Positions 1-64,000 of a stretch of DNA of 64,000 bases are shown one piece after another (position 1 is the stretch's first letter; every line of letters begins with the position of its first letter). A program made the translations under genes and the position numbers. This DNA is from Truepera radiovictrix DSM 17093 (GTDB lineage Bacteria; Deinococcota; Deinococci; Deinococcales; Trueperaceae). The DNA lies in contig NC_014221.1 in NCBI RefSeq assembly GCF_000092425.1, forward strand, positions 1,493,001 to 1,557,000, in the 5' to 3' direction. The notes below the pieces were generated by a model that saw nothing but the letters and a program-made list of their open reading frames with translations, made no database searches and had not been told where the DNA came from.

Positions 1-432
1 CGCGACGCCCTGGAGGCGGTTTTAGAGCACAAGGAGACGCTCGGCGGGCCGCAGCACAAGGTCTTTTACCTGCAGGAGTTCGTCCGCAAACCCGGCCGCG
101 ACATCCGCGCGTTCGTCGTGGGCGGCGAGGTCGTCGCGGCCATCTACCGCACTTCTGAGCACTGGGTGACCAACACGGCGCGCGGGGCGGTGGCGACGAA
201 CTGCCCGCTCACCTCCGAGCTGCAGGACGTGGCCCTGGCCGCAGCCGCAGCGGTAGGGGGCGGCGTGGTGGCGGTCGACCTGCTCGAGTCGGAGCGCGGG
301 CTGTTGGTCGTTGAAGTCAACCACACCATGGAGTTTCGCAACTCGGTGGCGACCACCGGCGTCGACATCCCGGGTCGCGTCGTGGCGCACGCGCTTAAGC
401 AGGCGGGCGTCTTCGTCTCGTCGGCTGTCTAA
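1..432 (+). CDS. lysX: LysX, LysW-aminoadipate ligase (3' part only)
   Basis: This is the C-terminal 143 residues of an ATP-grasp ligase, open at the left edge of the window. LysX joins alpha-aminoadipate to the C-terminal glutamate of the carrier protein LysW, the first step of the carrier-bound half of lysine synthesis. The visible stretch has the metal- and ATP-binding end of the ATP-grasp fold, with [11 protein letters not shown] near residue 107, typical of LysX/ArgX rather than RimK. The assignment is supported by lysY, lysZ, lysJ and lysK in the next 9 kb. It stops at TAA 430-432. A RimK-like ligase is the alternative but fits the context poorly. Confidence 0.93.
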
Positions 433-489
433 GGACCTAGCGCGCGTAGAGCCCGCACGCTAAGCTCGAGCAGCCTGCGCCCCCAAGCC

Positions 490-924
490 CTAGCCCGCGT
501 CGAGCGGATGGCGCCACCTGAGGCCGGGGAAGCGCGCAACGCCTCGGTCGGCGGTCGCTAGCTCGCTACCCGATTCGATGGCGAGCGCGGCGAGGTAGGC
601 GTCCGGTACCACGTTCCCTTTGGCGCCTACTGCATGGCAGAGCTGGAGAAAGATGCGCCAGTGACGCTCGCCCGGTGCCAGGATGACGCAGTTGGGTTGC
701 GCCCTGATGTCCTCTAGGTACTCGAGCGCGTCGTCTAGAGGGGACGGCGGTGAGAAGACGCGAGGATGCGTCACGACCCGTATGAAGCCGCTGCATACGA
801 TATCGGCGAGGCCGAAAGCGGCGTCTTGGTTGACGAGCTTTTCGAGCCACCCCACGTACGCCGGGTGCTGCGGCGCGTCCGGTCTAAAGGCGTAGACCAG
901 CGGATTGATGTCGAGCAGGATCAC
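490..924 (-). CDS. VapC-type PIN-domain toxin (pair 1)
   Basis: A 144-aa PIN-domain protein, the usual VapC length. It opens with MILLDIN, giving the first metal-binding Asp, and carries VVPDAYLAALA and ATADRGVARFPGLRW in the second half, where the other acidic residues sit. VapC proteins are Mg-dependent RNases. It starts at GTG 924, overlapping the upstream antitoxin stop by 4 bp (GTGA), so translation is probably coupled. It is clearly related to the toxin at 7255-7692. The target RNA cannot be read from sequence. Confidence 0.88.
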   Translation of the reverse strand: MILLDINPLVYAFRPDAPQHPAYVGWLEKLVNQDAAFGLADIVCSGFIRVVTHPRVFSPPSPLDDALEYLEDIRAQPNCVILAPGERHWRIFLQLCHAVGAKGNVVPDAYLAALAIESGSELATADRGVARFPGLRWRHPLDAG

Positions 925-1169
925 CCCCGGCCTTCCATCAGGTCGAGCAGCGCCGCATTGTCGTCGAGGTCTACCCCCGGTTGCAAACCCTTAGCCGGAC
1001 CTCGGTAGACCTTCGGTGTAAAAGGTGGGCGGTCGCGCGCGCCCTTACGCCGCGCGAGTCGTTCGCGCAACGCCTCTTCGATCACGGCGGTGAGCGTCTG
1101 GTTCGTCTCGGCAGCTAAACGCTTCGCTTCCCGCAGCAGCTCGTCGTCCAAACGAATGGTGGTTCTCAT
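921..1169 (-). CDS. VapB-type antitoxin (pair 1)
   Basis: An 82-aa protein that begins MRTTIRLDDELLREAKRLA, a ribbon-helix-helix DNA-binding N-terminus typical of CopG/VapB-like antitoxins; the basic and Pro-rich C-terminal half would bind the toxin. It lies directly upstream of the PIN toxin on the minus strand with a 4-bp overlap. The start codon is preceded at 7 nt by a TATGCT box, so the mRNA may be leaderless. It is divergent from lysY. Confidence 0.85.
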   Translation of the reverse strand: MRTTIRLDDELLREAKRLAAETNQTLTAVIEEALRERLARRKGARDRPPFTPKVYRGPAKGLQPGVDLDDNAALLDLMEGRG

Positions 1170-1176
1170 GCATCAG

Positions 1177-1182
1177 AGCATA
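1177..1182 (-). promoter_or_regulatory. -10 box of VapB pair 1 (leaderless type)
   Basis: TATGCT on the minus strand, 7 nt before the ATG at 1169. This fits the TANNNT-N5-7-start pattern seen repeatedly in this window. Confidence 0.5.
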
Positions 1183-1183
1183 G

Positions 1184-2266
<1,083 letters not shown>

Positions 2267-2373
2267 GCCCGTGGTGTGTGGCTCGTGGCCTGTGGGTTAT
2301 GGGTGGGTCCGTGGTTCGCGCGTTCTATGAGCTTAGCGGCGCCCAGGGGGGTGTGGGGCAGGTATAACGGGGG

Positions 2374-3816
2374 ATGGGCAAACGCATCCGCATCGACGCC
2401 GGAACGATCGTCGCTTGCCAAGGGGGGGAGCACCGCATCCTCGAGGGGGGCTGCCTGGTTACCGAGGGCAACACCATTCACTACGTCGGCAAGCGCTTTT
2501 CGGAGCCGGTCGACGAGGTCATCGACGCCACGGACTGCCTCGTCACCCCCGGGCTCATCAACGTCCACACCCACCTCTTCGAGTCGCCGCTCGACAAGAC
2601 GCTCGTCGAGGACATCGGCCGGCGCGAGTTCGCCAACTCCAAGCTGGTCGACGTGCTGCCGGGTAAGGCGCGGGCGATGGACGAGGCGGCCGAACGGGCG
2701 TGCGTGGACTTCTCGATGCTCGAGCTGATTCGCACGGGCACCACCACGGTCATGGAGATCGGTTTCGTCGGCGCCTACACCGCCGAGGCCGCCGAGCGCG
2801 CGGGGCTGCGCGCCTACATCGCCGACGGCTACCGTTCGGGCCGCTGGACCACCGACGACGGGCGCAGCGTCCGCTACGTCTGGGACGAGGCGGCCGGTTG
2901 GGAGGGCCTGGAGCGGGCGGTCGCTCTCATCGAGCAGCTAGGCGGGCGGGCTGGGGGGCGCATCCAGGGTTTTTTGTCGCCCATGCAGGTCGACACCTGC
3001 ACCGCCGAGCTGCTCGTCAAAAGCCGCGAGCTCTCCGACGCGCTCGGTGTGCCGCTGGCCCTGCACGCCAGCCAGGCGGTCTTCGAGTTCGACGAGATGC
3101 TGCGCCGTCACGGCCGGACGCCCGTCGAGTGGCTGGAGGAGATCGGTTTTTTAGGCGAGCGCTGCATCCTGGGCCACGCCATCTTGCCCGCCGGGCACAG
3201 CTGGGTGCAGTGCGCGGGCGACGACTTAAGCATCCTAGCCCGTCACGGCGTCTCGGTCGCGCACTGCGCCTGGGTGTTCGCGCGTAGCGGCATCGTGATG
3301 GAGAGCTTTCCCAAGTATCAAGACGCCGGCATCAACCTCTGTTTGGGGGCCGACAGCGCGCCGCAGTCGATGATCGAAGCGATGCGCTGGGCGGCGATCC
3401 TGGGCAAGGTCGCCCACCGCCAGGCGGCGCGCGCGACCGCCGCCGACGTCTTTAACGCGGCGACCCTCAACGCCGCGAAAGCCCTGCAGCGCCCCGACTT
3501 AGGGAGGCTCGAGGCCGGCGCCAAAGCCGACCTTTTGGTGTGGGACCTCACGGGGCTCGGTTTCACCCCCTGCCGCGACCCGATCCGCGCGCTCGTCTAT
3601 AGCGCCCAAGCCGAGGACCTTAAGGCCGTGATGATCGACGGCGCCTGGGTGATGCAGGAAGGGCGGGTGCTCACCGTCGACGAGGCGGCCGTGACGGCGC
3701 GGCTGCGCGAGGCGGCGGCGCGGGTGTGGTCGCGCTTCGGGCCGGGCGACTGGGCCGAGCGCACTGTGGACGAGCTGTCGCCGCCCAGCTTCGCGCCGTT
3801 TGAGGGTGAGGCCTAA
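2374..3816 (+). CDS. Amidohydrolase-family deaminase or chlorohydrolase-like enzyme
   Basis: A 480-aa metal-dependent hydrolase of the amidohydrolase superfamily, in the branch with SsnA, TrzN/AtzA and the MTA/SAH and guanine/cytosine deaminases. Visible metal ligands are NVHTHLF near residue 66, LHASQ near residue 230, GHAI near 270, and LGADSAPQSM near 330, which supplies the Asp. N- and C-terminal beta strands form the usual composite sandwich. The substrate is unknown. It sits between lysY and lysZ on the same strand but has no known role in lysine synthesis. A TATAAC box lies 5 nt upstream of the ATG. Confidence 0.82.
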   Translation: MGKRIRIDAGTIVACQGGEHRILEGGCLVTEGNTIHYVGKRFSEPVDEVIDATDCLVTPGLINVHTHLFESPLDKTLVEDIGRREFANSKLVDVLPGKARAMDEAAERACVDFSMLELIRTGTTTVMEIGFVGAYTAEAAERAGLRAYIADGYRSGRWTTDDGRSVRYVWDEAAGWEGLERAVALIEQLGGRAGGRIQGFLSPMQVDTCTAELLVKSRELSDALGVPLALHASQAVFEFDEMLRRHGRTPVEWLEEIGFLGERCILGHAILPAGHSWVQCAGDDLSILARHGVSVAHCAWVFARSGIVMESFPKYQDAGINLCLGADSAPQSMIEAMRWAAILGKVAHRQAARATAADVFNAATLNAAKALQRPDLGRLEAGAKADLLVWDLTGLGFTPCRDPIRALVYSAQAEDLKAVMIDGAWVMQEGRVLTVDEAAVTARLREAAARVWSRFGPGDWAERTVDELSPPSFAPFEGEA

Positions 3817-3912
3817 ATGGCGGCTGCGCAGCCGCGGGCGCCGTGAAGCGGGAGCGCGCGGTTGATCCCGGCGGGGTGCAAGGGGGCAAGCAGCCTCGGC
3901 GCGTGGGGTGAT

Positions 3913-3932
3913 GCGTATGGTAGCATATACGC
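3913..3932. promoter_or_regulatory. Candidate antitoxin operator
   Basis: Perfect inverted repeat GCGTAT-N8-ATACGC ending 1 nt before the start codon of the ribbon-helix-helix antitoxin at 3934. RHH antitoxins usually autoregulate through such palindromes. Binding is inferred. Confidence 0.45.
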
Positions 3933-3933
3933 T

Positions 3934-4224
3934 ATGAAACGGACGACGGTGTACGTAGATGAAAAGACCGACCTCGAGTTGGCGCACCTCGCTAGGCAGC
4001 AAGGGCGTCCCAAGGCCGAACTCGTGCGTGAGGCGCTCTCTCGCTACGTCGAGCGTCAGCGCACGCCGCGTCCCCTGCCCCGCTCCGTCGGCATGGGTCG
4101 GAGCGGTCTGCCCGATCTCGCCGAGCGCACAGACGAGCTGCTGGGTGGCCTTTACGAGGAGGAGCACGCGAGCGTCACGGCAGCGTCGAGGGAGCGCCAG
4201 AGGGACGAGGAAGCGCAAGGGTGA
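3934..4224 (+). CDS. Ribbon-helix-helix antitoxin (pair 2)
   Basis: A 96-aa protein beginning MKRTTVYVDEKTDLELAHLA, a ribbon-helix-helix module, with VREALSRYVERQ closing the DNA-binding domain. The rest is charged and probably disordered, the region that would neutralise the toxin. I used ATG 3934 rather than an upstream GTG/ATG extension because the RHH strand normally starts within a few residues of Met. Its stop overlaps the toxin start by 4 bp (GTGA). Confidence 0.85.
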   Translation: MKRTTVYVDEKTDLELAHLARQQGRPKAELVREALSRYVERQRTPRPLPRSVGMGRSGLPDLAERTDELLGGLYEEEHASVTAASRERQRDEEAQG

Positions 4225-4628
4225 GCCTCCTCGCCGATACGAGCGGGGTGTTGGTGCTGCTCGACGCCGACCACGCGCTTCACCACGCTGCCAGGTCGCT
4301 CCTAGAACGAGAGGTGCTCATCGTGCCGAGCTCCATCCTCGGTGAGGTGGACTACCTGGCGAACGCGCGGTTGGGCGCCCAGACGGCACGAGCGTTTTTA
4401 GAGGACACGGTCACCGGCGCCTACGACTTCGTGCAGGTCGAGCTCGAAGACATGCGGCGCGCGCTCGCGCTCATGCAGCAGTACCGGGACGCGCACATCG
4501 GATTCGTGGACGCTTCGATCGTCGCGCTCGCCGAACGGTACCGCCTGCGCCGCATCCTGACGTTAGATAGCCGTCACTTCAGCCTCTTCCGCCCCGCGGG
4601 GCTCGGCCATCTGGAGCTGCTGCCGTGA
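4221..4628 (+). CDS. PIN-domain toxin (pair 2), overlapping lysZ
   Basis: A 135-aa PIN-domain protein: SLLADTSG gives the first Asp, SSILGEVDYL the conserved Glu, FVDASIVALAE the central Asp, and LDSRHFSLFRP the last Asp. It starts at GTG 4221 inside the antitoxin stop and ends inside the GTG start of lysZ (4625), both as GTGA overlaps. That makes antitoxin, toxin and lysZ one translationally coupled unit. Its sequence is not close to toxins 1 and 3, so it is a separate acquisition. Confidence 0.87.
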   Translation: MSLLADTSGVLVLLDADHALHHAARSLLEREVLIVPSSILGEVDYLANARLGAQTARAFLEDTVTGAYDFVQVELEDMRRALALMQQYRDAHIGFVDASIVALAERYRLRRILTLDSRHFSLFRPAGLGHLELLP

Positions 4629-5428
4629 TCGTCGTCAAGGTCGGCGGCTCTACGGGTATCGACTACGATGCCCTGTGCGAGGACGTCGCGGCGCTCTGGC
4701 GGGAGGGCCAGCGGCTCGTGCTGGTCCACGGCGGCAGCGCCGAAACGAACCGCGTCGCCGAGGCGCTCGGGCACCCCCCCAAGTTCGTCACCTCCCCCTC
4801 GGGCTACACGAGCCGCTTTACCGACCGCGAGACCCTGGAGATCTTCGAGATGGTCTACTGTGGCAAGCAGAACAAGGGTCTTGTCGAGCGGCTCCAGCGC
4901 CTCGGCGTGAACGCGGTCGGGCTCTCGGGGTTAGACGGCCGCCTCTTCGAGGGCAAGCACAAGGACAAGGTGCGCAGCGTGGAAGGCGGCAAGGTCAAGG
5001 TGCTGCGCGGCGACCACACCGGTACCGTCGAGCGGGTGAACACGGGGCTCCTCACGCTCCTCTTGGAGAGCGGCTACCTACCCGTCCTGACGCCGCCGGG
5101 GGTGTCTTTTGAAGGCGTCGCCATTAACGTCGACGGCGACCGCGCGGCGGCGGCCGTGGCGGTCGCGCTTCAGGCCGAGGCGCTGCTGCTTCTCTCGAAC
5201 GTCCCCGGGTTGCTGCGTGACTTCCCGGACGAAGCGTCGCTTATCCCCGAGATCCCCGCTGGTGAGGTCGAGAGCTACCTCGGCTTCGCGCGGGACCGGA
5301 TGAAAAAGAAGGTCCTGGGTGCGGCCGAGGCGGTGCAGGGGGGGGTGAAGCGGGTGGTCTTTGGTGACGCTCGAGTCCGCCAGCCGGTGCGTGCGGCGCT
5401 CTCGGGGCGGGGTACGGTCGTTCGCTGA
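4625..5428 (+). CDS. lysZ: LysZ, LysW-aminoadipate kinase
   Basis: A 267-aa amino-acid kinase of the ArgB/LysZ type that phosphorylates the side chain of LysW-bound alpha-aminoadipate. IVVKVGGS at the N-terminus and VHGGSAETNRVAEALG near residue 40 form the nucleotide and substrate loops; NVDGDRAAAAVA near 180 and LLLLSNVPGLL near 200 are the other conserved blocks. The start is GTG 4625, overlapping the upstream PIN toxin by 4 bp. The stop overlaps the Nudix ATG by 1 base (TGATG). Confidence 0.94.
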   Translation: MIVVKVGGSTGIDYDALCEDVAALWREGQRLVLVHGGSAETNRVAEALGHPPKFVTSPSGYTSRFTDRETLEIFEMVYCGKQNKGLVERLQRLGVNAVGLSGLDGRLFEGKHKDKVRSVEGGKVKVLRGDHTGTVERVNTGLLTLLLESGYLPVLTPPGVSFEGVAINVDGDRAAAAVAVALQAEALLLLSNVPGLLRDFPDEASLIPEIPAGEVESYLGFARDRMKKKVLGAAEAVQGGVKRVVFGDARVRQPVRAALSGRGTVVR

Positions 5429-5892
5429 TGCCGCGAGACGTCTCGGTCACGGTGGGCGCGCACCTTTTCAACCTCCGCGTCGCCGCTATCATCCGCCGTC
5501 AAGGAAACGTGCTCGTCAACAGGCTTCGTGACCAGGACTTCTGGTTCTTACCGGGTGGCAGGGTGCAGGAAGGGGAAGCGACCCGAGAAGCCCTCCTACG
5601 CGAGCTGCGGGAGGAGCTCGGGGCCGAATGCCGCGCCCACCGCCCCGTCTTCTTTCACGAGAACTTCTTTCGGCATGACGGCAAACGCTTCCACGAGGTG
5701 TGCGTGTACTATGACGTTGAGCTGCCGCCGGACGCAGCGACGCTAAGCGACGTTTCAGCGGCTGATGGTGGTATCGACCTTGAGTGGCTCGAGCTGACGC
5801 AGCTTAGCAGCATCAATCTGCAACCCCCTTTTTTACCCTCACGTCTTCAAACATTACCGCTAGGACTCGAGCACGTTGTCAGCCGCAACTAG
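5428..5892 (+). CDS. Nudix hydrolase
   Basis: A 154-aa Nudix protein with a clean Nudix box at residues 43-65 (GGRVQEGE followed by REALLRELREELGAE), so the Mg-binding and catalytic Glu residues are present. It hydrolyses a nucleoside-diphosphate-linked compound; the substrate cannot be told. It is coupled to lysZ by a 1-base overlap and is followed after 7 bases by lysJ, so it is transcribed with the lysine genes, although no Nudix step is known in that pathway. A role in clearing a damaged nucleotide is possible but unsupported. Confidence 0.9.
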   Translation: MPRDVSVTVGAHLFNLRVAAIIRRQGNVLVNRLRDQDFWFLPGGRVQEGEATREALLRELREELGAECRAHRPVFFHENFFRHDGKRFHEVCVYYDVELPPDAATLSDVSAADGGIDLEWLELTQLSSINLQPPFLPSRLQTLPLGLEHVVSRN

Positions 5893-5899
5893 GAGAGGC

Positions 5900-7105
5900 A
5901 TGTCACAGACGCAGACGAAAACGCAGGAGATTCTGGCGCGCGACGCCGAGCACCACACCGGCCTCTGGAAGCCCGACGTGGTCTTCACCCACGGCGACGG
6001 CGTGAAGCTCTACGACGCCGAGGGCAGGGAGTACCTCGACTGCATGGCGGGGATCGCGGTTGCCAGCATCGGCCACGGCAACAAGCGCTTGGCTAGGGCG
6101 GTCGCCGAGCAGGCCGAAAAGCTCATCATCTGCTCGCAGGCGCACGCCAACGACGCCCGCGTCCGGTTCTACGAGCTGCTCTTTTCGTTTGTGCCGCCCG
6201 AGCTGGGCTTGACGCGGGTCTTTATGGCCAACTCGGGTTCGGAGGTCAACGAAGCGGCGCTCAAGTGGGCGCGCGCGGCGACCGGCCGGCGGGGCTTCGT
6301 GGCGGCGCGGCGCGGTTTTTCGGGGCGCACCTTGGGGGTCCTCGGGCTCACCTGGGAGCCCAAGTACCGCGAGCCCTTCGCGCCCTCCCCCTACCCCGTG
6401 ACCTTCGTCGGTTACAACAACGTGAGCGAGCTCGAGGCGGCGGTGACCGACGAGACGGCGGCGGTGTTTTTGGAGCCCGTGCAGGGCGAGGGGGGGATGC
6501 ACCCGGCAACGCCGGAGTTTTTAGAGGCGGCGAGAGCGCTCTCGCGTGAGCGCGGCGCGCTGCTCATCATGGACGAGGTGCAGTCCGGCGTCGGGCGTAC
6601 GGGCAAGTTCTTGGCCACGGAGCACTACGGCGTAGCGCCCGACATGGTGACGCTCGCCAAGGGCTTGGGTGGCGGCGTGCCCATCGGCGCGCTGCTAATG
6701 ACGGATGAGGTGGCGCGCGCCATGCCCCCCGGCGGCCACGGCACCACCTTTGGCGGCAACGCGCTCGCCTCGGCGGCGGCGGCGGCGGTTCTAGAGGAGC
6801 TCCGGGCGCGGGGGCTGATCGAGAACGCGGCGGAGGTCGGGGCGTACTTTCAGGAGCGGCTGCGCGCGCTCCCCGCGCCGCAGATCCGCACCGTGCGCGG
6901 CCTCGGTCTGATGATCGGGGTCGAGTTCAAGCTCAAGGTGGCGCCCATCGTCGCCGCGCTGCGGGGCGCTGGGGTGTTGGTCATCAACGCCGGGGCGACG
7001 GTCATCCGCTTCGTGCCGCCTTTAACCATCACCCGCGCCGAGGTCGACGAGGTGGTCGCGCGCTTGGGCCGCGTGCTGGAGGCGCAAGCGGTGAACCCCG
7101 CGTGA
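5900..7105 (+). CDS. lysJ: LysJ, LysW-aminoadipate semialdehyde aminotransferase
   Basis: A 401-aa class III PLP-dependent aminotransferase (ArgD/LysJ group) that converts the LysW-bound semialdehyde to LysW-lysine. Visible blocks are [12 protein letters not shown], the phosphate-binding [32 protein letters not shown], and the PLP lysine at about residue 254 in [16 protein letters not shown] used ATG 5900, which has a strong AGGAGAGG ribosome-binding site at 5891-5898, instead of an in-frame upstream ATG at 5876 inside the Nudix gene. Confidence 0.94.
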
Positions 7106-7218
7106 CGGGGGAGGCGCGAGGCGGCGCTCGAAAGCCGAGGACTCACGTAGACGCCCTGTTAGACGGCCTCGACGCGCTCCTACGCGCGCAGGGGGTGTTC
7201 GAGACCGCCTCCGTTTAG
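7102..7218 (+). other. Small ORF or gene-end remnant after lysJ
   Basis: A 38-codon frame from GTG 7102, overlapping the lysJ stop as GTGA and ending at TAG 7216-7218. Its second half reads THVDALLDGLDALLRAQG, which resembles the last helix of PLP aminotransferases, so it may be the tail of a deleted gene rather than a microprotein. Support is limited to the overlap and the helix-like composition. Confidence 0.25.
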
Positions 7219-7254
7219 GCGCGTCGTTCGCCCTCGAGGTGGGGTGCTAGCGCT

Positions 7255-7692
7255 CTAGGGCGCTTCTGCTAGAGGATTACGCCACTTAAGGCGAGGAAAC
7301 CGGCCGAAGTCGCCATCCGTGCTGCACAGGGTGAGGCCGTGCTCTAGGGCCAAGGCGGCGAGGTGGGCGTCGGGGATGAGGTTGGCCGTGGCGCCTGTTT
7401 GCGTGACGAGGTCCCTCAGCAGCTTCGGGTGTTCTGCGGTAGGGGTGGGTAGCCAAACCGAGGGAACGCTCAGCCACGCCTCGACCTGGGCCCACGCCTC
7501 CGCTGCGGTGAGGGGGCGTTCAAAGACCCTCGGGTTGGTGGTCAGTCGTAAAAAAGCGAGCAGCGAAGGCCAGGGCAACCCGACGCGGTAACCCGCACTG
7601 AGCTGCGCGTCGAGCCACGCGTGTGCCGCGTGGTGCTGAGGCGAGCCCATCACGTGGGCGTAGATCAGCAGGTTGGCGTCGATCAGGATCAA
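7255..7692 (-). CDS. VapC-type PIN-domain toxin (pair 3)
   Basis: A 145-aa PIN toxin closely resembling toxin 1: MILIDANLLIYAHV at the N-terminus, LIPDAHLAALALEHG in the middle and CSTDGDFGRFPRLKW near the end supply the acidic metal ligands. It starts at TTG 7692, overlapping the antitoxin stop by 4 bp. The shared core with toxin 1 suggests duplication or two imports of one family. Confidence 0.88.
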   Translation of the reverse strand: MILIDANLLIYAHVMGSPQHHAAHAWLDAQLSAGYRVGLPWPSLLAFLRLTTNPRVFERPLTAAEAWAQVEAWLSVPSVWLPTPTAEHPKLLRDLVTQTGATANLIPDAHLAALALEHGLTLCSTDGDFGRFPRLKWRNPLAEAP

Positions 7693-7931
7693 CCGTGGTG
7701 GGCGCCTTCAGCTACCTCGAGCGCGTCGGCTACGCTATCTAGGTTGACCAACGCCCTTCCCAAAGAGACCGTCTGCGTCCTAAAGGCGTCCGTGGCTCGT
7801 GGCTGCTCGAGAGCCACGAGCCCTTCGCGTAGGGCGCGGTTGACGAGCGACTTGAAGCTTTCCCCGCGCTCCTTTTGAAGGCGCCGAAGGCGCTTCTCTA
7901 CGTCATCGTCAAGGGTGAGGGTCGTTCTCAT
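7689..7931 (-). CDS. VapB-type antitoxin (pair 3)
   Basis: An 80-aa protein starting MRTTLTLDDDVEKRLRRLQKE, a ribbon-helix-helix antitoxin N-terminus, with FKSLVNRALREGL completing the DNA-binding fold. It precedes its PIN toxin with a 4-bp overlap. A TACAGT box lies 5 nt upstream of ATG 7931. It is divergent from lysK. Confidence 0.86.
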   Translation of the reverse strand: MRTTLTLDDDVEKRLRRLQKERGESFKSLVNRALREGLVALEQPRATDAFRTQTVSLGRALVNLDSVADALEVAEGAHHG

Positions 7932-7936
7932 ACCTT

Positions 7937-7942
7937 ACTGTA
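7937..7942 (-). promoter_or_regulatory. -10 box of VapB pair 3 (leaderless type)
   Basis: TACAGT on the minus strand, 5 nt before the ATG. The intervening AAGGT could also act as a weak ribosome-binding site. Confidence 0.45.
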
Positions 7943-8002
7943 GAAAAGCATGCATCAAGCGGTCAACCTGCTGATGTGCTGATGCCTAGAGCCCCCTCCT
8001 GT

Positions 8003-8008
8003 TACGAT
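8003..8008 (+). promoter_or_regulatory. -10 box of lysK (leaderless type)
   Basis: TACGAT 6 nt before ATG 8015, with no purine-rich ribosome-binding site between. It suggests lysK has its own promoter, separate from lysZ-lysJ. Confidence 0.5.
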
Positions 8009-8014
8009 GGCCCC

Positions 8015-9097
8015 ATGCTGCAGGTCGCCGACCTCCTCGCCGAAGCCGTCGCCATCCCCAGCGTCTCGGGCGCCGAGGCCGAGGTCGCGCGTTTTCTGGT
8101 CTCGCGGATGGCGGGGTTTTGCGACGCGGCCTACCTCGACGCCGCGGGCAACGCGGTCGGCCGCGTCGGTAAGGGGCCTTTCAAGGTGTACGTTCTAGGG
8201 CACATCGACACCGTTCCGGGCGTGGTGCCTGTGCGCGTGGAGGGGGGCAAGCTCTACGGGCGCGGCGCGGTGGACGCCAAAGGCCCCTTCTGCGCGGCCC
8301 TAGCGGCGGCCTCGAGGCTCACGGAGGCGGCCAAGGGGGCGCTCAGCGTCACCCTCATCGGCGCGGTCGAGGAGGAGGCGCCCTCCAGCAAGGGCGCGCG
8401 GCACGCGCTCGTGACGCTCCCCAAACCCGACCTGGTGATCATTGGCGAGCCCTCGGGTTGGGACGCCGTGACGCTCGGCTACAAGGGGCGGCTCGTCGCC
8501 AAGCTGGCGCTCGAAAAGCCCAACTTCCACTCGGCGGGGGAGGGCAGCACGGCGGCTGAGGCGCTGCTTGAGGTGTGGGAGGGCCTCAAGGGGTGGGCGC
8601 AAGGGGCCTCGGGGGCGGGGCTCTTTGACAGCGTGCAGCTCGCCCTCCAGAGCCTCAACACCCAGTGCGACGGTTTGACGCAGCGCGCCGAGGCGACCAT
8701 CGGGCTGCGGCTGCCGCCCGCATGGCCGCCCGAGCGGGCCGAAGGGGCCTTGCGCGCGCTGCTCGCGGGCGTCCCCGGCCTACGCGCTACCTTCACGGGG
8801 CACGAGGTCCCCTACCGCGGCCCCAAGGACACGCCGCTCACGCGCGCCTTTCGCGTGGCCATCCGCGAAGCGGGGGGGACGCCGCGCCTGAAACTCAAAA
8901 CCGGCACCTCGGATATGAACGTGGTCGCGCCCGTTTGGGACGTGCCGATGGTGGCCTACGGCCCCGGCGACTCGGCTTTGGACCACACGCCGGACGAGCA
9001 CGTGGAACTTGCGGAGCTAGAGCGCGCCGTCGGCGTGTTGGAGGGGGTTTTAGAGCACCTTAGCCGCAAGGTGGGCCGAAGCGCAGAGACGCTCTAA
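8015..9097 (+). CDS. lysK: LysK, LysW-lysine hydrolase
   Basis: A 360-aa M20-family metallopeptidase that releases lysine from the C-terminus of LysW, the last step of the pathway. Metal ligands are visible in LGHIDTVPG (His, about residue 66), [11 protein letters not shown] (Asp, about 90), the catalytic [12 protein letters not shown] (about 120) and TSDMNVV near residue 305. ATG 8015 is chosen because [19 protein letters not shown] is a normal M20 N-terminus and the upstream extension contains the TACGAT box. Confidence 0.92.
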
Positions 9098-9155
9098 ACC
9101 TCCCGGCGCGCCCTCGCACCCAAAGGCCGACTCGGTGGTGCTTTGGTTGCAGTGG

Positions 9156-10037
9156 TCATAAGGTCGGCAGCCACAGCTCGAGCGCCCCCGGTAGCGAGCT
9201 TACCTGGACTTGCGTGCTGTCGACCTGAGCGCCCGTCAACGACGCCTCGTCGTAGTGCAGGGGTGAGCCGTCCCAGGTCAGCTCGAGCCGCCGGCCTTTG
9301 GTGACCGTGACGTTAGGGAGCGCCTCCAGCCGTCCGGAGATGAGGCTGGTGACGTAGGCTGTCCACCCTACGCGTTCGTCCTCTCTCACCAGCACGAGGT
9401 CAAAAAGGCCGTCGCTGGGGTCGGCCTCCGGTGCGAGCGCCACGCGCAGCCCCACCGAGGCGGTGTTCATCACCTCGACCAGCAGATAGCGGCCGGAGAG
9501 GTCTGCGCCGTCGAGCTGTAGGCTCCACGGCTGCGCTCGGTAGCTCGCGAGGGTGCTTATGGCTCTGGCCGCGCGCACGACGTTGGCCCCTGCACCGAGG
9601 TAGTCGGTGAACCCGCGGGCCAAGAGGCCCGCGCCGAACGCCTCCAAAAAGTACACCGTGCCCCACGGGCCGCGCGCCACCCCGAGATCGAAGGGGCGCG
9701 GTCGCGGTTTCGCGAGCCCCATGAGCAGGGTTTGGGGCGGTGCGGTAAGGCCGAGCGTGCGGGCGACGTTGTTGGCCGTGCCGAGGGGGAGTAGGGCGAG
9801 GGGCACCTTGCGGCGCAGGTGGTAGAGCGCTAGAGCGGTAGCGCGCACAGTACCGTCTCCGCCCGCGGCGATGACCAGGTCGCCGGGGTCGCGTAAGGCG
9901 TCTTTGAGGTCGCGCTCGCCGTTGATGGCGGGCACTTTGGCGCTCACGCCGATCGTTGCAAGGGTGCGCACGATAGAGGCCGCAGCGAGCGTCTCGGTGG
10001 CGGCAGCGTTGGCGTTGTAGATAAGCGTTGCCCGCAC
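9156..10037 (-). CDS. YegS/DgkB-family lipid kinase
   Basis: A 293-aa member of the diacylglycerol-kinase catalytic family. The nucleotide loop AAGGDGTVRATA lies at residues 57-68 and is followed by LLPLGTANNVARTLGL, both diagnostic. The C-terminal half is the beta-sandwich of DgkB/YegS. It would phosphorylate a membrane lipid such as diacylglycerol; DgkB, YegS and sphingosine-kinase-like enzymes cannot be separated here. It starts at GTG 10037 with AGGAG upstream and converges on lysK. Confidence 0.9.
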   Translation of the reverse strand: MRATLIYNANAAATETLAAASIVRTLATIGVSAKVPAINGERDLKDALRDPGDLVIAAGGDGTVRATALALYHLRRKVPLALLPLGTANNVARTLGLTAPPQTLLMGLAKPRPRPFDLGVARGPWGTVYFLEAFGAGLLARGFTDYLGAGANVVRAARAISTLASYRAQPWSLQLDGADLSGRYLLVEVMNTASVGLRVALAPEADPSDGLFDLVLVREDERVGWTAYVTSLISGRLEALPNVTVTKGRRLELTWDGSPLHYDEASLTGAQVDSTQVQVSSLPGALELWLPTL

Positions 10038-10618
10038 CTCCCTGCTCCTTTACACGTCACGTCACGGCGCACGTCGTTGCAGCAGGTGAGCGGTCCTAGC
10101 GGGTGGCGTCTTACCCGTTGCGCCTCGAAGCGCGTTTCCAGCACCCCTTCTGCGATGACGCCGTGACGCCAGCAGCCTGGAGCGGTCGACAAGCCCTGGA
10201 TGGCACGGCCAACTGTCGGCTAACGGTCGGCTAGCAGTTAGCGGCCAGCCTACCGCAAGGGGGGCAGCTCGAGCGCCGGTGAGGCGACGGGCGCTTACCG
10301 TGACGGGGTACTTCCGGCTGACAGGTCGAGGAGCGGCGCTTGTCGCCCCATCTTTTCATGACCGTCGCGAGGCGCCCCCTCCTCGCCCTCATGCGGCGCC
10401 CTCCGCTCGGGCCGACCTCGAGATAACCGGGACACCCTTTTCGAGCATGACACAAGGGGACACGCGCGCTGAGCTCTGTCAGCTGTGTCAAAGTGGGAGG
10501 CTGAAGGGCCGTTTGGGTGTGACGTCAAAGGTGCCGCTCCGGAAACGGCGCGGCTCCCGAGCACCGCTTCGGTACGTTACAGCTGCGCTCAAGCAGGTCG
10601 ACACGAGGAGGTTTAGGG
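10038..10618. other. Gene-poor interval between lipid kinase and beta-oxidation genes
   Basis: 581 bases with no credible gene. The frames open here are arginine- or proline-rich and match no family. A short tandem repeat of GTCGGCTA occurs near 10214-10235, and GAGGAGG, the ribosome-binding site of the next gene, lies just before 10619. Confidence 0.5.
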
Positions 10619-12700
10619 ATGTCTCAACCGCTTGTCGAACGCACCTCTCAAGGGGGGGTGAGGGTGCTTACGGTGCACAACCCCCCCGTCAACGTGCTCT
10701 CCCCCGGGGTGCCCGAGGCGTTGATCGCGGGCCTTAGGGAGGCGAACGCCGACCCGAGCGTGCGGGCGGTGGTGCTTGCGGGGGGCGGGCGCACCTTTAT
10801 CGCGGGCGCCGACGCTAGAACCTTCGACCTACCCGCCGAAAAGATCCCCGACGTCCCCGCCATCATGGCCGCGCTAGAGGCGAGCCATAAACCCGTGGTG
10901 GCCGCGCTTCACGGGACGGCTTTGGGGGGCGGGCTCGAGGTCGCGCTGGCGAGCCACTACCGCGTCGCCGCGCCGGACGCGCTGCTCGGGTTGCCGGAGG
11001 TCAAGCTGGGGCTCCTGCCGGGGGCGGGGGGGACGCAGCGCCTGACGCGCGCCGTCGGGGTAAAGCGGGCTCTGGAGCTGATGCTTTCGGGCGAGCCCAT
11101 CGGCGCGCGCGAGGCGGCGGCGCTCGGTTTGGTGGACGAACTTATCGAGGGCGACCTCTTGGCGGGGGCGGTGGCGTTCGCGGAGCGCGTCGCCGACCGC
11201 CGACCGCTGCCGCGCCTTAGCGCGCGGCGCGCGGCGCCGGACCCCGAGGCCGTGGCGGCCGCCCGCGCGGAGCTCGACAGGCGGGCCCAGGGGCTTTTAA
11301 GCCCCCACTTCATCGTCGAGCTCGTCGAGGCGGCGACCGAGCGGCCCTTCGAGGAGGGGACGCGGCTCGAGCGCGAGCGCTTTTTACAGGCGCGCTCGAG
11401 CCCGCAGTCGCGCGCGCTCAGGCACCTCTTCTTCGCCGAGCGCGCGGCCGCCAAGGTCGCGGGCGTGGGCAAGGAGACGCCGACCCGGGAGGTGCGCCGC
11501 GTCGGCGTCGTCGGGGCGGGGACCATGGGGGGCGGTATCGCCATGAGCTTTCTCAATGCCGGCGTGCCCGTGACCCTGCTCGAGGCCGACGCGGGGGCTC
11601 TGGAGCGCGGCCTCGCCACGGTGCGCGCCAACTACGAGGCGAGCGCCCGCAAGGGGCGGCTTAGCGGCGAGGAGGTCGCGGCGCGCCTGGGCCGCCTCAC
11701 GCCGACGTTGGAGCCGTCGGCGCTCGCCGAGGCTGACCTCATCATCGAGGCGGTCTTCGAGGACATGGAGGTGAAAAAGGAGGTCTTCGGTCGCCTCGAC
11801 GCGCTCGCCAAACCCGGCGCGATCCTCGCGACGAACACCAGCACCCTGGACGTCAACGAGATCGCCGCTGCGACCTCGCGCCCGGAGGACGTCTTGGGGT
11901 TGCACTTTTTCAGCCCCGCGAACGTCATGAAGCTCGTCGAGATCGTCCGCGGCGAGCGCACGAGCGCGGAGGTGCTGGCGACCGCGCTTAAGCTCACCAA
12001 ACGCCTCGGCAAGGTCGGTGTGGTCGTCGGCGTGTGCGACGGCTTCGTCGGCAACCGGATGATCCACGCCTACGTCCGCGAGGCGCAGCGGCTCGTCGAG
12101 GAGGGGGCCGCGCCGCACGAGGTCGACGGGGCGATGCACGCCTTTGGCCTGCCCATGGGCCCCTTTGAGATGGGTGACCTCGCCGGGCTCGACATCGGTT
12201 ACGCCATCCGGCAGCACCGCGCGAAGCTCGCCGGCGCCCCCAAACCCGACGACCTTTTAGACCGCATCGTCGAGCGGGGCCGCAAGGGGCAGAAGACGAA
12301 GGCGGGGGTCTACGACTACCCGGAGGGCCGCAAGGGGGTGCCGAGCGCCGAGGTCGCGGCGCTCATTGACGCGCTGCGCGCCGAGCGCGGGGTGACGCCG
12401 CGGACGCTCGGCCAAGAGGAGATCACCAAGCGCCTCCTCTACACGCTCGTCAACGAAGCGGCGCGCATCTTGGAGGAGGGGGTCGCCGCGCGCGCGGGCG
12501 ACATCGACGTTATCTACCGCTACGGCTACGGTTTTCCGGCCTACCGCGGCGGCCCGCTGCACCACGCCGACGTGCAGGGTCTGGGGAACGTACTCGCCGA
12601 CATCCGGCGCTTCGGTTGGACGCCCGCGCCGCTTCTTGTGCGGCTGGCGGACGCGGGGGAGACCTTCGCCGACTTCGACCGCGAGGGGGCGCGCGCGTGA
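10619..12700 (+). CDS. Bifunctional enoyl-CoA hydratase / 3-hydroxyacyl-CoA dehydrogenase
   Basis: A 693-aa FadB/FadJ-type fusion for two consecutive beta-oxidation steps. The N-terminal crotonase domain (about 1-240) has AGADARTF and the oxyanion-hole segment LHGTALGGGLEVALA. The Rossmann NAD site VGVVGAGTMGGGIAMSF is near residue 297, the dehydrogenase motif GLHFFSPANVMKLVEIV near 428, and the helical C-terminal domains follow. It is shorter than E. coli FadB (about 730 aa). No thiolase is in the window. Its stop overlaps the SDR start as GTGA. Confidence 0.93.
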   Translation: MSQPLVERTSQGGVRVLTVHNPPVNVLSPGVPEALIAGLREANADPSVRAVVLAGGGRTFIAGADARTFDLPAEKIPDVPAIMAALEASHKPVVAALHGTALGGGLEVALASHYRVAAPDALLGLPEVKLGLLPGAGGTQRLTRAVGVKRALELMLSGEPIGAREAAALGLVDELIEGDLLAGAVAFAERVADRRPLPRLSARRAAPDPEAVAAARAELDRRAQGLLSPHFIVELVEAATERPFEEGTRLERERFLQARSSPQSRALRHLFFAERAAAKVAGVGKETPTREVRRVGVVGAGTMGGGIAMSFLNAGVPVTLLEADAGALERGLATVRANYEASARKGRLSGEEVAARLGRLTPTLEPSALAEADLIIEAVFEDMEVKKEVFGRLDALAKPGAILATNTSTLDVNEIAAATSRPEDVLGLHFFSPANVMKLVEIVRGERTSAEVLATALKLTKRLGKVGVVVGVCDGFVGNRMIHAYVREAQRLVEEGAAPHEVDGAMHAFGLPMGPFEMGDLAGLDIGYAIRQHRAKLAGAPKPDDLLDRIVERGRKGQKTKAGVYDYPEGRKGVPSAEVAALIDALRAERGVTPRTLGQEEITKRLLYTLVNEAARILEEGVAARAGDIDVIYRYGYGFPAYRGGPLHHADVQGLGNVLADIRRFGWTPAPLLVRLADAGETFADFDREGARA

Positions 12701-13479
12701 CGCGCACGCTCCACGACCTCTTCGACCTCTCGGGGCGGGTTGCGCTCATTACAGGCGGCAGCCGCGGTCTGGGGCTCAGCATCGCCGAGGCGCTCGGCGA
12801 GTACGGGGCGCAGCTCGTGCTGACGGCGCGCAAGGCGGACGAGCTCGAGGCGGCCAAAGCGCACCTAGAGGCCCGCGGAGTGTCGGTTCTGACCGTCCAG
12901 CACGACCTCAGCGCCCACGACACGGTCGCGCCGATGGTCGAGGGGGTGCTCGCGGCGTGCGGCAAGGTCGACATTTTGGTCAACAACGCCGGGACGACCT
13001 GGGGCGCCCCGACCGCCGAGCACCCCTTGGCCGCGTGGCGCAAGGTCTTGGACCTCAACCTGACGGGGCTGTTTTTGGTGACGCAGGCCGTCGGGCGGCT
13101 CAGCATGCTCCCGCGCCGGAGCGGGCGCGTGCTCAACGTCGCCTCGGTCGCCGGGTTGCAGGGCGGCGACCCGCAGCTCACGCCGACCTTGGCGTACAGC
13201 ACCTCGAAGGGGGGGGTGGTGAACTTGACGCGCGCGCTCGCGAGCGAGTGGGCGGCCTACGGGGTGACGGTCAACGGCCTCTGCCCGGGCTACTTTCCGA
13301 CGAAGATGACGCGCGGCACGCTCGAGCGGGCCGAAGCGCACATCGTCGCGCGCACCCCGCTGGGCCGGTTGGGGTCGGGCGACGACCTCAAGGGGGCGGC
13401 GCTGCTGCTGGTGAGCGATGCGGGCGCCTACATCACGGGGCAGAACATCGCCGTCGACGGCGGCCTCAGCGTGGTTTAA
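12697..13479 (+). CDS. Short-chain dehydrogenase/reductase
   Basis: A 260-aa classical SDR. TGGSRGLG near residue 18 is the cofactor loop, ILVNNAGTTWG the central NNAG motif, VASVAGL carries the catalytic Ser, and Y167-STS-K171 is the catalytic pair; it ends TGQNIAVDGG as in FabG-like enzymes. GTG 12697 overlaps the beta-oxidation fusion stop by 4 bp, so it is in the same operon and probably acts on an acyl-CoA or a related ketone. Substrate not determinable. Confidence 0.9.
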   Translation: MTRTLHDLFDLSGRVALITGGSRGLGLSIAEALGEYGAQLVLTARKADELEAAKAHLEARGVSVLTVQHDLSAHDTVAPMVEGVLAACGKVDILVNNAGTTWGAPTAEHPLAAWRKVLDLNLTGLFLVTQAVGRLSMLPRRSGRVLNVASVAGLQGGDPQLTPTLAYSTSKGGVVNLTRALASEWAAYGVTVNGLCPGYFPTKMTRGTLERAEAHIVARTPLGRLGSGDDLKGAALLLVSDAGAYITGQNIAVDGGLSVV

Positions 13480-13556
13480 GCGCCCGCGCGGCGCGTATGC
13501 TAGGCTGCCCGAGGCGCGCTCAGCGTGGCGGCGGACGCGCGAACGTGACGGTGGAT

Positions 13557-13587
13557 TTGACTCTTGCAGACTCACATAATGTATTAT
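13557..13587 (+). promoter_or_regulatory. Candidate dnaJ-hspR promoter
   Basis: TTGACT at 13557-13562 and TATTAT at 13582-13587 with a long 19-bp spacer, in a locally AT-rich stretch before the GTG of dnaJ. ACTC occurs twice (13560-13563 and 13570-13573) across the -35 side. A canonical HspR HAIR palindrome (CTTGAGT-N7-ACTCAAG) is not present, so the operator, if there is one, has diverged. Confidence 0.4.
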
Positions 13588-13597
13588 TGAAGGCGAT

Positions 13598-14533
13598 GTG
13601 ACGAGGACGCTGCGTAACCCCTACGACGTGCTGGGCGTCTCTAAGCACGCGGACGCCGCCGAGATCAAGGCGGCGTACCGGCGCCTCGCGCTGCAGTACC
13701 ACCCCGACCGCAACCCCGGCGACAAGGAGGCCGAGGAGCGCTTCAAGGAGATCTCCGAAGCCTACGCGACGCTGCGGGACCCCGAGGCGCGGCGGCGCTT
13801 CGACCGCTTCGGTACCGCGGGGGGGGCGGCGAGCCGGCCGACCGTCGAGACCGTCGATTGGCAGACGGTCTTTCAGGAGGCTGATATCAAGATCGATTGG
13901 AGCCAGCGCGGTGGGGTGCCGCGCACCGGCAACGTCGTCTTCGACGCCCTGTTCGGGGTGATGACGGGGATGATGCGCTCGTCGGGGCTGTTGCCCGGCG
14001 AGGACCGCGTGGTCGGGCTCGCGCTCTCGCTCGCCGAAGCGCGCACGGGGACGCGGCGGCGCGTCCGCATCCCGGGGCCGAGCGTCTGCGCCACCTGCCG
14101 CGGTTCGGGGCGCGCCCAGAGCGGGCTTTGCGAGCGCTGCGCGGGCCGTGGGGTGCTGCGCGGCGGCGACGAGGTCGAGGTCGCGGTCCCCCCCTACCGC
14201 CGCGGCGACGCCCGCCTGCGGCTCCGCGGGCTCGGCGGGCCGGGCCGCCCCCCGGGGGACGCGTACGTGCAGCTCGAGCTCATCTTGCCCGAAGGGGTGC
14301 GCCTAGAACCCGACGGCACGCTCCGCGCGACGCTGACGCTGGCGCCCTTCGAGCTGCGAGGCGGGCTCAGCACGTCGTTTTTGGGCGTGCAGGTCGAGGT
14401 GCCCAAAGGGGCCAAGGCGGGCGACACCCTGCGCGTACCGCGCGGCGGCCTAGCGGGCGCCGACCTCGTCGTCACGCTGCACGTCGACCTCTGGGGAGGG
14501 GTCTGGCGCCGCGTCAAGAGCGCGCTGACGTAA
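13598..14533 (+). CDS. dnaJ: DnaJ-family co-chaperone with a reduced zinc region
   Basis: A 311-aa J-domain protein. The J-domain (about 7-70) has YHPDRNPGD with HPD at residues 35-37, so it can stimulate a DnaK ATPase. Only two CxxCxG-type elements remain (CATCRGSG near 164 and CERCAGRG shortly after) where canonical DnaJ has four. The C-terminal peptide-binding beta domains are present. It is followed by hspR, an arrangement known from actinobacterial and Deinococcus heat-shock operons, but dnaK and grpE are not in the window. Confidence 0.9.
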
Positions 14534-14572
14534 CGTTGCGTCACGGCCTAGCGACGGCCCGAAAGGAGGGAC

Positions 14573-15013
14573 ATGCCGAGGAAAAAAGCCGCGCCGCGTC
14601 CGAAAGGTACCGAGGCGGATGACAACGCGGGTGACAACCGAGACCGCCCGCTCTACGTGATCAGCGTGGCGGCGGAGCTCGTTGACATGCACCCCCAGAC
14701 GCTCCGCCTCTACGAGCGCAAAGGGCTGATCGAACCGAGCCGTTCGTCGGGTCAGACGCGGCTCTACTCGCAGCGCGACATCGACCATCTGCGCGAGATC
14801 CGTAGGCTCACCCAAGAGCTCGGGGTCAACCTCGCCGGGGTCGAGGAGATCATCCGGTTGCGGCGCGAGCTCGACGCGCTGCAGCGCCAGATGGAGACCC
14901 GCATCGGTTCGCTGCAGAGCGAGATCTCCGAGCGCCTCACCGATTACCGCAGCAAAGGGGCGCTCGAAGCCCCCAAAGAGGGGGCGGACGAGGTCGCCGA
15001 GCCCGCGGAGTAA
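14573..15013 (+). CDS. hspR: HspR, MerR-family heat-shock repressor
   Basis: A 146-aa MerR-type regulator. After a 25-residue basic, disordered N-terminus, [27 protein letters not shown] forms the winged helix-turn-helix and [19 protein letters not shown] the wing. The C-terminal half is a coiled coil ([24 protein letters not shown]). HspR represses dnaK/clpB-type operons using DnaK as corepressor; position after dnaJ supports that over a generic MerR. GAAAGGAGG lies just upstream of ATG 14573. Confidence 0.9.
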
Positions 15014-15042
15014 CTCCCCGCTGGGCCCCGGGGGGGCGGCGG

Positions 15043-15048
15043 TATACT
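15043..15048 (+). promoter_or_regulatory. -10 box of the M20 dipeptidase (leaderless type)
   Basis: TATACT 7 nt before ATG 15056 with no ribosome-binding site between. Confidence 0.55.
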
Positions 15049-15055
15049 CGGCCTC

Positions 15056-16465
15056 ATGGCCCACTCTCAGACCCCCCCCGCAAGCCCCCTCGAGCTCCCA
15101 ACAGCCGACGTGCGCGCCTACGTCGAGGCCCATCGGGCGCGGTTTTTAGGCGAACTCAGCGATTTTCTCCGCATCCCTTCGGTCAGCACCGACCCCGAAC
15201 GCCGGGAGGAGGTGCGGCGAGCGGCCGACTTTTTGCTCGACAAGCTCGCCGACCTGGGTTTTAAAACCGAGCGCCTCGAGACCCCCGGCCACCCGGTCGT
15301 CTTCGCCGAGCGGCGCGTCTCGGCGGACCTGCCGACGGTGCTCGTCTACGGCCACTACGATGTGCAGCCGCCCGAGCCCTTGGAGCTGTGGGCGGCGCCG
15401 CCCTTTGAGCCGACCGTGCGGGGCGGCAAGCTCTACGCGCGCGGCGCTTCGGACGACAAGGGGCAGCTCTACGCGCACGTCAAGGGCGTCGAGACGCTGC
15501 TGGCGCTCTCCGGCACGCTGCCCGTCAACGTCAAGTTCTTGCTCGAGGGCGAGGAGGAGATCGGCTCCCCCAACCTGCTGCCCCTCATCGAGAGGCACCG
15601 CGAGCGCTTCGCCGCCGACGTCGTGCTGATCTCCGATGGGGCCATGGCCGCGCCCGAGACGCCGACGATCACCTACGGCCTCAAAGGGCTCGCCTACGTC
15701 GAGGTCTGGGTGCGCGGGGCAGCGATGGACCTGCACTCGGGCGCGTTCGGCGGCGCGGCGCCCAACCCCATAGACGGCCTCGCCAAGATGATCGCCGCGC
15801 TCCACGACGAAACGGGGCGCGTCGCGGTGCCCGGTTTTTACGACGCGGTCGTCGACATCACCCCCGAGGAGCGCGAGGTGTTCGGCCGCGCCCCCTTCGA
15901 CGAGGCGGCGCTCGCGCAAGAGCTCGGCGTGTCGGCGCTCCCCGGCGAGGCGGGGTACACGGTCTTAGAGCGCCTCTGGGCGCGCCCGACCTTGGACTGC
16001 AACGGTATCGGCGGCGGTTTTCAGGGCGAGGGCTCAAAGACCGTCATCCCGTCTCAGGCGATGGCGAAGATCTCGTGCCGCTTGGTTCCCAACCAGACGC
16101 CCGAGGAGATCACCCGCAAGCTGAGCGACTACCTCAAAGCCCTCGCGCCGGAGGGGCTCAGCGTCGAGGTCAAGGACCTGCACGGCGGCGACCCGGCCGT
16201 GACCCCCTTGACCTCCCGGGCGGTCCAGGCGGCGGGCCGCGCCTTGGAGGCGGTCTACGGCCGTCCGGTGGTGTTCGCTCGCACGGGCGGCACCATCCCG
16301 GTCGGCAGCACCTTTCAGAAGGTCCTCGGCGCCGACGTGGTCTTTGTCGGCATGGGGCTAGAGAGCGACCGCGCGCACTCGCCCAATGAGAAGTTCGACC
16401 TCGTCAACCTCTACCGCGGCATCGAGACGAGCGCGGCGCTCTTTCGGGCGCTGGCTACGCTCTAG
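15056..16465 (+). CDS. M20-family dipeptidase
   Basis: A 469-aa zinc peptidase of the carnosinase/CPG2-like M20 branch. Metal and catalytic residues lie in VYGHYDVQPPEP (about residue 99), ARGASDDKGQL (about 130), LEGEEEIGSPN (about 165) and ISDG (about 193); a dimerisation insert follows (LHSGAFGGAAPNPI), and the last His ligand is in ERAHSPNE-type context near 440 (here DRAHSPNEKF). It probably hydrolyses dipeptides in the cytoplasm; no signal peptide is visible. Confidence 0.9.
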   Translation: MAHSQTPPASPLELPTADVRAYVEAHRARFLGELSDFLRIPSVSTDPERREEVRRAADFLLDKLADLGFKTERLETPGHPVVFAERRVSADLPTVLVYGHYDVQPPEPLELWAAPPFEPTVRGGKLYARGASDDKGQLYAHVKGVETLLALSGTLPVNVKFLLEGEEEIGSPNLLPLIERHRERFAADVVLISDGAMAAPETPTITYGLKGLAYVEVWVRGAAMDLHSGAFGGAAPNPIDGLAKMIAALHDETGRVAVPGFYDAVVDITPEEREVFGRAPFDEAALAQELGVSALPGEAGYTVLERLWARPTLDCNGIGGGFQGEGSKTVIPSQAMAKISCRLVPNQTPEEITRKLSDYLKALAPEGLSVEVKDLHGGDPAVTPLTSRAVQAAGRALEAVYGRPVVFARTGGTIPVGSTFQKVLGADVVFVGMGLESDRAHSPNEKFDLVNLYRGIETSAALFRALATL

Positions 16466-16537
16466 GGGGCCGTAAGGCGCGCGGGCTGCGCTTGGGGCCT
16501 GGCGTCATAAGGCAGCGTTCGCCGCCCCGTAGCGGCG

Positions 16538-17503
16538 TCACCGCGCCTCGGCCGCCCCCAAACGCCGGCACGCCTCGAGCGCCAGCATCTCGTAGACCAA
16601 GTTGGCGGCGAGCAAGCAGGTCGTACCGGCGACGTCGTAGGGGGGCATGACCTCGACGAGGTCGTAGGCGACGAAAGGAAGGCCCGCGAGGGCGCGCAGG
16701 AGCGCTAGCGCCTGCACGCTGCTCAGCCCGCCGACCTCGGGGGTGCCGGTGCCGGGGGCGAAGGTCGGGTCGAGGGCGTCGATGTCGAAGCTGAGGTAGA
16801 GCGGCCCCGTGCCCGCGCGCGCGCGCACGCGGCGGGCGACCTCCTGGACGCCGACGCGGTGCAGCTCGGGGGCGGTGACCATCTCAAAGCCCAGGCGCTG
16901 CGAGAGGGCGTGGTCCTCGGCGCTGTAAAGGGACCCGCGCAAGCCTATCTGGATGGAGCGGGCGGGCTCGAGGAGCCCCTCTTCGAGCGCCCGCCGAAAG
17001 GGGGTGCCGTGGGTGTCTTTGCCGCCGAAGTACCCCTCCCAGAGGTCGCTATGCGCGTCGATGTGGACGAGCCCCACGGGGCCGTGACGCTGGGCCACAG
17101 CCCGCAGCAGCGGCAGCGACACCGAGTGGTCGCCCCCCAGAAAGAAGGGCGTGACCCCGGCCGCGACGAGCTCGGCAGCGCCCCGCTCGAGCTGGGCGTG
17201 CGACTCGCTTAAGTACCCGGGGGTGACGGGAAGGTCGCCGTAGTCGACGAGCGAGAGCTGCTCGGTGACGTCGACGCGCAGCTCGGGGTGGTAGGGGCGC
17301 AGCAGCATCGACTCATGGCGGATGCCGGCGGGGCCGAAGCGCGCGCCGACGCGGTAGGTGCCGCCGGTGTCGAAGGGTGCGCCGACGATGGCGGCGTCGA
17401 TACCGGCGCCAGCGAGGTCGGTGACGTGCGGCAGCCGCATAAAGGTGCGGATCCCCTCGAAACGGGGGTAGACCATGGCGTCGGGGGGGCGGTAGCGGGG
17501 CAT
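16538..17503 (-). CDS. speB: Agmatinase/arginase-family ureohydrolase
   Basis: A 321-aa Mn-dependent ureohydrolase. Metal-binding motifs FLGGDHS (residues 122-127), HIDAHSDLW (148-155) and FDIDALDPTFAPGTGTPE (about 233) are all intact. The N-terminal APFDTGGTYRVGARFGPAGIR favours agmatinase, which yields putrescine and urea. It lies in a minus-strand set with an Lrp regulator and an amidase, facing a polyamine-type ABC importer, which supports a polyamine role. ATG 17503 follows AGGAGGT. Arginase or guanidinobutyrase are alternatives. Confidence 0.87.
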   Translation of the reverse strand: MPRYRPPDAMVYPRFEGIRTFMRLPHVTDLAGAGIDAAIVGAPFDTGGTYRVGARFGPAGIRHESMLLRPYHPELRVDVTEQLSLVDYGDLPVTPGYLSESHAQLERGAAELVAAGVTPFFLGGDHSVSLPLLRAVAQRHGPVGLVHIDAHSDLWEGYFGGKDTHGTPFRRALEEGLLEPARSIQIGLRGSLYSAEDHALSQRLGFEMVTAPELHRVGVQEVARRVRARAGTGPLYLSFDIDALDPTFAPGTGTPEVGGLSSVQALALLRALAGLPFVAYDLVEVMPPYDVAGTTCLLAANLVYEMLALEACRRLGAAEAR

Positions 17504-17516
17504 GGGACCTCCTGGG

Positions 17517-18044
17517 TTACGGCGAGGGGTTGGGGTCGGTGGTGTCGGCGTCCCCTTCGGCGGCGCCTTGCGCCTCGGGGTGCAGCAGCTCGAGGTTGGG
17601 TTGGGCGTACTTGACCACCCGCAGGATAAGGCTCGTGTGGGTGTCGGCGACGCCGGGGATGCGCGGGAGCCTCTCGGTGACGAGCTCGGTGAGGTGGGCG
17701 AGGTCGCGGCACATGACGTCGACCTCGAGGTCGTAAGGCCCCGAGACGATCGCCACGTAGCTCGTTTCGGGCAGGTCGGCGATCTGCGCCGCCGCCGCCG
17801 TGATCAGCTGCGGCGGGCGCACGGCGATGTGGACATTGGCGGGGGCGTGAAACCCGACCCGGTGCGGGTCGGCGCGGCCGATGACGTGCAGGGTGCCGTC
17901 CTCGAGGAGCCGGGTGAAGCGGTTGCGGATGGTGCCGACGGAGAGGCCGAGCGCGCTCGCGATGTCGGTGAACGACCGGCGCCCGTCGTCTTGGAGCTGC
18001 CGCAAGATCGCCAGGTCGACCTGGTCGAGCGGCCGCGAGCTCAC
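17517..18044 (-). CDS. Lrp/AsnC-family regulator
   Basis: A 175-aa Lrp/AsnC protein. The N-terminal winged helix (LDQVDLAILRQLQDDGRRSFTDIA then LSVGTIRNRFTRLLEDG) is followed by the RAM ligand-binding domain (about 75-150, with VAIVSGPYDLEVDVMCRD). It starts at GTG 18044, overlapping the amidase stop by 4 bp, and ends 13 bp before the agmatinase start, so it probably regulates this set or the divergent pot genes. The effector is unknown; arginine, agmatine or a polyamine is a guess from context. Confidence 0.9.
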   Translation of the reverse strand: MSSRPLDQVDLAILRQLQDDGRRSFTDIASALGLSVGTIRNRFTRLLEDGTLHVIGRADPHRVGFHAPANVHIAVRPPQLITAAAAQIADLPETSYVAIVSGPYDLEVDVMCRDLAHLTELVTERLPRIPGVADTHTSLILRVVKYAQPNLELLHPEAQGAAEGDADTTDPNPSP

Positions 18045-19473
18045 GGCGCCCCCGTCGGGGTAGGCGCGTCGCTGGCGTGTCCTACGTGCCAGCGGGGGCG
18101 GCGGTGCTGCCAGGGGCGGCGCGCCTCGAGGGCGGCCGCGACGCTAAGGAGCGTCTCCTCGTGAGCGCTGCGCGCGACGAGCTGCACGCCTAGGGGCAGC
18201 CCCGCACGGCTCCAGGCGAGCGGCAGCGAGAGCGCGGGTTGGCCCGTGAGGTTAAAGAGCGGCAGAAAGACCCCTGCGCGGTCGCAGAGCCGGAAAAAGC
18301 CCTCGAAGTCGAGGTCGGTGCGGTCTTGGTGGTAGACGCCGAGGGGTTCGGGGGGTGGAGCAGGGTCGGCGTGACGAGGAGGTCGTAGCGCCGAAAAAAG
18401 GGGGCGACTTGCCGGCAGAGGGCGCGCGCCTCCGCCTCCGCGTGGGCGACCGCCGCCGGGCTCAGCCCCTTGGCCGCTCTGTAGAGCGCGAGCGTCACCC
18501 CCTCGAGCTGCGACGCGTCGAGCGGGCGTCCGAGCTCGGCGGCGAGAGCCTCCAAGTAGGTGTCGAACCCCACCGCCCAACCGACGGTGGCGGCCGCGAC
18601 GAAGCGGTCGTAGTCGAAGCGGGGGCTCGCCACCTCGACGCGGTGGCCGAGCGCCTGCAGCTCGCGCGCCACCTCCCACACGGCCGCCTCGACCTCCGGG
18701 TCGATGGCGTACCCCCCCCACGGGGTGGTGGTCACGGCGACGTTGAGCCCCTGGGTGCGCTGCGCCCGGGCGCCGAAGCGGTCGAGGAGACCAAAGAGCG
18801 CCGCCGCGTCGCGCAGGGAGCGGCTGACGACGAACTCGGTGTCCATCGCCCGCAGCGGCGAGGGGCCCGTGGGGTTGCCGACGAGCCGCCCGCGCGTGGG
18901 TTTGAGCCCCACCAGAGCGCACGCGCTCGCCGGGATGCGGATCGAACCGGCCGTGTCGGTGGCGTGCGCGACCGGTACGGCGCCCGCGGCGACCGCCGCC
19001 GCCGCCCCCCCGGACGAGCCGCCGGCCAAGCGGGTGGGGTCCCAGGGGTTTTTCGCGCTGCCGTAGAGCTGAGACTCCGTGGAGAGCGAGAGGGCGAACT
19101 CGGGCGTGGCGCTGCGCCCGAGCGTCACGAGGCCGAGTTCGGCGAAGCGCCGCGCCAAGGCGCCCGTGTCCCGCACCACCCGGCCCCGCAGGAGGCGGCT
19201 GCCGCACGTCTGCGGGCGCCCCGCCTGCGCCGTGCCGAGGTCTTTGAGGAGAAAGGGGACGCCGGCGAAGGGGGCAGACGGCACCCCGGTGGGCGCTTCG
19301 GGGAGGGTCGGGGGGACGTCGTCGTAGATGTCGACCACCGCCCCCAGAGCCGCTCTGACGCGGCGGAGGGCGCTGAGAGCGAGCTCGGCGACCTGGCGCT
19401 GCTTCAGCTCGCCGCGCGCGAGGCGCGCAGCGAGCGCCGTCGCGTCGTGTTCGGCGTACTCGGCGAGCGTCAT
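18041..19473 (-). pseudogene. GatA-like amidase interrupted by a frameshift at a C6/G6 run
   Basis: An amidase-signature enzyme encoded in two frames. The N-terminal frame (19473 to about 18355) carries the catalytic Lys in FLLKDLG, the [12 protein letters not shown] loop and the nucleophile Ser in [12 protein letters not shown]. The C-terminal frame resumes with EPLGVYHQDRTDLDFEGF, continues NLTGQPALSLPLAW and GLPLGVQLVAR, and stops at 18041. The break lies at the G run 18350-18355: one more base there would give a continuous HPPEPLGVY. The C-terminal frame still overlaps the Lrp start as GTGA, so the ancestral gene was intact. Recent decay, slippage or an assembly error are all possible. 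Whether the product is made is unknown. Confidence 0.8.
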
Positions 19474-19480
19474 GCTCGCC

Positions 19481-19486
19481 ACCATA
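19481..19486 (-). promoter_or_regulatory. -10 box of the amidase gene (leaderless type)
   Basis: TATGGT on the minus strand, 7 nt before ATG 19473. Confidence 0.5.
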
Positions 19487-19502
19487 CCTCAAAACGAAGG
19501 CC

Positions 19503-19552
19503 TTTGCAAAAACTGCAGGGATATTGACAGAAAACTGCAAATCCTTTATGTT
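19503..19552 (+). promoter_or_regulatory. Sigma70-type promoter with flanking repeats for the aminotransferase-pot operon
   Basis: TTGACA at 19524-19529 and TATGTT at 19547-19552 with the ideal 17-bp spacer. AAAACTGCA occurs at 19509-19517 and 19531-19539, 22 bp or two helical turns apart, on either side of the -35. TTTGCA (19503-19508) and TGCAAA (19536-19541) form an inverted pair. This looks like a regulated promoter; the Lrp protein encoded at 17517-18044 is the obvious candidate binder, by inference. Confidence 0.6.
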
Positions 19553-19586
19553 CAGCCATGATCACGCGGTGGTTGTGGCCGGCTCG

Positions 19587-19631
19587 AGGGTGCTGCGGTG
19601 AGCCCTCCTGAGACCCAGGGTGCTGCGGTGA
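19587..19631 (+). repeat. 15-bp direct repeat duplicating a start-codon region
   Basis: AGGGTGCTGCGGTGA is present at 19587-19601 and again at 19617-19631, exactly 30 nt apart. Each copy contains a GTG in the same frame (19598 and 19628), so either could start the aminotransferase. Confidence 0.8.
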
Positions 19632-20746
19632 CGGTGTCGGGCGCTCCGCGCGCTGGCGTCCTCGAGCTCTCCCGCGGCCACCCCAGCGCCGACCTGCTGC
19701 CGAGGGCGCTGCTGGCGCGCATGCGCGCGGCGCTCGAGGCGGCCGACGTGTCGCCGCTGCAGTACGGCGCCGAAGCGGGGGACGCGAGGTTGCGGGAGGC
19801 CGTGGCGGCCTTTTTGGCGGCCGAAGCCGCGACGCCCGAGGGGGCGCGCCCGCGGCCCGAGCGGCTCTTTATCACCGCGGGCGCGTCGCAAGCGCTCGCT
19901 CTGCTCTGCACCCTCTTTACGAGAGCGGGCGACCGCGTGCTGGTCGAGGACCCCACCTACCACCTGGCGCTGGCGGTGTTTCGCGATCACCGCCTGCAGG
20001 TCGTTAGCCTGCCCCCCGGTGAGGCGCGCCTGGAGGGGCTCGAGGCGGCGCTGGCGCGCTTTCGCCCGAAGCTCGTCTACCTGGTGCCGAGCTTCGCCAA
20101 CCCGACCGGGGAGACGTTGGACGCGTCCCAGCGGGAGCGGCTGCTAGAGGCCTGCGCGCGCTCGGGGGCGCTGCTGGTCGCCGACGAGGTCTACCGCCTC
20201 CTCGGCTTTGCCGGCGCGCCGCCCCCGACGCTCGCCCGCGAGGGGGCCGAGCGGGTGGTGAGTTTGGGCTCGTTCTCCAAAATCCTCGCGCCGGGGTTGC
20301 GCCTCGGGTGGTTGGAGGCCGACCCGGCGCTCTGCGCGCGGCTCGAGCGCAGTGGGCTGCTCCGCAGCGGGGGCGGGCTAAACCCCTTCGTCGGGGCGCT
20401 CACTTACCCTTTCGTCGCGGAGGGCGCTCTGCGCGAGCACCTGCAGGGGTTGCGGCGCGCCCTCGCCGAGCGCGCCGCAGTGCTCGGTGCGGCGCTTCGC
20501 GGCGCCCTGCCGGCGGCGCGTTGCAGCGACCCGGACGGGGGCTACTTCGTCTGGCTCGAGCTGCCCGGGCAGAGCAGCGCAGCGGCGCGCGCGCGCGCCC
20601 AGCGGTGCGGGGTCGACTACCTTCCGGGGCCGCACTTTTCGCCCACCGGTGCCTTCGGGTCGGCCCTGCGGCTCTCATTTGCGCCCTACCCGCCGGCGCT
20701 GCTGCGCGAGGCCGCGGAGCGCCTAGCGGCCGCCTTACCCCCGTAA
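19598..20746 (+). CDS. PLP-dependent aminotransferase, class I/II
   Basis: A 382-aa fold-type I aminotransferase related to 2-aminoadipate aminotransferase (LysN) and the enzyme half of MocR regulators, but with no DNA-binding domain. LFITAGASQALALLC, VEDPTYHLAL, VPSFANPTGET, LVADEVYRLL and the PLP-lysine segment SLGSFSKILAPGLRLGW (about 225) are all present. It precedes potDABC on the same strand and has a promoter at 19524-19552. It may transaminate a polyamine-derived or amino acid substrate. LysN is possible, since the lysine genes lie 10 kb away. GTG 19598 and GTG 19628 are equally plausible starts. Confidence 0.87.
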   Translation: MSPPETQGAAVTVSGAPRAGVLELSRGHPSADLLPRALLARMRAALEAADVSPLQYGAEAGDARLREAVAAFLAAEAATPEGARPRPERLFITAGASQALALLCTLFTRAGDRVLVEDPTYHLALAVFRDHRLQVVSLPPGEARLEGLEAALARFRPKLVYLVPSFANPTGETLDASQRERLLEACARSGALLVADEVYRLLGFAGAPPPTLAREGAERVVSLGSFSKILAPGLRLGWLEADPALCARLERSGLLRSGGGLNPFVGALTYPFVAEGALREHLQGLRRALAERAAVLGAALRGALPAARCSDPDGGYFVWLELPGQSSAAARARAQRCGVDYLPGPHFSPTGAFGSALRLSFAPYPPALLREAAERLAAALPP

Positions 20747-20823
20747 CCGGTGCGTCGGCGCAGGGAGCGGCCGCTGCAAAAGGGCGCGACACCAAAGCAT
20801 CAAGGCATGGCTGAGGAGGGTTC

Positions 20824-21888
20824 ATGAAACGTCGCACGTTTCTCAAACTTCTAGGGGCGAGCGCCGCCGCGATCGGCTTCGGCGGCTCGCTGGCGCTGGC
20901 GCAAGACCGGAGCCTCCGGGTTGGGGTCTACGGCGGTTATTTCAAGGATTCATTTGACGCGCACGTCTTCCCGCGCTTTACCGAGGAGACGGGGATTCGG
21001 GTCGAGTCGGTCGCCGTGCCGACGGGCGAGGCGTGGCTCGTGCAGCTCGAGACCGCCGCGCGCGCGGGCCAAGCGCCGGCGGACGTGTCGATGATGGCGC
21101 AGGTGCCGCTCCGGCGGGGGGCCGCCGCGGGGCTCTGGACGCCCCTGGACGAGAGCGCGCTGCCCAACCTCGAGTACGTCCGCCCACCCCTGCAGACCCG
21201 CGACGCCGAGGGGGCGCTCGTCGGGGTCGGGGCGGTGTCGTGGTTTATCACCCTGGTGACCAACACCGACGTCTTTCCGGAGGCGCCGACCTCGTGGGCC
21301 GAGTTTTGGGGCGATCACCCCAACCAGCTCGGGCTCTTGGCGCTGGCCACCAACTCGTTTCTGCTCGAGATCACCGCCCGCACCTTTTTGGGGGGCACCG
21401 ACGCCCTGGACACCGACGAAGGCCTCGAGGCGGCGTTCGCCAAGCTCGAGGAGCTCAAAGGCAACGTGCAGCTCTGGTACCGCGACGAGGGGCAGTTTCA
21501 GCAGGCGCTCCAGTCGGGGGAGATCCCGATGGGCCAGTACTACCACGACGTGACCGGTTTGGCCGCCGCGGACGGGTTCCCGGTGCGCTCGACGTTTCCG
21601 CAAGAGGGCGGGGTGCTCGACTGGGGGTCGTGGGCCGTGAGCCGCGCTTCGGACAAGCTCGAGGAGGCGCAGGCGTTTATCAACTGGTTTTCGCAGCCGA
21701 GCGTCCAGGACCTCGTCGCGCGCCAGGTGGGGACCGCGCCGACGGTGGAGCGCACCTTTTTGGGGCTCTCCGACGAGGAGTTCGCGCGCGTCTCGAGCGA
21801 CATCGACCCCATCGTGCCCAAGTACGAGCTCTACTTGGAGCGCGGCGACGCCATCAACCAGCTCTGGACGGAGCGGATCACCAGCTAG
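20824..21888 (+). CDS. potD: PotD-like polyamine/amino-acid ABC substrate-binding protein (Tat-exported)
   Basis: A 354-aa extracytoplasmic solute-binding protein. The N-terminus MKRRTFLKLLGASAAAIGFG has a twin-arginine motif and ends LALAQD, a likely cleavage site, so it is exported folded through Tat. The mature part has the two-lobe pattern of family 1/PotD proteins (SLRVGVYGGYFKDSFDAHVFPRF cannot be assigned a ligand from sequence). Followed directly by potA, potB and potC. GAGGAGGG lies 4 nt before ATG 20824. The ligand is probably a polyamine given the nearby agmatinase. Confidence 0.85.
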   Translation: MKRRTFLKLLGASAAAIGFGGSLALAQDRSLRVGVYGGYFKDSFDAHVFPRFTEETGIRVESVAVPTGEAWLVQLETAARAGQAPADVSMMAQVPLRRGAAAGLWTPLDESALPNLEYVRPPLQTRDAEGALVGVGAVSWFITLVTNTDVFPEAPTSWAEFWGDHPNQLGLLALATNSFLLEITARTFLGGTDALDTDEGLEAAFAKLEELKGNVQLWYRDEGQFQQALQSGEIPMGQYYHDVTGLAAADGFPVRSTFPQEGGVLDWGSWAVSRASDKLEEAQAFINWFSQPSVQDLVARQVGTAPTVERTFLGLSDEEFARVSSDIDPIVPKYELYLERGDAINQLWTERITS

Positions 21889-21889
21889 G

Positions 21890-22969
21890 GTGAGCGCCGC
21901 GACCGCCACCACGCGAGCGGAGGCGCCGCGGCGCGCCGAAGCGCTCGCCATCCGCGGGGTGAGCAAACGCTTCGGCGCCACCGTGGCGCTCGACGACGTG
22001 CACCTCGAGCTGCCCGCGGGTGGGCTCACCTGCTTTCTGGGCCCCTCGGGGTGCGGCAAGACGACCCTGCTGCGGCTGATTGCCGGGCTCGAAACGCCGA
22101 GCAGCGGGCGCATCCTCTTGGGGGGGCGCGACCTCAGCGCCGTCCCCGCGCACCGCCGCGGGATCGGGATGGTGTTTCAGTCCTACGCGCTCTTCCCGCA
22201 CCTGAGCGTGGCCGAAAACGTCGCCTACGGCCTGCGGGTACGCGGGGTGGGCGCCCGCGAGCGCCGCCGCCGCGCCGACGAGCTCCTGGCGCTCGTGCGC
22301 CTAGAGGGTCTCGGCGACCGCCCCGTGGGCCGGCTCTCGGGGGGGCAGCGGCAGCGCGTGGCGATGGCGCGCGCGCTCGCGCTCGAGCCCGCGCTCTTTC
22401 TCCTCGACGAACCGCTCTCGGCGCTCGACGCCAAACTGCGTAGCGCCATGCAGGTCGAGATCAAGCAGCTGCAGCGGCGTCTGGGGGTGAGTACGGTGCT
22501 CGTCACCCACGACCAGGAGGAGGCGATGACGATGGCCGACCTCGTGGTGGTGATGGGGGAGGGGCGGGTGCAGCAGGTGGGGCCGCCGCTCGAGGTCTAT
22601 CACCGCCCGGTCAACCGCTTCGTCGCCGACTTTATCGGCAGCAACAACTTCGTGCCGGCCACGGCCCTTTCAAAGGGGGTGCGGGCGCTCGGGGTGACGC
22701 TCCCCCTGACGCTCCCCGCCGGCACCCGAGAGGGCGACGCCGTGACCCTCTCGGTCCGCCCGGAAAAGCTCGAGCTCTTCGCCGCGCCGCCCCCCTCGGG
22801 GGCGCCCCAGGGCCGCGTCAGCTTCGTGCGCGACCTCGGGCAGCGCACGGAGACCTACGTGGAGGTCGCCGGGGTGCAGCTCATCGCGGTGAGCCCGCTC
22901 GAGTTCCCCGTGGGCGCGCCCGTCTGGGTGCGCTTGCCGCCGGAGAGCTGCACGGTGTTCGCCGCATGA
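21890..22969 (+). CDS. potA: PotA-like ABC transporter ATPase
   Basis: A 359-aa importer ATPase. Walker A GPSGCGKTT is near residue 49, the Q-loop in VFQSYALFPHLS, the signature LSGGQRQRVA near 147, Walker B ALFLLDEPLSALD near 167 and the switch His in VTHDQEEA. A C-terminal TOBE domain (about 280-359) is typical of spermidine/putrescine, iron and sugar importers. GTG 21890 lies 1 nt after the binding-protein stop; its own stop overlaps potB by 4 bp. Confidence 0.9.
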   Translation: MSAATATTRAEAPRRAEALAIRGVSKRFGATVALDDVHLELPAGGLTCFLGPSGCGKTTLLRLIAGLETPSSGRILLGGRDLSAVPAHRRGIGMVFQSYALFPHLSVAENVAYGLRVRGVGARERRRRADELLALVRLEGLGDRPVGRLSGGQRQRVAMARALALEPALFLLDEPLSALDAKLRSAMQVEIKQLQRRLGVSTVLVTHDQEEAMTMADLVVVMGEGRVQQVGPPLEVYHRPVNRFVADFIGSNNFVPATALSKGVRALGVTLPLTLPAGTREGDAVTLSVRPEKLELFAAPPPSGAPQGRVSFVRDLGQRTETYVEVAGVQLIAVSPLEFPVGAPVWVRLPPESCTVFAA

Positions 22970-23808
22970 CCCCCGCACCGCGCGCGCGCTGGTGGCTCCT
23001 CTACCCCACGCTGATGCTCGGCGTGCTCTTCGTGCTGCCGCTCGGGGCAACCGTCGCCGTGAGCTTTTTTCGGCGCGTCCAGGGGGCGCTGCCTGGGCCC
23101 GCCTTCGCGCTAGACGCCTACGCCCGCGCGCTCTCGCCCTTTTTCCTGGAGCGCCTCGCCGTGACCCTTGGGCTCGCCGCGTTGGCAGCGGCGCTAAGCG
23201 TCCTCATCGGTTTTCCCTTCTGCTATGTGCTCACGCGCAAGCCCCGCCGCCGCCAGGTGCCCTACCTGGTGTTGCTGCTCGCGCTGCTGTCGCTTTCGGA
23301 GGTGATCATCGCCTTTGCCTGGTCGCTCCTGCTGTCGCGCACCTCGGGGCTGTCAAACCTCTTGGTGGCGCTCGGCTGGCTGCCGCAAGCGGTCTCCTGG
23401 AGCCCCGGGTTCGGCGCCGCCCTGGCGGGTTTTGTCTTCGTCGCCCTGCCCCTGACGGTGCTGACCTTCTACCCGACGCTCTCGCGGCTGAGCCCCGACT
23501 ACGTCGAGGCCGCCCGGACGCTCGGGGCGCCGCCGCTCCTGGCTTTCTGGAACGTGGTGCTGCCTCTTATGCGCGCGGCGATCGTCGGCACCACTATCCT
23601 CGTGTTCGTCTTCGTGCTCGGCGCCTACGTCATCCCCCAGGTTCTGGGGCGGCCCGCGCAGTGGACGCTGCCGGTACACATCACCGACCAAGCGGTGTTG
23701 CAGTCGAACCTGCCGCTCGCCGCCGCGCTCGCGGTGGTGCTGCTGTTGGTCAGTGGGGTGCTGGCCCTTTTGGCCGCGCGCTTAGGCCGCACGCAGGAGC
23801 CCTCGTGA
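22966..23808 (+). CDS. potB: PotB-like ABC permease
   Basis: A 280-aa inner-membrane permease with about six hydrophobic segments, starting at 12-34 (LLYPTLMLGVLFVLPLGATVAV). The EAA loop that docks the ATPase is YVEAARTLGAPPLLAFWNVVLPL (about 182-204). ATGA overlap with potA upstream and GTGA overlap with potC downstream show one translationally coupled transporter unit. Confidence 0.9.
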   Translation: MTPAPRARWWLLYPTLMLGVLFVLPLGATVAVSFFRRVQGALPGPAFALDAYARALSPFFLERLAVTLGLAALAAALSVLIGFPFCYVLTRKPRRRQVPYLVLLLALLSLSEVIIAFAWSLLLSRTSGLSNLLVALGWLPQAVSWSPGFGAALAGFVFVALPLTVLTFYPTLSRLSPDYVEAARTLGAPPLLAFWNVVLPLMRAAIVGTTILVFVFVLGAYVIPQVLGRPAQWTLPVHITDQAVLQSNLPLAAALAVVLLLVSGVLALLAARLGRTQEPS

Positions 23809-24599
23809 GGGCTTTGCAACGGCTTTTTTTCGGCCTCGTCGTCGTCTACTTGCTGCTGCCCATTGCCGTGATCTTCGGCGTGTCGTTAAACGCGCGCAAC
23901 ACCCTCTTCTTCCCCCCGCAAGGGGTGTCGGGGCGCTGGTACGGGGCGTTTTTTACCGCGCGGGAGTGGTGGTTGCCGGCCCTCAATAGCGTCTGGATCG
24001 CCGCTCTCGCCGCGCTCGTGGCGGTCTCGGTGGCGTTGCCGGTAGCCTACGCGGCGTGGCAGGGGCGCTCGCGCTACGCGCGGCTGCTGCTTTTCACCGG
24101 CTTCGTCCCCTTCGCTTTGCCGCCCGTGATCACCGCGTTGGGCGCGCTCGTCCTCTGGACGCTGTTGCAGAGCTACGGCCGGCCGCACACGGTCGTCTTC
24201 TCGCACGCGATCTTTTTGACCACGCTGCCGCTCGCCACCATCACCCTGGGGTTGCAGACGTTAAACCCCCAGATGGTCGAAGCGGCGCGCACGTTGGGGG
24301 CGGACCCGCGCACGGTTTTTATGACCGTGATCTTCCCGTTCGTCCGGCCCTACGTGATCGCGGGGTACCTGTTCGCCTTCGTGCTGTCGCTTAACGAGTA
24401 CCTGATCGCCTACATGACCGTGGGCTTTACGGTGGAGACGCTGCCCATCAAGATCTTTAACAGCCTCCGCTACGGCTACTCGCCGGTGATGGCCTCGGCG
24501 TCGCTCATCTTTTTTCTGGCAGCTGTAGTGATCTTCGGGGCCGTCGGGCGCTTCGGCGACCTGCCACGCCTGTTGGGCGCCGACCCCAGCCGCGAGTAG
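23805..24599 (+). CDS. potC: PotC-like ABC permease
   Basis: A 264-aa permease with about six membrane segments beginning FFGLVVVYLLLPIAVIFGVSL. The EAA loop is MVEAARTLGADPRTVFMTVIFP (about 155-176). It starts at GTG 23805, overlapping potB by 4 bp; the frame is open far upstream, but that part only shadows potB. It is followed by a strong hairpin and then the IS element. Confidence 0.9.
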   Translation: MRALQRLFFGLVVVYLLLPIAVIFGVSLNARNTLFFPPQGVSGRWYGAFFTAREWWLPALNSVWIAALAALVAVSVALPVAYAAWQGRSRYARLLLFTGFVPFALPPVITALGALVLWTLLQSYGRPHTVVFSHAIFLTTLPLATITLGLQTLNPQMVEAARTLGADPRTVFMTVIFPFVRPYVIAGYLFAFVLSLNEYLIAYMTVGFTVETLPIKIFNSLRYGYSPVMASASLIFFLAAVVIFGAVGRFGDLPRLLGADPSRE

Positions 24600-24613
24600 G
24601 CGCGCACCCAAAA

Positions 24614-24640
24614 GCCAGGGCCGCCCCGGGCGGCCCTGGC
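24614..24640. terminator. Hairpin terminator between potC and treS
   Basis: A perfect 12-bp stem, 24614-24625 with 24629-24640, around a 3-base loop. There is no T tract on either side. It lies between two convergent genes (before the IS insertion they were about 60 bp apart), so it may serve both. Confidence 0.65.
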
Positions 24641-24678
24641 GCTCTCGCTTAGGGCGGCGCTAGGGTCTGTCTGACTGA

Positions 24679-25167
24679 TTAGAGCCAGAGGATAATGGAG
24701 GCGACAAGCACGCCCGCGAGGTAGTTCCGACCCCGCTTGTCATAGCGGGTTGCTACAGCACGAAAGTCTTTAAGTCGGTTGATGCAGCGCTCAATGACGT
24801 TGCGCCCCTTGTACGCCTTGGTATCAAAAGCAGGTGGACGCCCACCTTTGGAGCCCTTGGCGAGCCGGTGCTTTTTGGCGTCTTCTCGCTCAGGGCTGAT
24901 ACAGCGAATGTTCCGTCGCCTCAACCCTTGGCGCTGCTTCTTAAAGCTGTAAGCCCGGTCCAAGCGGAGCTGTGAGGGGCGCTTTCGGGGTCGCCCTCTA
25001 CCTAAACGTGGTACGTGTATCTCGTCGAGCACCCGCTCCAACCAAGCGGCATCGTTGCGTTGCCCGGCGGTCACGACAAGGGACAGGGGGCGAACCTTCC
25101 CATCAGCACAGACATGAACTTTGCTGGTATGCCCGCCACGCGAGTGGCCTAACCACTCATCTGTCAA
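24679..25167 (-). CDS. IS5-family transposase, C-terminal frame
   Basis: The second frame of the transposase, 162 aa: [18 protein letters not shown], the conserved LRLDRAYSF with the second catalytic Asp, and [22 protein letters not shown] with the catalytic Glu of the DDE triad. It has no independent start beyond a TTG at 25167 and is joined to the upstream frame by a -1 shift on an A6G6 run. Confidence 0.88.
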
Positions 25168-25538
25168 GCCCCCCTTTTTTCGCCCTCGGCGGGCCGCTTT
25201 CTCGCACCTGCAGCGCTCCGGTGGGCTTTGATGTGACTGCTGTCCAAGGCCGCTCCGTCCCAGTCAATATCGCCTGTGGCGTCGGCATGCGCTTGAAGGG
25301 CTTGTAGGATGCGCTGCCAGTCACCGCTACGTTCCCACCTCGTGAACCGGTCCCAGCAGGTTTGCCAGGCTCCGTAGCGCTCAGGAACATCTCGCCAAGG
25401 TGCTCCAGTCTTGAGCCGCCACAAAATGCCGTTGATAACTCGGCGATGGTCAACGTAGGCGTGGCCGCGTTGGGGATTCGCAGGTAAATGCGCTTTTAAC
25501 GCTCGCCACTGTTTCTCGCTTAAGTCCGTCCGTGCCAT
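25164..25538 (-). CDS. IS5-family transposase, N-terminal frame
   Basis: 124 aa, [19 protein letters not shown] through the DUF4096-type helix-turn-helix region ([20 protein letters not shown]) to the first catalytic Asp in [18 protein letters not shown]. It ends EGEKRGA at a TGA immediately after an A6G6 run (minus strand), where a -1 frameshift would enter the C-terminal frame, giving a full-length transposase of about 270 aa. Confidence 0.88.
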
Positions 25539-25582
25539 GCCTTTACCCTAAAACATCAGTCAGCCCTTCTGTCAGACAGACC

Positions 25583-28987
<3,405 letters not shown>

Positions 28988-29019
28988 CGTGACCTCGGGT
29001 GGGATACTGGTAGCGGGGT

Positions 29020-31002
29020 TTAGACGGCGCGCCCGCGCGCCGCGTAGTCGTCGTCGCCGCGCGGCGAGAGCCTGAGGATGTGCGCGGGGAGGTGGTGGGG
29101 GTCGAGCTGCACGAAGTTGCGCCTGCCCTCCCAGGTGTAGCGCTCATCGGTCAGGAGGTCGTGCGCGACGAACGGTTCGTGCTCGGAGAGCTCGAGGGCG
29201 CCTAGGTCGAGCTCGACGAAACCCGCCTGGGTGTGCTGGTCGTCTAGGTTGACGACGACCAGGATGCGGTTGTCACCCTCGCGCTTCGAGTAGGCCAACA
29301 GCTGGTCGTTCTCAAGGCGGTGAAAGCGCAACGAACGGTTGCCGTGCAGCGCGGGGTTCTCCGCGCGGATGGCGTTGACGCGGGTAATGAGCGGCTTGAG
29401 CGAGTTCGGGTCCTCTAGGTTCCACCGCTTGAGCTCGTACTTCTCGTTGTTTTTGTTCTCCTCGCGCAGCTCGTGAGGCTCGTTGTCCATGAGCTCAAAC
29501 GCCGGCCCGTAAAGGCCGTACGACGAGGACATCGTCGCCGCCATGACCAGCCGCGCCTGAAACGAGGCTCTGCTCCTCAAGTAGGGCGGCAGGATGTCGG
29601 GCGTGTTCGGCCAGAACGAGGGGCGGTAGAACTCGGCGACCTCGGTGTGAAAGAGCTCAGTAAGGTACTCCTCGAAGTCCCACTTGCTGTAGCGCCAGGT
29701 GAAGTAGGTGTACGACTGCGAAAAGCCGAGCTTGGCGAGCGCGTACATCTGTTTGGGACGGGTAAAGGCTTCGGACAAAAAGATGAGGTCGGGGTAGTCT
29801 TGCCGAAGCGAGGCGAAGCACCACCCCCAGAAGGGGAGCGCTTTGGTGTGCGGGTTGTCGACCCTAAAGGTTCTGACCCCGCGCTCGGCCCAAAAGGCCA
29901 CCACGCTCCGGAGCTCTTGCCAGAGGTTTTTCCAGTCGGCCGACTCGAAGTCGATGGGGTAGATGTCCTGGTACTTTTTGGGCGGGTTTTCGGCGTAGCG
30001 AATCGAGCCGTCCGGGCGCTGCCGGAACCAGTCGGGGTGCTCTTTGACGTAGGGGTGGTCGGGGGAGCACTGGTAGGCGAGGTCGAGGGCGACCTCGAGC
30101 CCGAGCTCCTTGGCGCGCGCCATAAAGCGGTCGAACGCCTCTAGGCCCCCTAGCTCCGGATGCACCGCTTTGTGGCCGCCCTCCTCGCTGCCGATGGCCC
30201 AAGGTGAGCCGGGTTCGCCGGGCCCCGCCGTCGGGCTGTTGTCCTTGCCCTTGCGGAACGAGCGGCCAATCGGGTGAATGGGCGGCAAGTAGACGATGTC
30301 GAAACCCATCTCCTTGACGTAGTCGAGGTGCCTAGCGGCGTCGTCGAGGGTGCCGTGCGCGCCGTCTGGACCGAACGAGCGCGGGAAAAACTCGTACCAC
30401 GAGCTAAACTGCGCGAGCGGCCGCTCGACCAGGATCTCTAAAGGTTCGCTCTCGGCCGCCCCCTCGCGCGGGTCGTAGACGCTCGCGAGGCGCGTCACCT
30501 CGGGCTCCAGAGCCGCTCCGTGCTCACCCGCCTCGAAGCGCCCAATAAAGGCCTGCAGCGCCCTTTTGTCCTCGCCCTTGGCTTTGCGCGCGGCTTTTTG
30601 GAGGAGAGCGGCGCCCTCGAGCAGTTCGCTCCTCAGCTCCGCCTCGTCGCTGCCGGCGTCCACGCGGCGTTTAAAGATGGCCTGCCAGGTGGCGAACATG
30701 TCCACCCACGCGCGTACGCGGTAGCGCATCATGCCCACGCCGGAAGCCGTGAAGCAGCCCTCGTAGACGTCGTTGCCGACGTGCTTGAGGCGCACGGCCT
30801 CTTCGGCGCTCTTGGGCGCGCCCTTGGGGCCAAACAGCACCTCGGCGGCGACGGTTTCGTGACCGTCGGCGACGATATCGGCGCTTACCGCGACCGCCTC
30901 GCCGGTAATGCGTTTGATGGGGAAGCGGCCGCCGTCGACGCTCGGGCGCACGGCCAGGATGAGCGCTCGCGACCACTTTTTGGGGAGCTCGGGAGAGATC
31001 AT
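29020..31002 (-). CDS. glgE: GlgE, maltose-1-phosphate maltosyltransferase
   Basis: A 660-aa GH13_3 enzyme that extends alpha-1,4-glucans with maltose-1-phosphate. Diagnostic segments are the N-terminal sandwich domain, YLPPIHPIGRSFRKGKDN, the nucleophile in TFRVDNPHTKALPFWGW, and the acid/base in FLSEAFTRPKQM. I used ATG 31002 because MISPELPKKWSRALILAVRPSVDGG is the family N-terminus and a TATAGT box sits 6 nt before it; the frame is open further upstream without signals. With TreS-Mak it forms the trehalose-to-glucan route. The branching enzyme GlgB is not in the window. Confidence 0.94.
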   Translation of the reverse strand: MISPELPKKWSRALILAVRPSVDGGRFPIKRITGEAVAVSADIVADGHETVAAEVLFGPKGAPKSAEEAVRLKHVGNDVYEGCFTASGVGMMRYRVRAWVDMFATWQAIFKRRVDAGSDEAELRSELLEGAALLQKAARKAKGEDKRALQAFIGRFEAGEHGAALEPEVTRLASVYDPREGAAESEPLEILVERPLAQFSSWYEFFPRSFGPDGAHGTLDDAARHLDYVKEMGFDIVYLPPIHPIGRSFRKGKDNSPTAGPGEPGSPWAIGSEEGGHKAVHPELGGLEAFDRFMARAKELGLEVALDLAYQCSPDHPYVKEHPDWFRQRPDGSIRYAENPPKKYQDIYPIDFESADWKNLWQELRSVVAFWAERGVRTFRVDNPHTKALPFWGWCFASLRQDYPDLIFLSEAFTRPKQMYALAKLGFSQSYTYFTWRYSKWDFEEYLTELFHTEVAEFYRPSFWPNTPDILPPYLRSRASFQARLVMAATMSSSYGLYGPAFELMDNEPHELREENKNNEKYELKRWNLEDPNSLKPLITRVNAIRAENPALHGNRSLRFHRLENDQLLAYSKREGDNRILVVVNLDDQHTQAGFVELDLGALELSEHEPFVAHDLLTDERYTWEGRRNFVQLDPHHLPAHILRLSPRGDDDYAARGRAV

Positions 31003-31008
31003 GGTTTC

Positions 31009-31014
31009 ACTATA
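31009..31014 (-). promoter_or_regulatory. -10 box of glgE (leaderless type)
   Basis: TATAGT on the minus strand, 6 nt before ATG 31002, no ribosome-binding site between. Confidence 0.55.
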
Positions 31015-31329
31015 CCTGTGGGCCCTTCGCAACGTTACCGCCCCCTTGGGCCCACCGTAGGGGCTTTGAGCTATGAGCCCCTGTCGCGCCGCAACCTCGC
31101 CACGCCCTCTCGGACGATGCCGAGAGGTCCTGAAGCTCTGCCGGGCGCGCGTACGCCACACCCCGCTACCGCTACAGGTCCGGTCTGCAGGAGGCTCCAG
31201 ACGGCGCGCATAGGGCGACTGCGCGTGGTGGCGCGTGTGCGTTCCTCGCGGCGAAAGCCGGGGGCGCGTCTGGCCGGCTCCGGCTTTCGCAAGGGCTCTG
31301 CGGGAGACGAGGGTGCAGAGGCTTACCCT
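31015..31329. other. Non-coding interval upstream of glgE
   Basis: 315 bases without a credible gene. It separates two minus-strand units (the dehydrogenase end and glgE). A CGGCTTTCGC/GGCTTTCGC-type sequence near 31282-31292 and GCGGCGAAAGCCG near 31250-31262 could pair weakly. Nothing else is supported. Confidence 0.45.
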
Positions 31330-32367
31330 CTAAGGGCCCGCCGAGGGGTCCGCGGGCGCGGTGCGTGGGGCTGTGTGAGCGGGGCTGTGCGAATGGGGCG
31401 CCGCGGCGCTGGGTGGGGCCACCTCGAGGATGACCTTGCCGCACACGCGCCCGGCCTCTAGGTCGCGCATCGCCTCGGGCAACCGGGTAATCGGCCTGAC
31501 GCTATCCAGCGTCGGTCTCAGCGCTCCCGCAGAGAGCAGCCCCAGCAGGGTCGCGAGGTCGCGGCGGTTTTCGCTCGCGACCAAGGTGACGATCCGCCGG
31601 CGGCGCACGAAGGGTGCCTTTAGCGCGGCGCCCAGGAGGCGGCGCATCATGGTGCGGCTCTCGCCCCCGACGATGACCAGCGTGCCCCTCTCTGCGAGCA
31701 GGCGGCGGAGCTGCCCCAAGGGGAGGCTGCCACCGACGGCGAGCACGAGGTCATACGGCCCGCCCAGGTCGGTCTCGGCGTAGTCGCGCACGTCGTCTGC
31801 CCCAAGCTCCCGCACCAGGTCTAGTTTGGCGGCGCTGGCCGCGCCCGTGACCGTCGCGCCGAAGTGCTTGGCGAGGGGCACCGCAAAGGTCCCGACCCCG
31901 CCCGACGCCCCGAGGACGAGCACGCGCTCCCCCGGTCGCACGCGGCCGTGGTCGCGCAGCGCCTGCAGGGCGGTGACGCCCGAATCGGGGACGGCTGCCG
32001 CGACCTCGAACGGTATGCCCTCGGGCAGGTGGGCGAGCTTGTCGGCGCGCGCCGCCGCATACTCGGCGAAGGCGCCGCGGGCGAAGCCGAACACCCGGTC
32101 TCCCGGCGCGAAGCCGACGACGCCCTCGCCGACCCGCGCTACAGTGCCCGCCAGCTCGAGCCCCAACTGCGCGTTCTTAGGTTTGCGAATTCCGTAGGCG
32201 AGCCGCGCCAGATACGGCCGCCCCCGCATCAGGTGCCAGACTCCCCGCCCGAGCCCCGCCGCCGCGACCCGCACCAGCACCTCGCCCGCGCCCACGTGGG
32301 GCACGGGGATATCTTTGAGTTCCAAGACCTCCGCCGAGCCGTAGCGCTCGCGCACGATTGTCTTCAT
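31330..32367 (-). CDS. Zinc-independent medium-chain alcohol dehydrogenase / quinone oxidoreductase-like
   Basis: A 345-aa MDR-family NAD(P)H oxidoreductase: MKTIVRERYGSAEVLELKDIPVP is the standard N-terminus, LGLELAGTVARVG and GDRVFGFA the catalytic domain, and LVLGASGGVGTFAVPLAKHFGA the Rossmann loop. The cysteines of zinc-dependent ADH are missing, so a quinone oxidoreductase/enoyl reductase-type activity is likelier. ATG 32367 is preferred by homology, although the frame is open upstream to 32523. It follows DUF6326 on the same strand and may belong to the TetR-controlled set. Confidence 0.83.
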   Translation of the reverse strand: MKTIVRERYGSAEVLELKDIPVPHVGAGEVLVRVAAAGLGRGVWHLMRGRPYLARLAYGIRKPKNAQLGLELAGTVARVGEGVVGFAPGDRVFGFARGAFAEYAAARADKLAHLPEGIPFEVAAAVPDSGVTALQALRDHGRVRPGERVLVLGASGGVGTFAVPLAKHFGATVTGAASAAKLDLVRELGADDVRDYAETDLGGPYDLVLAVGGSLPLGQLRRLLAERGTLVIVGGESRTMMRRLLGAALKAPFVRRRRIVTLVASENRRDLATLLGLLSAGALRPTLDSVRPITRLPEAMRDLEAGRVCGKVILEVAPPSAAAPHSHSPAHTAPRTAPADPSAGP

Positions 32368-32527
32368 CGTGGCCGGTAGGGTGGCCCTGCTCGTGTCAGC
32401 CTCGAGGGTGCGCGGCACCGCCCTATCGGGGGGCATCTCGGGGGCGCGAGGGGACAGCAGCGGGGTTGCGTTCACCTTGTTGGTTGCTCCTAAGGGGCGG
32501 CTGAGCGTGCGTCGTGAAGCCATGCGC

Positions 32528-33016
32528 CTACCGTCCCATCTGGATCTGCGGTCGGTGGGGTGCAGTGGGCTCTAGCTTCGACGGTGAGGTCGTGCGGGGC
32601 CAGGTCCAGGCGGCGCGCAGGATAAAAGCGAGAAGGATCACTTCCAGCGCGACGCCAAGGCCGTAGAAGTACGTCCAGGACTCGCCCACCACGTTGAACG
32701 CGGCGTAGGGGATCTGCAGCGAAGCCACAGTGAGGTTCGTGAGGCGGTTTGCCCGGGCGGGCAGCGTCAGCGACAGCACGACCATAAAGATCGGGATCGC
32801 CATGAGCGCGAGGAAGGTGGTCAACAGCGTCTGGTTGACGCCAAACTCCCAGACCTTGCCGGCGAGGATATTATCGATGACGCCGGGCTTAAAGAAGGCG
32901 ATGATGTCTACGTAGGCGTACAGGAACATGAAGCTAGTCCATGCTGCTGCGAGCTTCACCTGGACCGGGATCTGCCGCTCCTCTAGGATGGTCATCGGCT
33001 TTTGAAGCGAGTTCAT
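32528..33016 (-). CDS. DUF6326-type small membrane protein
   Basis: A 162-aa protein with four hydrophobic segments: about 22-45 (LAAAWTSFMFLYAYVDIIAFF), 65-85 (LLTTFLALMAIPIFMVVLSL), 95-115 and 118-140 (LGVALEVILLAFIL). It matches the DUF6326 family pattern as I recall it; its function is unknown. Its start is preceded at 7 nt by TACGCT, which ends just before the IS200 left end, so the insertion lies directly upstream of its promoter core. Confidence 0.75.
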   Translation of the reverse strand: MNSLQKPMTILEERQIPVQVKLAAAWTSFMFLYAYVDIIAFFKPGVIDNILAGKVWEFGVNQTLLTTFLALMAIPIFMVVLSLTLPARANRLTNLTVASLQIPYAAFNVVGESWTYFYGLGVALEVILLAFILRAAWTWPRTTSPSKLEPTAPHRPQIQMGR

Positions 33017-33023
33017 TATTCCA

Positions 33024-33029
33024 AGCGTA
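33024..33029 (-). promoter_or_regulatory. -10 box of the DUF6326 gene (leaderless type)
   Basis: TACGCT on the minus strand, 7 nt before ATG 33016. The adjacent IS200 element begins at about 33030, so any -35 would now be inside the element. Confidence 0.45.
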
Positions 33030-33585
33030 AGGTTGAAACCACCGCCTTTAGGCGGTCAGATTTCATCTGCTAGCCTTGGCGGATGGAGTATCGCTATGGC
33101 AGCCATACCGTCTTCAACATCGAGTACCACTTTGTGTGGGTCACGAAGTACCGCTACAAGGTGCTGAAAGGGGACATAGCCGAGCGTGTTAGGGAGTTGG
33201 TGCGGCAAACCTGCGAGGCGTTCGAGATACGGATTCTGAGCGGAGTGGTGAGTAGCGACCACGTGCATATTCTGGTGAGTGCGCCGCCGACAATGGCGCC
33301 GAGTGAGATCATGCGGCGGATCAAAGGGCGAAGTGCGAGCAAGCTATTCGAGGAGTATCCGAAGCTAAAAGCACGTTATTGGGGGCGGCACTTTTGGGCT
33401 AGAGGGTACTTCTGTGCGACGGTGGGGCAAGTCACGGAAGAGATGATCAAGAGCTACCTGGAGCATCACTTCGAGCCGACCCGAGAGGACAACTTCAGGA
33501 CAGAGGACTGACGGGTCTATGACCCGTATCCCGACTTTCAGTCGCTCTTTCAAACCCTCCGACTTTAGTCGGTGGTTGTTTAGTT
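33030..33585 (+). mobile_element. IS200-type element (tnpA only)
   Basis: About 550 bp with a single Y1 transposase. Subterminal hairpins that TnpA would recognise flank it: ACCGCC-TTTA-GGCGGT at 33041-33056 and CCGAC-TTTA-GTCGG at 33559-33572, sharing the TTTA loop. No tnpB follows. Exact ends cannot be fixed without a second copy, because the family makes no target duplication. Confidence 0.82.
33083..33511 (+). CDS. IS200/IS605-family transposase TnpA
   Basis: A 142-aa HUH single-strand transposase of normal length. The HUH motif is HVHIL (about residues 57-61, in GVVSSDHVHILVSA), and the nucleophilic Tyr is in EEMIKSYLEHHF near the C-terminus. FNIEYHFVWVTKYRYKVL is the family N-terminus. 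The catalytic residues are intact, so it may be active. Confidence 0.93.
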   Translation: MEYRYGSHTVFNIEYHFVWVTKYRYKVLKGDIAERVRELVRQTCEAFEIRILSGVVSSDHVHILVSAPPTMAPSEIMRRIKGRSASKLFEEYPKLKARYWGRHFWARGYFCATVGQVTEEMIKSYLEHHFEPTREDNFRTED

Positions 33586-33690
33586 TTTAGTCCTTTTCCA
33601 ATTCCCAGTGAGGTAAAAAGCGTTGAGAGAGACATGCCCAGCATTGCGGCCGCTACGCTGTGCTTCGAGAGTTGAACGACAGCAAAAGCG

Positions 33691-33855
33691 CTACCAAAGG
33701 TGGATCACCTCCCGTGAGGGTGCCACAGGTTCCGTCTCCACGAAGACGCCGACGATGACGAAGACGACGATAAAGAGGACGCTCCCCAGCACCCCGGCCA
33801 GACCCCCCCAGCGCAGCACGCGGTTTTCCTGCACGATCGGTTGAAGGTCGCTCAC
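33691..33855 (-). pseudogene. Truncated membrane-protein gene
   Basis: A 54-codon frame starting at GTG 33855 behind a strong AAGGAGA ribosome-binding site. It reads SDLQPIVQENRVLRWGGLAG, then a hydrophobic helix (VLGSVLFIVVFVIVGVFVE), then TEPVAPSREVIHLW and TAG. The style is the first transmembrane segment of a longer integral membrane protein such as the DUF4386 group. Its good start and abrupt end after one helix suggest truncation, perhaps with the arrival of the nearby IS200 element. It is divergent from tetR and under the twin operators. Confidence 0.6.
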
Positions 33856-33902
33856 TCGTTTCTCCTTTTCCCGGGCCTACTTCACGCCCTATCGGGGTCT
33901 GG

Positions 33903-33945
33903 CCTTACGCTGTAAGGTGGGCATATAGTAGGCTTACGGTGTAAG
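33903..33945. promoter_or_regulatory. Twin palindromic operators for the TetR regulator
   Basis: Two near-identical palindromes: CCTTAC-GCT-GTAAGG at 33903-33917 and CTTAC-GGT-GTAAG at 33933-33945, centres 29 bp apart. A TATAGT -10-like box (33924-33929) lies between them. They sit in the divergent region between the truncated membrane gene and tetR, where TetR proteins usually bind. Binding itself is inferred. Confidence 0.7.
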
Positions 33946-33966
33946 GTTGTCAAGTGGGGAGATAGT

Positions 33967-34650
33967 GTGACGACCAAAACTCACAAGCCTGACGATCTGG
34001 AGGCCGGCGCGCGCCCTCGGCTAACCCGCGAGCACGTTTTGGAGCGGGCCGTCGCGCTGGCCGACCGAAACGGCCTTCAGAAGCTCACGATGCGCGCCCT
34101 CGCCAAGGAGCTCGGTGTTGAGGCGATGTCGCTCTACCATCACGTCGCCAACAAGGACGCCCTGCTAGACGCGATGGTCGACCGGGTCTTCGCCGAAATT
34201 GCGCTGCCCGCCCAAGACGTCGCTTGGAAGGACGCCCTTCGCGCTCGAGCCGTCTCGGCGAGAGAGGCCCTCGTTCGGCACCCCTGGGCTCTGGGCCTGA
34301 TGGAGTCGCGCGGCGCGCCCGGCCCCGCCAACTTGCGCCACCACGACGCGGTGCTCGGCTGTCTGCGAGCGGGCGGGTTTTCGGTCGCGGCGGCGGCGCA
34401 CGCCTACTCGCTCTTGGATAGCTATATCTACGGTTTCGTGCTGCAGGAGCTGAGCCTGCCCTTTGACGCGTCGGGGGGAGCCGCGTCGGTCGCGGCGGAC
34501 GTGCTGGCGCTGATACCGTCCGGCGCGTACCCACACCTCGAGGAGGTGGCGCGGGATCACGTGCTCAAGCCTGGCTACCGTTACGCCGACGAGTTCGGGA
34601 TCGGCCTGGAGCTGGTTCTCGACGCGCTGGAGACCCTGCGCGCGCCATGA
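33967..34650 (+). CDS. TetR/AcrR-family transcriptional regulator
   Basis: A 227-aa regulator with an N-terminal helix-turn-helix (about 18-65: RLTREHVLERAVALADRNG, LTMRALAKELGVEAMSLYHHVANKDALLDAMVD) and a TetR_C-type ligand-binding domain. It starts at GTG 33967. The twin palindromes immediately upstream imply autoregulation and control of the divergent membrane-protein, DUF6326 and dehydrogenase genes. The inducer is unknown. Confidence 0.92.
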   Translation: MTTKTHKPDDLEAGARPRLTREHVLERAVALADRNGLQKLTMRALAKELGVEAMSLYHHVANKDALLDAMVDRVFAEIALPAQDVAWKDALRARAVSAREALVRHPWALGLMESRGAPGPANLRHHDAVLGCLRAGGFSVAAAAHAYSLLDSYIYGFVLQELSLPFDASGGAASVAADVLALIPSGAYPHLEEVARDHVLKPGYRYADEFGIGLELVLDALETLRAP

Positions 34651-35500
34651 GCGCCCGGGCGTCCTGCCGGGGGCTTTGAAGCTTTGCGCCGCTCAGGCGG
34701 TACGAAGGCGAGCGCCCGCTTATGGGGCGCGGCTCAAGGCAACCGCAAGCGCCTTTTGTCTACCTCGAGTCGGACGACAAGGCCGATGATCTAGACGACG
34801 CGCACTCTCGCCAAACCGGGGCTGGCGAACCGGGCGCAGGTCGTGCGCTGGGCGCTCGAGCGGGGCTTGCGTCGCCCGAGTGCCGCGGTCAAGGGCTAAC
34901 TGGACAAAACCGAATGGCTGCGAACAACGTGGGGTTCCCACACGCCCCGCGCGCTGGGGGTGCAGCGGGCGGGGCGTGCACTTTATGGGGCTCCACTCGT
35001 GACAGTTCGTCTCGGAAGGATAGACTTGTTGCCGCTACACGTGCCGACGGTGCAGGCTGACCAAGCTGTTTGGGCGATGCTTGGGCCGTTCGCGCGCAAG
35101 GTGAAAGCGCCGTCGGCAGTTGCCTGGAACGTTTGTTCCGAACCTCTTCCACGTTTGCCATGTCACGCTTAAGGACCCGCTTCTACAAGAGCGCTTGCAC
35201 AAGCACAACGGTGCTGACCGAGCGACGTTTTGCGTCGAAGCAGCAACGGGTTTGTCGAGCGCCGAGTGACTCCAGTAAGCTTGCGCAGCCGCCTCGCCCA
35301 ACAGTTCAGAAGGACGCCTGTTATGGAGGTTGATGTACTGTAGACGGTAGTGCAAGTAGGACTTCTCGGTGCTGCAACCCAGACGCCTAACGCGGATGGT
35401 CTGTCTAACCGTGTTAAGGAAAGGAAAGGTCTTTGTTGAATAACCTATACCTCTTTAGCATGCTCACTTCAAACCCATCAAGCGTGGTGAAATCGCCCAT
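34651..35500. other. Degenerate interval between tetR and the cassette array
   Basis: 850 bases with no intact gene and a fall in GC toward the right. It holds an antitoxin-like remnant (34795-34899), a 10-bp inverted repeat (34941-34950 with 34969-34978), a minus-strand open stretch at about 35230-35350 whose NLHNRRPSELLG segment is faintly integrase-core-like, and RYYYAAC-type heptamers GCCTAAC (35385-35391) and GTCTAAC (35402-35408) that could be worn att-site halves. Confidence 0.4.
34795..34899 (+). pseudogene. Antitoxin-like remnant
   Basis: A 34-codon fragment, in frame after a TAG at 34792, reading LAKPGLANRAQVVRWALERGLRR and ending at TAA 34897. It resembles the helix-turn-helix part of ribbon-helix-helix antitoxins. 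No start or partner toxin is left. Confidence 0.25.
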
Positions 35501-35550
35501 GTTGGGTGCGTTATGCCGCAGGCTGCGGCATAATCGTAGTTGGGCGACAA
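35501..35550 (+). repeat. Left boundary of the cassette array (collapsed att sites)
   Basis: GTTGGGT at 35501 and GTTGGGC at 35539 are R'-type core sites (GTTRRRY). Between them GTTATGCCGCA (35510-35520) and its complement TGCGGCATAA (35524-35533) form a 10-bp palindrome with a 3-base loop, as if the start and the R'' of a deleted cassette had been brought together. The twelve bases GTTGGGCGACAA (35539-35550) are complementary at 11 of 12 positions to the R'' region of the next attC (37341-37352), which marks 35540 as the start of cassette 1. Confidence 0.6.
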
Positions 35551-35632
35551 ACGGTGACCGGAGTGTTGGGCGTCATTGCGTGAACACAAGCGTTATTACG
35601 CTAAGATGAAGGTCGATTAACAGGAAAGCAAA

Positions 35633-37336
35633 TTGCACAGTTACGAGCACAAGAAGCTGACTGAGGTAATCACTAGGCTCGACGAAGTGCCGGCGGATTC
35701 TAAACTCTTTTCCGAGTGGATACAGGCCGAGGCACATCTTGACTTCCTACGTAGAAACGCCCGTGCTGATGAACTGGTCATTTATGCGTCGGGTGAATAC
35801 ACGTTCATCCACTCCGTAGCCGTTCCGAGTGAGCGGCTCGAGCCTTCTGACCAGCAAGACCTGATGCAATGGAGTTTCAACCCTTACACGTCAATCGCCA
35901 GCTATGTAACCGGGGGTGGGCGCGAGGACGTTTGGGTTGAACGCGGCTTAAGCGGGACAGGCACCAAAACTCTGGAGAACGCCATGCAATTGATCTTCGG
36001 CCGGACTTTTGAAGGCTGGACTGGGCCGGGCCGCACCTACTACGAACTCCACCAAGAATATGCACATCTCACAGGCATCCATTGGCGTCCCGAAAAGCGG
36101 GCCTACTGCCGCTTCAATGAACACGGCGACCTTGAGCCCGTTGTTTCCGTGACCAGCCGCGAGGACAAGGGTAGCAACATAGACCTCGTCTCCTTCAAGT
36201 GGGAGCCGCTGGAAGAGTACCTTGCGGCGTCCAATGCCTCACTCGTAAGGATGTTTGATTTCACGTTGCTGCGACGCTCCGGGTTTTCTGGCTGGTCAGA
36301 CGAGCCGACGCAGGAAATCATCGAATCGCCAGACTTCTTCTACCGCCAGAAAGTCATGCCCGGCTATGCGGCCTACACGCGAGGCGTCCAGATCATCCGC
36401 CCTCGTCGTACTCTGGAAGCTATCTTCACGGATATGACGGACAGATGGTTCGGAAGGAGTAACAAGCAGTACGTCGAGTTCATCGCCTACGATTGGCGCA
36501 ATAAGCGCGTGACGAGAATCTCCACCGACCCTGCGGCCACGACGAACTATTTTCAGGCCAAAGAAAATGCGCTGCCGTTCGAAGTATCGCCTGCGTTCTT
36601 CCGGCCGGAGGTTCTGCTGAAGTACAAGATGGATCGTGACAAGTACACAGTGAGCGACCGTGATGTCTCATGCCGGGCAGGGTGGCACCTTCCAGCAATC
36701 GACGTCAACGAAGCGGGTCAAGTACACGCTTACATCTGCTACTTGCGCCGCCTTCCGTACGAGGAGCAGTTGCACTGGCTCTCCTACAACGAGCCGCCGA
36801 AAGCCAGTATCTCCGAACGCGCCTTCATCAATGATTTCAAGGGCGAGTTTGTGAACTTCGTACAGCCGCTGCAGAAGGTCCTGTCTATCGTGCGGCGCTG
36901 GCACGATGACAAGGTTGTATGGTGGACGCTTCGGGATGAGAAGCTGCTTGAGCGTGTGAATACACCTCTAACGGAGAGTCGCGATGAATGGGCTGAGGCA
37001 TTCATGGACCTTGCAAAGTTGGTTATCGAGGGCTTTGAAACAAAAGAGATCCGAGCCCGACTCGATAAAGCGCAAGTTCCATACGAAATGGAAGACAAGA
37101 CGATCGCGTTGCTCGAAAAGCTTTTGAGTAAGACCGGAACAGGGGTTGAGAAGCTGGCCGGCTTGCGAACAGTCCAGCTCTTGCGCTCAAAAGCCAAGGG
37201 GCATGCGGGCGGCAGTGGGGCCCACCAGTTGGCTCAGGATGCTTTGACCGAGCATGAATCCTTTGCTAGTCACTTTCAGCATGTTTGCTTACAAGTCGCT
37301 GACGAGCTTGAGAGCATAGAAACGTGGATGCCATAG
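35633..37336 (+). CDS. Cassette-borne protein of unknown function, 567 aa
   Basis: I do not recognise this family. It is soluble, with no signal peptide or membrane segment. Residues 1-330 are mixed and aromatic-rich (QWSFNPYTSIASY, GRTYYELHQEYAHLTGIHWRP), and the C-terminal third is helical. Near the end, LLRSKAKGHAGG (517-526) followed by LTEHESFASHF recalls the basic/His region of HEPN-like RNases, but that is only a resemblance. It starts at TTG 35633 behind AGGAAAG. GC is visibly lower than in flanking genes, and it fills cassette 1 of the array, ending 4 bp before the attC zone. Phage defence or another adaptive role is a guess from the setting. Confidence 0.8.
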   Translation: MHSYEHKKLTEVITRLDEVPADSKLFSEWIQAEAHLDFLRRNARADELVIYASGEYTFIHSVAVPSERLEPSDQQDLMQWSFNPYTSIASYVTGGGREDVWVERGLSGTGTKTLENAMQLIFGRTFEGWTGPGRTYYELHQEYAHLTGIHWRPEKRAYCRFNEHGDLEPVVSVTSREDKGSNIDLVSFKWEPLEEYLAASNASLVRMFDFTLLRRSGFSGWSDEPTQEIIESPDFFYRQKVMPGYAAYTRGVQIIRPRRTLEAIFTDMTDRWFGRSNKQYVEFIAYDWRNKRVTRISTDPAATTNYFQAKENALPFEVSPAFFRPEVLLKYKMDRDKYTVSDRDVSCRAGWHLPAIDVNEAGQVHAYICYLRRLPYEEQLHWLSYNEPPKASISERAFINDFKGEFVNFVQPLQKVLSIVRRWHDDKVVWWTLRDEKLLERVNTPLTESRDEWAEAFMDLAKLVIEGFETKEIRARLDKAQVPYEMEDKTIALLEKLLSKTGTGVEKLAGLRTVQLLRSKAKGHAGGSGAHQLAQDALTEHESFASHFQHVCLQVADELESIETWMP

Positions 37337-37340
37337 TGGA

Positions 37341-37420
37341 TTGCCGCCCAACAAGACGCTCCACCTGACTGCCATTCCGTTGCGCTACATGGCGCCGGGT
37401 GAGTTTTGTCGTTATGTGCC
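37341..37420 (+). repeat. attC-like site 1
   Basis: R'' GCCCAAC (37346-37352), then an L'' region CGCTCCACCTGAC, a central stem GCCAT/ATGGC, L' GGTGAG and R' GTTATGT (37411-37417). CACC/GGTG and AAC/GTT pair. Its last ten bases GTTATGTGCC are exactly complementary to the R'' start of attC 2. Confidence 0.7.
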
Positions 37421-37456
37421 TTCGCGTACCATGACTGTACCGGGCTAAAAACGGAG

Positions 37457-37462
37457 TAAACT
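37457..37462 (+). promoter_or_regulatory. -10 box of the DUF2442 gene (leaderless type)
   Basis: TAAACT 6 nt before ATG 37469, within cassette 2, so this cassette carries its own promoter. Confidence 0.5.
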
Positions 37463-37468
37463 AATCGT

Positions 37469-37762
37469 ATGAGCGTCATTGCCAACCTCATCGAGGTCAG
37501 AGCACTCCCTGACTACAAGCTTTGGCTGCACTATGACGACGGTGTGGTGGGCGAAGTCGACCTCTCTCAGCTTGTAGGCAAGGGTGTCTTTAAACTCTGG
37601 AACGACTATCGCAGGTTTGAGCAGGTTGTCATTGGGCCTCACGGTGAGCTTGCCTGGGGTGATGACATCGATCTGTGTGCCGATGCCCTTTACCTGGAGC
37701 TCAGCGGCAAACGACCGGAAGAGGTTTTCGCAAGCCTGAGAACTGAACACGTGGATGCCTGA
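37469..37762 (+). CDS. DUF2442-type protein, partner of DUF4160
   Basis: A 97-aa protein, ALPDYKLWLHYDDGVVGEVDLSQLVGKGVFKLW being the core of the DUF2442 fold. DUF2442 and DUF4160 genes are commonly found as adjacent pairs in either order and are suspected toxin-antitoxin-like modules; the activity is not established. It overlaps the DUF4160 gene by 8 bp. It lies in cassette 2 with its own -10 box. Confidence 0.85.
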   Translation: MSVIANLIEVRALPDYKLWLHYDDGVVGEVDLSQLVGKGVFKLWNDYRRFEQVVIGPHGELAWGDDIDLCADALYLELSGKRPEEVFASLRTEHVDA

Positions 37763-38015
37763 GATAAGCCGCTTCTACGGCATCATCATCAAGATGTACT
37801 TTAACGACCATACGCCACCTCACTTCCACGCCTTCTACGGTGATCATGAAGCGCTCATCAATATTGCGACGCTGGCGGTGATCGCAGGCAAACTGCCGCC
37901 CAGAGCCCTGGGATTAGTTACAGAGTGGGCGGCTCTTCACCAGGACGAGCTTTTGGCGACGTGGGAACGGGCGCGAAAGGCTGAGCCTCTTGTTAAGATC
38001 GCCCCACTACCGTGA
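37755..38015 (+). CDS. DUF4160-type protein
   Basis: An 86-aa protein with the family signature: FYGIIIKMYFNDHTPPHFHAFYGDHEALINI, then LPPRALGLVTEWAALHQDELLATWERA. The HxxPHFHA-type histidines are conserved and might bind metal. It starts inside the DUF2442 gene and ends 7 bp before attC 2. Toxin-antitoxin function is suspected for the pair but unproven. Confidence 0.88.
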   Translation: MPEISRFYGIIIKMYFNDHTPPHFHAFYGDHEALINIATLAVIAGKLPPRALGLVTEWAALHQDELLATWERARKAEPLVKIAPLP

Positions 38016-38021
38016 TGGAAC

Positions 38022-38132
38022 GGCACATAACCAGCGTTTGCAGCCGACTTCTCGGTGTCTTCTGTGACCGAGCGCTCCCTTTCCGCTATCCTTGACAGAG
38101 GGGCGACTGAAACGCAGACCGTTAGCTGGCAC
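38022..38132 (+). repeat. attC-like site 2
   Basis: The best site. R'' GGCACATAAC (38022-38031) is the exact complement of the start of its own cassette at 37411. L'' GCGTTT(G)CAGCCG (38034-38046) pairs with L' CGACTGAAACGC (38104-38115) with one unpaired G, the extrahelical base typical of attC, and one mismatch. R' is GTTAGCT (38121-38127). Confidence 0.8.
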
Positions 38133-38183
38133 TGCTGCTGAGAGCATCGGTCCTATAACGCTTGACGTTTAACATGCCTCGTT

Positions 38184-38477
38184 ATGATCCGGATTGTGAT
38201 CAAGTCCTTCAGGGATCAGGAAGCCCAAAAGGTCTTCTCCCGCCAGCGCTCGCGGAAACTCCCGCAGGACATTCAACAAGTCGCCTATCGAAAGCTTCGC
38301 ATGCTTAGCAACGCCCAAACGCTTGCTGACCTACGTATCCCCCCTGCCAACCGACTCGAAAAGCTAAGTGGTAACCGAGCAGGAGAGTACAGCATCCGCA
38401 TCAACGATCAGTGGCGTATCTGCTTTGAGTGGCATGACGGTGACGCTTACAACGTTGAAATTGTGGATTATCATTAG
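38184..38477 (+). CDS. higB: HigB-type RelE-superfamily toxin
   Basis: A 97-aa toxin: IKSFRDQEAQKVFSRQRSRKLPQDIQQVAYRKLRMLSNA, then LRIPPANRLEKLSGNRAGEYSIRINDQWRICFEW, the HigB core with Arg, Lys and the final aromatic residues for ribosome-dependent mRNA cleavage. As in other HigBA systems the toxin gene is first. The antitoxin starts 15 bp later. It is cargo of cassette 3. Confidence 0.93.
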   Translation: MIRIVIKSFRDQEAQKVFSRQRSRKLPQDIQQVAYRKLRMLSNAQTLADLRIPPANRLEKLSGNRAGEYSIRINDQWRICFEWHDGDAYNVEIVDYH

Positions 38478-38492
38478 CGAAAGGAGGCAGCC

Positions 38493-38801
38493 ATGAGTGA
38501 AGAAAAGCTCGCACCTGTACATCCTGGCGAGGTCCTCTTAGAGGAGTTTTTGAAGCCTATGGAGATCAGCCAGAATCGCCTGGCGCTCAGTATCGGCGTG
38601 CCGGCGCGGCGGATCAACGAGATCGTTCTCGGTAAGCGCGGTATCACCGCGGATACTGCGTTGAGACTTGCCCGCTTTTTTGGGACGTCGCCTCAGTTCT
38701 GGCTGGGGCTCCAGACGGATTATGACCTCGATGTGACGTTAGACATGCTTGGTGACAGGCTCGAGCGCGAAGTACACGCTGTTCACGCAAGTCACGGATA
38801 A
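38493..38801 (+). CDS. higA: HigA-type antitoxin
   Basis: A 102-aa XRE-type antitoxin: VHPGEVLLEEFLKPMEISQNRLALSIGVPARRINEIVLGKRGITADTALRLARFFGTSPQFWLGLQ, the classic HigA helix-turn-helix. A strong AAAGGAGG precedes ATG 38493. It partners HigB and would autoregulate the pair. It stops 2 bp before attC 3, as cassette genes usually do. Confidence 0.94.
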   Translation: MSEEKLAPVHPGEVLLEEFLKPMEISQNRLALSIGVPARRINEIVLGKRGITADTALRLARFFGTSPQFWLGLQTDYDLDVTLDMLGDRLEREVHAVHASHG

Positions 38802-38803
38802 AC

Positions 38804-38925
38804 GCGCCGGCTAACTACACGCTGCAGGGGGACACAGCCGCGCGTCGCCCGAACTTTGTCGTGGACCCAGGGATACCCCGGTTTATCCGTCTAGGCTGCG
38901 CCCCTGAGCTTATACGTTGGGCAGA
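38804..38925 (+). repeat. attC-like site 3
   Basis: R'' GGCTAAC, with GCGCCGGCTAAC (38804-38815) complementary at 10 of 12 positions to the cassette 3 start GTTAGCTGGCAC (38121). L'' GCT(G)CAGGGG (38821-38830) pairs perfectly with L' CCCCTGAGC (38901-38909) with an extrahelical G. R' is GTTGGGC (38916-38922). Confidence 0.8.
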
Positions 38926-38958
38926 CACGGGTCGTTAAGAATCGGCGGAGGGGCTCGG

Positions 38959-39228
38959 ATGCAGGTGCTCGCCAGTCCGAATCTCACACTTGCGTTCGCA
39001 CTGGAGCTCGCGACGCTTGCCGCTTTCGCCTACTTCGGGTTCCGGGTCACGGACCACGCGATCATCCGTTGGGTGTTGGCAATTGGACTGCCGGTCCTGC
39101 TCTCGCTGGTCCTGTTCCTCCTGGCGGCGCTAGCGCTCTACCGCTCGGGTCAGCCCGGTCTTGCCGTCGCTACGGGCGTTTCTGTCGTGCTGCATGTAGC
39201 TCTCGGGTTCGCTTGGAGTCAGTGGTAG
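38959..39228 (+). CDS. YrdB-like (DUF2568) membrane protein, apparently shortened
   Basis: An 89-aa hydrophobic protein of the DUF2568/YrdB type, function unknown: LTLAFALELATLAAFAYFGF, then IIRWVLAIGLPVLLSLVLFLLAALALYRSGQPGLAVATGVSVVLHVALGF. YrdB proteins are usually about 115-125 aa with a WGxFVAPKA-like segment between the second and third helices. That segment is missing here, as if about 30 residues had been deleted in frame. ATG 38959 is used, behind GGAGGGG. It is the cargo of cassette 4. Confidence 0.65.
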   Translation: MQVLASPNLTLAFALELATLAAFAYFGFRVTDHAIIRWVLAIGLPVLLSLVLFLLAALALYRSGQPGLAVATGVSVVLHVALGFAWSQW

Positions 39229-39260
39229 CGGCACCGCGAGACCCGCTCGAGCCCGGGCCT

Positions 39261-39340
39261 GCTGTCCAACAAGCGCATCAAGCTGACGCGCACGCGGTAG
39301 AATCAACCTGAAGGCGCGCAGCTCACGCGAGAACACGTCA
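39261..39340 (+). repeat. Degenerate attC-like site 4
   Basis: R'' GTCCAAC (39264-39270); CTGTCCAAC matches the complement of the cassette 4 start at 8 of 9 positions. The left arm AGCGCATCAAGCTGACGCG can pair only imperfectly with GCGCGCAGCTCACGCG near 39315-39330, and no GTTRRRY R' is left. The array seems to end here. Confidence 0.45.
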
Positions 39341-39724
39341 TGCCCTAAAATGACTGTGTGCCTACGAGCTTGCGTCTAGGCCCTTATAGATTTTTCTTCT
39401 AGGCCAACGAAGATGACGAGCCCGCTTTGCAATGGCGGCGACGAACCCTTTAAACGCAACCTCGACCGGCTCGGGGGGAGCCGCGCTCGGCTACACGGTT
39501 AGCGCCACTAGGCGCCGGGCTAGTGCCCGTGACCGCGGCGCTATTGAGCCAAGGGCCGTGCTGAAGGTGTCTTCGGCGCGCTTTTGTTCGTGCCGCTCAT
39601 GCGCGTGCTGATGGCCGGTGTGCGCGCGCCGGCTTGACTTGAAAGATGCGGCTAGAGGGGGCTCGGTGGGCCGCATGTGGCTGACTGTCTGGCGTTATAG
39701 CCGAGGAACGTGGCGGATGTGGCG
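39341..39724. other. Non-coding interval after the cassette array
   Basis: About 380 bases without an intact gene. A short frame ending at a TGA near 39635 reads FGALLFVPLMRVLMAGVRAPA, like the end of a membrane protein, but it has no start and no upstream continuation. Confidence 0.4.
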
Positions 39725-39730
39725 TAAAGT
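39725..39730 (+). promoter_or_regulatory. -10 box of phzF (leaderless type)
   Basis: TAAAGT 5 nt before ATG 39736. Confidence 0.45.
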
Positions 39731-39735
39731 ACCGC

Positions 39736-40635
39736 ATGGAGCTCCCTTACGACCTCCTCGATGTGTTCACCACGCGCCCCTTGACGGGCAACCCGCTCGC
39801 GGTGGTCAGAGACGCCCGCGGCCTCAGTGACGCGCAGATGCAGGCCGTGGCGCGCGAACTCAACCTCTCCGAGACGAGCTTCGTGCTGCCCTCGGCGACG
39901 TGCGACGTGCGGGCGCGCTTCTTTACACCGACGACCGAGCTGCCCACGGCGGGGCACCCGAGCGTCGGGACGGTCTACGCGCTCTACCAGCGCGGGCTTT
40001 TCCGAGACCGCGAGCGCGTCACCCTCGAGCTTCAAGCGGGCCCCACCGAGATGCGCCTCGAGCGCCGCGGCGACGCGTTGGCGCGCGTCTGGATGGACCA
40101 GGGGGTGCCGGTGCTGGGGGAGACCTTCGACAAGGGCGCGGTGGCGCGGGCGCTGGGGCTTGGCGTGGCGGCGCTCGAGCGGGACCTCCCCGTGCAGCTC
40201 GGCAGCGCAGGTAACCCCTTTCTGCTCGTGCCGGTGGCGTCGCTAGAGGCGCTCGCGGCGGTGACGCCCTCGCACGCTGCCCTCGCGGAGGTGCTGGGCG
40301 GCGCACCCGTCGGGGTCTTCGCTTTTACCCAAAACGCGGGGGCGCCGGGGGTGCGGGTGCGCGCCCGGATGTTCGGGGAGGCTTTGGGCGTTCGCGAGGA
40401 CCCCGCCACGGGCAGCGCGCACGGGCCGCTCGCGGCGTACCTGGCGGCCCACACCGACCTCCTGCGGGGTGCAGAGGCCGCGTTCGTCAGCCATCAGGGG
40501 CTCGAGATGGGGCGGCCGAGCGAGCTCTTCGTGCGCCTTCGCCGGACGCCAGAGGGCGTCGCGGTCGCCGTCGGTGGGGCGGCGGTGCGCGTGGGCGAGG
40601 GGCGGCTCTTTTTGGCGGGTGAGGACGGTGAGTGA
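39736..40635 (+). CDS. PhzF-family isomerase
   Basis: A 299-aa member of the PhzF/diaminopimelate-epimerase-like fold. DVFTTRPLTGNPLAVV at the N-terminus, LNLSETSFVLPS with the catalytic Glu, FTPTTELPTAGHPSVGT and EDPATGSAHGPLAAYL near residue 220 are the family blocks. No phenazine genes are nearby, so it is probably an isomerase of unknown substrate. Its end overlaps the pseudouridine synthase start by 8 bp. Confidence 0.92.
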   Translation: MELPYDLLDVFTTRPLTGNPLAVVRDARGLSDAQMQAVARELNLSETSFVLPSATCDVRARFFTPTTELPTAGHPSVGTVYALYQRGLFRDRERVTLELQAGPTEMRLERRGDALARVWMDQGVPVLGETFDKGAVARALGLGVAALERDLPVQLGSAGNPFLLVPVASLEALAAVTPSHAALAEVLGGAPVGVFAFTQNAGAPGVRVRARMFGEALGVREDPATGSAHGPLAAYLAAHTDLLRGAEAAFVSHQGLEMGRPSELFVRLRRTPEGVAVAVGGAAVRVGEGRLFLAGEDGE

Positions 40636-41353
40636 GCGGCTGCAGAAGTTTCTGGCCCGCGCCGGGGTGGCGAGCCGCCGCAAGGCCGAAGCGCTCATCC
40701 TCTCGGGCGCGGTCACCGTCAACGGGGTGCGGGCCGAGCTCGGGCAGCGCGTGGCGGCGGGCGACGAGGTGCGGGTGCGCGGGGAGCGGGTCGCGCCGCC
40801 CGCAGCGCACGTGACCTACGCGCTCTACAAACCCAAAGGGGTGATCTCGGCGGTCACCGACGACCGCGGCCGCGTGACGGTGCTGCAGCTCGTACCGCCT
40901 TCGGCGCGGGTGCCGGGGCTTCACCCCGTCGGGCGGCTCGACGCCGACTCCGAGGGGCTGCTGCTCCTCACCACCGACGGCGAGCTGACGCTGACGCTCA
41001 CCCACCCGCGCTACGGCCACGAAAAGACGTACCGCGTGTGGTGCGAGCCCGTCCCCGGTCCCGAAGCCCTGCGGCGGCTCGAGCGCGGCGTCGCGCTCGA
41101 GGACGGCCCCGCGAGAGCGCGGCGCGCCCGCGCCGCACCGGGGGGGTGCACGCTCGTGTTGAGCGAGGGGCGCAACCGCCAGGTGCGGCGGATGTTAGCG
41201 GCGCTCGGCTGTGAGGTGACGCGGCTTCTGCGGACCCGTATCGGCGGCCTGAGCCTGGGGGCGATGCGGCCGGGCGAGCTGCGGCGGCTCTCGGACGCCG
41301 AGCTCGCGCAGCTGGGCTATACTCGAGACCGTGCCGACAAGCGATCCCCATAA
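40628..41353 (+). CDS. rluB: RsuA/RluB-family pseudouridine synthase
   Basis: A 241-aa rRNA pseudouridine synthase. The N-terminal S4 domain (about 1-55: ERLQKFLARAGVASRRKAEALILSG) binds RNA. The catalytic Asp lies in HPVGRLDADSEGLLLLTTDG (about 104-123), and GRNRQVRRMLAALG is the C-terminal signature. RluB, RluF and RsuA cannot be separated for certain; RluB (23S) is favoured by length and the S4 start. GTG 40628 lies inside phzF; the 3' end overlaps hpt by 23 bp. Confidence 0.9.
   Translation: MSERLQKFLARAGVASRRKAEALILSGAVTVNGVRAELGQRVAAGDEVRVRGERVAPPAAHVTYALYKPKGVISAVTDDRGRVTVLQLVPPSARVPGLHPVGRLDADSEGLLLLTTDGELTLTLTHPRYGHEKTYRVWCEPVPGPEALRRLERGVALEDGPARARRARAAPGGCTLVLSEGRNRQVRRMLAALGCEVTRLLRTRIGGLSLGAMRPGELRRLSDAELAQLGYTRDRADKRSP
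41318..41323 (+). promoter_or_regulatory. -10 box of hpt (leaderless type)
   Basis: TATACT 7 nt before GTG 41331, inside the end of the pseudouridine synthase gene. Confidence 0.5.
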
Positions 41354-41915
41354 TCCCCCCACCATCTTCCGCCCCGGCGCGGGCAGCGTGCAGCTCTCTA
41401 GAGCCGAGATCGCCGCGCGCGTCGCCGAACTGGGCGCGCAGATCACCGCGGACTACCGGCCCAAAGACGCCGCCGGCGAGCCGCTGCACCTGATTTGCGT
41501 GCTTAACGGCGCCTTTATCTTTATGGCCGACCTCGTGCGGGCGATCGACCTGCCCCTGACCACCGACTTTATGGCGGTGTCCTCCTACGGCTCGCGCACG
41601 GCGACCTCCGGCGAGGTGCGGCTCACCAAGGACCTCGACCAGTCGCTCAAGAACAAACACGTCATCTTGGTCGAAGACATCGTCGACACGGGCCTGACCA
41701 TGCAGTACCTGCTCGGTTACCTGCAGGGGCGCAGGCCGCTGTCGGTAAAGGTGGCGGCGCTCCTCTCCAAACCCTCGCGGCGGCTCGTAGAGGTGCCCGT
41801 CGACTACGTGGGGTTCTCCATCGAGGACGCCTTCGTCTACGGCTACGGCCTCGACGTCGCGCACCGCTACCGCAACCTGCCCTTTGTGACCTCGCAGGTG
41901 ACCGAGGAGGGATAG
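41331..41915 (+). CDS. hpt: Hypoxanthine phosphoribosyltransferase
   Basis: A 194-aa type I phosphoribosyltransferase for purine salvage: LICVLNGAFIFMADLVRAI, MAVSSYGSRTATSGEVRLTKDLD, and the PRPP-binding loop HVILVEDIVDTGLTM near residue 108. YVGFSIEDAFVYGYGLD is the hypoxanthine-binding end. It starts at GTG 41331 within rluB. Length and motifs are normal. It is followed by the M23 peptidase after 6 bp. Confidence 0.95.
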   Translation: MPTSDPHNPPTIFRPGAGSVQLSRAEIAARVAELGAQITADYRPKDAAGEPLHLICVLNGAFIFMADLVRAIDLPLTTDFMAVSSYGSRTATSGEVRLTKDLDQSLKNKHVILVEDIVDTGLTMQYLLGYLQGRRPLSVKVAALLSKPSRRLVEVPVDYVGFSIEDAFVYGYGLDVAHRYRNLPFVTSQVTEEG

Positions 41916-41921
41916 GGGGGC

Positions 41922-43064
41922 GTGAGGCTGCGCCGCGCGCTTTTGGTGAGCTGCGCCGCCCTCGCGCTCGCCGCGTCGGCGCTCGCGCAGGGGTGGTTGG
42001 ACCGGGTGCCGCCCGAGATCCACGGCGAGGTGCCCGCGCGCGCCCCGGCGGGGGAGCCGTTGACGGTCCGCTTCTCGGCGAGCGAACCCGTCGCCTACAC
42101 CCTCGCTTATGGCGGCGAGACCTGGGAGGCGGTGGTGCAAAACCTCTTCGTCCTCCGGGTGCGACCCGGCGAGCACGCGCTCGTGGTCACGGCCACGGAC
42201 GGCGCGGGCAACGAAACGCGCGTCGCCTACACCGTCACCGGCGTGGGCGCCCCTGCGGCCGAGCTCCACGTGACCGAACGGGCACGCGCGGGCGACCCCG
42301 TCAGCGTGCGCGTGACGCTGCCGGAGCCGCCAGCGGAGGTCGTGAGCGTGCGCCTCGGCGGCGAGGCGCTGCCGACCTTTGCCGCAGACGCTGTTGAGGG
42401 CGGCGCGGGGCGCTCGGTCGTCGCGCTCGGGGCGGTGCCCCTGAGCGCGGCGGGTACGCTTGACGTCGAGGTCGTCGTGCGCGACCCCTTCGGGCGGGAG
42501 CGCACGCTAAAGCGCGCGCTCGAGGTCGCCGCCGAGGCGCGCCCCGTCCAGGAGCTCGGGCTCACCCCCGAGGCGCTGGGCGCCCTCAGCGACGAGAACC
42601 GCGAAGCCGAGGCCGCCGCGCTCCGGGAGGCCTACCGCGGCGCCGCCCCCGACCCCCTCTGGCGCGAGCCCTTTATCCTGCCGACCGAAGGGGTGAACAC
42701 GAGCGCGTTCGGTCTGCCGCGCCGCTACGCCGTAAGCGGCGCGGTCTCCTTTCACCAAGGCGCCGACATCGCCGCTCCGCAGGGTACGCCGATCGTCGCC
42801 ACGAACGACGGCGTGGTGCTCCTGACGGGGTTTTACCCCATCAAAGGGGGGCTCACGGTGATCGACCACGGCGGGGGGGTGTCGAGCCTCTACTTTCACC
42901 AGGCGGTCATGGTGGTGACGCCCGGACAGCGGGTGCGGCGCGGCGAGCGCATCGGCGAGGTCGGCAGCACGGGCCTCGCGACGGGGCCACACCTGCACTG
43001 GGAGATGCGGGTCAACGCCGTCCCGACCGACCCGCTGGCGTGGGTCGGCAGGCTGCTCCCCTAG
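41922..43064 (+). CDS. Secreted M23 (LytM-type) metallopeptidase
   Basis: A 380-aa exported protein. The signal peptide is MRLRRALLVSCAALALAASALAQ. Residues about 25-220 form beta-rich Ig-like domains. The C-terminal M23 domain (about 255-370) has zinc ligands in FHQGADIAAPQGTP and GPHLHWEMRVN. It would cut peptidoglycan cross-bridges or act as a cell-envelope regulator; both M23 His/Asp motifs are intact, so it is probably catalytic. GTG 41922. Confidence 0.9.
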   Translation: MRLRRALLVSCAALALAASALAQGWLDRVPPEIHGEVPARAPAGEPLTVRFSASEPVAYTLAYGGETWEAVVQNLFVLRVRPGEHALVVTATDGAGNETRVAYTVTGVGAPAAELHVTERARAGDPVSVRVTLPEPPAEVVSVRLGGEALPTFAADAVEGGAGRSVVALGAVPLSAAGTLDVEVVVRDPFGRERTLKRALEVAAEARPVQELGLTPEALGALSDENREAEAAALREAYRGAAPDPLWREPFILPTEGVNTSAFGLPRRYAVSGAVSFHQGADIAAPQGTPIVATNDGVVLLTGFYPIKGGLTVIDHGGGVSSLYFHQAVMVVTPGQRVRRGERIGEVGSTGLATGPHLHWEMRVNAVPTDPLAWVGRLLP

Positions 43065-43182
43065 ACGCTTCGTCGCCGGTGGGTGGCCCGACCCGGCGGC
43101 GCTGCTATGTGAAAAACCTAAGCGACCCGTTTTCGCGCCTGAGGTAGCGTACAGCGGCTGGGGGCGAGATGTTGAGGTCGCT

Positions 43183-45204
43183 GTGAGATGGTTAAGACGA
43201 TACATGGGTGTCGCGGCGCTTGTCGCAGCCCTCGTGACGAGTTGCCAAGGCCCCGCAGGGGGTGACGGGGCGGCCCTCCTCGAAAACCCCTGGCTGACCC
43301 GAGGCGGCGCTACGCAGGCCGAGCCGCCGGCGCCCTGGTCGGCGACGCTCGAGCCACCGCGCGAGCGCCCCGCGACGCCCGTGGCGCTCGCGCTGCGCCA
43401 GCTGGGGCTCACCGAGGGTTTCGAGCTCGCGGGCCTCGGGGCGAGCCGCGAGCTCTTCGTACCGGTCAACCCCGGTCTCCGCCCCGAGACGCTCGCGCTG
43501 CACCTCCTGCCGAGCCCTGGGCTCCCCGAGGGGTACGTGCGGGTCGTCAGCGGGGGGCGCGTGCTCGCCCAGGCGCCGCTACCGAAAGAGGAGCGGGTCG
43601 CCCTGCTGCCCCTAGAGGGCGCCGAGGTGCGCGCGGGCGGGGTCGCGCTGCGGCTCGAGATGGTCCTTGCGGGGACCGACCGCTGCGCCGCCGAGGCGTT
43701 GCACCGCCTTTTCGTCGCCCCCGAGAGCCGCGTCTACTTCGCGGGGACGCCGCTCGAGCCGGCGCAGCTCAGCGCCTTTTTCCCCCCCTACCTCGAGCGC
43801 GTCTCCCTCTACCTCCCCGAGACGCTCTCCGAGAGCGCGGCGCAGATGGCGCTGATGCTCGCGGCGTACTTGCCCCGGCGCTACCCCGGCGTGCGCCCCG
43901 AGCTGCGCGTGGCGCGCTACGCGGACCCATCCGCGGCGCTGCCCCCTGCGGGCGTCTGGGAGCGCGTGGTGGTGTGGCACGAGGGCGTCGGGGCGCTGCT
44001 CGCCTCCCCGCCGGGCGGCGGCGTGGTGCTGCTGTTGGGCGGCACCCGGGAGGCGGCGCAGCTGTTTGCCCTGCCGCCGCTTTCGGCGGCGCCCGTCACG
44101 CAGGGGCTGGTGGCGCAGACGCTCACGCGCGAGGCGTTCGAGCTGCACGCAAGCGCCGAGCTGGGGGCACAGGTGCGCTTTGGCGACCTCGGTTACGGCC
44201 CGGTGGTGCTCGAGGGCAGCGGCGCGCTCGCGACCGCCTACACCTTTGCGCTCGCCGACCTCGGACCGGACGCGGTGCCGCTCGGGGTGCGTTTGCGCCT
44301 CCAGCATAGCCCCGTCGCGGAGGGGGAGGGCTACCTGCAGGTCTTTCTCAACGGCCGTCAGGTGACGAGCGCGCCCCTCGCTGGCACGCGTTTCGACACG
44401 TGGTTTGAGCTCCCGCGCGGGGCGCTCGCGCGCGACAACACCCTCGAGCTGCGCCTTGCTTACCGCGCCGCGGGCGGCGACTGCAGCCGCGGCGCGCTGC
44501 CCCTCAGCGTCACCGTCGAGCCGGACTCGGCGCTTAGCGTCACGCGCGGGGCGCTCGGAGACGGGTTCGCGAGCTTTCCGCAGGCCCTCTTGCCGCGCTT
44601 TGCGGTCTTTTTGGAGACCCTCGAGCACGACGCCGTAGCGCTCGCCGCGCAGCTTGTCGGGGCGCTGCAGGCGACCACCCGCGCGGCGCTCGAGCCCGTC
44701 TTGGTGACCGAAACGGAGGTGGCGGCGCCGCTGCTCGCGGTCGGCGACGCGGGGAGCGCGCTGAGCGCCGCGCTCGGCGCCCCCTTGCAGAGCCCCGGGT
44801 TTCGCCTCAGCGACCCCTCGGGGCCGCTGCTGGTCAGCTTCGAACCGGCGGACGCGTTCGCCTCGCTCCAGGCGTTCCGGCGCGGGGGCGCGCCGACGCT
44901 GCTCCTCGGCCAGTCGTCGGGGGCGGCCGAGGACCTGCGCGCCGCGCTCGTCGAGGACGTCTTGCGCGACGACGGCTGGTACGGCCTCGCCGGCGACGTC
45001 GCGCTGCGCGGCGCCGCCGAACCCGTCACGACGCTGCGCCTGGCAAGCGACCTGCGCCTCACCCCCTTGCCCGAGCCCCCCGAGGCGATGTGGGTGCGCT
45101 ACCGCTCCCTGATCTACCTCGGGCTCGCCGCGCTCGCCCTCGCGCTCCTCGTCTCGCTCTACCCGCTCGTCGTGCGCCGCGGCAAGGCGAGGCCGCCAAC
45201 CTGA
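43183..45204 (+). CDS. BcsB-like cellulose synthase periplasmic subunit
   Basis: A 673-aa protein with an N-terminal export signal ending in a lipobox-like LVTSC (about residue 21), a long extracytoplasmic beta-rich region and one C-terminal membrane helix (SLIYLGLAALALALLVSLYPLVV, about 640-665). This is the BcsB layout: carbohydrate-binding and flavodoxin-like repeats (QVFLNGRQVTSAPL, FLETLEHDAVALAAQLVGAL) tethered to the synthase. It is followed after 2 bp by the GT2 synthase. It starts at GTG 43183. Sequence similarity to proteobacterial BcsB is weak to my eye, so the call rests on layout and neighbour. Confidence 0.7.
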   Translation: MRWLRRYMGVAALVAALVTSCQGPAGGDGAALLENPWLTRGGATQAEPPAPWSATLEPPRERPATPVALALRQLGLTEGFELAGLGASRELFVPVNPGLRPETLALHLLPSPGLPEGYVRVVSGGRVLAQAPLPKEERVALLPLEGAEVRAGGVALRLEMVLAGTDRCAAEALHRLFVAPESRVYFAGTPLEPAQLSAFFPPYLERVSLYLPETLSESAAQMALMLAAYLPRRYPGVRPELRVARYADPSAALPPAGVWERVVVWHEGVGALLASPPGGGVVLLLGGTREAAQLFALPPLSAAPVTQGLVAQTLTREAFELHASAELGAQVRFGDLGYGPVVLEGSGALATAYTFALADLGPDAVPLGVRLRLQHSPVAEGEGYLQVFLNGRQVTSAPLAGTRFDTWFELPRGALARDNTLELRLAYRAAGGDCSRGALPLSVTVEPDSALSVTRGALGDGFASFPQALLPRFAVFLETLEHDAVALAAQLVGALQATTRAALEPVLVTETEVAAPLLAVGDAGSALSAALGAPLQSPGFRLSDPSGPLLVSFEPADAFASLQAFRRGGAPTLLLGQSSGAAEDLRAALVEDVLRDDGWYGLAGDVALRGAAEPVTTLRLASDLRLTPLPEPPEAMWVRYRSLIYLGLAALALALLVSLYPLVVRRGKARPPT

Positions 45205-45206
45205 GC

Positions 45207-47150
45207 GTGAACGCTACCAAAGCGCGTTTGGGTGAGCTGCTCGTAGCGCGCGGCGCGCTGAGCCCCGAGGCGCTGGCGCACGCGCTCGAGCTGCACCGCC
45301 GCACGGGTGAGCGGCTCGGGCGGGTGCTGCTGTCGCTCGGTTACGTCCGCCGCAAGGCCCTCTACGAGGCGCTCTCCGAGCTCTGGAACCTACCTTTTAT
45401 CCTCTTGACCGAGACCGCGCCGGTGCCGGAGGTGGCGACGCGCTTTCCGCCGGAGCTGATGCTGCGCTTTCGGGCCGTTCCCGTCGACTTCGAGGCGGGG
45501 GCGCTGCGGGTCGCGGTGGCGGACGCGCCCTCGGCCGCGCTCGTCGCGGCGCTGGGCGAGCACTTCGAGGGGATCCGCTGCCGCTTTTTCGTCACCACCG
45601 AGTGGGACATCGACAAAGCCATCCGCGAGCTCTACCGCGACGAGCTCCTTGACGCCTCGGTCTACACCCTCTACTACCGCAGCCCCGAAGAGTCGGGGTA
45701 CACGGTCTTTACCAGGGGGCAGTTTTTGGCGCTAGGCGCCCTTGTGTTTCTCCTCCTCGGCTGCCTTTACGCCGCGCCGCAAGGGACGCTCGTGGCGATC
45801 AACGCTGCTGTAAACCTGGTGTTTTTGGTCGGCATCGGTTTTAAGTTCTTCGTCAGCCTCGCGGGCGCCCGCGCGGAGCAGTTCGAACCCGTCACCGACG
45901 CCGAAGTCGCCGCCCTACACGACGCCGAGCTGCCGCTTTACACCGTCTTGGTGCCCGTCTACCGCGAGGCGAATATCGTCGGGCTTTTGATGCAAAACCT
46001 GTCGCAGCTCGACTACCCTAAAGAGAAGCTCGAGATCCTGGTGCTCATCGAGGAGGACGACCCCGAGACGCTCGAGGCGGCCAAGGCGGCGCACCCCCCG
46101 GATCACGTGCAGTTCGTCATCATCCCCGACGGGCAACCCAAGACAAAACCCAAGGCGTGCAACCTGGGGCTGCTGTTCGCCCGCGGCGAGTACCTGGTCA
46201 TCTACGACGCCGAAGACCGCCCAGACGCCGATCAGCTCAAAAAAGCCGTCGCCGCCTTTCGCAAGGGGCCCGAGAGCTTGGTGTGCGTGCAGGGGGCGCT
46301 CAACTACTTTAACTGGCGCGAAAACTTCCTCACCCGCATGTTCACCCTCGAGTACTCCTACTGGTTTGACTACATGTTGCCGGGGCTCGCCCGTCTGGGC
46401 CTCCCCATCCCCCTGGGCGGGACGAGCAACCACTTCCGCACCGACCGCCTGCGCGAGCTCGGCGGTTGGGACCCCTTTAACGTCACCGAGGACGCCGACC
46501 TGGGCATCCGCGCCGCCATGCGCGGCTACACCGTCGGGGTGATCAACGCGACCACCTTCGAAGAGGCCAACAACCACGTGGGCAACTGGATCAGGCAGCG
46601 CTCGCGGTGGATCAAGGGGTACATGCAGACCGCCCTCGTGCACGCGCGCAACCCCCTAAGGCTGGTGCGCGCGGTCGGGCTCAAGCAGGCGGCCGGGTTT
46701 GCGCTGCTGATTGCCGGCACCCCCCTGACGTTTCTCGCGGCGCCGCTGTTGTGGCTGCTGTTTCTCGTCTGGATGCTCACCGGCACCCACGCGCTCGACC
46801 CCTACTTCCCGCCGTGGCTCCTCTACCTGTCGCTCGTCAACCTCCTCGTCGGCAACGCCCTGGCGGTCTACCTCAACATGCTGGCGGTCTTTAAGCGCGG
46901 GCTCTACGCGCTCGTGCCCTTTGCGCTGCTCAACCCGGTCTACTGGACGCTGCACTCGAGGGCGTCGTACAAGGCGCTCTACCAGCTCTTTACCAAACCC
47001 TTCTTCTGGGAAAAGACGCTCCACGGCCTGAGCACACACGAGGCGCAGACCGAGGTGCAACCCGAAAGGACGCAGGACGAAAAGACGCCCGTCGAGGAGG
47101 CGCACGGGGTGGGCGCGCGCAAGGGGGATGCCGCCGAGGTGCAGCCGTGA
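45207..47150 (+). CDS. Processive GT2 glycosyltransferase with N-terminal MshEN domain
   Basis: A 647-aa membrane synthase. Residues 1-150 hold two MshEN-type motifs, ARLGELLVARGALSPEALAH and ERLGRVLLSLGYVRRKALYE, a module that binds c-di-GMP in MshE and NfrB. Then come two membrane helices, the GT2 domain with LIEEDDPET, IYDAEDRPDAD, TEDADLG and QRSRW (the Q..RW of processive synthases), and further membrane helices. Cellulose synthase BcsA instead has a C-terminal PilZ domain, which is absent here. The first in-frame start after bcsB is GTG 45207. The product is probably a beta-glycan exopolysaccharide; cellulose is not proven. Confidence 0.85.
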   Translation: MNATKARLGELLVARGALSPEALAHALELHRRTGERLGRVLLSLGYVRRKALYEALSELWNLPFILLTETAPVPEVATRFPPELMLRFRAVPVDFEAGALRVAVADAPSAALVAALGEHFEGIRCRFFVTTEWDIDKAIRELYRDELLDASVYTLYYRSPEESGYTVFTRGQFLALGALVFLLLGCLYAAPQGTLVAINAAVNLVFLVGIGFKFFVSLAGARAEQFEPVTDAEVAALHDAELPLYTVLVPVYREANIVGLLMQNLSQLDYPKEKLEILVLIEEDDPETLEAAKAAHPPDHVQFVIIPDGQPKTKPKACNLGLLFARGEYLVIYDAEDRPDADQLKKAVAAFRKGPESLVCVQGALNYFNWRENFLTRMFTLEYSYWFDYMLPGLARLGLPIPLGGTSNHFRTDRLRELGGWDPFNVTEDADLGIRAAMRGYTVGVINATTFEEANNHVGNWIRQRSRWIKGYMQTALVHARNPLRLVRAVGLKQAAGFALLIAGTPLTFLAAPLLWLLFLVWMLTGTHALDPYFPPWLLYLSLVNLLVGNALAVYLNMLAVFKRGLYALVPFALLNPVYWTLHSRASYKALYQLFTKPFFWEKTLHGLSTHEAQTEVQPERTQDEKTPVEEAHGVGARKGDAAEVQP

Positions 47151-48505
47151 GCGGGCGCAGCGCCGCAGCGGCTCCCCGCGCGCCCCTGCAGCGCAGCGCT
47201 CTAGGGGCTACCTGCTTCGCGGTCGCCGGTACGCTCCTGTTGGCGCTGCCCTTGGCGCTCGTCGGCGCCGCGGTGACGGCGCAAGGGGCGCTCGGCGAGG
47301 TCGACGCGAAGTTTGTGACGCAGGCGCTCGTGGCGCTCGATCGCGGCCAGCTCGAGCGCCTGGGCTTCGCCTTTCCGCCCCTGCCGCTCGTGCTGCTGGC
47401 GCTCTACCCGACGCCGCTCGCCTCGAGCCTTTGGGGCGCCTTTTGGGTGGGGGCGCTGGCGTTTTTGCTCATCAAAGACGCCCTGGAACGCGAGCGGCGC
47501 TTTCTTATCCTCGGCGTCGCCGCGCTGTTTCTCTCGCCCGTGGCGCTCAACCTCGCGGGCGGCAACTACGGGGAGCGCATGGCACTCTTTCTGCTCTTCT
47601 GGGCGTGGCTGCGCTACGTGCGCTGGAGCGCTGCGGGGCTCAGCGTCTACGGCTTCGAGGCGGGGCTCATCTTGGGGGTAGCGGTCTTCGTCACGCCGCT
47701 AGCCGTACCCCTCGCGCTCACCTTCGGCGCCGCGCTGCCCGCCTTTCGGCCGATGTCTTTGGGGGCTTACCTGACGGGTTGGCTCATCCTGGTCTTTCCG
47801 GCGCTCGCCGGGCTCATGACCTGGGCCTATATGGGTTGGCTCTTTACGGGCGAGCTGACCTGGCTCTACGCCCCCCCGGGCGCCCGCGCCGAACCCCTCT
47901 GGCTCGTGCTGCTTTTCAGCCCGCTCTACGTCGCTGCGGGGTTTCGGCTGCTCCTAAACCCTAGCGTGCGCCTGCTCGTGTACCTCTTCCCCCTCGGGCT
48001 GCTGTTCGCCTCGAGGCTCTTTGGCGTCTACTCGCTCGCTTTTGAGGTCATGCTGCTGTCGATCTTCGCGCTCGGGGCGCTCTCGAGGCAGGCGACGCGG
48101 CCCGACAGGGCGCTGCTGCTCGCGGGGGCGGCGGCGCAGCTCGTGGTGGCCTACCTCGCCTTCCCGTGGCCTGCGGCCCCGCCGGAAGGCGCCCTCGAGC
48201 AGGCGGTCGGCAGGACGCTCGCCACGGCGGACGCGCGCGCGGTGTTGAGCGATGACGCGACCGCCTACCGCGCGATCGCCTGGGCGGGGACCGCGCGGCC
48301 CTTTCTGCTACCCGTTGACGCGAGCTTTCACCTCGCGCTCGCCGCCCCCGCCGCGCACGTGCGCTACGCGTTTGTCTGCCCCGGCGATTCGGCGCTCTAC
48401 CGGCGTTACGGTGAGCGGCCGCCCGAGGGCTTCGCGCTCGAGTGGACCTACAACGGGTGCCGCTTCTACCGCGCTTTCGGGGCGCCGCCCCTGCAGCACC
48501 CCTAA
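47147..48505 (+). CDS. Polytopic membrane protein of the exopolysaccharide locus
   Basis: A 452-aa protein with roughly ten hydrophobic segments in residues 25-340 and a C-terminal extracytoplasmic portion of about 100 residues (ATADARAVLSDDATAYRAIAW). The overall layout recalls GT-C glycosyltransferases, with an Asp after the first helix (GEVDAKFVTQAL), but I do not recognise a specific family. It starts with GTGA overlapping the synthase stop and so belongs to the same operon. It may modify or export the polymer. Confidence 0.7.
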   Translation: MSGRSAAAAPRAPLQRSALGATCFAVAGTLLLALPLALVGAAVTAQGALGEVDAKFVTQALVALDRGQLERLGFAFPPLPLVLLALYPTPLASSLWGAFWVGALAFLLIKDALERERRFLILGVAALFLSPVALNLAGGNYGERMALFLLFWAWLRYVRWSAAGLSVYGFEAGLILGVAVFVTPLAVPLALTFGAALPAFRPMSLGAYLTGWLILVFPALAGLMTWAYMGWLFTGELTWLYAPPGARAEPLWLVLLFSPLYVAAGFRLLLNPSVRLLVYLFPLGLLFASRLFGVYSLAFEVMLLSIFALGALSRQATRPDRALLLAGAAAQLVVAYLAFPWPAAPPEGALEQAVGRTLATADARAVLSDDATAYRAIAWAGTARPFLLPVDASFHLALAAPAAHVRYAFVCPGDSALYRRYGERPPEGFALEWTYNGCRFYRAFGAPPLQHP

Positions 48506-48516
48506 GCCACCGCCGC

Positions 48517-49524
48517 CTAGCGCATCAGCCGCTTAAGGAGCTCGAGCTTGTCCTCGTGAACGGTGCGCCAGTCGTCGTGCAACAGCCCCCCCGTGTCCGC
48601 CGAGTTCGGGTTGAGGCTCCAGTAGAAAAACCCGCGGATGGGGCGCGCTAGCAGATAGTCCACGAAAGCGTCCTGCCACAGCCGGTCGCGCTCCGCGTAA
48701 CGGCCGCCGAACTCGCCGATGACGAGCGTGTAGCCCTTGTCGACGAGGTGCCCGAAGTGAACGTCCCAGATGTGCGGCAAGTTCGCCGGGAACTCGGGCG
48801 CCCCGAAGTAGGGTTTGTGGTGGACGCTCGGGCCGTAGACGTGCGGGCTGTAGACGAGTTTGCCCCCCGGAATACCGGGCAGCTCGCCCGCTCGGGTCAG
48901 GTTTTCGCCCCAGTTGGCGCCGTAGCCGCCGTTGTCCGAGGCGTTGGCGACCCCCTCGACGAAGACGAGCAGGTCGGGGTTGGTCTTTAGTACCTCGCGT
49001 CCGGCTTCGGCGGCGAGCTTCGCCCACGCCCTCCAGGTGAGCTTGTGGGGTTCGTTGCAGAGGTCGATGCCGAGCACGTTGGGGTAGCGTTTGGCGAGCT
49101 CGGCCAGCGTCCTCAGGTCGGCGAGCCAGTCGGCTTTGGTGTAGCCGTCCCCGAACGGGCGGCCGGGCAGGTCGTGACCCAAGCGGTTGGGGTCGTAGGT
49201 GTGAAAGCTCAGGAGCACCAATAGCCCCGCGCGCTCCGCTTCGCCAAGCACGCGCTCGAGGACGCTCCGCCCGTCGGGGCCGTAGGCGCGCGCCCAGGGC
49301 GCGGCGGCGTAGCCGGGGCGGATCACCTGCGGGGAGAGGGGCAGGCGCAGCGCCGTAAACCCCAGCTCACGCACCTGACGCATAAAGCTCTCCACGCTCC
49401 GGCCCGTCCAGAGGCCGTGCGGCGCGCGGTCGGGGGTGCCCATCCCGAACCAGTTGAGGCCGTGCACGGCGACCCTTTCGGTGCCCCGGTAGACCTCGCC
49501 CGCCTGCACGCTCCAGCGCCCCAA
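48517..49524 (-). CDS. GH5-family beta-glycanase (catalytic frame)
   Basis: 335 codons encoding the complete GH5 (cellulase-type) barrel. LRLPLSPQVIRPG is near the N-terminal strands, IDLCNEPHKLTW holds the acid/base Glu (about residue 154), and VIGEFGGRYA the nucleophile Glu (about 258); YSPHVYGPSVHHKPY and FFYWSLNPNSADTGG supply further conserved residues. It converges on the synthase operon, and a cellulase is the usual companion of cellulose synthases (BcsZ is GH8, so this is a different family). The natural N-terminus with the export signal is in another frame upstream, separated by a (GC)n tract. Confidence 0.85.
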   Translation of the reverse strand: MGRWSVQAGEVYRGTERVAVHGLNWFGMGTPDRAPHGLWTGRSVESFMRQVRELGFTALRLPLSPQVIRPGYAAAPWARAYGPDGRSVLERVLGEAERAGLLVLLSFHTYDPNRLGHDLPGRPFGDGYTKADWLADLRTLAELAKRYPNVLGIDLCNEPHKLTWRAWAKLAAEAGREVLKTNPDLLVFVEGVANASDNGGYGANWGENLTRAGELPGIPGGKLVYSPHVYGPSVHHKPYFGAPEFPANLPHIWDVHFGHLVDKGYTLVIGEFGGRYAERDRLWQDAFVDYLLARPIRGFFYWSLNPNSADTGGLLHDDWRTVHEDKLELLKRLMR

Positions 49525-49532
49525 GGCGCCCT

Positions 49533-49545
49533 GCGCGCGCGCGCG
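49533..49545. repeat. (GC)6G tract at the frame change of the GH5 gene
   Basis: Thirteen bases of alternating G and C. Removing two bases joins the frames as VDNARAQGALGRWSVQAGE, so a one-unit change in the repeat switches the gene between intact and broken. Confidence 0.75.
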
Positions 49546-49949
49546 TTGTCGACCCGAAACGAAGTCCGCACCGTCACCCGCCGCCGCGGCCCTAGCGTCA
49601 CCTTGGCGGTGAGGGTGTGATCGCCGTCGGAAAGGCGCGCGGTCGAGAAGGGGATGGGCCCGAGGCCGCCGCGCGGCGCGTGGAGGGTGCGAAAGGGCTT
49701 CCTGGCGCCGTTAAGGTGCAGCTCGGCGCGGGTCGCGCGCGCAAACGGCAAGAAGAGGTAGACGTCGCCCGAGAGCACCTGCGCCTCTAAGCGCGCGGCC
49801 GCGCGCCGCTGCGGCGACGCGCTGACGAGCACCCGCCCCGACGCTGGCTCCGAGGTCGCCTCGAACGCGGCGGGGCGGGTGCGCTGCGCGTGGTTGCACG
49901 CGCCCAACAGGGCGAAAAGGGAGCAGAGGAGCAGGAGGCGGAGGTTCAT
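49533..49949 (-). pseudogene. N-terminal part of the GH5 lipoprotein (frameshifted)
   Basis: About 139 codons from ATG 49949. A lipoprotein signal (MNLRLLLLCSLFALLGACNH with the LGAC lipobox) is followed by a beta-rich Ig-like domain (TRAELHLNGARKPFRTLHA, LSDGDHTLTAKVTLG) ending SFRVDNARA. The frame then runs into arginine-rich shadow and stops at 49323, while the catalytic domain continues in the next frame. Together they describe a surface-anchored cellulase-like lipoprotein of about 475 aa. Slippage, decay or an assembly error are possible. Confidence 0.75.
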
Positions 49950-50120
49950 GGGGCGCTTTCGGGAGCGCCTCGCGGGGGGAGTCCCGGGGTGCGGGCCGCG
50001 AGGGTCGGCGAAGCTCTAGCGTACGCGTCCTGCAGGCGCGGCCGTGCGAAAAAACGCATACGGCCCCCTTTCCGGGCGCGCCCCCGGCACACGGACGTTG
50101 CGCGCGTGCAAAGATAACGC

Positions 50121-51635
50121 ATGACCGTTTTTAAGTGGCTCCTGACCCTAGCGCTTTTCTCGCTCACCCTGTTCGCGGGGGCGCAGCCGGCTCCCGACAG
50201 CGTCTTTTACGAGATCTTCGTGCGGTCGTTTCGGGACTCGGACGGCGACGGTATCGGCGACCTGCGCGGCGCTACCGAGGGGCTCGACTACCTGCAGGAC
50301 TTGGGGGTGACCGGCGTGTGGCTTATGCCCATCCACCCGAGCCCGTCGTACCACGGCTACGACGTGACCGACTACTACGCCATTCACCCCGACTACGGCA
50401 CCATGGCGGATTTCGAGGCGTTTGTCGCGGCGGCGCACGAGCGGGGCATCGAGGTGGTGCTCGACCTCGTGGTCAACCACACCTCGTCGCAGCACCCGTG
50501 GTTTCTCGCCGCGGCGGCCGGTGACCCCGCGTACCGCGACTTTTACAGCTGGTCGGACGAGAACCCGGGGTGGCGCGGGCTGGGCGGCCCCGCGTGGCAC
50601 CCCGAGGGGGACGCGTACTACTTGGGGCTCTTCTGGAGCGAGATGCCCGACCTTAACTTCCGCAACCCCGCGGTGCAGACCGAGATGGAGGCGGTGGCGC
50701 GCTTTTGGCTCGAGAAAGGCGTCAACGGCTTTCGGGTGGACGCGATTCAGCACATTATCGAGAGCGACACGGGGCTGATCGCCAACACGCCGGAGAACGT
50801 CGAGTGGGTGCGCGACTTTACCGCGTTTGTCAAGTCGGTCCGCGAGGACGCCTATCTGGTGGGGGAGACCTGGACGGACGCGGCGACGATTGCCCGCTAC
50901 CACGAGCGCGCCGGGCTCGACGTGTCCTTTAACTACCCGCTTTTCGACGCCCTGACGAGCGCCGTGCAGCGCCGCTCGGTCACCAGCCTCGCGTTCGCGC
51001 TCGAGCAGGACGAGAGGCTCTACCCCGACACCGCCGTGCGCGGCACCTTCATCTCCAACCACGACCAGATCCGCCCGGGTACCGCGCTCGGCTTTTTGCG
51101 CCGCGACGAAGCCCGCTTGCGCCTCGCCGCGGGGTTGCTGCTGACCCTGCCGGGGGTGCCCTTCCTCTACTACGGCGAGGAGCTCGGGATGCCCAACGGC
51201 CCCGGCGAGGCGGACGAGGAGAAGCGCACGCCGATGCGTTGGGACGCCTCAGAGGGGGCCGGTTTTACCACCGGCACCCCCTGGCACCCCTTTAGCACGG
51301 ACGACCCGGCGATCACGGTCGCCGCGCAGGACGAAGACCCCGACTCGCTCCTGAGCCTCTACCGGCGCCTTATCGCGCTGCGCCGCGCGCGTCCGGCGCT
51401 CTACGCGGGCGGCGTCACGGTGCTGGAGGCGCCCGAGGGGGTGCTGGCGCTGCGCCGCGAAGCGCCCCAAGAGACGCTCTTCGTGCTCGCCAACCTCGGC
51501 GCGGAGCCGCAAGAGCTCGACCTGCGCGCCCTCACGGGGCTCGAGACAGCGACCGAGCTGCTGAGCGAGGCGGCCCTCGCGGGGCGCTACACCCTGCCGG
51601 GGAGCACCGTGGCCGTCATCGGCGAGGGGGAGTAG
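50121..51635 (+). CDS. Secreted GH13 alpha-amylase / alpha-glucosidase-type enzyme
   Basis: A 504-aa exported GH13 enzyme. The signal peptide is MTVFKWLLTLALFSLTLFAGAQ. Catalytic motifs are DLVVNHTSSQHPWF, nucleophile in GFRVDAIQHII (about residue 210), acid/base in LVGETWTDA (about 250), and FISNHDQIRPG (about 313). It lies just upstream of a sugar ABC importer, so it probably degrades external alpha-glucans whose products are imported. Alpha-amylase, neopullulanase-like and oligo-1,6-glucosidase activities cannot be separated by eye. Confidence 0.9.
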   Translation: MTVFKWLLTLALFSLTLFAGAQPAPDSVFYEIFVRSFRDSDGDGIGDLRGATEGLDYLQDLGVTGVWLMPIHPSPSYHGYDVTDYYAIHPDYGTMADFEAFVAAAHERGIEVVLDLVVNHTSSQHPWFLAAAAGDPAYRDFYSWSDENPGWRGLGGPAWHPEGDAYYLGLFWSEMPDLNFRNPAVQTEMEAVARFWLEKGVNGFRVDAIQHIIESDTGLIANTPENVEWVRDFTAFVKSVREDAYLVGETWTDAATIARYHERAGLDVSFNYPLFDALTSAVQRRSVTSLAFALEQDERLYPDTAVRGTFISNHDQIRPGTALGFLRRDEARLRLAAGLLLTLPGVPFLYYGEELGMPNGPGEADEEKRTPMRWDASEGAGFTTGTPWHPFSTDDPAITVAAQDEDPDSLLSLYRRLIALRRARPALYAGGVTVLEAPEGVLALRREAPQETLFVLANLGAEPQELDLRALTGLETATELLSEAALAGRYTLPGSTVAVIGEGE

Positions 51636-52019
51636 CGCTCGCGCGCCCAAGGACACCGCACGGGACACCACACAGGTACACAACGCAGGTACACAAGGCG
51701 TGTTGGTGCCGTCGAGAACGGCTTTTTCATACGCGCGTCGCTTTGTAACGGCGCGTGAAACGCACCGGTCTCGCGCCCCTTGGGACGTGTTACGCTGCTC
51801 TTTGGACAGCGACAATGCTACGAAAGGAGTTTGCCATCTGGCTCAGGGTACCCGTGTCGTACGTGAGCTGCTCGCCTGCGCCCCTTAGCGTGCACCGCGT
51901 AGCGGCACACCGTCTCATAAAACACATTGTTCCGAGCTGCCGCGCTGTTAACTAGCGACACCGTCGACGCGACGCTGACGTGTTCGGTCGTCCCAATCTC
52001 TTTGCTCTGGAGGTCCCCC
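51636..52019. promoter_or_regulatory. Upstream region of the sugar ABC operon with direct repeats
   Basis: 384 bases without a gene. CAGGTACACAA occurs twice, at 51673-51683 and 51686-51696, 13 bp apart, preceded by two GGGACACC/GGACACC copies at about 51651 and 51664. These may be regulator sites for the amylase-transporter region. No clear -35/-10 pair was found. GGAGGT at 52009-52014 is the ribosome-binding site of the next gene. Confidence 0.45.
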
Positions 52020-53309
52020 TTGCACCGTTGGAAGCGAACCGCTGGACTGTTGGCCCCGAGTCTTATGCTGCTGGGCCTTACGGCGCCTCTGGCGCTCGCC
52101 CAAAACCAAGTCGAGCTGCGCATGACCTGGTACGACGACGGCAACGAAGGCCAGGTGATGCGCGAGCTTTTGGACCGCTTCGAGGCCGACAACCCCGACA
52201 TCCGCGTGGTGATGGACACGGTCGCCTACTCCTCGGGCATCTTGGAGACGCTGCCTCTGCAGCTCGCCTCGGGCGACGGCCCCGACATGGCGCGTGTGAC
52301 GAACCTGGGCGGGCTCTCCGAGTACTACCTCGACCTGCGCGAGTACCTCAGCGACCCCGAGTACTGGGAGGAGAACTTCGGGCAGTTTCTGGACTGGATG
52401 CGCCCCGAGGACCCGGAGATGATCCCCGGCTTTATGACGCAGCTCACCGTGACGGGGCCGTTTGTCAACAAGACGCTCTTCGACCAAGCCGGCGTCGAGA
52501 TGCCCGCTGAAGGCGCGACGTGGGAGGCGTGGGCGCAGGCGACGCGCGAGGTCGCCGAGGCGACGGGGACGGCCTTCGCCATGGCGATGGACCGCTCGGG
52601 GCACCGCCTCGCCGGAGCGGCGATCAGCCAGGGCGCCGCTTACTTCGACGAGGAGGGCAACCCCGCTATCGACGATGAGGGTTTCCGCCAAATGGCCCAG
52701 CTCATGGTCGACTGGCACCAAGACGGCACCATGATCCCCGACGTGTGGATCGGTGCGGGCGGCACCTACACAGCCGGGAACGAGCAGTTCATCAACGGCG
52801 AGGTGGTCTTTTACATGTCGGGCAGCTGGCAGGTCGGGCAGTTTGCCGAGACGATTGGCGACGCCTTCGACTGGGTGGCGGTGCCTAACCCCTGCGGCCC
52901 GGCGGCGTGCACGGGGATGCCTGGGGGGGCGGCGCTGGTCGCTTTCGAGGACACCGACCACCCCGAGGAGGTCGCGCGCGTCATGGAGTACCTGGCGAGC
53001 GAACCCGTCTTGGAGGAATTTTACGCCCGCACCCTCTTTATCCCCGGGCACCTCGGGCTCGCGGAGCGGGGCATCGACTTCCAGACCGACTTAGAGCTCG
53101 CCGCAGACGCGCTCAACGTCTTTGCGGGCGAGGTGACCCGCCTCGACGACACCGCTTTTGCCCTGCAGGGCTACCCGTTTAACCGCGTCGTCTTCGACGC
53201 CACGACCAACCGCCTGACGCAGGTGCTCGTCGGCGAGCTCTCGCTCGACGAAGCGATCGCGCGGATGCAAGCGGACATCGAAGAGGGGATCGCCGCTGCA
53301 GGTCAGTAG
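52020..53309 (+). CDS. Sugar ABC transporter substrate-binding protein
   Basis: A 429-aa family 1 (MalE-like) solute-binding protein. I chose TTG 52020, preceded at 5 nt by GGAGGT, because it gives a proper signal peptide (HRWKRTAGLLAPSLMLLGLTAPLALAQ); the frame is open upstream from 51927 with no signal. The mature protein has VELRMTWYDDGNEGQVMRELLDRFEADNPDI and a later ALVAFEDTDHPEEVARVMEYLAS, the usual two-lobe pattern. It is followed by an attenuator-like hairpin and two permeases. Maltodextrins are likely ligands because of the adjacent amylase. Confidence 0.9.
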   Translation: MHRWKRTAGLLAPSLMLLGLTAPLALAQNQVELRMTWYDDGNEGQVMRELLDRFEADNPDIRVVMDTVAYSSGILETLPLQLASGDGPDMARVTNLGGLSEYYLDLREYLSDPEYWEENFGQFLDWMRPEDPEMIPGFMTQLTVTGPFVNKTLFDQAGVEMPAEGATWEAWAQATREVAEATGTAFAMAMDRSGHRLAGAAISQGAAYFDEEGNPAIDDEGFRQMAQLMVDWHQDGTMIPDVWIGAGGTYTAGNEQFINGEVVFYMSGSWQVGQFAETIGDAFDWVAVPNPCGPAACTGMPGGAALVAFEDTDHPEEVARVMEYLASEPVLEEFYARTLFIPGHLGLAERGIDFQTDLELAADALNVFAGEVTRLDDTAFALQGYPFNRVVFDATTNRLTQVLVGELSLDEAIARMQADIEEGIAAAGQ

Positions 53310-53342
53310 CGCGCTTCGCTAACCGCTTTTATCGCACACTCT

Positions 53343-53375
53343 GGGCGGCTACCCGGTACTCGGTAGCCGCCCTTT
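53343..53375 (+). terminator. Hairpin between binding protein and permeases (attenuator)
   Basis: An 11-bp perfect stem, GGGCGGCTACC (53343-53353) with GGTAGCCGCCC (53362-53372), 8-base loop, then TTT. It ends 9 bp before the permease start, a position where partial termination raises the level of the binding protein relative to the permeases. Confidence 0.75.
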
Positions 53376-53383
53376 GGAGACCG

Positions 53384-54427
53384 ATGCAACGAGACCGTCA
53401 CAACGTGGTGCGAGCCCCCTCGCGGCCTCGCAGAGCCCCCAAGCCGTCTCTGGGCGGGCTTTTCGGCAGCCTCTTCGCGGGGCTGATGAACGCCTTTGAG
53501 CTCGTGATGAGCCCTTTGCAGCGCCTTTTGGGCGTGCGGGGGATGGCGTATATCTTTTTGCTGCCCAACCTCATCATCTTCGGCGTGTTCGTACTCTTTC
53601 CAATGGTGCTCAACGTCTATTTCGCGCTGACCGGTGGGACCGCCCTATTCCCACAGAACCGTCCCTTCGTCGGCACCCAGAACTTCGAGACGCTGCTCTC
53701 GTGCACCAACTATCTCGACCCCAACACCTGTCAAGAGGACCGCTTTTGGCGGGCGCTGCGCAACACGGGTTTTTTCGTCGTCTTCCAGGTGAGTGGAACG
53801 GTCTTCTTCTCACTTCTGACCGCCCTCGTGTTAAACCGCCGCATCCTCTGGCGCGGGTTTTTTCGGAGCGTCTACTTCTACCCCGTGCTGCTCTCACCGG
53901 TCGTCGTGGCGCTCGTGTGGAAGTGGATGTTGCAGCGTAACGGGCTGCTTAACGCCATTCTCGTCTCGCTGGGCGGCCAACCCGAGCTGTTTTTGCTCAA
54001 CGCGAACTGGGCGATGTTCTGGGCGATCTTCGTCAACATCTGGGCGAACATGGGCTTTTACACCCTGATCCTCTTGGCGGGGCTGCAGTCGATACCCAAA
54101 GAGCTTTACGACGCCGCGGCCATGGACGGCGCGGGGCGCTTTCAGAGCCTGCGCAACCTCACCCTGCCGCTACTCATGCCGACGCTGCTCGTCGTGCTCG
54201 TGCTCTCGCTCATTCGCGGGGTGCAGACCTTCGACGAGGTCTTCGTGCTCACCGGGGGCGGCCCCGGCACCTCGACCCTATTTATCATCCAGTACATCTA
54301 CAACACGGGGTTTTCGGGTCAAGTCCAGCGCTTCGGCCTCGCGGCGGCAGCTTCTGTCCTCGTCGGCGCGGCGCTCCTCGTCTTCACCCTCGTTCAGCTG
54401 CGTATCGGGCGTTCGCGCCCCGCTTAG
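53384..54427 (+). CDS. MalF-like sugar ABC permease
   Basis: A 347-aa permease with six or so membrane segments after a cytoplasmic N-terminus of about 45 basic residues. The first is YIFLLPNLIIFGVFVLFPMVLNVYF; the EAA loop is LYDAAAMDGAGRFQSLRNLTLPLL (about 245-268). It precedes the MalG-like permease by 7 bp. An ATPase gene is missing from the operon. Confidence 0.9.
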   Translation: MQRDRHNVVRAPSRPRRAPKPSLGGLFGSLFAGLMNAFELVMSPLQRLLGVRGMAYIFLLPNLIIFGVFVLFPMVLNVYFALTGGTALFPQNRPFVGTQNFETLLSCTNYLDPNTCQEDRFWRALRNTGFFVVFQVSGTVFFSLLTALVLNRRILWRGFFRSVYFYPVLLSPVVVALVWKWMLQRNGLLNAILVSLGGQPELFLLNANWAMFWAIFVNIWANMGFYTLILLAGLQSIPKELYDAAAMDGAGRFQSLRNLTLPLLMPTLLVVLVLSLIRGVQTFDEVFVLTGGGPGTSTLFIIQYIYNTGFSGQVQRFGLAAAASVLVGAALLVFTLVQLRIGRSRPA

Positions 54428-54434
54428 GAGGACC

Positions 54435-55484
54435 ATGACCACGGTAAGCACCTTTTTGACGCGCCGCCGCGGGCGGCGCCTGCACGTCACCGACGTGCTC
54501 ACCTACCTCTACTTGGCCGCCGGGGTGCTGATCATGTTCGGCCCGGTGCTCTGGCTCGTGCTCTCGTCTTTCAAGACGCCGAGCGCGCTGCTCGAGTTCC
54601 CCCCCGCGCTGCTCCCCACGGCGCAGGCGACCGTCACGGTCGAGGGGTACGACACCCCTTTGCCCCTTTTCGACGTGACCCTAGAGGACGGCAGCCAGGC
54701 GCGCCTCGCGCAGGTGCGGCGCATCGGGCTCGAGGCGCAGATGATCGACCCCGCCGCCCCCGACGAGATCATCAGCGTCCCCACCGCCCAGCGCCAGGAG
54801 GTGCGGCGGGTCCAGTTCGCTTGGAACAACTACACGGAGCCGCTCGCGCGCTTTAACTTCGTGACGTTTTTGCGCAACTCCGTCGTGGTCACCGTCACCG
54901 CCACCCTCATTACGCTCTTGATCAACAGCATGGCCGCTTTTGCCCTCTCCAAGTACGAGTTCAGGGGTCGCAACGCCATCTTCCTGCTCATCATCGCCAC
55001 CTTGATGATCCCCATCTCGGTCATTCTGGTCCCCGTCTACTTGGTCATTACCCAGATCGGTTGGACGAACAACCTCTGGGGCGTCATCCTCCCCGGCGCC
55101 GCCACCCCGACGGGGGTCTTCCTGCTGCGCCAGTACATGCTCACGCTGCCCGACGAGCTTCTAGACTCCGCCCGCATCGACGGCGCGTCCGAGTGGCGCA
55201 TCTACTGGCAGATCATCCTGCCCCTGACGGCTCCCGCTTTGGCCGTGCTGGCCATCTTCTCGGTCATGTGGCGCTGGAACGACTTTTTGTGGCCTTTGAT
55301 CGTCCTGACGCGGAGCGAGCTCTTTACCCTGCAAGTCGGCCTCAACTCGTTCCAGGGCGAGCTCAACATCCAGTGGCACTATGTCCTGGCGATGACCGTG
55401 CTCACGCTCCTGCCCGTCACCGTGGTGTTCGCCTTTTTGCAGCGCTACATCACGACGGGGGTGGCGACGACGGGGTTGAAGTAG
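54435..55484 (+). CDS. MalG-like sugar ABC permease with an extended loop
   Basis: A 349-aa permease. The first helix (about 25-47) is followed by an unusually long extracytoplasmic loop (about 50-140, with LPLFDVTLEDGSQARLAQ), then five more helices; the EAA loop is LLDSARIDGASEWRIYWQIILPL (about 239-261). AGGAGG lies 5 nt before ATG 54435. Typical MalG proteins are about 280 aa, and the extra length is mainly this loop. The ATPase must come from elsewhere, for example a shared MsiK/MalK-type protein. Confidence 0.9.
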   Translation: MTTVSTFLTRRRGRRLHVTDVLTYLYLAAGVLIMFGPVLWLVLSSFKTPSALLEFPPALLPTAQATVTVEGYDTPLPLFDVTLEDGSQARLAQVRRIGLEAQMIDPAAPDEIISVPTAQRQEVRRVQFAWNNYTEPLARFNFVTFLRNSVVVTVTATLITLLINSMAAFALSKYEFRGRNAIFLLIIATLMIPISVILVPVYLVITQIGWTNNLWGVILPGAATPTGVFLLRQYMLTLPDELLDSARIDGASEWRIYWQIILPLTAPALAVLAIFSVMWRWNDFLWPLIVLTRSELFTLQVGLNSFQGELNIQWHYVLAMTVLTLLPVTVVFAFLQRYITTGVATTGLK

Positions 55485-55618
55485 ATCCGATCGGTTCTTG
55501 CGGCGTGGCCCACATGGCGCCCCCACGGAGCACCCTAGCGCGCATCTTCCGATATGTGCCAAGAGCGTTTTTCCGCGAAACTGCCGCCACAAGTTTGCGC
55601 CACACGTTTACAAGAGCG

Positions 55619-55648
55619 CGGCCCCCGAAGCTGGGGGCCGTTTCTGTT
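55619..55648 (+). terminator. Rho-independent terminator after the sugar permeases
   Basis: CGGCCCCC (55619-55626), 6-base loop, GGGGGCCG (55633-55640), then TTTCTGTT. It lies between the permease operon and the convergent ctaG gene. Confidence 0.82.
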
Positions 55649-55669
55649 GGTGGTCGGTTCTGTCCGTAG

Positions 55670-56485
55670 CTAGGCTTGCGCTGGCGGCGGTAGGGCGCGC
55701 TCCCGTCGCGCCGCCCCCCCCACCCACCGCAAAAACACCGCCGCGATGGCGATCAGCATCACCGTCATGTAGAGGATGCCCATGAACACCCCCGCGAGCT
55801 GCTGGTCTTGCATCGGCGAGAGCCCAAAGACGCGCGGCACCTCCCCGTACCAGGGGTAGATGAGGCGGTTTGAAAAGCTGATGACGGTCGAAAAGGGGTT
55901 GTGCGCGATGATCATCACGATCAGGTAGATGAGCTGCGTTTTGTAGCTCGGCGTGGGCAGGTCGTTCGGTAAGGGGTTCATCACGGGCCACCACATGAGC
56001 ACCGCTGAGGTGAAGATAGCGGCGTAGGTGTAGTAGTGCAGCAAGTCGGTGGAGAACATCATCGTTCTAAGCACCACGGGGATGTGAATAAGCGCGAACG
56101 CTAGGTTGAAGTGAATGACGTTCACCACGGGGCGCGTGAGAAAACGCAAGGCGGGTTTGATCACCGGGTGAAGCGCCACGGGCGCGATCAGCCACCCCGG
56201 TAAGCCCAACAGGAAAAGCGGCGCCACGATAAAGATCACGATCATCATGGTGAGCATGTGCGCTGAGAGCAAAAAGTACTCGCCGATGGTGTGCAAGGGC
56301 GAGATGAAGGTCAGTGTGAGGATCGCTAGGCTGAGGTAGAAGAGGATCGCCTTGTTGGTCGGGTAAGCGTGACCGGGGAAGAGGCGTCTCCGCAAGGGGC
56401 CGGTCCCCAAGGTGTAAAAGAGCAGCGCTACAAAGGTCGCGGCAATTGGCAGCGGCTCGAGGCGCCAGAGGTAGGAGAGGTCCAT
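55670..56485 (-). CDS. ctaG: CtaG/Caa3-type cytochrome c oxidase assembly protein
   Basis: A 271-aa integral membrane protein with seven or so helices, beginning with about 15-30 (IAATFVALLFYTLG). Conserved histidines of the caa3_CtaG family are visible: ISPLHTIGEYFLLSAHMLTMM and VIHFNLAFALIHIPV. It helps insert copper or assemble the CuB/CuA centres of aa3/caa3 oxidase. No oxidase genes are in the window. A TACAAT box (56491-56496) lies 5 nt before ATG 56485. Confidence 0.92.
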   Translation of the reverse strand: MDLSYLWRLEPLPIAATFVALLFYTLGTGPLRRRLFPGHAYPTNKAILFYLSLAILTLTFISPLHTIGEYFLLSAHMLTMMIVIFIVAPLFLLGLPGWLIAPVALHPVIKPALRFLTRPVVNVIHFNLAFALIHIPVVLRTMMFSTDLLHYYTYAAIFTSAVLMWWPVMNPLPNDLPTPSYKTQLIYLIVMIIAHNPFSTVISFSNRLIYPWYGEVPRVFGLSPMQDQQLAGVFMGILYMTVMLIAIAAVFLRWVGGAARRERALPPPAQA

Positions 56486-56486
56486 A

Positions 56487-56533
56487 GGTCATTGTATGCA
56501 GAGCTGCGCGCACCGCGCAGCGGACAAATGACC
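56487..56533. promoter_or_regulatory. Nested inverted repeats between ctaG and cmr1
   Basis: GGTCATT (56487-56493) and AATGACC (56527-56533) enclose a second palindrome, GCTGCGCG-CAC-CGCGCAGC (56503-56521). The left arm overlaps the ctaG -10 box. This may be a regulator site or a folded leader of the ctaG or cmr transcript. Confidence 0.45.
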
Positions 56534-56672
56534 GTAGCGGGGGGCGAGGGTGGTGGGGTGTAGCGCCCGTGTGTTACGTTAAGCCTCGGTCGGAAAGTTA
56601 GCGAAAGGTTTGTGGTGTTGAGCGGGCGCCACGCGCGACAGGGGGAGACGCCTCTTTGGGGTGAGGAGGACG

Positions 56673-57932
56673 ATGACAGAAACGCTCACCGCGACCTACC
56701 GAGTGGTCACGCCGCTCTTTATGAGTGGCGCTGACCAGAGCCGGGCCGAACTCCGCCTGCCAAGCATCAAGGGGGCGCTGCGCTTTTGGTGGCGGGCGCT
56801 CGCTTGGGAGCGCTTGGGTGGCGACCTCGAGCAGATTCGCAGGCAGGAGGCGGAGCTTTTCGGCAGCACCGATACGGGGCAGGCTGGGGTGCTGATGCGG
56901 CTTAGGGCGCCAGAGGTGACGCAGCTGAGCAAGGGGGTGGTTTTAAAGGACGGCGGCCGCGTTGTCGGGGAAGGGGCGCGTTACCTCGGTTACGGCGTTA
57001 TGGAGGCGTTTGCCAGCCGCAACAAGGGTACACAGGAAGGACAGCTTACGCGGGCGTGCCTTGCGGCGCCCTTTGACTTTACCCTGCAAGTGTGCTTTAA
57101 GCCCAACCTGACCCCAAAACAGCGCGATGGCATCGTCGATGCCCTTAAGCTGCTAGGCACCGTCGGCGCACTTGGCAGCAAGGCGCGCAAAGGTTATGGC
57201 AGCCTGGTTCTTAAGGAATATCAGGATGGTGAGAAAGTTTGGCAAGCGCCACAAGATATAATTGCTATAAAAGAGGAGCTGGAAAAGCTAAAGTCAGAGT
57301 TTAAGCTCAGAACTGACAAGCCGCCCTATACGGCATTCTCCCGGGAAAGCAAGATCCTACTCGTTGAAGGTGAGGTCAGCCAGTCGCCCTTAGAGCTGCT
57401 GAACCGCATTGGGCGTGAGATGGTTTTCTACCGTAGCTGGGGCAACAACGGCAAAGTCTTCGACCAGAATGCCGAGCAGAACTTTCCAGATGATCACGAC
57501 CTGATGAAGGCAATCGCTTCAGGGGGGACCTCCTCAGTATCAATTGAGCATCCAGAGCGCGTCGCCTTCGGCTTACCTCACAACTACTTCTTCAGCAGCA
57601 CGAAGGATAAAGCAGAAGTCAAGGCGGTTGATGCCACGAATCCGCGTAACCCCACCGCGATAGAGCGACGTGCCAGTCCTTTGCAGATTCATATTCACCA
57701 AATTGGTGATACTCCAATTGCCGTCCTGACGTTTCTGCCGAGCCAGTTTTTGCCCGCTAATGCTAAAATCCGCCTCATCGGCAAACAGCAAAAGGTTGTT
57801 TCAGTAGACACCTCTAACAACCTATGGCAACCCATACATGAGTTTTTCGAGCGCATGAAAAACGTCAGAGGACAACCTCACTTACAGCGCAAAGAAGACT
57901 TCGGCAGGGTGGTGGAAGTTAGATATGCCTGA
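56673..57932 (+). CDS. cmr1: Cmr1, type III-B CRISPR RAMP protein
   Basis: A 419-aa RAMP protein with the Cmr1 signature near the N-terminus: TATYRVVTPLFMSGADQS, then LRLPSIKGALRFWWRALAW, and the C-terminal GxG-loop context (LLGTVGALGSKARKGYGSL, about 165-185). Cmr1 caps the 3' end of the crRNA in the Cmr complex. ATG 56673 follows GAGGAGG; it begins the six-gene operon. Its stop overlaps the cas10 start by 8 bp. GC drops in its second half, unlike its neighbours. Confidence 0.94.
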   Translation: MTETLTATYRVVTPLFMSGADQSRAELRLPSIKGALRFWWRALAWERLGGDLEQIRRQEAELFGSTDTGQAGVLMRLRAPEVTQLSKGVVLKDGGRVVGEGARYLGYGVMEAFASRNKGTQEGQLTRACLAAPFDFTLQVCFKPNLTPKQRDGIVDALKLLGTVGALGSKARKGYGSLVLKEYQDGEKVWQAPQDIIAIKEELEKLKSEFKLRTDKPPYTAFSRESKILLVEGEVSQSPLELLNRIGREMVFYRSWGNNGKVFDQNAEQNFPDDHDLMKAIASGGTSSVSIEHPERVAFGLPHNYFFSSTKDKAEVKAVDATNPRNPTAIERRASPLQIHIHQIGDTPIAVLTFLPSQFLPANAKIRLIGKQQKVVSVDTSNNLWQPIHEFFERMKNVRGQPHLQRKEDFGRVVEVRYA

Positions 57933-59865
57933 GCGCCTTCTCCACTTCACCCTCGGCCCCGTCCAGGGCTTCGTCGCCCAGGCGCGGCGCACCCGCGACC
58001 TGTGGGCCGGGTCGTTCTTGCTCTCCTATTTGGCGGGTCACGCGATGAAAGCGGTGCTCGAGGGAGGCGGCAGCATCACTTTCCCCGATGTGGGGAGCAT
58101 GGCGAAGCCCACCGACCCGCTGCTCGCGGCCATCCTCGGCAAACCTTTGCCCGATAACCCAACGCCTAAAATCGGCTCCCTCCCCAACCGCTTCAAGGCG
58201 GAAGTGCCGGATGGCTTCGACCCTGTAAGCTGCCGCAAAGCGGTCTTAGGTGCGTGGCAGAGAATAGCTGACGCGGTGTGGCAGCGCTACGTCGCGGGCG
58301 CCGCGCCGCAGGGCCGCGGCACGCGGGCTATTTGGGAGCGCCAGGTAGCGGGCTTTTGGGACATGAGCTGGGTCATGGGGGGCGACCCCGGTGACCGCTC
58401 GGACAACACCTGGCTCGACCGCCGCAAGAACTGGCGCACCTTTGCGCCGACCGAAGAGCCCGGCGACAAGTGCACCCTGATGGGCAGCTTGCAGGAGCTC
58501 TCGGGTTTTGTGAGGGCGACCGCGCGCGGGAAGCAAACCGAGCGCGGGAACCAGGAGGACTTTTGGGGGGAGGTCCGGCGCAGGGTCGGTTCCCTCAACC
58601 TAGGGGAGCATGAGCGCCTCTGCGCGGTGTCGCTCATCAAGCGGCTTTTCCCCAACGTCGCTAGCGAGGTCATCGGCTGGGAGCTTGACGCCAAGACCTG
58701 GCCCTCGACCTCGTACATGGCGGCGGTGCCGTGGCTAGAGCGCATTCAAGCAAGCCTAGAGGCGCAGGCTCTCGCGCTCGAGTACCCCAAGCTCGTCCGA
58801 ACGCATGCCGAAGGCGACATTTTCGGCGAGTACAGCACCGACTTGTCCTGCGTGGCCCGTGACGACTTCACCCGGCTCGACGGCCAGCTCTACTACCGCT
58901 ACGCCATCGAGAGCGACAAGGAGCGCGGCTTCTCGGCGGAGGCCAAGCGGGCGCTTCAGGCGCACCTCGGCGAGTTGAGCAACGCCGTCGGTCACCCGCC
59001 CAGCCCCTTTTACGCGCTCTTGCTCATGGACGGCGACAGCTTGGGCAAGCTCTTGCAGCATCAAAGCGTTCAGCCCACCGACGTTTCTCGAGCCCTCGCC
59101 CACTTCACCGACGCGGTGGACGGCATCGTTCGAGAGCGCTGCGGTAAGACCGTCTACGCGGGCGGCGACGACGTGTTGGCGCTCTTGCCGCTCGACCGGG
59201 CGCTGCCGGCCGCAACGGCGCTCCGTCAGCGCTACCAGCAGGCCTTCGAGGAGGTCTTGGGGGGGAAGCGCCCCGCAGATCACCCCCCAACCACCATCTC
59301 GGCGGGGCTCGTCTTCGCGCACTACCACACCAGCCTGCGCGCGGTGATGCAAGAGGCGCACTATCTTCTCGACACCGTGGCCAAAGACGGCAACGGGCGC
59401 GACTCGATTGCGGTGAGCGTGTTGACCGGCAGCGGGCGCACGGTGGAATGGGTCTCGAGCTGGGAGGAGAGGACGGCGCCGCACCCCGTCCCCGACATCG
59501 TGCAGGACCTGGTTAGGGGCTTTGTGGACAAGGACGACAAGGACGAAGCGCAGTTTGCCAGCAAGTTCTTCTACAACGTCCGGGCGCGCTTTGAAGTGCT
59601 CACGGGCGACGAGCGAACGCGCCGGGCGTCCGGGCACAAGCTCCCCAAAGAGTTGGACGCGATGAGGCTCCTCGTCGCCGAGTACCAAAAGAACAAGAGC
59701 CGCGAGCGCGTCGTGCCCCTCCACGAGGCAGAGGAGCGGGTGAAACAGCTTCTGCGCGTCTGTCGCGTGCGCAAGGGGGGTGTCGAAGACCCGAAGACCC
59801 TCAACGTTGAGGGCGCCATGCTCGTGCGCTTTCTAGCGACCAAGGGGCGGGGGGTGGAGCGGTGA
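57925..59865 (+). CDS. cas10: Cas10/Cmr2, signalling subunit of the Cmr complex
   Basis: A 646-aa Cmr2. It begins FTLGPVQGFVAQARRTRDLWAGSFLLSYL, the Cmr2 palm entry. The first palm carries LLMDGDSLGKLLQ (about 366) and the second the cyclase motif VYAGGDDVLALL with GGDD at 413-416, so cyclic oligoadenylate synthesis from ATP is expected. No HD dipeptide or N-terminal HD nuclease domain is visible, so DNase activity is probably missing. No Csm6, Csx1, Can1 or other cOA effector lies in the window. It overlaps cmr3 as GTGA. Confidence 0.95.
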   Translation: MPERLLHFTLGPVQGFVAQARRTRDLWAGSFLLSYLAGHAMKAVLEGGGSITFPDVGSMAKPTDPLLAAILGKPLPDNPTPKIGSLPNRFKAEVPDGFDPVSCRKAVLGAWQRIADAVWQRYVAGAAPQGRGTRAIWERQVAGFWDMSWVMGGDPGDRSDNTWLDRRKNWRTFAPTEEPGDKCTLMGSLQELSGFVRATARGKQTERGNQEDFWGEVRRRVGSLNLGEHERLCAVSLIKRLFPNVASEVIGWELDAKTWPSTSYMAAVPWLERIQASLEAQALALEYPKLVRTHAEGDIFGEYSTDLSCVARDDFTRLDGQLYYRYAIESDKERGFSAEAKRALQAHLGELSNAVGHPPSPFYALLLMDGDSLGKLLQHQSVQPTDVSRALAHFTDAVDGIVRERCGKTVYAGGDDVLALLPLDRALPAATALRQRYQQAFEEVLGGKRPADHPPTTISAGLVFAHYHTSLRAVMQEAHYLLDTVAKDGNGRDSIAVSVLTGSGRTVEWVSSWEERTAPHPVPDIVQDLVRGFVDKDDKDEAQFASKFFYNVRARFEVLTGDERTRRASGHKLPKELDAMRLLVAEYQKNKSRERVVPLHEAEERVKQLLRVCRVRKGGVEDPKTLNVEGAMLVRFLATKGRGVER

Positions 59866-60944
59866 GGCAGCTTGAGCTCACCCCCTTGGACACGCTCTTT
59901 TTCCGCGACGGCAGCCCCTTTTCGGCGGGCGAGACGGGGCAGATGGAGGTGCGCGGCGTCTTCCCGCCCTCGCCGACGACGGTCGTGGGGGCGCTGCGGG
60001 CGGCGTTTGCCAGGGAGCTCGGTTGGCAAGGCGGCGTGTGGAAACCGGACATCACCGCCGAGCTGGGCGACGGCGACGACTTGGGACCGCTTGCCTTCGT
60101 CGGCCCCTACCTGCTGCGCCACAACGCGCCGCTCTTTCCCGCCCCCTTGCACCTGCTCTATGCCAAGGACAAGCCGCAAGACGAGCAAGAAGCCAAAGAA
60201 TACCTCACCTGGCTTAAACCCAGTGCGGAGCTTCAGACGGATATTGGCACGGTCAAACTTCCCGAAGTCGTCAACGTCACAGGCGAGCGGGGGGAACAGG
60301 TGACGGGGTTTAAGCCGCTGGAGGGCTACCTGACGCTCGAGGCCATGCAGCGGGTCCTAAAGGGCGACTTGCCCGACCCCGCGAGCATCATCGCGCGCGG
60401 CGAACTTTGGCAGAGCGAGGCGCGCGTCGGCATCCACCGCGACGACGCGAGCCGCACCACCAAGGAGGACGCGCTTTACCAGACCGCCCACGTGCGGCTC
60501 TCGCGCGGCGTGTCGCTCGGCGTAGGCGTCTCGGGCTACGACGGCGCGGTGCCCAAGCTGGTGACGCTCGGCGGCGAGAGCCGGATGGTGGGTATCGAGG
60601 AAGTGTCGTGGGCGCTCCCCCAAGCGCCGACGCTGACAGGTCGCCGCTACACCGTGACCCTCATCACGCCTGGCTGCTTCAGGGGTGATGGCTGGAAGAC
60701 GCCGGGCGGGGCACTGCCGGGCTTGCCGGGGCGCATCGTCGCGGCTTGCGTCGGCAAACCGCTCATGATCGGCGGCTGGGACAGCGAAGCGAAGCAACCT
60801 AAGCCGCTCGCCTTGCACCTGCCGCCGGGGAGCACCTGGTTTATGGAAGCGGATGACGTGCAGGCGGCCTTGGCCATGCACGGTAAGCACATCGGTGAAA
60901 AGACCTCCTGGGGTTATGGGCAGATCCTGATTGGAGCGTGGTGA
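59862..60944 (+). CDS. cmr3: Cmr3, type III-B RAMP protein
   Basis: A 360-aa Cmr3: RQLELTPLDTLFFRDGSPFSAGE at the N-terminus is the family signature, and GEKTSWGYGQILIGAW at the end is the RAMP glycine-rich loop. Cmr3 binds the 5' repeat-derived tag of the crRNA beside Cas10. It starts at GTG 59862 and abuts cmr4 with no gap. Confidence 0.94.
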   Translation: MRQLELTPLDTLFFRDGSPFSAGETGQMEVRGVFPPSPTTVVGALRAAFARELGWQGGVWKPDITAELGDGDDLGPLAFVGPYLLRHNAPLFPAPLHLLYAKDKPQDEQEAKEYLTWLKPSAELQTDIGTVKLPEVVNVTGERGEQVTGFKPLEGYLTLEAMQRVLKGDLPDPASIIARGELWQSEARVGIHRDDASRTTKEDALYQTAHVRLSRGVSLGVGVSGYDGAVPKLVTLGGESRMVGIEEVSWALPQAPTLTGRRYTVTLITPGCFRGDGWKTPGGALPGLPGRIVAACVGKPLMIGGWDSEAKQPKPLALHLPPGSTWFMEADDVQAALAMHGKHIGEKTSWGYGQILIGAW

Positions 60945-61736
60945 ATGAACAGCGTCATCGTGGGCATGTTGGCAGAGACGTTCGTGCACCCGGGCACGGG
61001 CCAGAACGTCGGGGCGATCGACCTGCCGGTAGCGCGCGAGGCGGCGACCGATTATCCGTTTATCGCGGGCTCGAGCCTCAAGGGGGCCTTGCGCCAGGCG
61101 TATGAGCAGCTGGGCAATGGGGGTGCAGAGGCGATTTTTGGCAGGCAGGACAACGCCGGAGAACTCCTCGCCTCAGATGCGCGGCTGCTGCTGCTCCCGG
61201 TTCGCAGCCTCAGCAGCGCCTACAAGTGGGTGACCTGCCCGCACCTTCTGGAGCGGCTAGCGCGCGACGCGGGTCGCAGCGGCATGACCGTGAGCTTTCA
61301 GATGCCCAAAGTGGCAGACAAAACGGTGCTCAGCCAAGGCTCCGGGCGGCTTTTCCTCGAGGAGCGCTCCTTTGAGGTCACTGGGGGGCCAGGCGACAAA
61401 CTTGTCGAGGCGTTAGGCAGTCTCATCCCCAACGAGAGCGCGCGGGCGCGGTTAAAGGGCCAACTTGCCATCTTAAGCGACGACGACTTCGCTTGGTTTG
61501 CCCGCTACGGCTTGGCGGTGCAGGCGCGCAACGTCTTGGACGACAAAAAGACCAGCAAAAACCTCTGGTACGAGGAGACGCTGCCACCTGACACGCTCAT
61601 GTACGCGGTCTTGGCCGAGCGCAACGGCCAAGGGGTTTTGCAGGACGTGCAGAAAATTGGCGATTACCTGCAGGTGGGCGGCAACGAAACGGTGGGACAG
61701 GGCTGGTTTAGCCTGCAGTGGTTGGGGGCGCGATGA
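60945..61736 (+). CDS. cmr4: Cmr4, backbone and target-RNA-cleaving subunit
   Basis: A 263-aa RAMP protein with GAIDLPVAREAATDYPFIAGSSLKGALRQAY. Asp26 in AIDLP corresponds to the catalytic Asp of characterised Cmr4, so target RNA cleavage at 6-nt intervals is expected. QVGGNETVGQGWFSLQW is the C-terminal glycine loop. Its stop overlaps cmr5 as ATGA. Confidence 0.95.
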   Translation: MNSVIVGMLAETFVHPGTGQNVGAIDLPVAREAATDYPFIAGSSLKGALRQAYEQLGNGGAEAIFGRQDNAGELLASDARLLLLPVRSLSSAYKWVTCPHLLERLARDAGRSGMTVSFQMPKVADKTVLSQGSGRLFLEERSFEVTGGPGDKLVEALGSLIPNESARARLKGQLAILSDDDFAWFARYGLAVQARNVLDDKKTSKNLWYEETLPPDTLMYAVLAERNGQGVLQDVQKIGDYLQVGGNETVGQGWFSLQWLGAR

Positions 61737-62119
61737 GCCAGACCCTCGCCCAACGTCGTGCGGCGGACGCGCTCAGAAACGTCGAAGAGCTCAAGTATCG
61801 AGGCGACTATGGCAACTACAAGAGCTACGTCAAGGCGCTGCCCGCCAACATCCTGATGAGCGGGCTGGGGCAGGCAATAGCTACCGTGCGCTCGCGCGAC
61901 CGCAAGGGCTACCCACAACTTTACAAGCATCTTGAGGGTTGGCTCTGCGGTCCCGACGAGGACGCGCCTTACCGCAACTACACCCCGGGGTTGCTCAAAG
62001 CAATCGTTGCGCACGACCAAGACCACTACATCCGCGCCCAAGCTGAAGCGATGGCGTACCTCGAGTGGCTGCGCAAGTTTGCTGACGCCTTTTTAGAGGG
62101 CGGCGAGGAGCGCGAGTAG
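61733..62119 (+). CDS. cmr5: Cmr5, small helical subunit
   Basis: A 128-aa all-helical protein: RRAADALRNVEELKYRGDYGNYKSYVKALPANILMSGLGQAIATV is the Cmr5 pattern, and KAIVAHDQDHYIRAQAEAMAYLEWLRKFADAFL the C-terminal helices. It forms the minor filament of the complex. ATG 61733 is used because the longer frame only reads back into cmr4. Confidence 0.94.
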   Translation: MSQTLAQRRAADALRNVEELKYRGDYGNYKSYVKALPANILMSGLGQAIATVRSRDRKGYPQLYKHLEGWLCGPDEDAPYRNYTPGLLKAIVAHDQDHYIRAQAEAMAYLEWLRKFADAFLEGGEERE

Positions 62120-63159
62120 TGCGGCCCCTTTACCGCGAAGCGCGCGAGCGGCTCGAGCGGCGAGGGGGCCACGCCGGGCTCTGGTACGACAAGTTCTGCG
62201 ATAAGTGGCAGAGCGACTGGTCGGGGCTGGGAGACGAGGGCAAGAAGGACTGGGTGACGAGCGTGACGGGCAAGCCCGTAGGTGACGCCGACCAGCTCAA
62301 AGCGCACGCTGAGCGCATGCAAAGTTTTCTAAGCGCCCTTGGTCAAGCGCCCCTACTCTATAAGCTCGAGTCCGACTTCGTCACCGGCTTGGGCCGTGAG
62401 CACCCGGTCGAAAACGGCTTCGCTTGGCACCACACGCTGGGCACGCCCTATCTGCCCGGCTCGTCGGTCAAAGGCATGGTGCGGGCGTGGGCAGCTCAGT
62501 GGGCTAAAGAGAGCAACGAGACCCTCAAGCGGATTTTCGGCAGTGAGGACATCGACGACAAAAACTTCCAAGTTGGTTCGGTCGTCTTCCTAGACGCCAT
62601 CCCCACCGCGCCCGTGCAGCTTAAAGCCGACGTGATGACGCCGCACTACGGGCCGTGGTACCGCGGTGAAGCGCCCCCCGCCGACTGGCACAGCCCCGTG
62701 CCGGTGCCCTTTTTGGTCGTCGAGCAGGAGCAGACCTTCCTCTTTGGGGTGCTGCCGCGGCGCAATGGCGGGCAAGGCCGCGAGGACTGCGAGGCGGTAA
62801 GGGGTTGGCTTAAGGAAGCGCTCTGTTGGCTTGGCGCCGGCGCTAAGACGGCGGTGGGCTACGGGCGGTTTAAGCCCGTTGGAGCGAAAGCTACAGCTGC
62901 TAGCACTGTCCAAGAAGTGCAGGAGGCAGCCACGCTTACGCCAGCTGAGGAACTCGTCAAAGGCTTACGCCAAGTAAGCAATAAAAAACTCAGAGAAGCA
63001 GCCCAGGGGTTTGTTGATAAGCTTAAACGTCTCGAATGCAGCGACGATGAAAAGTTCGCAGCAGCCAAGGCAATGCAAGCGATCCTGGAAGAGGCCAAAT
63101 TACCCAAACTTACCAAGCTCAACGCCTATCGGGAGCTTAACAAACTCGTCGGGGAGTAG
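62119..63159 (+). CDS. cmr6: Cmr6, type III-B RAMP protein with a C-terminal extension
   Basis: A 346-aa RAMP protein; PYLPGSSVKGMVRAWAAQW (about 112-130) and LGAGAKTAVGYGRFKPVG (about 238-255) are the Cmr6 signatures. It caps the backbone next to Cmr1. Residues 260-346 (ELVKGLRQVSNKKLREAAQ onward) are an extra charged helical tail, lower in GC than the rest. GTG 62119 shares one base with the cmr5 stop. The operon ends here. Confidence 0.92.
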   Translation: MRPLYREARERLERRGGHAGLWYDKFCDKWQSDWSGLGDEGKKDWVTSVTGKPVGDADQLKAHAERMQSFLSALGQAPLLYKLESDFVTGLGREHPVENGFAWHHTLGTPYLPGSSVKGMVRAWAAQWAKESNETLKRIFGSEDIDDKNFQVGSVVFLDAIPTAPVQLKADVMTPHYGPWYRGEAPPADWHSPVPVPFLVVEQEQTFLFGVLPRRNGGQGREDCEAVRGWLKEALCWLGAGAKTAVGYGRFKPVGAKATAASTVQEVQEAATLTPAEELVKGLRQVSNKKLREAAQGFVDKLKRLECSDDEKFAAAKAMQAILEEAKLPKLTKLNAYRELNKLVGE

Positions 63160-63286
63160 TAGCGCGTCCTTTTCGTAACCTTCAGTGGTAGCTGCGAAGC
63201 GGTGGTGACGGCGATTTGGGGGTTGACCTCACTGGCGTCACCTACCCGGCCCGTACTGCGGCGACTCGAGCACGCCGCCTGCGCCG

Positions 63287-63292
63287 TATACT
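63287..63292 (+). promoter_or_regulatory. -10 box of trpS (leaderless type)
   Basis: TATACT 6 nt before ATG 63299, showing that trpS does not depend on the cmr promoter. The rest of the 139-bp gap holds nothing recognisable. Confidence 0.55.
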
Positions 63293-63298
63293 AGGCGG

Positions 63299-64000
63299 AT
63301 GACCGAGCCCGCTTTGGCCGACACCCCCCGCCAGGAGGGCGCCCCCAAGGCCCCCTCTATTCCGCAAACCGCCAAAAAGACGCGCGTGTTCTCCGGTATG
63401 CAGCCCTCCGGCGAGCTGCACCTCGGCAACTACGTCGGGGCGCTGCAGCACTGGGTAGCGCGGCAAGACGAGAGCGACAACATCTTCTGCATCGTCGACC
63501 TGCACGCGCTGACCATCCCCGAGCAGATCGACGCGCGCGCGCTGCACGACAACGCCCGCAAACTGGCCGCCTTGTACCTCGCGAGCGGGCTCGACCCGGA
63601 GAGAAACCTCATCTTTATCCAGTCGCACGTGCGCGAACACAGCGAGCTCGCCTGGATCTTAAACTGCGCGACGCCCTTGGGGTGGTTGCAGCGGATGACC
63701 CAGTTCAAGTCCAAAGCGCAGCAGTTTGAGTCGACGGGGACGGGGCTTTTGATCTATCCGGCGCTGCAGGCTGCGGACATCTTGTTGTACGACACCGACG
63801 CCGTGCCGGTCGGCGAGGACCAGCGCCAGCACATCGAGCTGACGCGCGACATCGCCATCCGTTTTCACCGCCTTTTCGGTGAGGTCTTCAAGCTGCCTGT
63901 AGCGGTGATCCCCGAGGTCGGCGCGCGGGTGATGGGGCTAGACGACCCCGAGACGAAGATGAGCAAGAGCTTGGCGGTGACCCGTCCGGGGCACGCGATC
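63299..64000 (+). CDS. trpS: Tryptophanyl-tRNA synthetase (5' part)
   Basis: The first 234 residues of TrpS, cut by the window end. After a disordered N-terminal stretch of about 30 residues, RVFSGMQPSGELHLGNYVGAL has the class I HIGH-type motif, IVDLHALTIPE and GEDQRQHIELTRDIA are substrate-binding blocks, and DPETKMSKSL is the KMSKS loop. It charges tRNA-Trp. The N-terminal extension is longer than in most bacterial TrpS. Confidence 0.96.
   Translation, partial: MTEPALADTPRQEGAPKAPSIPQTAKKTRVFSGMQPSGELHLGNYVGALQHWVARQDESDNIFCIVDLHALTIPEQIDARALHDNARKLAALYLASGLDPERNLIFIQSHVREHSELAWILNCATPLGWLQRMTQFKSKAQQFESTGTGLLIYPALQAADILLYDTDAVPVGEDQRQHIELTRDIAIRFHRLFGEVFKLPVAVIPEVGARVMGLDDPETKMSKSLAVTRPGHAI

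Follow-up and report, generated by a model that had tools for sequence, protein, structure and literature searches.

Integron remnant and cassette array

The window analyzed here, a 64,000-nucleotide stretch of the Truepera radiovictrix DSM 17093 chromosome (a single contig of 3,260,398 bp), contains an N-terminal remnant of an integron integrase (IntI) on the minus strand at 35194–35421 (chromosomal position 1528194–1528421). In a profile search of the genome, the remnant matched residues 1–76 of TIGR02249 with an E-value of 1.4e-8 and 35 bits, a score under the curated cut-off, and the reading frames indicate that the rest of IntI has been lost or frameshifted. It adjoins, and is divergent from, three tandem plus-strand gene cassettes bounded by core/attC pairs. 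Cassette 1 (35565–37410, 1846 bp), the first after the remnant, begins with the core GTTGGGC at 35565, which is complementary to GCCCAAC at 37346 at 7/7 positions; its attC site, recognized by core boxes and a stem, spans 37346–37417 on the plus strand. Between the core and the gene lies a leader (35565–35632, plus strand) with an AGGAAA ribosome-binding-like sequence before the TTG start, and an alignment with L003, L004, L005, and L011 showed that this leader is partly common to cassettes in other phyla. Cassette 2 (37411–38120, plus strand) carries a DhiA/DhiT-like toxin-antitoxin pair (DUF2442, 37469–37762; DUF4160, 37755–38015), and its core GTTATGT (37411) pairs exactly with ACATAAC (38025). 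Cassette 3 (38121–38915, plus strand) carries a HigBA toxin-antitoxin pair (HigB-like, 38184–38477; HigA, 38493–38801), with a 6/7 match between GTTAGCT (38121) and GGCTAAC (38809), and the array ends with GTTGGGC at 38916. The integron is degenerate; since the genome search yielded no complete integron integrase, the array is probably no longer mobile from its present site. The literature searched made no mention of Truepera together with an integron. By eye, an ORF for an IS200/IS605-type TnpA-like transposase (33083–33511, plus strand) was seen upstream of the integron remnant, and large minus-strand ORFs at 25583–31161 resemble a trehalose synthase-maltokinase fusion and a GlgE-like maltosyltransferase.

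The single gene of cassette 1, P0001 (35633–37336, plus strand, 567 codons), is a candidate single-protein defence gene. A previous sequence-only reading had described it as a TTG-initiated gene of unrecognised family, carried by a mobile cassette of unusual size and deviating in GC content from its neighbours. The TTG start, the cassette, its size, and the GC deviation agree with the present data: the core/attC boundaries and the adjoining IntI remnant identify the cassette, which is large at about 1.85 kb, and the gene has a GC content of 54.9%, compared with 67.1% for the window and 65–72% for the flanks. A review describes integron-borne defence systems as streamlined for size (PMC12409362), and the large cassette is in line with that statement. 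The same reading had called P0001 the largest gene in the window, which does not hold, as ORFs of 1134, 713, 686, and 673 aa are larger, several of them with recognisable products. No model in Pfam, NCBIfam, or PADLOC matched P0001, PHROG gave no strong match, and a comparison with PDB chain sequences gave no significant match. A housekeeping enzyme was rejected because nothing was found in Pfam, NCBIfam, PADLOC, or the PDB sequences, and a phage structural gene was rejected because there was no match among 50,697 phage records. On the basis of the family searches and the full-length model, residues 1–404 (35633–36844, plus strand) form an N-terminal region without a recognised domain, for which a sensor role is proposed, and the AlphaFold2 model delimits a C-terminal helical, HEPN-like domain at residues 405–567 (36845–37333, plus strand).

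Close relatives and transfer between phyla

A scan of 84,980 species genomes detected ten relatives of P0001, including nine near full length that share 66–87% identity with it and one fragment at a contig end. TTG is the start codon in eight of the ten, and L003 and L010 start with ATG. The MAGs carrying close relatives are labelled Nitrospira, Acidobacteriota, Deltaproteobacteria, Proteobacteria, Planctomycetes, and Chloroflexi; a search of 110 other genomes from the phylum of T. radiovictrix yielded none. Individual MAG contigs may be misbinned; the copy in the window sits in a complete chromosome. Several close relatives are carried as cassettes, and a similar attC-like sequence lies downstream of the gene in L002, L003, L005, and L006. 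Its presence in MAGs from several phyla indicates that the cassette was mobile in the past. The dN/dS ratio of P0001 is 0.13 against L007 and 0.15–0.19 against those copies from other phyla for which dS is unsaturated. The ORF is real and under purifying selection, and its cassette has been transferred between phyla under that selection. The literature searched made no mention of the accessions of relatives.

Upstream of the Nitrospira copy, an ORF (L002:6283–7038) ends in a C-terminal remnant of an integron integrase, which suggests that this copy, too, may be part of a decayed integron. In a deltaproteobacterial MAG (L004:990–6512), the gene is interrupted after residue 548; transposase-like ORFs follow, and a match to its last 27 residues occurs beyond them at a distance of about 3.8 kb.

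Distant relatives and their genomic contexts

More distant relatives, with 15–32% identity, were found on plasmids of Pseudomonas, Rhodococcus, and Streptomyces, in other genomes, and in viral contigs. On a Pseudomonas aeruginosa plasmid, one small gene separates the relative from a downstream CBASS locus with SAVED, nucleotidyltransferase, ThiF, and Mov34/JAB genes, which is interrupted by an IS3 element. The Pseudomonas syringae relative is located directly 3′ of gmtX in a Gamma-Mobile-Trio island. Neighbours of relatives further include proteins similar to Avs2 (E-value 4e-98), SoFic (3e-119), DrmMI (4e-66), HEC-03B (2e-130), PDC-M68B (4e-107), and type I restriction proteins (2e-171). At an E-value of 1e-20, 69 PADLOC families were matched among 111 neighbours, compared with 14 among 108 controls from arbitrary regions; many families match the same few proteins, and the enrichment over the control is modest. 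The defence neighbours were therefore weighed by the quality of single matches, and six loci have clear defence systems nearby. The neighbours of several distant relatives look like ordinary chromosome. A relative in G344 (L043:8308–10021) is split into two overlapping frames.

P2-like prophages in 11 of 5,426 Escherichia coli genomes carry a relative (WP_052318713.1; L099:9004–10635) as a single gene on the opposite strand between the baseplate V and virion-morphogenesis genes, and further relatives belong to Mu-like prophages or have phage-type integrases next to them. P2-like phages have been described as possessing defence hotspots between conserved genes (Rousset et al., PMC9122126). The look at homologue contexts that the sequence-only reading had proposed also speaks for its guess of a HEPN-like RNase: homologues occupy cassettes and defence loci as well as prophages and further mobile elements, with no one conserved chromosomal setting. 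P0001 might instead be an accessory metabolic or regulatory gene that has no role in conflict and travels on mobile elements by chance, as most integron cassettes are of unknown function and about 10% of the tested Vibrio cholerae cassettes gave phage protection (PMC12409362). We regard this as very unlikely, because relatives keep turning up next to CBASS, Avs2-like, DISARM-like, and restriction genes and as one-gene inserts in prophages.

The C-terminal domain

When 16 homologues with 15–87% identity, none of which has a Pfam or PADLOC match, were aligned with L-INS-i, only ten columns proved strictly invariant. Two of these are R518 and H524, which form the motif RSKAKGH (37184–37204, plus strand), an Rx5H variant of Rx4-6H; the spacing between R and H is x5 in most homologues and x4 in the L047–L051 group. 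An Rx4-6H pair would be expected in about 0.06% of random draws of ten positions from P0001. Rx4-6H is the defining motif of HEPN RNases, in which a polar residue usually follows the R and an acidic residue usually lies upstream (PMC3710099); R518 and H524 correspond to the residues given there as the RNase site. In the alignment, 12 of 16 sequences have S, T, or N directly after R518, and four have the hydrophobic V or L. The position of Glu466 (37028–37030, plus strand) is Asp or Glu in 16/16 homologues; the basic residue near it is at x4 (K471) and is not universal, compared with Ex3[KR] in typical HEPN proteins. The AlphaFold2 model of the isolated C-terminal domain is helical and confident (pLDDT 83, pTM 0.80); R518 lies close to where one helix ends, and H524 follows immediately beyond that helix. 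In the full-length model, pLDDT is below 50 for residues 1–409, and a fold reading of the whole protein was set aside because the N-terminal confidence was too low to interpret.

Foldseek against the PDB returned no significant match (E-values of 0.19 and above). The top weak match of the full-length model was the MNT-HEPN toxin 7ae6 (probability 0.63). For the isolated domain, MNT-HEPN toxins made up about one-fifth of the top 50 matches (6m6w, probability 0.69), and vinculin tails scored as well as the HEPN toxins. We therefore treat a HEPN assignment of the C-terminal domain as likely only. Comparison with a viral structure library gave nothing meaningful. The hhalign comparisons with our own HepT, Abi_C, and PhoU alignments, some segments of which were badly cut, were uninformative, as the two HEPN families HepT and Abi_C did not match each other either. 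Divergent HEPN families often lack a profile match to the known HEPN families.

The sequence-only reading had compared the helical end of the protein to HEPN-like RNases, citing two stretches, LLRSKAKGHAGG and HESFASHF. Both are present in P0001, although HESFASHF is kept only among close relatives. The reading pointed to the right region, which is helical and contains the Rx5H motif with its invariant R and H; with no significant fold match, no recognition by family libraries, and only a modest PADLOC enrichment, the HEPN assignment itself is partly supported. The protein could also serve defence through a C-terminal domain that is not HEPN, with R518 and H524 being structural or ligand-binding and the effector residing in the N-terminal 400 residues. 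The missing fold match and the further invariant residues in the N-terminal region, W382, N386, and P389, are compatible with such an arrangement, but the invariant Rx4-6H pair with its upstream acidic residue constitutes the HEPN signature and HEPN toxins recur in the weak fold matches, so that we consider it unlikely.

Proposed function

Taken together, P0001 is rather probably a stand-alone abortive-infection protein against phages that combines an N-terminal sensor with a HEPN-type RNase and has spread as a cassette. As the cassette holds no second gene and the prophage insertion consists of one gene, a single protein should provide both sensor and effector. The N-terminal part of about 400 residues may hold P0001 off and detect a product of infection, whereupon the helical domain at the C-terminus would act as a metal-independent HEPN-type RNase in which R518 and H524, aided by the acidic residue 466, may cut cellular or phage RNA, and this cutting would stop growth ahead of phage release. 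The broader proposal, to which we assign about an even chance, is that P0001 represents a widespread single-protein defence family that has not been described before and that pairs an N-terminal sensor of a new kind with a divergent HEPN RNase; the family would have moved between phyla as an integron cassette and elsewhere have P2-like and Mu-like prophages, Gamma-Mobile-Trio islands, and plasmids as its carriers.

Alternatively, P0001 could be a HEPN-type RNase that acts in stress dormancy or stabilises the element instead of defending against phages. The two neighbouring cassettes, 2 and 3, carry toxin-antitoxin pairs, and a role in stress dormancy was proposed for integron-cassette HEPN proteins in 2013 (PMC3710099). 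However, neither cassette 1 nor the P2 prophage copy contains an antitoxin gene, and several neighbouring defence genes and the recurrent positions as prophage cargo agree better with defence, which makes this explanation fairly unlikely. If the defence reading is true, P0001 would bring to light a compact defence family absent from current catalogues. It would also show that a large one-protein system can travel on integron cassettes far outside Vibrio and the clinical integrons, and its relative in the E. coli prophage would offer a testable route to the trigger.

Comparison with known systems

Like the HEPN RNases HepT/MNT-HEPN toxin, RNase LS, RloC, PrrC, and ApeA, P0001 has a helical domain at its C-terminus with an invariant Rx4-6H and an acidic residue upstream of it, and its family occurs in defence and mobile contexts. 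Unlike these members of the superfamily, it shows no detectable profile similarity and has a long N-terminal region without a recognised domain, and its cassette encodes no partner antitoxin or nucleotidyltransferase. A HEPN-type domain has also been proposed in an integron cassette family of Gammaproteobacteria (PDB 3jrt; PMC3710099). In contrast to that family, P0001 occurs in several phyla and has a large extra region, and the lack of a significant match to any PDB chain indicates that the two families are separate. DS-11 is a validated one-protein defence system composed of CBS and HEPN, in which defence depends on the catalytic residues of the HEPN effector (PMC13092281). P0001 is likewise a single protein with a presumed sensor and a putative HEPN effector, although no CBS or other known domain was detected in it. 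Integrons are known reservoirs of defence genes (PMC12409362). P0001 differs from the phage-resistance cassettes of Vibrio and mobile integrons in its Deinococcota host, the dead integrase, the unusually large cassette, and a family absent from PADLOC-DB; like them, it is a gene carried as a cassette, with defence as its candidate role.
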